DNA of 21,576 nt from a virus: positions 1-21,576 of the IMG/VR virus record IMGVR_UViG_3300001836_000167; one strand, given 5' to 3'. The position numbers and the translations under genes are program-made. Within the stretch, counting starts at the first letter, position 1; every line of letters starts with the position of its first letter. This document shows, one piece after another, positions 1 to 21,576 of this stretch. A model generated the notes under the pieces. That model saw nothing but the letters and a program-made list of their open reading frames with translations. It made no database searches and was not told the DNA's origin.

Positions 1-270
1 TACAGGAGCCGAACGCTGCTCGGACTCGCCAAACTGGCTGAAAAGGGGGTAGAACGGGCGATTGACGCAAATCTCAATATTGAGAATTGGCAGGATGCCA
101 AGATCGCGGCCGATATTGCAATAAAGTTGCATCAAGTCGGCCAGGAAGGTGTTCAAGTGAACATCTGCAATGCGTTCGCCGACATGGACGAGGGAAAGCT
201 TGTTGAGACTGAGGCGGAAATAATGGACGACGAGGGATCGCGGGATAGCTATTTCATTGATGCTGAGTGA
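1..270 (+). CDS. C-terminal fragment of an unknown protein
   Basis: The frame is open from the first base of the window to TGA at 268-270, giving 89 residues with no start inside the window, so the gene begins upstream. The visible part starts with an amphipathic helix (LLGLAKLAEKGVERAIDA), has a second helix (DAKIAADIAIKLHQVGQ) and ends in an acidic tail (MDDEGSRDSYFIDAE). A helical body with an acidic tail would suit a small terminase subunit or another DNA-binding phage protein, but no diagnostic motif is present and the assignment is not made. The next gene starts about 240 bases downstream behind its own promoter. Confidence 0.7.
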   Translation, partial: YRSRTLLGLAKLAEKGVERAIDANLNIENWQDAKIAADIAIKLHQVGQEGVQVNICNAFADMDEGKLVETEAEIMDDEGSRDSYFIDAE

Positions 271-479
271 GTTGTGAGGGAAAGAGGGGAAGCGTCCAAG
301 TACTCTTTAGTTTCATTGTGTGTAGCTAATACATTGTGCATACAAGGATGGAGCTTGGAAGCGTGGCTCGTGAGGGGCGCGACCTTGACTAGAGCGACCT
401 ACCACGCCCGCCCCTCCCATGCACCCCGGCCATGAGCGCATGATATACGATTAGCCCCACATAATTTTCCTCCTTCTCC
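271..479 (+). other. Intergenic region with a foldable GC-rich segment
   Basis: No gene is visible here. Two complementary pairs interleave: GCGTGG (361-366) with CCACGC (402-407), and GAGGGGCG (372-379) with CGCCCCTC (409-416). The order A-B-A'-B' is that of a pseudoknot, or of two competing hairpins. The word GCGACCT is directly repeated at 379-385 and 394-400. A weaker stem with wobble pairs is possible around 318-347. It is not a tRNA, because there is no T-loop consensus. It could be a structured 3' UTR, a terminator region or a small RNA; expression is unknown. Confidence 0.4.
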
Positions 480-513
480 TTGAACTTTACGGTAGCCATG
501 ATAAGCTTTCTTC
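480..513 (+). promoter_or_regulatory. Promoter of the zinc-module/HTH gene, leaderless type
   Basis: TTGAAC (480-485), a 16-base spacer and TAAGCT (502-507), with TG one base upstream of the -10 box. The -10 ends six bases before ATG 514, so transcription should begin at or next to the start codon. The spacer contains TTTACGGT (486-493), a word shared with other promoters in the window. There is no Shine-Dalgarno. Confidence 0.6.
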
Positions 514-1107
514 ATGTCATCCCCTCGTCCATTCCTTGATCTCTCCGGCCAGCGCTTCGAGCGTTTGGTTGTGGTTGGTCGCATGCCGAATCTCAAGGGT
601 GTCTCCCAAACGGTCTGGCATGTTCGCTGCGACTGTGGCGAGGAGAAGTTCGCGGTTCTGTACAGCTCCCTGATGAGCGGTAGAACGAAGTCCTGCGGAT
701 GCCTGCATCGAGAAGTGCTTTCCCAACGGGGGCCAAGGCTTCAGCGCGCTTCAGTCAATCCTGATGGCAAGATGCGCCTTTACGAGTGGAACGGGGAGAA
801 GCTGTGCCTGACTGAGGTATGCAGGCGGGAAAATGTTTCCTTGAGCAAGGTAAATGGTCTTTTGGTGGAAGGCCATAACATCCATCATGCGGTTCGGAAG
901 AGCTATGGGAATCCCTTCATTGAGACGGCAAAGACCCTTGGATGCGAGGAGCGCCCAAAGCAGACCAAGACCAGGAGGCTTGCCTGTGGAACAGACTTGT
1001 TCAACGTGGAACGCGAGAGGATTAAGCACAACGCATGGCTGCGCAGGTGCATGGCGAAATGCGCTGAGAAAGGTCTGACGTATCGCGGGCCTTTACCGAC
1101 TGCCTAA
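514..1107 (+). CDS. Zinc-module plus HTH-like phage protein
   Basis: 197 residues. Residues about 9-64 form the small cysteine module that starts with D-L-S-G-Q-R-F and carries CDCG (39-42) and SCGC (61-64). In phages this module is commonly fused to AP2 or HNH domains and is thought to bind zinc and probably DNA. Residues about 88-130 (YEWNGEKLCLTEVCRRENVS followed by KVNGLLVEGHNIHHAV) resemble the helix-turn-helix segment found in phage homing-type proteins. The C-terminal third is basic with extra cysteines. No HNH catalytic motif is seen, so this is more likely a DNA-binding protein than a nuclease. Two shorter paralogues lie at 6172 and 7914. The gene stands alone behind its own promoter with ATG at the predicted transcript start. 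Confidence 0.7.
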   Translation: MSSPRPFLDLSGQRFERLVVVGRMPNLKGVSQTVWHVRCDCGEEKFAVLYSSLMSGRTKSCGCLHREVLSQRGPRLQRASVNPDGKMRLYEWNGEKLCLTEVCRRENVSLSKVNGLLVEGHNIHHAVRKSYGNPFIETAKTLGCEERPKQTKTRRLACGTDLFNVERERIKHNAWLRRCMAKCAEKGLTYRGPLPTA

Positions 1108-1134
1108 CCCCTCCCAAATTTTTCTCCTCCCAAC

Positions 1135-1171
1135 TTGAACTTTATGATTCAAGGTTTAGGGTTGGAGTCTC
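1135..1171 (+). promoter_or_regulatory. Promoter of the 1172-1572 gene pair
   Basis: TTGAAC (1135-1140), a 16-base spacer and TAGGGT (1157-1162). The bases after the -35 box (TTTATG) resemble the TTTACG of sister promoters. Transcription should start near 1169, just before ATG 1172. The -35 TTG could be misread as a start codon of a longer frame, but it would lie upstream of the transcript. Confidence 0.6.
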
Positions 1172-1279
1172 ATGAAAATCATCACCCATCGCTCCCTGAT
1201 TCGCACTGTTGCAAAAAGGTGGCGGATCAGTCCGAGAAGTTTAAGCCGGATGCTGCTTATTTCTCTGGCGGCAAAATGA
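1172..1279 (+). CDS. Possible 35-residue basic leader protein
   Basis: ATG 1172 follows GGAG (1164-1167) and lies at the predicted transcript start. The frame encodes 35 residues rich in Arg and Lys (MKIITHRSLIRTVAKRWRIS and onward) and ends in TGA at 1277-1279. That stop overlaps ATG 1276 of the next gene as ATGA, the coupling used throughout the window. No family is recognised. It may simply deliver ribosomes to the downstream start. The alternative is that the downstream frame extends upstream through this region, which would need a start at the -35 box. Confidence 0.4.
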   Translation: MKIITHRSLIRTVAKRWRISPRSLSRMLLISLAAK

Positions 1280-1572
1280 GGGAAAAGAGCAAGGTTGCTG
1301 AAGCCCTCGACGCCTTAAACAAAGAGACTGCCAGCATACAGGACGTGGAGGCCATCATTGGCAATGGATCATGGACTCGCCTAACCTGCGATGAATGCTC
1401 ATCCGAAGTCGATGCCGTGATTCGGATGGGGCAGGAGCCAGATTACGAAAGCAGCACAGCCCTCCTCTGCTTCTCCTGCGTGAAGAAAGCCGCTGAGATG
1501 ATCAACCGCTCCACCCCTCTCACCGGCAAATGGAATCCTGATGCGTGGGAGGCTTGCGAGAAGGAGGCATGA
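1276..1572 (+). CDS. Small zinc-ribbon protein
   Basis: 98 residues from ATG 1276, chosen because it overlaps the preceding stop as ATGA and excludes the promoter from the coding frame. Two CxxC pairs (TCDEC and CFSC) separated by about 30 residues form a probable zinc ribbon, ending in a helix (VKKAAEMINRS). The N terminus is a short charged helix (EKSKVAEALDALNKETAS). Small zinc ribbons of this form are common in phage early regions and have no established role. The same frame is open further upstream to TTG 1135. Confidence 0.65.
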   Translation: MREKSKVAEALDALNKETASIQDVEAIIGNGSWTRLTCDECSSEVDAVIRMGQEPDYESSTALLCFSCVKKAAEMINRSTPLTGKWNPDAWEACEKEA

Positions 1573-1587
1573 AACTCCTTGCATTCC

Positions 1588-1621
1588 TTCCCGAATAACT
1601 GTAAGGTTGGTGTTACAGAGA
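1588..1621 (+). promoter_or_regulatory. Weak promoter candidate upstream of 1622
   Basis: TTCCCG at 1588 lies 34 bases before ATG 1622, the distance seen in the stronger promoters. The -10 choice is poor: TGTTAC at 1611 or TACAGA at 1614 behind a TG. The spacer contains TGTAAGG, the reverse of CCTTACA, a variant of the recurring promoter word. A nine-codon frame (1569-1598, behind AAGGAGG) overlaps the preceding stop here and is probably not a gene. Confidence 0.3.
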
Positions 1622-1858
1622 ATGAGCAACCACCGACCAATTCCAGCGGGTGATTCCGCAACCAATTTGTCTGCCGTGGATGTGCTTCCCGAAGTATGTC
1701 GCCAAAACGGATTGGGATTACCCGACGAGAGAGTAGTGGCAGAAAAGCGCAAAAGAGCACTTAATCCAATGTGGCGGAACTCAGTTCCAAAGCTGGACTT
1801 TTGCGGCGGCAGGCAACCAATTCCCTTGTTCGCAATCTCGTATTGCGAAGCTGAGTAG
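1622..1858 (+). CDS. Hypothetical protein, 78 residues
   Basis: Start ATG 1622 (MSNHRPIPAGDSATNLSAVD) was chosen because upstream starts in the same frame fall inside the preceding zinc-ribbon gene and before the likely promoter. No family is recognised. The protein is hydrophilic in the middle (PDERVVAEKRKRALNPMW) and has two cysteines near the C terminus. Its last codons contain a perfect inverted repeat (1829-1849). The gene precedes an HTH regulator but is separated from it by 54 bases. Composition is ordinary, and it could be a chance frame. Confidence 0.45.
   Translation: MSNHRPIPAGDSATNLSAVDVLPEVCRQNGLGLPDERVVAEKRKRALNPMWRNSVPKLDFCGGRQPIPLFAISYCEAE
1829..1849. repeat. Inverted repeat before the HTH gene
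   Basis: TTCGCAAT (1829-1836), a five-base loop and ATTGCGAA (1842-1849). A smaller stem, CGTGA/TCACG, follows at 1877-1892. There is no T-run. It could be an operator dyad for the regulator encoded downstream or a weak terminator. Confidence 0.4.
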
Positions 1859-1912
1859 CATCGGCGGATTGCTACACGTGACGCCCTTCACGGAAGTCTG
1901 CTCGACTAGAGC

Positions 1913-2227
1913 ATGGGCAACTTTCCCACCCAAAACGACATGACCAAACTCCAAGCATCCATCGCCAACCTGATTGGCTCGACAAAGAACTTCAACGCGC
2001 AGATCGAGCGGTTGGAGGCAAAGGTGAAGGCTGAGCGGGAAACCGCTTTCTCCAAGATCGGCCCTATGCTCAAAGCCTTGCGCAAGGAGCGCTATCTCAA
2101 GCAGTCAACACTCAGCAGGCAGATCGGCATCAGCGGCCCCACGTTGTCTCAGATTGAAAGCGGTGACGCTGTGATCAGCCTTGCTGTCTTGGAGAAGATC
2201 GAGAAATGGCTGGGGGAGAACGCATGA
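1913..2227 (+). CDS. XRE-family HTH regulator with N-terminal coiled coil
   Basis: 104 residues. Residues about 10-45 form a charged heptad-like helix (IERLEAKVKAERETAFSKIG). Residues about 46-100 are a cro/cI-type helix-turn-helix: LKALRKERYLKQSTLSRQIG, then SGPTLSQIESG as the recognition helix, and a last helix (VLEKIEKWLGE). This fold usually dimerises on palindromic operators. A second protein with the same plan lies at 5292. Candidate operators are the dyads at 4366-4382 and 4417-4433, the inverted repeat just upstream, or the TTTACGGT words. ATG 1940 is an alternative start. The end overlaps the next start as ATGA. Confidence 0.8.
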   Translation: MGNFPTQNDMTKLQASIANLIGSTKNFNAQIERLEAKVKAERETAFSKIGPMLKALRKERYLKQSTLSRQIGISGPTLSQIESGDAVISLAVLEKIEKWLGENA

Positions 2228-2451
2228 AAGTCTTTCCCTCACTTCCGCAGCACCTTGAAGATGAAGCCTTGGCTGATTTTGACCGTCAAGGCGATCAAGT
2301 GCCGCATCCATTCTCAGCCGAGCTTCTGAACAGCGATGATCCGTCATTAGCTCACTTCAAACGCGATCTGTTCTGGTTCGTGTTCGGATATGCGCAGGCT
2401 AAGGGTTGGACATCCTGCGAGAAAAGGATGGCTCAAGCCAAGAACTCATGA
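2224..2451 (+). CDS. Hypothetical protein coupled to the HTH gene
   Basis: 75 residues from ATG 2224, which overlaps the HTH stop as ATGA and has GGGGGAGAA just upstream. The sequence (MKVFPSLPQHLEDEALADFD and onward) is acidic in the N-terminal half and has an aromatic stretch (KRDLFWFVFGYAQAKGW) that may form an amphipathic helix. No family is recognised. Because it is translated with the regulator it could modulate it, but the sequence gives no direct sign of that. Confidence 0.6.
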   Translation: MKVFPSLPQHLEDEALADFDRQGDQVPHPFSAELLNSDDPSLAHFKRDLFWFVFGYAQAKGWTSCEKRMAQAKNS

Positions 2452-2466
2452 AATCCATATTCCCGC

Positions 2467-2501
2467 TTGAACCTTACGCTAATACGTGCTAGGGTTGGTG
2501 G
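2467..2501 (+). promoter_or_regulatory. Leaderless promoter with extended -10
   Basis: TTGAAC (2467-2472), a 17-base spacer and TAGGGT (2490-2495) preceded by TGC. The -10 box ends six bases before ATG 2502. The spacer starts with the word CCTTACGCTA (2472-2481, overlapping the -35 box), which is repeated exactly at 6150-6159. Confidence 0.7.
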
Positions 2502-2783
2502 ATGAACAAACTCCCGCTTAAAACACGCAAGCGCCTGCGCAGGGTCTATCAGGATGCTGCATCAATCTGGCAGCCCATTGCTGGATGCCAATTAGATCAC
2601 GATGTTGACCTTTGGATAGAAATAAGACCAAGTTCTCGCTCAATGGGTATTGGGGATTCATTCAGGGCGGCAGATTGCTTTAAGATTAAAGGAAAATGGC
2701 ACCACATGTATAACGGCGAGCCAAAAGAGATTTGCAGTGATTACATCACCCACTTCATGCCAATCCCTCAACCACCACCATGA
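2502..2783 (+). CDS. DUF551-like phage protein
   Basis: 93 residues. The C-terminal half follows the pattern of DUF551 proteins, small phage proteins that end in a motif like ITHWMPLPEPP. Here it reads YITHFMPIPQPPP and follows a W-I-E-I-R-P strand and the segment GKWHHMYNGEPKEICSDY. Function is unknown in this family. The N-terminal 25 residues are basic (KTRKRLRRVYQDAASIW). The gene heads an operon of six tightly overlapping genes reaching 4335, driven by the promoter that abuts its ATG. Confidence 0.65.
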   Translation: MNKLPLKTRKRLRRVYQDAASIWQPIAGCQLDHDVDLWIEIRPSSRSMGIGDSFRAADCFKIKGKWHHMYNGEPKEICSDYITHFMPIPQPPP

Positions 2784-3034
2784 CAACCTTCCTCATCATC
2801 TACCTCATTCTCGGCCTCATCGCCGCTCCGCTCAGCTACGGGATGACGCTGGCTTATTGGTGGAATGAATCTCCGATTCTGAAGTCTGAGGTAAAAGCGG
2901 CTGGTTGTATTGCTGTGGCAGTATTCCTTGCGTGTTATGCGGTTGTTCTGCCTCCAGCGGCTATCGTCATCTATTTTCTATCCAACCGCGCCCGTCACGG
3001 CCTCTTGTTTCGCAACCCATCAAAGTATCTATGA
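2780..3034 (+). CDS. Small membrane protein with two transmembrane segments
   Basis: 84 residues, starting at ATG 2780, which overlaps the previous stop as ATGA. Hydrophobic segments cover residues about 4-27 (TFLIIYLILGLIAAPLSYGM) and 41-66 (AAGCIAVAVFLACYAVVLPP and onward), with charged residues between and after them. Small two-helix membrane proteins are frequent in phage early operons and have no common function. Holin activity is possible in principle, but the early position argues against it. Confidence 0.65.
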   Translation: MTTFLIIYLILGLIAAPLSYGMTLAYWWNESPILKSEVKAAGCIAVAVFLACYAVVLPPAAIVIYFLSNRARHGLLFRNPSKYL

Positions 3035-3228
3035 CAACAATCAAAGACATCAAAAAAGAGCTGAAAAGATTAATCAAGATGATGAAGTCTTTTCGACATC
3101 CAGGATCGCCTGATGGTATTCTGGTGCTGCACATGGCGCTATTGAAAGCAATTGAAGGCCTTGAGCATGGTGATGACGCCATGAAAACACTCGCCTCCAT
3201 CATCAAGATTTGGGAGGAACAGAAGTGA
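3031..3228 (+). CDS. Hypothetical protein, 65 residues
   Basis: Start ATG 3031 overlaps the preceding stop as ATGA; longer versions of the frame would run through the membrane protein gene. The sequence starts with a basic helix (TTIKDIKKELKRLIKMMKSF) and ends with a second helix (DDAMKTLASIIKIWEEQK). No family is recognised. GGGAGG inside its last codons (3212-3217) serves as ribosome binding site for the next gene. Confidence 0.6.
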   Translation: MTTIKDIKKELKRLIKMMKSFRHPGSPDGILVLHMALLKAIEGLEHGDDAMKTLASIIKIWEEQK

Positions 3229-3506
3229 TCCGCAAATCCGACACGCCAAGGACTGACTTGGAAGAGGCGACACAAACTCAAAGGTTTGGAGGATACATGG
3301 TCAAATCAGCTTTCGCCCGCCAGCTTGAGCGGGAGAATGCCGCGATGAGTGAGGTGATTAAGGAGGCGCACGCCGCCATTGCTGCAATCTACAACCCGAT
3401 TGGAGACGAGACTCCGACGAGCGGAAACCCGTGCATCACGCCAAAACCTCAACAGGGCAGAGCGCTTGCTGTAGTCCTCGCCAAACTTTCCCCTTTCCTC
3501 CAATGA
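3225..3506 (+). CDS. DTPRTD-type phage protein with EAH/ALAKL C-terminal module
   Basis: 93 residues from GTG 3225. The start is supported by GGGAGG seven bases upstream and by the GTGA overlap with the previous stop. The N terminus has SDTPRTD followed by FARQLEREN, a pattern seen in many uncharacterised phage proteins. The C-terminal half (IKEAHAAIAAIYNPIGDETP through ALAVVLAKLSPFLQ) matches the end of the next gene product. No function is known. Confidence 0.65.
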   Translation: MIRKSDTPRTDLEEATQTQRFGGYMVKSAFARQLERENAAMSEVIKEAHAAIAAIYNPIGDETPTSGNPCITPKPQQGRALAVVLAKLSPFLQ

Positions 3507-4138
3507 ACCCCTACTCAACTGACCCATCCCAAGATCAAGACGGCAAGGAGGACGCTTTCCGAAAGGCCACGGCGGATGTTTTTGAAAGCGATCATCTTGT
3601 TGCCGTTACGCCAGACCCAACAGTTGAAGAGCTTGTTAAAAAGCTTCAAGACACTGAAGCGGCATGGCTGCGAGACTGGCGCGAATGGCGGTCTAAAACC
3701 CAGAATCTCCGAGAAGAACTCCATGCTGCAAACCGGCAGATTGCCAGCATGATTCGCCACGATCAGGCAAATCTCGAATCTGATTCGATTGTGGCGTCAT
3801 GCAATTGCCACGTAAAAACCAATGAAGTGTTATTTCATAAGCCGGGGTGTAAGTATCGCCTGATTTCCGAAAGGGATGAAGCTCGCAAAGAACTCGACAA
3901 CCTCAAAGCAGGCACAATCCACTCTTGCGGCGATCACTGCCAGAGGCCGAATTGCGTTACGAGGCGGGAGAACAAAGCCATGCGTGAGGCGATCAGGGAG
4001 GCTCACATTCAAATCAGATACGCAGAGGCAAGCTTTGCGGGCATGGCTATAAGATTGCATCCATCAGACCCATCAAATGATGCTGTCCTGCTCAGAACAG
4101 GCAACGCCCTCGCCAAACTCAAACCATTTATCTCGTGA
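3503..4138 (+). CDS. Coiled-coil protein with cysteine motifs, paralogous at its C terminus to the previous gene
   Basis: 211 residues from ATG 3503 (ATGA overlap). Residues about 40-90 form a charged coiled coil (TVEELVKKLQDTEAAWLRDW and on). The middle has cysteine and histidine groups (SCNCHVKTNEVLFHKPGCKY; HSCGDHCQRPNC) that could bind metal. The C-terminal REAHIQIRYA through NALAKLKPFIS repeats the module of the preceding protein. Function is unknown. The frame is open upstream of 3503, but the ATGA start fits the operon. Confidence 0.65.
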   Translation: MNPYSTDPSQDQDGKEDAFRKATADVFESDHLVAVTPDPTVEELVKKLQDTEAAWLRDWREWRSKTQNLREELHAANRQIASMIRHDQANLESDSIVASCNCHVKTNEVLFHKPGCKYRLISERDEARKELDNLKAGTIHSCGDHCQRPNCVTRRENKAMREAIREAHIQIRYAEASFAGMAIRLHPSDPSNDAVLLRTGNALAKLKPFIS

Positions 4139-4335
4139 CTATCCTCTTCAACGCCAGCATCTACCTCGCCGTTTTCTCGGCCATCGACCTGATTCTCTCA
4201 TTTTTGATAATGCGGTGGTCGTGCCGGACGAGAGGGGTTGTTTCCTTCCAAGTGGCGACGGTTCTGGCTACCATGTCGGTGATCTGCGCTGCGTGCGCGA
4301 TTGTGTGCCTGTGGGCGTGGATGCTGACTTTGTGA
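4135..4335 (+). CDS. Small two-helix membrane protein
   Basis: 66 residues from GTG 4135, overlapping the previous stop as GTGA. Hydrophobic segments cover residues about 4-26 (LFNASIYLAVFSAIDLILSF) and 39-64 (QVATVLATMSVICAACAIVC), joined by a basic loop (RWSCRTRG). This is the last gene of the operon that begins at 2502. It has the size and topology of small phage membrane proteins but no family signature. Confidence 0.6.
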   Translation: MTILFNASIYLAVFSAIDLILSFLIMRWSCRTRGVVSFQVATVLATMSVICAACAIVCLWAWMLTL

Positions 4336-4365
4336 ACAATTAGAATGTGATTCTCGAAAACACGC

Positions 4366-4382
4366 AGTACTAGGGTAGTACT
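4366..4382. promoter_or_regulatory. Operator-like dyad, copy 1
   Basis: AGTACTAGGGTAGTACT: 7-base arms around GGG. The 15-base core GTACTAGGGTAGTAC is identical in copy 2, whose centre is 51 bases away. It contains TAGGGT, the -10 word of the 1135 and 2467 promoters; another TAGGGT lies at 4384-4389. It is a probable regulator site or replication iteron upstream of the replication gene. Confidence 0.65.
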
Positions 4383-4416
4383 TTAGGGTATATACACCAA
4401 TCCAGAATAAGGGTAA

Positions 4417-4433
4417 GGTACTAGGGTAGTACC
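4417..4433. promoter_or_regulatory. Operator-like dyad, copy 2
   Basis: GGTACTAGGGTAGTACC: 7-base arms around GGG. It has the same 15-base core as copy 1, and the flanking pair has changed from A/T to G/C with pairing kept. The compensated flank supports recognition as a symmetric dyad. Confidence 0.65.
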
Positions 4434-4455
4434 AATCTTAATTCGATCTTTTCTC

Positions 4456-4483
4456 TTGCAAGCAAACTTGTTTGATTATATAT
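4456..4483 (+). promoter_or_regulatory. Promoter of the replication gene
   Basis: TTGCAA (4456-4461) and ATATAT (4478-4483) with a 16-base spacer, or TATATA at 4477 with 15. The -35 box lies in the palindrome CTTGCAAG (4455-4462), and CAAAC-TT-GTTTG follows at 4464-4475. The distance from the -35 box to GTG 4493 is 37 bases, as at the other leaderless-type sites. Confidence 0.5.
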
Positions 4484-4492
4484 CCAGTAGCC

Positions 4493-5299
4493 GTGAGGAA
4501 AGCGAAATCAACCCGTAAAATTATGCTAGATGCCAACAGGTGGCGCGATCCTGACTTCTCATCGCTGTCCTTTAAGCATCGAGCGCTGCTGATTGCTTTA
4601 GAGTGCTTGGCTGACAAAGCCGGAGTAGTTGACTGGAATCTCGATAAGATTCATGCGGTTGTTGGTGATGGACCTGAAATTACACGTTTAGACATTCATT
4701 CAATGGGGGCGGATCATGTGGTTTGGATGCCTGATGGGTGCGCTGTTCTTTTGAGTCAGTTTATGAAAGCTCAATATGGAACCTTGAGCCGTAAATGTCC
4801 CGCTCATTCGCCAGTATGGCAGGCCATCAAGAAATGGTGGGGAGAGCGTGAGAGCATTCACCACCAAGAACCGTTCAAGGCTTTCTTTGCTGAAAAGCTC
4901 ATCACTAGACACGGACCCTTAATCAAGGATGAGTACCAAGGAGGCGAGGTCCCGGCATGGAAGATTAGAGCGCTCGAAGATGCTGAATTGGTCAAGGCGG
5001 TAGTTATTCCAGAAGCATTACCGCAATGTGTTTATTGCGCCGTGAAGGACATGTTTGCGTGGCGTCAAAGGATGGTGGATAGGGCTAGAATCAGGACTGA
5101 GGGTGAAAAATGGACATGGACCAAAGAGCAGGCGGAGCATGACATTGAGCAAATTTCTAGTATGCTCAGAACGTACACGCCTGAATCTGTCGAAGCTCAG
5201 ATTAGAAACATGATTCGAGGAACATCTCTTTATCTCAACCCGCCAAAGCCGTTTAGATCAAATCTGCTGTCGCAAAACAAAGGAGAAAACGATGAATGA
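4493..5299 (+). CDS. Probable replisome organiser / replication initiation protein
   Basis: 268 residues if started at GTG 4493, the start nearest the predicted transcript start; TTG 4472 and ATG 4523 are alternatives. The N-terminal 110 residues follow the winged-helix pattern of phage replisome organisers: WRDPDFSSLSFKHRALLIAL, a D-K-A-G-V-V-D-W turn, and SQFMKAQYGTLS followed by K-C-P-A-H-S-P-V-W-Q-A-I (family pattern FI-x-Q-Y-G-x-L with a following conserved His). Such proteins bind the origin and load the helicase. The C-terminal part is charged and helical. Dyads upstream at 4366 and 4417 could be origin or operator sites. It overlaps the next HTH gene by eight bases. Confidence 0.65.
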   Translation: MRKAKSTRKIMLDANRWRDPDFSSLSFKHRALLIALECLADKAGVVDWNLDKIHAVVGDGPEITRLDIHSMGADHVVWMPDGCAVLLSQFMKAQYGTLSRKCPAHSPVWQAIKKWWGERESIHHQEPFKAFFAEKLITRHGPLIKDEYQGGEVPAWKIRALEDAELVKAVVIPEALPQCVYCAVKDMFAWRQRMVDRARIRTEGEKWTWTKEQAEHDIEQISSMLRTYTPESVEAQIRNMIRGTSLYLNPPKPFRSNLLSQNKGENDE

Positions 5300-5579
5300 T
5301 ACCAGAGAAAAAGAATGGCAGGCTATTAAGTCCAAGCTTGAATCTGCAATGCTCAAGGTAGCCAGGCTTGAGCACGAAGCCACGAGTGCAAACAGGGAGC
5401 TTCTTCAATCGTTCAAGATGCTTCGTGAGCATCTAAGTTTGTCGCAGGAACAATTGGCTAAAATCATGGGGGTTAGTCCTATGTATGTCTCTCTTCTTGA
5501 GCGTGGGAAGCGCCAATGGACAGCAAGAAATGTAACTCGGCTCATCAACCCGCTTTTTGACATCGCAATAGAATCATGA
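5292..5579 (+). CDS. XRE-family HTH regulator with N-terminal coiled coil (second copy)
   Basis: 95 residues with AGGAGA upstream of ATG 5292. Residues about 8-40 form a charged helix (WQAIKSKLESAMLKVARLEH). Residues about 43-90 are a cro/cI HTH (FKMLREHLSLSQEQLAKIMG, then VSPMYVSLLERGKRQW). The architecture matches the protein at 1913, though the sequences differ. Sharing an operon with the replication gene suggests it may control its own operon through the upstream dyads; that link is inference. It overlaps the next gene as ATGA. Confidence 0.8.
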   Translation: MNDTREKEWQAIKSKLESAMLKVARLEHEATSANRELLQSFKMLREHLSLSQEQLAKIMGVSPMYVSLLERGKRQWTARNVTRLINPLFDIAIES

Positions 5580-5854
5580 ACCAACAAGCCTACGAACAAG
5601 AACTCGCAGAACGCCAGCGCAAGCACTACGAGGAAATCGAAAAGCACGCGCAACCTGAATGGAAGCCTTGCCTTGATGACGAGTGTCCAACATGCCACGG
5701 AACCATGCTCAAGCTTGATGGTTCGCCGTGCATACATTACCACAGGTGCGACTGCTCTAAGTGCCGCGAGCGCCCGTCTTTTAAGATGTCGGAGTTTTTC
5801 TTGAAGCAAGACATCAGGCAGCTCACTCCCTGCATCGGGACTCCAATGCCATGA
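5576..5854 (+). CDS. Cysteine-rich zinc-binding protein
   Basis: 92 residues starting in an ATGA overlap. An N-terminal charged helix (QAYEQELAERQRKHYEEIEK) is followed by a cysteine cluster: C, CPTCHG, C, then CDCSKC, with His residues between. At least six cysteines suit one or two structural zinc sites, as in rubredoxin-like or DnaJ-type knuckles. No specific family is recognised. Confidence 0.6.
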   Translation: MNQQAYEQELAERQRKHYEEIEKHAQPEWKPCLDDECPTCHGTMLKLDGSPCIHYHRCDCSKCRERPSFKMSEFFLKQDIRQLTPCIGTPMP

Positions 5855-6162
5855 CCTCCATCCCCACCCTGATTAATTCCCTTCACATCCTCGCCCGCGA
5901 CATCAAGTCGGAAGATGGCGTTGCGAATGTCGCCATTCTTGAGGCCGCACAAGTCATGCAGGCGATGTATAACGAACTGAAGGAGGGATGCTTTTACGCA
6001 TTTGCAAAATGCTACGACCGTCATGGCTATTCTTTGGACGTGAATTGGGAAACCGCCATCCGCGACATCAACTACCGCGATGCTCCACTCTATCCGACAA
6101 GCGACGAGGCAGTTGACGCGGCCATTAGAAGTAGGTTGACCGCGCCTATCCTTACGCTATAA
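5851..6162 (+). CDS. Hypothetical protein, 103 residues
   Basis: Starts in an ATGA overlap with the cysteine-rich gene. The N-terminal half is helical (TLINSLHILARDIKSEDGVA, then NVAILEAAQVMQAMYNELKE), a pattern seen in phage proteins of unknown function. The end of the gene is interesting: its stop TAA (6160-6162) lies inside the TATAAT -10 box of the next promoter. It is the last gene of the operon that begins at 4493. Confidence 0.6.
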   Translation: MTSIPTLINSLHILARDIKSEDGVANVAILEAAQVMQAMYNELKEGCFYAFAKCYDRHGYSLDVNWETAIRDINYRDAPLYPTSDEAVDAAIRSRLTAPILTL

Positions 6163-6171
6163 TCCGATATT
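6136..6171 (+). promoter_or_regulatory. Near-consensus sigma-70-type promoter
   Basis: TTGACC (6136-6141), a 16-base spacer and a perfect TATAAT (6158-6163). CCTTACGCTA (6150-6159) overlaps the -10 box and is identical to the word at 2472. The start of transcription should be about two bases before ATG 6172. This is the clearest promoter in the window. Confidence 0.8.
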
Positions 6172-6405
6172 ATGGCTTTTCACAAGGTAGATTTGACAGG
6201 CAAAGTGTTCGGACATCTTACGGCGCTTTCCCTAATCGAGCGCAACAAGTTCGGCAACTCGCGCTGGCTGTGCGTGTGCGCGTGCGGAGAGATGACCGAA
6301 GGCTACTATCAGCACCTTGTCCAAGGCGAGAAGCGAAGCTGCGGGAAATGCGGATTGATCAAGCGAGGGATGAAAAAAGGAGCGAAGAGGAAAAAGAAGG
6401 CTTGA
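6172..6405 (+). CDS. Stand-alone CxCG/SCGxC zinc module protein
   Basis: 77 residues. Almost the whole protein is the module also found at 514 and 7914: DLTGKVFGHL, then NSRWLCVCACGE, and RSCGKCG in place of the usual SCGC. Cysteine spacing fits one zinc site. A very basic tail follows (KRGMKKGAKRKKKA), suggesting nucleic acid binding. There is no catalytic domain, so it is not a nuclease on its own. It is transcribed singly from a strong promoter abutting its ATG. Its stop lies in the -35 box of the next promoter. Confidence 0.7.
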   Translation: MAFHKVDLTGKVFGHLTALSLIERNKFGNSRWLCVCACGEMTEGYYQHLVQGEKRSCGKCGLIKRGMKKGAKRKKKA

Positions 6406-6435
6406 AGTTTACGCTTTATTGCGTGAGCTTTGGGG
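6402..6435 (+). promoter_or_regulatory. Leaderless-type promoter
   Basis: TTGAAG (6402-6407), which contains the upstream stop codon, then TTTACGCT (6408-6415) and a weak -10 TGAGCT (6424-6429) after 16 bases. The distance from the -35 box to ATG 6436 is 34 bases. It resembles the 480 promoter in layout (TAAGCT versus TGAGCT). Confidence 0.5.
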
Positions 6436-6762
6436 ATGGAAACGAATGAAGTTGTGCCGACCATCTCTCGAACATGGTTTTTTCTGGAGGAAAGACTTGG
6501 TGTAGATGGCAAAATCCAATTTCGATGGGATTGCTCAGACAAAAGATTTATCAGTCCAGAATTTCCCTCTAGCGAAGAGGCTCGGAAATGGCATTTCGGC
6601 CCGCCTGGTATAGCCGAAAGAAGCAAATTACTCAATCCTATGAACGAAAACGAACCGCCAACAGAAATCATCGAGCGCCCTTCTCCCGACACCGATCTTG
6701 ACGAGCCGCTTCCTGAGCGGAAATGCAGCCTTGATGGCGAGGCGTGTGAAAGCTGCCAGTAA
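6436..6762 (+). CDS. Hypothetical protein, 108 residues
   Basis: Start ATG 6436 was chosen over the in-frame TTG 6430 because it matches the predicted transcript start. The N-terminal part (TISRTWFFLEERLGVDGKIQ and on, with W-D-C-S-D-K-R-F) looks like a small beta-rich domain. The middle is proline- and acid-rich, and the end is cysteine-bearing (RKCSLDGEACESCQ). ATG 6640 could begin a shorter product. No family is recognised. Confidence 0.55.
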   Translation: METNEVVPTISRTWFFLEERLGVDGKIQFRWDCSDKRFISPEFPSSEEARKWHFGPPGIAERSKLLNPMNENEPPTEIIERPSPDTDLDEPLPERKCSLDGEACESCQ

Positions 6763-6766
6763 CTTT

Positions 6767-7024
6767 ATGGATTCACTCACCGAAGAAGCCAAAGCCATCG
6801 TTTCTGGCGACCGCGCCAACGACTATGGCGACGTAAACGAGTCCTTTTCTCGCATTGCAGAGCTTTGGAGCGCTTATGTTAATGCCTCTATTTCGCCTTG
6901 GGATGTCGCTCAGATGATGATCCTGCTCAAGGTAAGCCGCGCCAAGACGAGCCGGAAGCGCGATACGCTGGTGGACATCATCGGGTATGCGGAGTGTGCG
7001 GGGAGGTTGAACGCCTTGGATTAG
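6767..7024 (+). CDS. DUF6378-like phage protein
   Basis: 85 residues from ATG 6767, four bases after the previous stop; ATG 6734 in the same frame would overlap the previous gene. The sequence follows the DUF6378 pattern closely: GDRANDYGDVNESFSRIAEL, then W-S-A-Y, SPWDVAQMMILLKVSRAKTS, and KRDTLVDIIGYAECAGRL. These small helical phage proteins have no proven function; their helices and D/E/K-rich motifs recall the all-alpha nucleotide-pyrophosphatase folds. No good ribosome binding site is visible. Confidence 0.75.
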   Translation: MDSLTEEAKAIVSGDRANDYGDVNESFSRIAELWSAYVNASISPWDVAQMMILLKVSRAKTSRKRDTLVDIIGYAECAGRLNALD

Positions 7025-7049
7025 CGAACCGTACACGACATGTTCTGGC

Positions 7050-7084
7050 TTGATAGGCGCTAGGATGACATCATAATATGCAAT
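7050..7084 (+). promoter_or_regulatory. Leaderless-type promoter
   Basis: TTGATA (7050-7055) with CATAAT (7072-7077, 16-base spacer) or TAATAT (7074-7079, 18-base spacer). ATG 7085 lies 35 bases from the -35 start. There is no Shine-Dalgarno, and the recurring TTACG word is absent here. Confidence 0.6.
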
Positions 7085-7312
7085 ATGGAAGAGATTAAAG
7101 CCGACCTCAAAGCCGTAAAGAATGCCGTTTTTGGGAATAATGAAGACCCTAAAAGGCAGCCTGGAATCTTGCGCGAGCTTTCCACTTTGGAGGCTTCTGT
7201 GAAGATCACGAACTCCACGCTGGCAGAGATGCGCGGGGACCAGAAAAAGCTGTTATGGCTCGCCCTTGCCGGTGTGGTTGGAGCAGTGTTGCGGCTGGTG
7301 ATTATGCACTGA
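7085..7312 (+). CDS. Coiled-coil protein with C-terminal membrane anchor
   Basis: 75 residues. The N-terminal helix (MEEIKADLKAVKNAVFGNNE) and middle (LRELSTLEASVKITNSTLAE) look like a coiled coil. Residues about 56-73 (LLWLALAGVVGAVLRLVI) form one transmembrane segment at the C terminus. This layout is common in small phage membrane proteins, some of which are annotated near holins; no lysis gene is adjacent here. It starts at a predicted leaderless transcript. Confidence 0.65.
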   Translation: MEEIKADLKAVKNAVFGNNEDPKRQPGILRELSTLEASVKITNSTLAEMRGDQKKLLWLALAGVVGAVLRLVIMH

Positions 7313-7320
7313 GGATCCAT

Positions 7321-7605
7321 ATGAAGACACAACAACCAGCCCAGAGTGGCTCCCCGCATCCGATTTGTTCAATCCATGTTGTGCTTGCGAACCTAGCATT
7401 ATATGTGCTTAAACTCGAAGAAGCTCCATGCTCGGCTCAATCACATTTCGATCATGCGATGTTCGCCCTGTCGGAGATGTGTACAGACTGGAAGCCGAGT
7501 GATTCAGAAGTGATAAAAGTCATTCAAGAAGCACGCGAACACATGGCTCTCTATTTTGAGAAAGCTAAAACTCCTTGGCCTAACCAAAAGCTCGCCGACG
7601 CATAG
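7321..7605 (+). CDS. Hypothetical helical protein, 94 residues
   Basis: Start ATG 7321 was chosen for the GAGGA about six bases upstream; the frame is open further back into the previous gene. The sequence is helical with cysteines (CSIHVVLANLALYVLKLEEA; HFDHAMFALSEMCTDW; VIQEAREHMALYFEKAKTPW). No family is recognised. It probably shares the transcript that begins at 7085, eight bases separating the genes. Confidence 0.55.
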   Translation: MKTQQPAQSGSPHPICSIHVVLANLALYVLKLEEAPCSAQSHFDHAMFALSEMCTDWKPSDSEVIKVIQEAREHMALYFEKAKTPWPNQKLADA

Positions 7606-7613
7606 CGTTCGGC
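7594..7613 (+). terminator. Hairpin at the end of the 7321 gene
   Basis: GCCGA-CGC, loop ATA, GCG-T-TCGGC: eight pairs with one bulged T. It covers the stop codon. No clean T-run follows, so it is only a possible terminator or 3' stability element. Confidence 0.35.
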
Positions 7614-7634
7614 GCAGCGCTCGTTCTCATTATC

Positions 7635-7883
7635 ATGACCATAGAAGAAATGCTAGAATGCCGCCACGAACTCAAGCTCGCATGGTGTGAGCCTTGGGAG
7701 GCATGTGGACCGGAAGGCAACAGGCTTGATGCTCACATTGAGCTACGAGCCACGGTTCATGATTGCGTAAACATGGCTAGGCTTGCGGCTAAAGCTCAGG
7801 GCTTTCCGACGATGGGAAATGATGCCAATCACCTGCTTGATTTTATAGCTGTCCATTGGGCTGAGCCCGTAAAATCGCCTTGA
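7635..7883 (+). CDS. Hypothetical protein, 82 residues
   Basis: The N-terminal helix (TIEEMLECRHELKLAWCEPW) and the rest (HIELRATVHDCVNMARLAAK; DANHLLDFIAVHWAEP) look like an all-helical small protein with three cysteines. No family is recognised. No convincing promoter or ribosome site precedes it, so it is probably read through from 7085. Its stop TGA (7881-7883) lies inside the -35 box of the next promoter. Confidence 0.5.
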   Translation: MTIEEMLECRHELKLAWCEPWEACGPEGNRLDAHIELRATVHDCVNMARLAAKAQGFPTMGNDANHLLDFIAVHWAEPVKSP

Positions 7884-7913
7884 ACAACCGTAAACTTCGG
7901 TTATGCCTGCCGA
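7880..7913 (+). promoter_or_regulatory. Leaderless-type promoter with dyad
   Basis: TTGAAC (7880-7885), a 16-base spacer and TATGCC (7902-7907, weak). The spacer holds ACCGTAAA (7887-7894), the reverse complement of TTTACGGT, within the small dyad AACCG/CGGTT. The distance from the -35 box to ATG 7914 is 34 bases. Confidence 0.5.
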
Positions 7914-8126
7914 ATGAACAGGCAAATTTCCCTAAAAGGAAAGACTTTTGGCAAGCTCACGGTCATTGAATATCTAAGCAAGAACCAGTGGGGGAACTCC
8001 ATCTGGCTATGCGAATGTGAGTGCGGAGATAAAAAAAAAGTGCCGTACCAGCGATTGACCACCGGACAGACTAGAAGCTGCGGATGCCTAAGAAAGAAGG
8101 GGTCTGACCGTAAATTTAATTCTTGA
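7914..8126 (+). CDS. Stand-alone CxCG/SCGC zinc module protein
   Basis: 70 residues, made entirely of the module seen at 514 and 6172: SLKGKTFGKLTVIEYLSKNQ, then WLCECECGDKKK, and TRSCGCLRKKG. It is closest to the 6172 protein (N-S-x-W-L-C-x-C-x-C-G shared). The four cysteines C-x-C and C-x-C suit one zinc site, and the basic tail suits DNA or RNA binding. In other phages the same module precedes AP2 or HNH domains, which are absent here. It is a single gene with its own leaderless-type promoter, immediately before the head operon. Confidence 0.7.
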   Translation: MNRQISLKGKTFGKLTVIEYLSKNQWGNSIWLCECECGDKKKVPYQRLTTGQTRSCGCLRKKGSDRKFNS

Positions 8127-8150
8127 CGCCATAATCTTCGTAAGGCAACA
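8123..8150 (+). promoter_or_regulatory. Ambiguous promoter before the head operon
   Basis: TTGACG (8123-8128) contains the upstream stop codon, as in two sister promoters, but its best -10 (AACAAT, 18-base spacer) overlaps the leader ATG. CATAAT at 8130-8135 is a better -10 but lacks a good -35. TCGTAAGG (8138-8145) is the reverse of CCTTACGA, a variant of the recurring word. Confidence 0.3.
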
Positions 8151-8186
8151 ATGCGGGCACTTGCTTATTTGAGCAGTGCCCGCTAA
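8151..8186 (+). CDS. Possible 11-residue leader peptide before portal
   Basis: ATG 8151 follows AAGG (8142-8145) and encodes MRALAYLSSAR, ending in TAA at 8184-8186. That stop overlaps the portal ATG as TAATG. Nearly all of it forms the hairpin at 8153-8183, so ribosomes on the leader would open the stem. The function is inferred from layout only. Confidence 0.35.
   Translation: MRALAYLSSAR
8153..8183 (+). promoter_or_regulatory. Stable hairpin abutting the portal start
   Basis: GCGGGCAC (8153-8160) pairs with GTGCCCGC (8176-8183), and TGCT/AGCA continues the stem inside after one bulged T, leaving a six-base loop. It ends two bases before ATG 8186. There is no T-run, so translational control or mRNA protection is more likely than termination. 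Confidence 0.55.
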
Positions 8187-10438
8187 TGATTTTAACTAAA
8201 CAACAAGGCTCTGTTTCGCCATCCACTCTTCCTTCGATTATCAATCAGGAGACGGGCGAAATCAAAATGCGCAACCGCATTTCGTCTGCGTCTGAGCTGG
8301 CATCGACGTTTCAAGCACTGTTCATTTCGGACTTTCAGGCAAGCAGGGCAAGAGCCTTGGTTCAGTCTGAAGTTGATGGCAACCCGCCGTACTCAGAATC
8401 AGAGGATCGCAAGTTTGGACTAGGTGGAAGAACCAATGTCAATTGGGGCTATCTCACCCAAAGCCAACAGGACGTTGAAGAGCCTTACATTTCCCTTTTC
8501 GAGTCTATTGACGTTTTCGGAACGACGCCTTCGGACTACGGAACCGAGCTTGAGCGAAATCGAAACTCGCAGGTGATCGCTGAGGAAATCACTCGGATGA
8601 TCAAGAATTGGCCTGATTGGCCGTTCACACTGCAAATGACCGTGCATCTTTTCACGATGTTCGGAGTCAGTTTTACGTTTCGCGAGGATCAATACGACTG
8701 GCGCTGGAAGGTTTACGACCTTTCCTTCCTCAAAATGCCGCGCCGGACTCGTGCCTGCATCAACGATGTGGACATTGTGACGTGCAAGGTCGAGATGCTG
8801 CCCTCTCAGCTTTTTCGCAAGATTGAGAATGAAGAGGCGGCAGCGCAGGCTGGATGGAACGTGGAAGCTGTTAAAAAGGCGATGAAATCGGCCACGCAGA
8901 AGGCTGCCGACACCTCAAATCCGCAGGAAATAGAGCGGACCTATAAGGATCAGGACTACTTTACCGGGCTTTCCGCCACCACCGTTGACATCGTTCATGG
9001 CTGGATTCGCGAGTGCGATGGCACCGTTACCCATCTGATCGCTCGCTACGACGGTGTGGGGGATTTCCTCTACAAGTGCGAAGGGCTGTATCAGGACATG
9101 AGCCAGCTCGTTACGGCTTACACCTATGGAGTGGGCAGCAACGGTGACTTTTACTCCATTCGTGGGAACGCTTGGCGCGGCCACAACGGTTCCGCCAGTT
9201 TGAACATGCTGACATGCAAGTTCCTCGATCAGGCATGCTTTGCGGCAACTCCGCACATCCAAGCCAGCTCCGAGGATGCCGTCATTGATCAGATGATCCG
9301 CCCTCGTGGGCCTTACAATGTGGTCGATCAAGGAACAACATTCCCTGAAATTCCTCACGTCCCATTCCAGCAGTCGCTCATCCCAGCCATCCAGCAGGTT
9401 CAGAGCATTTTTGCCATGCGAACACGCTCCCCAGGGGCGGCGATGAAGTTCAGCAACGTGGCAAAGACTGCCGAGGAAGTCCGCTCGCAAAATGAAATCG
9501 AAGGCCGTCTTAATGCCGCCTCTGTTGATCTGTTCTTCAACTCGTGGAAAAGCGACTTCCGCGAGGTTGTTCGCCGCGCATGCAATCCAGAAGTTTCAGC
9601 GGCGCATCCGGGCGGAAAGGAAATCTTCGAGTTCCGCAAGCGTTGCTTGAAACGCGGGGTTCCAATCGAGGCCATCTATGCTGTGGATGTCGGCTCCATC
9701 GAAATCAACCGTGGGATCGGCAAAGGTAGCGCCCAAGATCGCAGAGCTTCGTTTGGAGCTTTGATGCCTGTCATGGGGCAGTTTGATCAAGAAGGGCAGC
9801 GCATTCTCCTTCGCCAGTTCACAGCCTCCTACACCGACACGCAGTTCGCCCGTCTTCTCGTTCCTGATGAAGCTGGCACCCGCCCGCCGATGGACCTTCA
9901 AATTGCCAACATGGAAAACTCCCTCATGGAGCTTGGCAAACCGGCGCAAATCGAGCCGAATCAGGATCATGTGGTTCATGTCGGAAGCCATCTTGCCGCG
10001 CTGGCAGAGGTCAACGGCGCTCTTTCGCAGGTCCAAATTGAGTTGGACGATGCAATCCGCCAAATGTTCCCTGTCTGGCAGCATGCCACGGAGCACATGC
10101 AGTTTATCAGTCCTGAGAATCCGCTTTACCCTGAGTTTAAGGCTTCCCTTGAGCAGATTGGCGAAGTCGTCATCAACGGTCAGAAGCACCTCGATGCTGA
10201 AGCTCGCAAGGCTCAAAGGGCCGCTGGCGAGGAAGTTGTCGATGGCGGTTCAACGCCCGGCGTGGAACGTCAGGCCGTTGAGGCTCAGACCATGCTTGAG
10301 CTGCAAAAGAAGCAGCAAGACCTTCAATTTGATCAGGAGCGCCACCGTCAGGACATGGCATTCAGAGATGCCAAGAACGCCCAAGATTTGCGGCAAAGGA
10401 TGGCCGAGGCCGCACTGAAGAGTCAGCAAGGTAAATAA
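8186..10438 (+). CDS. Portal protein
   Basis: 750 residues, close to the length of P22-type portals. Portals form the dodecameric ring at the capsid vertex for DNA entry and tail attachment. Supporting stretches are WGYLTQSQQDVEEPYISLFE near residue 90, the aromatic core (NWPDWPFTLQMTVHLFTMFG), and the portal-like late segment containing KTAEEVRSQNEIEGRLNAAS followed by V-D-L-F-F-N-S-W. The C terminus (about 690-745) is a Gln-rich coiled coil (LQKKQQDLQFDQERHRQDMA) typical of the portal barrel. Position before a scaffold-like and a capsid gene supports the call. ATG 8267, behind AGGAG, is an alternative start. Confidence 0.8.
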   Translation: MILTKQQGSVSPSTLPSIINQETGEIKMRNRISSASELASTFQALFISDFQASRARALVQSEVDGNPPYSESEDRKFGLGGRTNVNWGYLTQSQQDVEEPYISLFESIDVFGTTPSDYGTELERNRNSQVIAEEITRMIKNWPDWPFTLQMTVHLFTMFGVSFTFREDQYDWRWKVYDLSFLKMPRRTRACINDVDIVTCKVEMLPSQLFRKIENEEAAAQAGWNVEAVKKAMKSATQKAADTSNPQEIERTYKDQDYFTGLSATTVDIVHGWIRECDGTVTHLIARYDGVGDFLYKCEGLYQDMSQLVTAYTYGVGSNGDFYSIRGNAWRGHNGSASLNMLTCKFLDQACFAATPHIQASSEDAVIDQMIRPRGPYNVVDQGTTFPEIPHVPFQQSLIPAIQQVQSIFAMRTRSPGAAMKFSNVAKTAEEVRSQNEIEGRLNAASVDLFFNSWKSDFREVVRRACNPEVSAAHPGGKEIFEFRKRCLKRGVPIEAIYAVDVGSIEINRGIGKGSAQDRRASFGALMPVMGQFDQEGQRILLRQFTASYTDTQFARLLVPDEAGTRPPMDLQIANMENSLMELGKPAQIEPNQDHVVHVGSHLAALAEVNGALSQVQIELDDAIRQMFPVWQHATEHMQFISPENPLYPEFKASLEQIGEVVINGQKHLDAEARKAQRAAGEEVVDGGSTPGVERQAVEAQTMLELQKKQQDLQFDQERHRQDMAFRDAKNAQDLRQRMAEAALKSQQGK

Positions 10439-10444
10439 ACGACA

Positions 10445-10780
10445 ATGGAACTAACACCCAAAATGATCGCGTTTCGCAGAAGCGACGACGCAAGAACGGA
10501 ACTGGCACGTCTGCTAAATGAGCCAGCACTCAAGCAGGCAATCGAAGTCATTCGCGAGGCAGGAATCCCCAAGAGCATTCCGCAGCTCGATTCAAGGAAT
10601 CACCCCGACACGGTGGTTGCCCACAAGTTTCACGAAATGGTGGGGATCAATAGCGCTTTGGACGCTCTCTCCCGCCTAACTCTGCCGATGAACGAGCATC
10701 CAGACGACCATGCCGAGGAGGAGCCTTTCTCGCACACGCTGCCGAAGCACCTTCAAAAGCTGCCAACTTTCACCAAATAA
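10445..10780 (+). CDS. Small protein between portal and scaffold
   Basis: 111 residues (MELTPKMIAFRRSDDARTEL and onward). It is helical in the first half, has HKFHEMVGINSALDALSRLT in the middle, and an acidic/His-rich end. Small genes in this position are common in podovirus-like head operons and usually lack a known role. The junction before it and the one after it share the 12-base word AAATAAACGACA covering the stop codons. No Shine-Dalgarno is visible. Confidence 0.6.
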   Translation: MELTPKMIAFRRSDDARTELARLLNEPALKQAIEVIREAGIPKSIPQLDSRNHPDTVVAHKFHEMVGINSALDALSRLTLPMNEHPDDHAEEEPFSHTLPKHLQKLPTFTK

Positions 10781-10789
10781 ACGACACCC

Positions 10790-12016
10790 ATGATCCACAT
10801 CCAAACTCCTCTTTTAAACGAAGTCGCTGCCATTTCTGACTCTGGCGGAGGCAATGCGCCCCAAGTTGACCTTGGAGCCGATGATTTCGCCGCTGAATTA
10901 AGCAAGGGCATCGAAGCCCATAACGCTCAAAAGAACCAGCCGGAAGTCTCTCAGGTTGTTGAGCCTGCGAAGAAGGCAGAACCGGTCAAAGAAGAGGCGA
11001 AAACCGCCAAAGCAAAGCTGACTGACAAGCTGGCGAACTTGGAAGAACCCGCTGAAGAGGAAGCACAGACCGAAGAGCCCGATTTGCCGCCAGAAGGTGA
11101 GCAGAACCCTAAGGCGATGAGTAAATGGAAGCAGCTTCGCGCCATTGAAAAGCAGTGGAAGGAAGCTGAGCCAAAGATCAAGGAGTATGAGGCCAAGATT
11201 GCCGAATTACAGAAGGCCAGCGTGCCGCCTGAGTTGGAGACTGAGCTGAAGGAACTTCGTGAATTCCGCGACGTGTACGATCTGCGCAATTCTCCTGAGT
11301 TCAAGAAAACGGTATCCGAGCCTTTGGACCGCATTGGCAGCGAAGTGGGAGAAATCGCCACCGAGTTCAAGATTGATCCTTCCGCGCTCCTTGAGGCGAT
11401 GCGCGAGAAGTCTGAATGGCGTCGCAACATCGCCATTGATAAAGTAGTCAAGATCGCTGCCGACGTGGCACTTGAGGAAGACCGCGAAGTTCCTGCTGGC
11501 GTTGCAAATTCGTTGCATAATGCCGCGAATCGCATGCACGCGGTCTGGCAAAAGCAGGCGGAACTCGAAACCAACGCCAACAATCTTCGCCAGTCAAAGG
11601 AGCTTTCGCAGAAGCAAAAAGCCGAAGTCTCCACGGTGGAGCAGGAAAAGGCTTGGAAGCAGGCTTCGGAGCAGTCTCGTGGCATCATTGAGTCTAAATT
11701 GAGTCCTGTTTTGAAGGGGTTGAACGATGCTGAAAAGACTGAGTTTATGGACGCTGTAAATTCAGCGAGCATTTCAGATGATCCTGTTGAACGGGCTTTC
11801 CAAGCCCAAGCTCCACACGTTGCAGCAGTGCTCATCAACCGTTTAAACACGGTCATGAAAGAGTTGGCAGCCGTCAAGAAAGAGCGCGATGGCATTGTTG
11901 CCGCCAAGCCGGGAACCAAGCAAAATCATGGCGAACCCGTGAAGCAGGCTATTGGCCTTGAAGATGACGACTTTGCCGCTGAATTACAGGCTGGAATGCG
12001 AAACATGTTTGCCTAA
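10790..12016 (+). CDS. Putative scaffolding / capsid assembly protein
   Basis: 408 residues between portal and capsid genes, the classic scaffold position. It is very rich in Glu, Lys and Ala and mostly coiled coil (WKEAEPKIKEYEAKIAELQK; ELREFRDVY; NNLRQSKELSQKQKAEVSTV), with an acidic low-complexity N-terminal third. Scaffolds template procapsid assembly and bind coat protein through a C-terminal helix. DDFAAEL occurs twice, at residues 31-37 and at 393-399, the second ending the protein with a basic/hydrophobic helix (QAGMRNMFA). A related tail ends the 14571 protein. No protease motif is seen. The stop overlaps the convergent gene stop. Confidence 0.65.
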   Translation: MIHIQTPLLNEVAAISDSGGGNAPQVDLGADDFAAELSKGIEAHNAQKNQPEVSQVVEPAKKAEPVKEEAKTAKAKLTDKLANLEEPAEEEAQTEEPDLPPEGEQNPKAMSKWKQLRAIEKQWKEAEPKIKEYEAKIAELQKASVPPELETELKELREFRDVYDLRNSPEFKKTVSEPLDRIGSEVGEIATEFKIDPSALLEAMREKSEWRRNIAIDKVVKIAADVALEEDREVPAGVANSLHNAANRMHAVWQKQAELETNANNLRQSKELSQKQKAEVSTVEQEKAWKQASEQSRGIIESKLSPVLKGLNDAEKTEFMDAVNSASISDDPVERAFQAQAPHVAAVLINRLNTVMKELAAVKKERDGIVAAKPGTKQNHGEPVKQAIGLEDDDFAAELQAGMRNMFA

Positions 12017-12252
12017 TTGAGCAAAACAGCCTCGTCGTTCTCAAGCGAGGCTAGAATCTTGTCCAATCCTTCCTTGAAGGCGACAACCACCGCAGGCTTG
12101 TTATCGCGGGCATTGTTGTGAATGCAGCATGCCACATTGACCGCCAGCGCCTCAAGGACATCTGGAAAGGTTGGCTCGATCTGTTTTGTGTGGAAATCGA
12201 GGTGTTTAGCCAGCTTTTCCGTGAGGATTTCCGATTTGGTTTGTTCGCCCAT
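12013..12252 (-). CDS. Small antisense-oriented gene inside the head module
   Basis: 79 residues from ATG 12252 (MGEQTKSEILTEKLAKHLDF and onward), helical, with cysteines in ALAVNVACCIHNNARDNKPA and an acidic end. No family is recognised. The in-frame TTG at 12258 would lie upstream of the expected transcript start. It runs against the head operon, its stop overlapping the scaffold stop by a few bases. A matching promoter just upstream, of the leaderless type used in the early region, supports it as a real, probably early, gene. Confidence 0.55.
   Translation of the reverse strand: MGEQTKSEILTEKLAKHLDFHTKQIEPTFPDVLEALAVNVACCIHNNARDNKPAVVVAFKEGLDKILASLENDEAVLLN
12028..12052. terminator. Hairpin at the end of the scaffold gene
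   Basis: AGCCTCG (12028-12034) pairs with CGAGGCT (12046-12052) across an 11-base loop, 12 bases after the scaffold stop; AGAATCTT follows. It lies within the 3' end of the convergent minus gene. It is possible as a terminator, but weak because the loop is large and the T-run poor. Confidence 0.35.
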
Positions 12253-12286
12253 AAGCAACCGTAAAGTCGGAGGATGCTCTAATCAA
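12253..12286 (-). promoter_or_regulatory. Leaderless-type promoter on the minus strand
   Basis: On the minus strand: TTGATT (12286-12281), a 17-base spacer, TACGGT (12263-12258), then five bases to ATG 12252. The distance from the -35 box to ATG is 34 bases. The -10 lies in TTTACGGT (12265-12258), the same 8-base word as at 486 and 17052 on the plus strand. Confidence 0.6.
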
Positions 12287-12315
12287 GCAAAAATACTCTT
12301 GACGGATTCTCAAAT

Positions 12316-12345
12316 TTGAATCAATCTCGTCGCAGAGCTTAAAAT
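12316..12345 (+). promoter_or_regulatory. Candidate capsid gene promoter
   Basis: TTGAAT (12316-12321) with TTAAAA after 17 bases or TAAAAT after 18. It would give a leader of about 190 bases before the capsid ATG, unlike the leaderless early genes. The region 12287-12543 shows no other gene on the plus strand. Confidence 0.4.
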
Positions 12346-12358
12346 CCTTAGTTTTAGG

Positions 12359-12375
12359 GCTGGTTGCTCGCCAGT
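12359..12375 (+). promoter_or_regulatory. Capsid-leader hairpin 1
   Basis: GCTGG (12359-12363), loop TTGCTCG, CCAGT (12371-12375), with one G-U pair. It shows the same seven-base loop as hairpin 2, 58 bases downstream; the shared word is GGTTGCTCGC. It is a possible RNA-binding site. Confidence 0.45.
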
Positions 12376-12415
12376 GAAAATAACACCATGAGCTATAAAT
12401 GACTCGTAAGAGTTG

Positions 12416-12434
12416 GATCGGTTGCTCGCTGATC
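12416..12434 (+). promoter_or_regulatory. Capsid-leader hairpin 2
   Basis: GATCGG (12416-12421), loop TTGCTCG, CTGATC (12429-12434), six pairs including one G-U. The loop is identical to hairpin 1 while the stem sequence differs, the pattern expected of a loop-recognised RNA element. Confidence 0.45.
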
Positions 12435-12543
12435 GTCAAGAAGCGCCACCTAGGCGTGTCAATTTTCTTGCCGCATCGAGCATAATGCAACCGCTGTTGG
12501 CAAGGCGCAAAAACCAACATCCACCACCTACTCTTAGACCATT

Positions 12544-13716
12544 ATGGCTAATCTCAATCAAACCTTCGTTTCAGATGCTTCCCGTCTTCAGGGCCGCGTC
12601 TATAACCTCCTCCGCGCCACTGGCCGCGTTGCCGCCCTCCTCAAGAAGGAGAACTTTCCTGATGGCATCGGCTACAACCCTGTGACCGTCAACACCCTGC
12701 GCTCCAATCCTGTTGGCGGCTCCGGCTGGGTTACGGTTACTCAGGAAGATGGCTCCGGCAATAACTGCCAAGTTGATCCTTCCGTTGTTTCTCCTGCTCT
12801 GAGCACTCAGGCTTACACCATCGAGCAGCAGATGACCAAATCCTCGCCGATCTGCTTGACCGATGCTCGCTTCGGCTACCAGTTCCAAGAGCAGGTGATG
12901 AACATTCGCACGAACTTCGTTGCGACCATCGTCGATACCTGGGAAAACCGCTCGAAATACTGGTTCCAGTATTACGCGGGCCACAAGATCATCAACAACG
13001 CTTCACAGACCGAAGGCACCGGCACTTCGTTCCCGAACGTCGAGGCGACCTATATTGCTTCTCAGGAACAGCTTGATCCCCTTTGGACCCGCATCATGCA
13101 GGACGGTGGCGGTGAAGAGCCTTATGCCTACTCCAATGGCGCGGCTTGTATCCCTGCCATTATGTCCCCTGACGCTCACCGCGCAATCATCAAGGGCAGC
13201 TCGTCTGTCCGCGAAGACTTCCGCTTCGCGCAGATGGGCAAGGGCTACGAAGGCGCTCAGTTGCTCCAGTCCTGGGGCGTTGACAAGCCCTACGGTGGCT
13301 TTATGCACGTCATCGACTACCGCATGCCTCGCTACAACTTCGTGGGTGGCGCATATGTCGAAGTGCCGTATTACACCACGGCTGCTGCCACGGTTGGAAC
13401 TCAGGTGATCCTGAATCCCGACTACGAAGCCGCGAACTTCGAGGTGATCTACCTCTTCCACCCGGAAGCGGTAATCCGCCAGACTCCGAAGCCCCTTGGC
13501 TCCGTTGGTAGCGATACCCGCTTCCTCGCCGCCAATTACAACGGCGACATCATCTGGCGCAACATTCCGAATGAGACGACCAATCTCTTCGAGAATCAAG
13601 GCGTGTGGGCCGCACAGCTTATGGCTGCCTGGAAACCAACAGTTAAACGCAACTATGCTTATGCTCTCATGGTGAGACGCTGTAACGTGATTACTGGCAC
13701 TACCTGCTCCTACTAA
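12544..13716 (+). CDS. Major capsid protein
   Basis: 390 residues. The call rests on position after portal and scaffold, on size and on composition: a balanced, beta-rich, Asn/Gly/Tyr-rich protein (MANLNQTFVSDASRLQGRVY; GIGYNPVTVNTLRSNP; SRVREDF-like SSSVREDFRFAQMGKGYEGA; AAQLMAAWKPTVKRNYAYAL). Distant HK97-like coat proteins of environmental phages look like this, but no short motif proves it. The codons are more C-ending than in the early genes, as in highly expressed genes. No Shine-Dalgarno precedes ATG 12544; the long leader carries two matched hairpins. A strong terminator follows five bases after the stop. Confidence 0.75.
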   Translation: MANLNQTFVSDASRLQGRVYNLLRATGRVAALLKKENFPDGIGYNPVTVNTLRSNPVGGSGWVTVTQEDGSGNNCQVDPSVVSPALSTQAYTIEQQMTKSSPICLTDARFGYQFQEQVMNIRTNFVATIVDTWENRSKYWFQYYAGHKIINNASQTEGTGTSFPNVEATYIASQEQLDPLWTRIMQDGGGEEPYAYSNGAACIPAIMSPDAHRAIIKGSSSVREDFRFAQMGKGYEGAQLLQSWGVDKPYGGFMHVIDYRMPRYNFVGGAYVEVPYYTTAAATVGTQVILNPDYEAANFEVIYLFHPEAVIRQTPKPLGSVGSDTRFLAANYNGDIIWRNIPNETTNLFENQGVWAAQLMAAWKPTVKRNYAYALMVRRCNVITGTTCSY

Positions 13717-13720
13717 GTAG

Positions 13721-13764
13721 GCAGATCATCAGCCCAGAACTTCTGGTTCTGGGCTGCAATCTGC
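13721..13764. terminator. Strong bidirectional terminator
   Basis: CAGCCCAGAAC (13730-13740), loop TTCTG, GTTCTGGGCTG (13746-13756): 11 perfect pairs, with outer arms GCAGAT (13721-13726) and ATCTGC (13759-13764). It sits exactly between the convergent stops of the capsid gene and the HNH gene, so it can serve both. Confidence 0.8.
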
Positions 13765-14361
13765 TTATTCTACACAAGCAAACTCACCGTGGTACTTTTT
13801 AGCTGCATTTTCATAAGCCTTGCCTGCTTCCTCGGGAGTCCGAAAGAAGCCGAGATAGATGCGTTTACCTCTCACGCTGATATTGGAAGTATATCCACCC
13901 GTAACAGGCCCAACACCTCTTGGAAGACCCTTGAGGCGACTTTTTGGCCTGCCACGGTTAGCGCTGCTCTGACTGGCATCGCACAACCTCAGGTTCTCAA
14001 TTCGGTTGTTCCACTTGTCTCGGTCAATGTGGTCAATCCAATATCCATCGGGAATGGGGCCGCGAAACATGGTCCAGACAATTCTTTGCACAAGGTACTT
14101 GGTGCCGTTGATGCAAAGCTGCTTGTAGCACTTTCTCCCATCAGCCTTCAAAACGCCCCTTCCGGCTTCGGGATTGAAAGTCGAAGCCTTCCACGCTTGG
14201 AATTGCCTTGGGTTGGAAAAATCATCAACTGTTCTCGGCTTCCAAGTGAGCAAGCCCGTCTCAGGATTATAGTGCAGCAATTTGTGCAGCAATTCCGCAC
14301 TGGGAATTTCCTTGCTCTTCACTCCCGTTTGAACCACACTAGCGTCAGCAATTTCAGTCAT
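13765..14361 (-). CDS. HNH homing endonuclease with AP2 DNA-binding domain
   Basis: 198 residues on the minus strand. Residues about 80-130 form an HNH_3 nuclease: Y-L-V-Q-R-I-V-W, then DGYWIDHIDRDKWNNRIENL, with catalytic H111 and the N-N/N residues at 118-123. Gln replaces the His usual in the V-H-R strand, which may or may not matter. Residues about 153-196 are an AP2 domain (YTSNISVRGKRIYLGFFRTP, then EEAGKAYENAAKKYHGEFA). Free-standing genes of this kind cut and invade homologous phage genomes. It lies between capsid and downstream head genes in opposite orientation, the usual sign of insertion. The flanking terminator shields the capsid transcript. Confidence 0.9.
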   Translation of the reverse strand: MTEIADASVVQTGVKSKEIPSAELLHKLLHYNPETGLLTWKPRTVDDFSNPRQFQAWKASTFNPEAGRGVLKADGRKCYKQLCINGTKYLVQRIVWTMFRGPIPDGYWIDHIDRDKWNNRIENLRLCDASQSSANRGRPKSRLKGLPRGVGPVTGGYTSNISVRGKRIYLGFFRTPEEAGKAYENAAKKYHGEFACVE

Positions 14362-14475
14362 ATTGTCATTTGGTTGATTGAGGTTGTTAGAGCTGATGAG
14401 GTGTCGGAACCTTGTCAGCTCGCATTATTTTACACAGCGCCGTCTTTTCGTCCAGAAAAACCTCGCTCTCTCAAG

Positions 14476-14503
14476 TTTACGTCAATGGTCATGGCTACAT
14501 AAT
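14476..14503 (+). promoter_or_regulatory. Candidate promoter restarting the late operon
   Basis: TTTACG (14476-14481), 16 bases, CATAAT (14498-14503), with transcription from about 14510. The -35 box is part of AGTTTACG, resembling the AGTTTACG of the 6402 promoter. A 10-base dyad spans it. It may supply transcription lost to the inserted HNH gene and terminator. Confidence 0.4.
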
Positions 14504-14513
14504 CATTGACGTA
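14478..14513. repeat. Perfect inverted repeat over the promoter
   Basis: TACGTCAATG (14478-14487) and CATTGACGTA (14504-14513), 10 perfect pairs with a 16-base centre. It straddles the candidate -10 box, so it suits an operator; as RNA it would be only partly transcribed. Confidence 0.6.
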
Positions 14514-14545
14514 GAGCGCGGAGAGTGTCGTTTCTCTCCGTGCTC
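14514..14545 (+). promoter_or_regulatory. Leader hairpin before the 14571 gene
   Basis: GAGCGCGGAGAG (14514-14525), an eight-base loop, CTCTCCGTGCTC (14534-14545): 12 RNA pairs counting one G-U. It begins right where transcription from the preceding candidate promoter would start, giving a 5'-capping hairpin 25 bases before ATG. Confidence 0.6.
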
Positions 14546-14570
14546 ACAAATCACACGACCATAAATCCCT

Positions 14571-14918
14571 ATGCTCCCTGCCATCGAAGAAATCTCCACT
14601 GAAGAAGTGGTCGCTCCAAAGCCTAAGATGGGCGGCGGAATCAACATTCCAATGCCAAAAGGGTTCAAAATCCCCCAAGGCAAAAAGGACGGCGACACCA
14701 TCGAAGTCATCGCCAAGGTTCGTCCAATGGGAGGCAAGCTGATGGTCGAATCCCTTGATGGCTTTGAGCTTTCCAACGCCGAAGAAGAGGCGACGGAAGA
14801 AACCGAGTCTGAAGATGAAGCCGTTGACAAGGAGGCCGCTAAGGAGCTTGGTCAAGCCGAGGACGAGGACGAACAGTTTGCTTCTGAGCTTTCCTCTGCT
14901 ATCCGTCAAATGAAATGA
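14571..14918 (+). CDS. Small acidic head-associated protein
   Basis: 115 residues. Residues about 18-68 (KPKMGGGINIPMPKGFKIPQ, G-D-T-I-E-V-I-A-K-V, GGKLMVESLDGFELSN) look like a small beta domain. Residues 70-100 are almost all Glu, Asp and Ala. The last helix (EDEQFASELSSAIRQMK) resembles the DDFAAEL tails of the scaffold. That suggests a partner of the same capsid surface: a decoration, assembly or head-completion protein. No family is recognised. It overlaps the next small gene (TGA inside ATGA). Confidence 0.6.
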   Translation: MLPAIEEISTEEVVAPKPKMGGGINIPMPKGFKIPQGKKDGDTIEVIAKVRPMGGKLMVESLDGFELSNAEEEATEETESEDEAVDKEAAKELGQAEDEDEQFASELSSAIRQMK

Positions 14919-15049
14919 ATGCGTATCCCTACTCAAGCTCAACTGCGATTGCCAATGCGCTGACTGCGCTGGGAACTACCGCTATCGCGTCTGACGACAC
15001 TCTCCTGCTTCAACAAGCCGTGGTTCTCGCGGCTAACCTCATCTCCTAA
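14915..15049 (+). CDS. 44-residue paralogue of the fibre N-terminal domain
   Basis: ATG 14915 overlaps the preceding stop as ATGA, and the frame ends at TAA 15047-15049. The product aligns over its length with the first 42 residues of the fibre that starts four bases later. Shared positions include P-Y-x-S-S, I-A-x-A, L-G, I-A-x-D, L-L-L-x-Q-x-V-V and N. Fibre N termini normally attach the fibre to the virion, so this may be an adaptor subunit, an assembly competitor, or the relic of a duplicated fibre gene. Tight coupling and an intact frame argue for a live gene. Confidence 0.6.
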   Translation: MNAYPYSSSTAIANALTALGTTAIASDDTLLLQQAVVLAANLIS

Positions 15050-15053
15050 TCAC

Positions 15054-16760
15054 ATGGCCTCCCCCTACGCATCCTCTGCCAAAATCGCTGCCGCTGAGGC
15101 CAAACTAGGAGGACCGATTGCCCAAGACAGTTCGCTGCTCCTAAAGCAGCTCGTTGTTGCTCTTGGGAACGTCACTGGCGGCGGAGGCGGCGGAGGCTCA
15201 GGCACCGTAACTTCAGTCGCTCAATCCTTCACTGGCGGTCTGATTTCGGTCGCTGGATCACCGATCACCACTTCCGGCACGCTTGCTTTGACCGTGGCTG
15301 GCACTTCTGGCGGCATCCCTTACTTCTCCTCTGCCTCAACTTGGGCCACATCGTCTGCTTTGGCCGCGAATGCCATCATGGTAGGCGGCGGAGCTGGCGC
15401 TGCCCCATCTACCGTCACCACCGGAACTGGCGTTTTGACGGCGCTTGGCGTGGCGGTAGGCAGCGCAGGAGCAGTCGTTGTAAACGGCGGAGTGCTCGGA
15501 ACACCAAGTTCAGGCACGTTGACCAACTGCACAGGGCTTCCGGTATCCAGCGGCATTTCCGGTCTTGGGACTGGCGTCGCTACTGCTCTGGCTATCGCAG
15601 TCGGTTCCGCAGGCGCTCCAGTCCTTTTTAATGGTGCTCTCGGAACACCTTCGAGCGGCACGTTGACGAATTGCACCATTCCTGCATCTGGCCTTTCAAC
15701 CACTGTCCCTGCTTCTAAAGGCGGTACTGGTGTGGCAAATGGCGCATCCTGCACGCTCACCCTGCCGAATGCTGCTACTACCATTTCCACTGGCGGGACG
15801 ATTGCCCTTGGAGGATTCACGCTGACGGTCCCTGCTACGGGAACTGCTGCGCTTTTGGCTACCGCGAATGCGTTCACGGCGGCACAAAGCATCACGGCTG
15901 GCACGAATTCAGCCACTCCTGCGGCAGGTCTGACGGTTCAGAATACTACGGCGGCAACAGCAGGCACTCAAAGCGCCTCGCCTTATACTGTTTGGACAGG
16001 CTACGGTTGGAAAACAACCGCAACCGCTGGCAGTCAAGATTGCAACTATCGAGCTTACGTCCTGCCTGTGCAAGGTTCCGCGAACCCAACAGCCAATTGG
16101 GTTTTGCAGCGCTCCATTAATGGCGAATCCTTTGCTGACGCTATGACGATCAGCGGTGCTTACAACAATGTTGACACAACATTAACACTCAATGGAAGGT
16201 TTGGCACAGCGCTATCGCTGGGGACGAATGGCCAGTACGGAACACTCAGTCTAAACTCGGGCGGTTTCCTCATTTCCAACGGAGGCACCGAAAATTTCTT
16301 TATCAATGGTTCCGGTCCTATTGTCGGTTCAAACCAGTATTACGCATGGACCTCTGCCAGCGGAAACCCACGCGGAACCGCTGATACATGGATTGGCAGA
16401 AAAGCCGCCGCCTCGGTCCAGCTTGGGCAGGATGCCGCTGGCGTCACCAACCAGCTTCTAACCGCAGCAAACCGCATCACTTCCGATGGCGTTGGTGCAA
16501 ACCTCACCATCGCGGCTGGCAATGGTCGTGGCGCTGCTGGCGGCTCACTGATTCTCTCCACCTTCACGACTGCTGGAGCAGGCACCGCTGGCACACAAAC
16601 AGCCCGCATCACGATTGATACCGCAGGGGTCGCCTTGCACTCGAATTGCGACTCCGCCCCTGCCGGAACCCCATCAGGCGGCGGCTACCTTTACGCTGAA
16701 GCTGGGGCGCTCAAATGGAAGGGTTCCAGCGGAACAGTAACAACCATTGCAGCAGCCTAA
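15054..16760 (+). CDS. Tail fibre / appendage protein
   Basis: 568 residues. An N-terminal helical anchor (about 1-42) is followed by a Gly run and GSGTVTSVAQSFTGG, a hallmark start of phage fibre shafts. The shaft is Gly/Ala/Ser/Thr-rich with an internal repeat: ALGVAVGSAGAVVVNGGVLG and ALAIAVGSAGAPVLFNGALG, each continuing with TPSSGTLTNCT (residues 150-160 and 198-208). ASKGGTGVANGAS near 223-235 is a common fibre motif. The C-terminal part (TPSGGGYLYAEAGALKWKGS) is also fibre-like. It probably recognises the host surface. No enzymatic or chaperone domain is seen. Confidence 0.8.
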   Translation: MASPYASSAKIAAAEAKLGGPIAQDSSLLLKQLVVALGNVTGGGGGGGSGTVTSVAQSFTGGLISVAGSPITTSGTLALTVAGTSGGIPYFSSASTWATSSALAANAIMVGGGAGAAPSTVTTGTGVLTALGVAVGSAGAVVVNGGVLGTPSSGTLTNCTGLPVSSGISGLGTGVATALAIAVGSAGAPVLFNGALGTPSSGTLTNCTIPASGLSTTVPASKGGTGVANGASCTLTLPNAATTISTGGTIALGGFTLTVPATGTAALLATANAFTAAQSITAGTNSATPAAGLTVQNTTAATAGTQSASPYTVWTGYGWKTTATAGSQDCNYRAYVLPVQGSANPTANWVLQRSINGESFADAMTISGAYNNVDTTLTLNGRFGTALSLGTNGQYGTLSLNSGGFLISNGGTENFFINGSGPIVGSNQYYAWTSASGNPRGTADTWIGRKAAASVQLGQDAAGVTNQLLTAANRITSDGVGANLTIAAGNGRGAAGGSLILSTFTTAGAGTAGTQTARITIDTAGVALHSNCDSAPAGTPSGGGYLYAEAGALKWKGSSGTVTTIAAA

Positions 16761-16764
16761 TCCT

Positions 16765-17025
16765 ATGACTATTCCAATCATCATTCCAGACGAAAGCCTG
16801 CCAGCTTGGCAGATGGCTCTTGACGCTTACAATCAGGCGGCGGTCAAACCGCTCACTTTAGCTGAATACGTCAACGACATCATTGTTGGCTACCAGACGA
16901 CTGTAAATGTGGCTGCTTATGAGCAGGCCGAGATGCAGAAATTGATCCCACTTGGACAGAAATATCTCGCCGCGCCTCCCTCCGTTCAGGAGCAGGTCGA
17001 TCAGGCATTGCAGCCTTACTCATAA
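16765..17025 (+). CDS. Small protein downstream of the fibre
   Basis: 86 residues from ATG 16765, chosen over the in-frame TTG 16747, which lies inside the fibre gene. The N terminus (MTIPIIIPDESLPAWQMALD) and body (LTLAEYVNDIIVGYQTTVNV; QVDQALQPYS) are typical of a small protein often found after phage fibre genes, of unknown role. No ribosome binding site is evident; it probably uses the fibre transcript. Confidence 0.6.
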   Translation: MTIPIIIPDESLPAWQMALDAYNQAAVKPLTLAEYVNDIIVGYQTTVNVAAYEQAEMQKLIPLGQKYLAAPPSVQEQVDQALQPYS

Positions 17026-17031
17026 TTCGAG

Positions 17032-17072
17032 TTGCCAACCCAAGCAGAGCATTTACGGTAAAGCCGTAAGCT
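17032..17072 (+). promoter_or_regulatory. Promoter/operator with TTACGG dyad
   Basis: TTGCCA (17032-17037), 16 bases, TACGGT (17054-17059). TTACGG (17053-17058) and CCGTAA (17064-17069) form a perfect dyad with a five-base centre; it contains TTTACGGT (17052-17059). The -35 box lies 41 bases before ATG 17073, slightly longer than at other sites. The dyad may show the full operator of which other sites carry one half. Confidence 0.45.
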
Positions 17073-17285
17073 ATGACTACCACTGAAGAAATCACTTGGC
17101 TCAAAAACGAAATCGCCGGACTTGAAACGCCAATTCGGCAGCAAACCCTTCTCCTGAAAGCATACAAAGCTGGCGGAGAGGCCACCAAAGAGGCTTTCGA
17201 GAAAACCACTACGCTCCTTGGCGGTTTGATCGCTGCGAAGGAGAGCCTTGAAGAGGACTTAAAGACCGCCGAATCTCAGTCCTGA
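17073..17285 (+). CDS. Small coiled-coil protein
   Basis: 70 residues, almost all predicted helix with heptad spacing (TTEEITWLKNEIAGLETPIR; FEKTTTLLGGLIAAKESLEE). It is acidic overall, with no membrane segment. No family is recognised. The position before the PAS/lysis cassette and the promoter-like dyad upstream make it a possible first gene of that cassette; 21 bases separate it from the PAS gene. Confidence 0.6.
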   Translation: MTTTEEITWLKNEIAGLETPIRQQTLLLKAYKAGGEATKEAFEKTTTLLGGLIAAKESLEEDLKTAESQS

Positions 17286-17306
17286 CAACCACGCCATGAC
17301 AACCGC

Positions 17307-17834
17307 ATGCAGACATTCGATGAGCTGGATTCAACGTGGCGGAGATGCCTGTTCGACGAGTCGCCTATCGGTATGGTCCTGGTTGCTCCTAATCATCGGT
17401 TTATCCGATCTAACGGCGCGTTCAACAGCATTGTTGGTTACAGCCATTCTGAACTTTACGTCAGAACATGGCAGTCCATCACACATCCCGACGATGTATC
17501 AGGAGATCAGTCCGGCGCGGAAGAACTCAAGCGTGATCAGAAGTCTGACATCTACACCGTCACTAAGCGCTACATCCACAAGCGAGGGCACTCAGTATGG
17601 GTTAATCTCCATGTCAGGGCGGTCTGGTTCAACGATGAATTCCACTCCTACTTCGTCATCGCCATCCCCTGCCCAGAGCAGGCGGAGCACAGAATTACCG
17701 TCACGCCAAAGCAAAGCGTCTTCGACTGGATCAAAGCAAACCCAAGAGACGCAATGCTCATGGGAGGAGCCGCCTCCTTGATCATCGGTCGCGACACCTT
17801 GCTGGAAATCGTCAAAGCACTCCTGAGCAAATGA
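17307..17834 (+). CDS. PAS-domain protein with C-terminal membrane segment
   Basis: 175 residues. Residues about 8-125 form a PAS/PAC fold: ESPIGMVLVAPNHRFIRSNG, A-F-x-S-I-V-G-Y-S-x-x-E-L, ITHPDDVSGD, then the PAC strands YTVTKRYIHKRGHSVWVNLH. PAS domains sense ligands, redox state or light, or mediate dimerisation. No kinase, cyclase or HTH output follows. Instead a linker leads to a hydrophobic segment (149-160, AMLMGGAASLII) and an amphipathic end, so it may sit at the membrane. It overlaps the hydrolase gene as ATGA. A sensing role in lysis timing or in host physiology is inference. Confidence 0.75.
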   Translation: MQTFDELDSTWRRCLFDESPIGMVLVAPNHRFIRSNGAFNSIVGYSHSELYVRTWQSITHPDDVSGDQSGAEELKRDQKSDIYTVTKRYIHKRGHSVWVNLHVRAVWFNDEFHSYFVIAIPCPEQAEHRITVTPKQSVFDWIKANPRDAMLMGGAASLIIGRDTLLEIVKALLSK

Positions 17835-18460
17835 GAACCGTCTTCATCGCAATCAACGGCATTCTAACCAATCCAGGGGATTCCGAAGGCTGGACTGATC
17901 GGTTCGTCACTTGGGTGAACACGCGCCTCCCTGATGGCGTTGTGGCCGAGAAGTTTGAGTACGCCACTGACGCACTGTTTCGCCGCGTAAGGCAGCGTGA
18001 ACGTGCCGACGCCATTGCCAAGAAGGTTGGCTACTACCGCCGTGCCCTCTACCGGGTTGTGCTCGTGGGCCACTCAAACGGCTGTGATTTGATCGCCCGA
18101 GTGATGGAATCTAGCGGACAGGACATCGACGCCTGCCATTTGTTTGCCCCTGCTGCTGAAGATGAGGACTTTGCCCAAGCCATCCGCGAAGGATTGGTTC
18201 ATCGCATTCACATTTACGGCTCCAAGAACGACAAAGCGTTGCGATTCGCGCAGGCTACAAAGCCACTGATTAGCTGGCTTGGACTCGGCTACGGCAGCCT
18301 TGGGCTTCGCGGGAAGGAGTTTGCTGCTCAATTCCAGCACACGGTCAGAGATCACTCCAACGACTGCTACGGGCATTCAACATGGTTCCAACGCGGAGCA
18401 ATTTTCGAGGACACCATGAACATGCTGACAGCCAACGATAAGGCAGACCTCCCGCCATGA
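17831..18460 (+). CDS. Alpha/beta hydrolase
   Basis: 209 residues. It has the nucleophile elbow VVLVGHSNG (Ser82) after a strand, with a plausible Asp134 (HIYGSKND) and His182 (YGHSTWF) completing a catalytic triad in the correct order. The N-terminal strand (TVFIAINGILTNPGDSEGW) supplies the oxyanion region. It is a compact single domain with no signal peptide. The substrate is unknown: a lipase/esterase acting on envelope lipid or a small-molecule ester is possible. It is coupled to the PAS gene upstream and the lipoprotein gene downstream by ATGA overlaps, so the three are made together. Confidence 0.75.
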   Translation: MRTVFIAINGILTNPGDSEGWTDRFVTWVNTRLPDGVVAEKFEYATDALFRRVRQRERADAIAKKVGYYRRALYRVVLVGHSNGCDLIARVMESSGQDIDACHLFAPAAEDEDFAQAIREGLVHRIHIYGSKNDKALRFAQATKPLISWLGLGYGSLGLRGKEFAAQFQHTVRDHSNDCYGHSTWFQRGAIFEDTMNMLTANDKADLPP

Positions 18461-18669
18461 GGCCGTTTCTCCCCATCGCTCTGTTCATTTCCTCGTGCTC
18501 GGCAATCAGCCAGCAGCAGATTGAGGCTGACATCCTCAAAACAGCAGCGGCGGCAGGCGAAGGATTCCTCGTTGGCGGGAAGGCTGGAGCCATCGCTTAC
18601 GGAACGCGGCAGGAAATCAAGAATCTGCATGCGTTGAGCGCAAAGCAGCCAAAGAAGGTGACGCCATGA
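18457..18669 (+). CDS. Small lipoprotein, possible outer-membrane spanin-like protein
   Basis: 70 residues, ATGA start. The N terminus is a short lipoprotein signal (MRPFLPIALFISSCSA) with lipobox I-S-S-C, so Cys14 would be acylated. The mature part has a helix (QQQIEADILKTAAAAGEGFL) and a basic end (SAKQPKKVTP). Small lipoproteins near the endolysin are often outer-membrane spanins, but no inner-membrane partner is recognised, and low proline content is not typical of Rz1. The hydrolase overlap suggests an envelope role. Confidence 0.6.
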   Translation: MRPFLPIALFISSCSAISQQQIEADILKTAAAAGEGFLVGGKAGAIAYGTRQEIKNLHALSAKQPKKVTP

Positions 18670-18917
18670 AGCGAAGATCACTCGTCAAAGGCATTGCAGG
18701 TTTATTTGCAGCGCCAGCCATTCCAATTAGCCAAACTCAATTAGTTGACGGCATCAATCCTGCCTATCTTACGGCGGCGTATGAGGATGTTGCGATATTC
18801 GATCAGGCCGCTTGGGATCGCATTCATTCCGCCATGTTTACTGCACTTGCTAGGCAACCACTATTTAACTATGAAAATGGCAAATACATAAACCTTCCAA
18901 GAAAATACTCAACATGA
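18666..18917 (+). CDS. Small protein with twin-arginine type signal
   Basis: 83 residues, ATGA start. MKRRSLVKGIAGLFAAPAIP matches the Tat pattern: R-R-S-L-V-K followed by a weakly hydrophobic stretch and a possible cleavage after A-P-A. Small phage proteins with this leader occur near tail and lysis genes and have no known function. The mature part has no cofactor motif (DQAAWDRIHSAMFTALARQP). The gene overlaps the next, a membrane peptide, as ATGA. Confidence 0.6.
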   Translation: MKRRSLVKGIAGLFAAPAIPISQTQLVDGINPAYLTAAYEDVAIFDQAAWDRIHSAMFTALARQPLFNYENGKYINLPRKYST

Positions 18918-19003
18918 GCGCATTTATCCTAACACCTCTAGTGATTACCTCCATGTTCTTGATCGTATTTGGAGTATTCTACATCCTGAGGAACATGAAT
19001 TGA
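18914..19003 (+). CDS. 29-residue single-pass membrane peptide
   Basis: ATG 18914 overlaps the previous stop as ATGA; TGA is at 19001-19003. The product is almost one transmembrane helix (residues 3-25, AFILTPLVITSMFLIVFGVF) with a short basic end (YILRNMN). Position directly before the endolysin and size fit a very small holin or an accessory lysis peptide, but its shortness makes this uncertain. Confidence 0.5.
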   Translation: MSAFILTPLVITSMFLIVFGVFYILRNMN

Positions 19004-19016
19004 CATCCTCCCCGGC

Positions 19017-19622
19017 ATGAAGGCCGAGGTTTCAAACCCAAGGGATTTTGATGAAATGAGCTACAAATATCTTCTATCCTTCGTCAAGAATCGCGGAACG
19101 CCGCCTACTTCGTTTCTCGACACGCTGATTGCATGGGCTAAGACGGCAGATGACGATATTTTCGCTCCGAACAACGAGCGAGACGACGTGATGACTCTGC
19201 TTAAGCCGCTTCTAGGCCCGTGGACAGACCCATTGAGCCGCAAATGCGCCATGCTTGAGCTTCTGCGCGTTCTGGCAGGCTTTGAATCATCGTGGCACTG
19301 GAATGAGGGCGTTGACCTGACAAACGCCAGAAGCCAGTCTGACGCCAAATGCGAGGAAACTGGCATCTTCCAAGTGAGCTACGACTCAGTTGCGCACAGC
19401 GACGATCTTCGTGCATTTCTCATCTCCAACGGAGTTCAGAATGCTCACCAGTTCATCGAGGCGATGAAGAAGGATCACTTTCTTGCCATCGAGTACTGCG
19501 CAAGGCTGCTTCGTGTGAGCTACAAATGGGATGGGCCGATCAAGCGTGGCGAGATCAACTCGTCTTTGAGCCGGAATGCGATGGCTGAGTTCCGCATGAT
19601 CTTGACCAACTTGAGCAAATGA
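19017..19622 (+). CDS. Endolysin, lytic transglycosylase-like
   Basis: 201 residues. The core is a lysozyme-fold segment: LRVLAGFESSWHWNEGVD with probable catalytic Glu90 in F-E-S-S-W, followed by ETGIFQVSYDS (114-124), the second hallmark of soluble transglycosylase-like enzymes. The C-terminal helical part carries CARLLRVSYKWDGPIKRGEI. There is no signal peptide, so export would need a holin or another route. Such enzymes cleave the peptidoglycan glycan strand at the end of infection. The start is 13 bases after the membrane peptide; the end overlaps the next gene as ATGA. Confidence 0.7.
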   Translation: MKAEVSNPRDFDEMSYKYLLSFVKNRGTPPTSFLDTLIAWAKTADDDIFAPNNERDDVMTLLKPLLGPWTDPLSRKCAMLELLRVLAGFESSWHWNEGVDLTNARSQSDAKCEETGIFQVSYDSVAHSDDLRAFLISNGVQNAHQFIEAMKKDHFLAIEYCARLLRVSYKWDGPIKRGEINSSLSRNAMAEFRMILTNLSK

Positions 19623-19822
19623 CAACCGACTACGAGCGCATCAAGCTGCATTTCGAGAGCACAGCGGTTTGCAGGCACAAGCAAAAGCCGAAGCTGCATT
19701 GGGATGGGATGCCGTACATCGAATGCGATCTTGGCGACCAGTGCAAGTGCCTCGCTCACGATGGGGAAGGTATCAAGCTGACTGAGTTTCTGGCGGGGTG
19801 GATAGGACGTTTCTCCAAATAA
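19619..19822 (+). CDS. Small Cys/His-containing protein
   Basis: 67 residues, ATGA start after the endolysin. Five cysteines or histidines are grouped (VCRHKQKPKLHW; ECDLGDQCKCLAHDGEG), which may bind a metal. The end is hydrophobic and aromatic (LTEFLAGWIGRFSK). No family is recognised. It is the last plus-strand gene of the cassette and converges with minus-strand genes. Confidence 0.6.
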   Translation: MTTDYERIKLHFESTAVCRHKQKPKLHWDGMPYIECDLGDQCKCLAHDGEGIKLTEFLAGWIGRFSK

Positions 19823-19958
19823 CATCACCTTGATACGCTATTGTAGCCAACGTAAACGGTGCGTCATCATATCCTTCATCGCCTGGATTAATGCGTCTAG
19901 GCCATAGACCCTTGAGCGGCTTTGGGTGATTGGTGATCCAGTTCATTTTGAGGTTCAT
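19773..19958 (-). CDS. Doubtful small minus-strand frame
   Basis: From ATG 19958 (or 19946) the frame gives about 61 residues (MNWITNHPKPLKGLWPRRIN, then P-G-D-E-G-Y-D-D) that look protein-like. It overlaps the end of the 19897-20205 gene in another frame and runs 50 bases antisense into the 19619 gene. There is no ribosome site. It may be a real short gene or a remnant. Confidence 0.3.
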   Translation of the reverse strand: MNLKMNWITNHPKPLKGLWPRRINPGDEGYDDAPFTLATIAYQGDVIWRNVLSTPPETQSA

Positions 19959-20205
19959 CAGCCATTTGTGAAAGCAGTTTCCCAAGCAAGCCAAACAAAT
20001 AAGCCGCCTCCGGCTTAGGAAGCAAAATCGCATGACCGTGGCTGCATTCTTCATCCGTTGCCACCAAAAGTCTGATAGCGGCGTTTTCAGTCCGTTTCTC
20101 ATGGTTTTCAAAATGATAAGGATACAGGCTGCAATCAACGCGCATGCCAGATTCGTTATGAATTCTTGTGGATGATCCGCAATGGGTTAGCTTTACTATT
20201 CTCAT
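19897..20205 (-). CDS. Hypothetical protein, 102 residues
   Basis: ATG 20205 overlaps the stop of the upstream minus gene as ATGA. The sequence (MRIVKLTHCGSSTRIHNESG; CSLYPYHFENHEKRTENAAI; LLPKPEAAYLFGLLGKLLSQ) is hydrophilic and plausible, with a C-terminal Gln/Ser-rich end. No family is recognised. It is the last clear gene of a minus-strand operon beginning near 20709 or earlier. Confidence 0.55.
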   Translation of the reverse strand: MRIVKLTHCGSSTRIHNESGMRVDCSLYPYHFENHEKRTENAAIRLLVATDEECSHGHAILLPKPEAAYLFGLLGKLLSQMADEPQNELDHQSPKAAQGSMA

Positions 20206-20402
20206 ACCTTCTCTCCAAAAATGAGTCTTCTCTTCGGCATCGCAACTTTCTCCACAACTTTCTCCTTTGGCAGATTATACGGCACGCGATTCTTGATGCT
20301 CCAAGCGTGAAAGTCGGAGTTGTTGCCTACGCTGGAATTGCACATGCAGGAGCCGTCAAAGAGAGAGCGGCCTGCGTTCCAGCATGCGGGGCAGAGGTTC
20401 AT
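20202..20402 (-). CDS. Small cysteine-rich protein
   Basis: 66 residues from ATG 20402, chosen because it overlaps the previous stop as ATGA; the frame is open to ATG 20468, but that would overlap the upstream gene by 70 bases. The N terminus has CPACW and CMC (MNLCPACWNAGRSLFDGSCM), likely one zinc site. The rest contains WSIKNRVPYNLPKEKVVEKV and a basic end. Function is unknown. Confidence 0.55.
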   Translation of the reverse strand: MNLCPACWNAGRSLFDGSCMCNSSVGNNSDFHAWSIKNRVPYNLPKEKVVEKVAMPKRRLIFGEKV

Positions 20403-20545
20403 GCAAAAATACGTTTTGGCGTTGATAGCTTTTTGCGAAGATGGCTCATCAAATGATCCCATCCGCATTCAACCGTTTTGCCTTGAGATAAAACGCATAT
20501 TCCATTCATGCGCTTTCCTTGTTGAATAGTCCAGCGCCTCACCAT
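20399..20545 (-). CDS. Basic 48-residue protein, possible second half of a split gene
   Basis: From ATG 20545 the product is basic (VRRWTIQQGKRMNGICVLSQ, then G-K-T-V-E-C-G-W-D-H and KLSTPKRIFA). It starts inside the stop of the preceding 56-residue frame (ATGGTGA) and ends in an ATGA overlap. The frame is open to ATG 20680, but that part is in another frame from the more convincing upstream protein. Together the two basic frames could be one protein broken by a frameshift. Confidence 0.5.
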   Translation of the reverse strand: MVRRWTIQQGKRMNGICVLSQGKTVECGWDHLMSHLRKKLSTPKRIFA

Positions 20546-20709
20546 GCCATCAGTGAATGCCATTGCAGCATCCCCAACATTTCCCCAGCGGGCACCCGGC
20601 AAGGTTTCAGATCGCGCTGCATAGACATCCGCTTTAGCGCCTTGGCTGCATGCGCTTTGGCAGACGTTTTCGGCGTCCATGATCCGCGTGTTTTGCGCCT
20701 AATTCTCAT
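20539..20709 (-). CDS. Basic 56-residue protein, possible first half of a split gene
   Basis: Start ATG 20709 lies 20 bases after the stop of the 134-residue gene, at the centre of a 14-base palindrome. The product is strongly basic (MRIRRKTRGSWTPKTSAKAH, then A-A-K-A-L-K-R and RDLKPCRVPAGEMLGMLQWH), suggesting nucleic acid binding. It ends four bases inside the next frame. No family is recognised. An in-frame ATG at 20754 would overlap the upstream gene. Confidence 0.5.
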   Translation of the reverse strand: MRIRRKTRGSWTPKTSAKAHAAKALKRMSMQRDLKPCRVPAGEMLGMLQWHSLMAW

Positions 20710-20715
20710 GAGAAT
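20702..20715. repeat. Palindrome over a start codon
   Basis: ATTCTCATGAGAAT, perfectly self-complementary, with the minus-strand ATG of the 20709 gene at its centre. Flanking bases extend the symmetry by two pairs and one wobble. It is a possible operator for autoregulation. Confidence 0.4.
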
Positions 20716-20729
20716 CAGATAATGCTTTG

Positions 20730-21134
20730 TTAGGACACTTCGCGTTTGAGCCATTCGGCCCAATCGGTTGTCCATTGGTTCGAGGCTATGATTTGAGCGC
20801 GGATTTCGTTCGCGCTCTTAACGGCGTGAGTTTCATCTTCCGCCCACATATTGAATCCGACGCTTTTGCCGTCGCCATACGGAGACCACTTCCTTTTCGG
20901 CATTGATGACGCATCCTCGATTTTGCATTCACCCACGTTTCCGGCGGCATCCATCTTGACGTAGTAGCGGAGCATCCCTGGAGGGTGTTCTGGCAGGGCG
21001 TCGAGGTCATATTCCTCGATGTCGTTTTCACTTGCGTAGAGTTTGTGTGCTTCTTCGGCCTTTTCCTTCGTCGAGTAGATGCCCTCGATTCGATAGTCCG
21101 AGTAGCTTCCGTTTGTGACTGCGTATATTTTCAT
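20730..21134 (-). CDS. Hypothetical protein, 134 residues
   Basis: Starts with MKIYAVTNGSYSDYRIEGIY, then STKEKAEEAHKLY and DIEEYDLDALPEHPPG. This beta-alpha opening, in which a strand is followed by S-D-Y and a S-T-K-E-K-A-E-E helix, is shared by many small uncharacterised phage and bacterial proteins. The C-terminal half (SVGFNMWAEDETHAVKSANE, QWTTDWAEWLKREVS) looks like a second small domain. Function is unknown. The gene is bracketed by GTTAGGACAC and its inverse (see the attC-like element). Confidence 0.7.
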   Translation of the reverse strand: MKIYAVTNGSYSDYRIEGIYSTKEKAEEAHKLYASENDIEEYDLDALPEHPPGMLRYYVKMDAAGNVGECKIEDASSMPKRKWSPYGDGKSVGFNMWAEDETHAVKSANEIRAQIIASNQWTTDWAEWLKREVS

Positions 21135-21146
21135 TTGGTTTGTCGT

Positions 21147-21237
21147 GTCCTAACCATGCGTCGCAGCCAATGCCGGTTGGCCGCGTCAGTTGCATTTCTA
21201 CCGTCCAGTTCCGGCATGGCTGGACTTATCGTTAAAA
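21147..21237. other. attC-like (59-base-element-like) inverted repeat region
   Basis: GTCCTAAC (21147-21154) and GTTAAAA (21231-21237) mark the ends. CAGCCAATGCCGG (21164-21176) pairs with CCGGCATGGCTG (21211-21222), 12 pairs with one extra A left unpaired, around a 34-base centre. On the minus strand it reads TTTTAAC at one end and GTTAGGAC at the other, then the 134-residue gene. It resembles integron attC layout, but the outer boxes are imperfect. Confidence 0.35.
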
Positions 21238-21277
21238 AATCCACGAGCCTTTTTAAGCCATGCTCAGGGCGGATTGC

Positions 21278-21535
21278 TTACTCAAGCTCGCTCTTGAACC
21301 AGTTCAGAGCGCGCTTCCACATGGGCAGCTTGATCGGAACGGCTGTCTGAGCGTCGAAATGCGAGGCCGTGTGAATCCAGCTTCGCGTGATCACAACTTC
21401 AGGAGGTTTCCTTGTGATGTTTTCAACGCGATACCGGCGCATCTCAGCCATCTCTTTCGTCTCCTCCTTGGCCTTGAGAGGCTTCGGAGCTTGCTTTTGC
21501 ATCGGAACAAACACAATCGGCTGGTTCATTGTCAT
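21278..21535 (-). CDS. Hypothetical basic protein
   Basis: 85 residues from ATG 21535 (or two codons later, MNQPIVFVPMQKQAPKPLKA). The frame stays open to the window edge, so a longer protein beginning outside cannot be excluded. ATG 21535 overlaps a TGA in another frame (21534-21532) as ATGA, which would be the end of a further upstream gene. The sequence is rich in Lys, Glu and Arg (KEETKEMAEMRRYRVENITR) and ends PMWKRALNWFKSELE. No family is recognised. Confidence 0.5.
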   Translation of the reverse strand: MTMNQPIVFVPMQKQAPKPLKAKEETKEMAEMRRYRVENITRKPPEVVITRSWIHTASHFDAQTAVPIKLPMWKRALNWFKSELE

Positions 21536-21576
21536 TGCGGCAACGGACAGACGTTTGCGAGTCTCCAACGGCAGAT

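Follow-up and report, generated by a model that had tools for sequence, protein, structure and literature searches.

We found that a phage genome fragment and its relatives carry -35/-10 box pairs at a preferred distance from start codons, and it is highly probable from this geometry that the pairs are host-type sigma70/RpoD-like promoters placed so that the mRNAs are leaderless, with downstream genes served by ATGA coupling or by starts lacking a Shine–Dalgarno (SD) sequence in an SD-poor host. The fragment (21,576 bases, 52% GC) is a virus record of IMG/VR and is called the window below. In the sigma70-type arrangement, a -35 of the form TTGNNN is separated from a -10 of the form TANNNT by 16–18 bp, and the pairs conform to it at 16–17 bp. 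In the mechanism that we propose, host RNA polymerase carrying the housekeeping sigma factor would bind (C)TTG[A/C]NN and, after 16 or 17 bp, TANNNT. Because the -10 element ends ∼5–8 bases ahead of the start codon, transcription is predicted to begin at the A of the ATG or within 1–2 bases of it; we infer leaderless status from this promoter geometry. Ribosomes would then recognize the 5′-terminal AUG, and later genes of each transcript would be reached through ATGA overlap coupling or from starts without SD. A search for sigma70 region 1.2 (PF00140) gave no match in three relative records, which are possibly incomplete.

The earlier note had placed -35-like TTG boxes 34–37 bases ahead of a start codon at nine sites, and all nine are present (Table 1). 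As promoter pairs, they are of unequal quality: strict TANNNT at sigma70 spacing occurs in five (480, 1135, 2467, 6136, and 12286), whereas the -10 is weak in the other four, with degenerate boxes at 6402, 7050, and 7880. Several sites recur in related contigs. The sequence TTGAACTTTACGGTA of the 480 promoter was found again 34 bases ahead of a start in relative G001, and relatives G004 and G040 also have TTGAAGTTTACG of the 6402 promoter 34 bases ahead of a start. Relative G010 contains a match to AGGGTTGGAGTCT[C/T]ATG of the 1135 promoter, matches the 2467 promoter along its full length (80%), and retains the 7880 promoter with its spacing (85%). Orthologues of the 12252 gene in G001 and G010 keep both the TTG at 34 and the -10. 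The ATG at 1172 opens a 35-codon ORF with an ATGA overlap to the gene starting at 1275.

Table 1. Leaderless-type promoter sites in the window, with the gene that follows the first of them
Feature	Position	Strand	-35	-10	Start codon	Distance (bases)	Remark
Promoter, leaderless-type	480..516	+	TTGAAC 480-485	TAAGCT 502-507	ATG 514	34	
Gene downstream of 480 promoter	514-1107						HNH-like / small DNA-binding protein
Promoter, leaderless-type	1135..1174	+	TTGAAC 1135-1140	TAGGGT 1157-1162	ATG 1172	37	
Promoter, leaderless-type	2467..2504	+	TTGAAC 2467-2472	TAGGGT 2490-2495	ATG 2502	35	
Doubtful member	4456..4495	+	TTGCAA 4456-4461	TATATA-like 4477-4482	GTG 4493	37	
Promoter, leaderless-type	6136..6174	+	TTGACC 6136-6141	TATAAT 6158-6163	ATG 6172	36	Nearest consensus of the nine
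Promoter, leaderless-type	6402..6438	+	TTGAAG 6402-6407	TGAGCT 6424-6429	ATG 6436	34	Weak -10
Promoter, leaderless-type	7050..7087	+	TTGATA 7050-7055	CATAAT 7072-7077	ATG 7085	35	
Promoter, leaderless-type	7880..7916	+	TTGAAC 7880-7885	TATGCC 7902-7907	ATG 7914	34	Degenerate -10
Promoter, leaderless-type	12250..12286	-	TTGATT 12286-12281	TACGGT 12263-12258	ATG 12252	34	Gene 12013-12252

The site at 4456 is doubtful in both its -10 box and its start codon. Homology suggests ATG 4523 as the alternative to GTG 4493, and homologues of this gene in four relatives have clear promoters 35–37 bases before their own ATG. The 4493/4523 operon encodes an HTH protein (5292–5579). Upstream of it, the palindrome GTACTAGGGTAGTAC occurs in two copies 50 bases apart (4367–4381 and 4417–4433); this pair is operator-like and perhaps the real control region of the operon. 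Elsewhere in the window, three small related proteins (G-FG-LTV...W-C-C-CG type) are encoded at 514, 6172, and 7914, each with its own promoter of the type described, as is also the case for related genes in G001, G004, and G010, in the manner of autonomous cassettes. A strong inverted repeat, GCGGGCAC...GTGCCCGC (8155–8185), ends 3 bases before the start of a portal-like gene (8186) and could be a terminator-like element or an occluding hairpin. An Rfam search of the window gave no match.

We measured positional enrichment over the 27 window starts that have no translational coupling to an upstream gene. TTG[A/C/T] (TTGH) lies at -38 to -34 in 11 of these starts, against 1.9 per equal five-base bin elsewhere (binomial p ∼1e-6). 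The count also held up against shuffled sequence, the comparison proposed in the earlier note: over 1000 dinucleotide shuffles it averaged 1.92 and peaked at 6, never reaching 11. TTGH combined with TANNNT at sigma70 spacing precedes five window starts (shuffle mean, 0.08). Counted from the boxes, 5 of the 10 TTGH-N18/19-TANNNT pairs in the window have an ATG at 34–37 (0.9 expected). Four of the 27 starts (1172, 2502, 4493, and 6436) came from the earlier note, a slight bias in this window-only test; tests on the relatives only are free of it. Among the 11 TTGH starts, the one at 6767 lacks a correctly spaced -10 and probably arose by chance; on the minus strand, 20145 may be a further member. 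Scanning the window with the E. coli consensus yielded a weak excess (12 versus 9.3 expected from shuffles; 3 versus 1.05 at the claimed distance), because the -35 here is TTG[A/C]NN and the -10 a loose TANNNT; detection therefore needs the phage family's own consensus.

We gathered ∼40 related contigs, some longer than 60 kb, by means of their capsid, portal, and terminase proteins. Gene starts were assigned with a home-made caller that placed 26 of 35 lambda starts correctly; it used a codon model, since a dicodon model with sparse training missed known genes. The distance seen in the window is preferred in these phages as well: among 322 nonredundant starts with an upstream gap of at least 20 bases, TTGH occupies -38 to -34 in 69, compared with ∼28 per bin, and CTTG occupies -39 to -35 in 34, compared with 5–12. 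Overlapping genes in the family have no such TTGH peak. With the window excluded, TANNNT follows the -35 TTG at an offset of 22 or 23 (16–17 bp after the hexamer) in 24 of 63 family cases, against ∼1/100 for TTGs at control distances in the relatives. The -10 was thus found at the exact 16–17-bp spacing although it had not been a selection criterion. A count independent of the gene caller found ATG at +34 of TTGH-N18/19-TANNNT in 23 of 277 nonredundant pairs versus 4.6 (Poisson p ∼8e-10), and control pairs with the spacing 3–7 bp off or the boxes reversed had ATG at +34 only at background. The peak survives in intergenic gaps of 45–100 bases (27 versus ∼8) and above 100 (27 versus ∼14), so the spacing is not forced by crowding, and we rejected short gaps as its source. 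Terminase genes whose upstream sequences have diverged retain TTG 36–38 bases before the ATG together with TANNNT. We relied on fixed-pattern tests in place of an unrestricted two-block EM, which drifted to a weak motif, its mixing weight at the maximum; even so, -34 remained the peak of its position density. The excess, real as it is, amounts to ∼40 of the 322 separately spaced starts, and most such starts lack the signal, so leaderless promoters as a rule for first genes, as the earlier note had it, is too strong a statement.

Other features of the relatives concern gene structure. The G010 terminase has an intein-like insertion at its Walker A motif (L031:6021–8288), and L065 and L066–L068 also look interrupted. 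G001, the closest long relative, contains a single ORF of 4477 codons (9039–22472).

The same promoters could instead yield a very short leader (∼2–10 bases), with transcription not starting exactly at the AUG and translation still SD independent. Such a leader would fit the scatter of distances over 34–38, the secondary excess of ATG 42 bases after the -35 across the family (14 versus 4.6), and window gene 17073, whose pair lies 41 bases upstream; it would also fit the -1 base, which shows no sign of the preference for pyrimidines expected immediately ahead of a transcription start (0.55 versus 0.65). Nevertheless, at the modal +34 the distance between the -10 and the ATG is the usual one, and ATG is the start codon in 29 of 29 strict cases, and we judge a short leader unlikely. 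We consider it very improbable that the TTGAAC/TTTACG words are not promoter elements but operators for a phage regulator, such as the HTH proteins at 1913–2227 or 5292–5579. Two HTH_3 proteins are encoded, TTGAA[C/G][T/C]TTACG is repeated at 480, 2467, and 6402 and in relatives, and TTTACGGT occurs in excess upstream of genes (6 versus 0.17). However, most family members lack TTTACG and yet retain both TTG and TANNNT with the sigma70 spacing, and an operator alone would not set the distance to the ATG. Chance, whereby pattern matching in short AT-richer gaps would put promoter-like pairs near start codons, draws on the E. coli consensus scan barely exceeding its shuffles, but we rejected it as having almost no likelihood, since it is contradicted by the spacing recovered independently from the relatives, the ATG-at-+34 count, the shuffles, the missing peak in overlapping genes and coliphages, and the peak in long gaps.

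Consistent with leaderless initiation from host-type promoters, the reading that we prefer, SD sequences are nearly absent from the family. SD-like 4-mers occur at -17 to -5 in 13–15% of its starts versus 8–16% in control windows, whereas the same script finds them in 50–66% of lambda, P22, and N15 starts. Starts with TTG at -38 to -34 have SD-like motifs in 10%, the same as control windows (counted with a 4-mer set slightly different from that of the coliphage count). In lambda, P22, and N15, the script found TTGH at -38 to -34 in 3 of 101 starts, with no peak. Internal genes had been proposed to use SD sequences or ATGA coupling. ATGA overlap is indeed common (155 of 675 starts), but SD as a rule did not stand: with SD-like 4-mers near background in the family, the proposed opposition of leaderless first genes to SD-led internal ones does not hold in general. 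GGAGG is present at -18 to -7 in ∼20 of 215 overlapping genes, including the earlier examples 3212 and 5281, and only this minority looks SD led.

Starts that are neither coupled nor leaderless type have a different feature across the family. AAACGA clusters 7–18 bases upstream of them (19 in 253 and 9 in 138, with ∼1 per bin elsewhere), as in taAATAAACGACA ahead of window genes 10445 and 10790, and may be a non-SD ribosome signal; it is absent from an Opitutaceae plasmid. A broader and still tentative idea, which we hold to be possible but rather doubtful, is that the lineage has largely abandoned SD, combining leaderless promoter starts, ATGA coupling within operons, and non-SD ribosome recruitment by the family-specific AAACGA 7–18 bases upstream of other separately spaced genes.

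As to the host, our best guess is that a member of the Verrucomicrobiota is plausible. The sole match among 50,697 phage records was the terminase of Akkermansia phage Chambord (23.6% over 40%), and Chambord has the same promoter arrangement before its repressor genes. In Akkermansia muciniphila, ∼10% of mapped transcription start sites are leaderless, lying at start codons (PMC4782308), and SD sequences are scarce (PMC10783764). The Opitutaceae plasmid, also from Verrucomicrobiota, is as SD poor as the phages and has a weak TTG peak (11 of 75 starts versus ∼5–6 per bin). The little SD initiation in the phage lineage thus fits an SD-poor host, and the Akkermansia and Opitutaceae parallels are suggestive of Verrucomicrobiota. 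Portal and terminase had no match in genome_contigs, the major capsid protein none among phages, and the Chambord integrase none among plasmids. Matches to DnaB and RecT were rejected as host clues, being too widespread to inform.

From sequence alone, these results predict, in a testable way, where transcripts start in an uncultured phage lineage, and they show that an SD-poor translation style is possible in phages. Gene callers that rely on SD will misplace starts in this lineage, and the promoter layout is itself a clue to the host.

Lambda cI is expressed from PRM, a sigma70-type promoter, as a leaderless mRNA. It is one gene in a genome dominated by SD initiation, and lambda, P22, and N15 lack the positional peak, unlike the window family. 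Lambda is named in a survey of leaderless genes whose published signature for them is TANNNT ∼12 bases upstream of the start codon (Zheng et al. 2011, PMC3160421); TA-led leaderless bacterial genes share this layout with the window phage. That survey has no leaderless Verrucomicrobia in its list, and phage genomes were outside its subject (PMC3160421). A. muciniphila is a bacterium with mapped transcription start sites, to which the window phage is likened from sequence alone. The earlier remark that the strategy is seldom described in phages is fair, although there are precedents in phiYS40 and the cluster O mycobacteriophages. Cluster O phages such as Corndog have predicted leaderless promoters (PMC4351075), but they infect actinobacterial hosts and have a few such promoters per genome, whereas the phages of the window family, which are unrelated to them, have a positional peak over dozens of genes. 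The strategy being already documented in other phages, the interest of the present case is moderate: the leaderless strategy is known from other phages and bacteria, and what is new is an undescribed phage lineage. The Thermus phage phiYS40, as summarized in PMC3594737 (citing Sevostyanova 2007), has mostly leaderless middle and late mRNAs. Going by that summary, it resembles the window phage in having many genes on leaderless mRNAs and host-type -10 elements adjoining the start codon; leaderless transcripts were shown there by experiment and for middle and late genes only, whereas those of the window phage are predicted and would include the terminase gene and small early-type genes.
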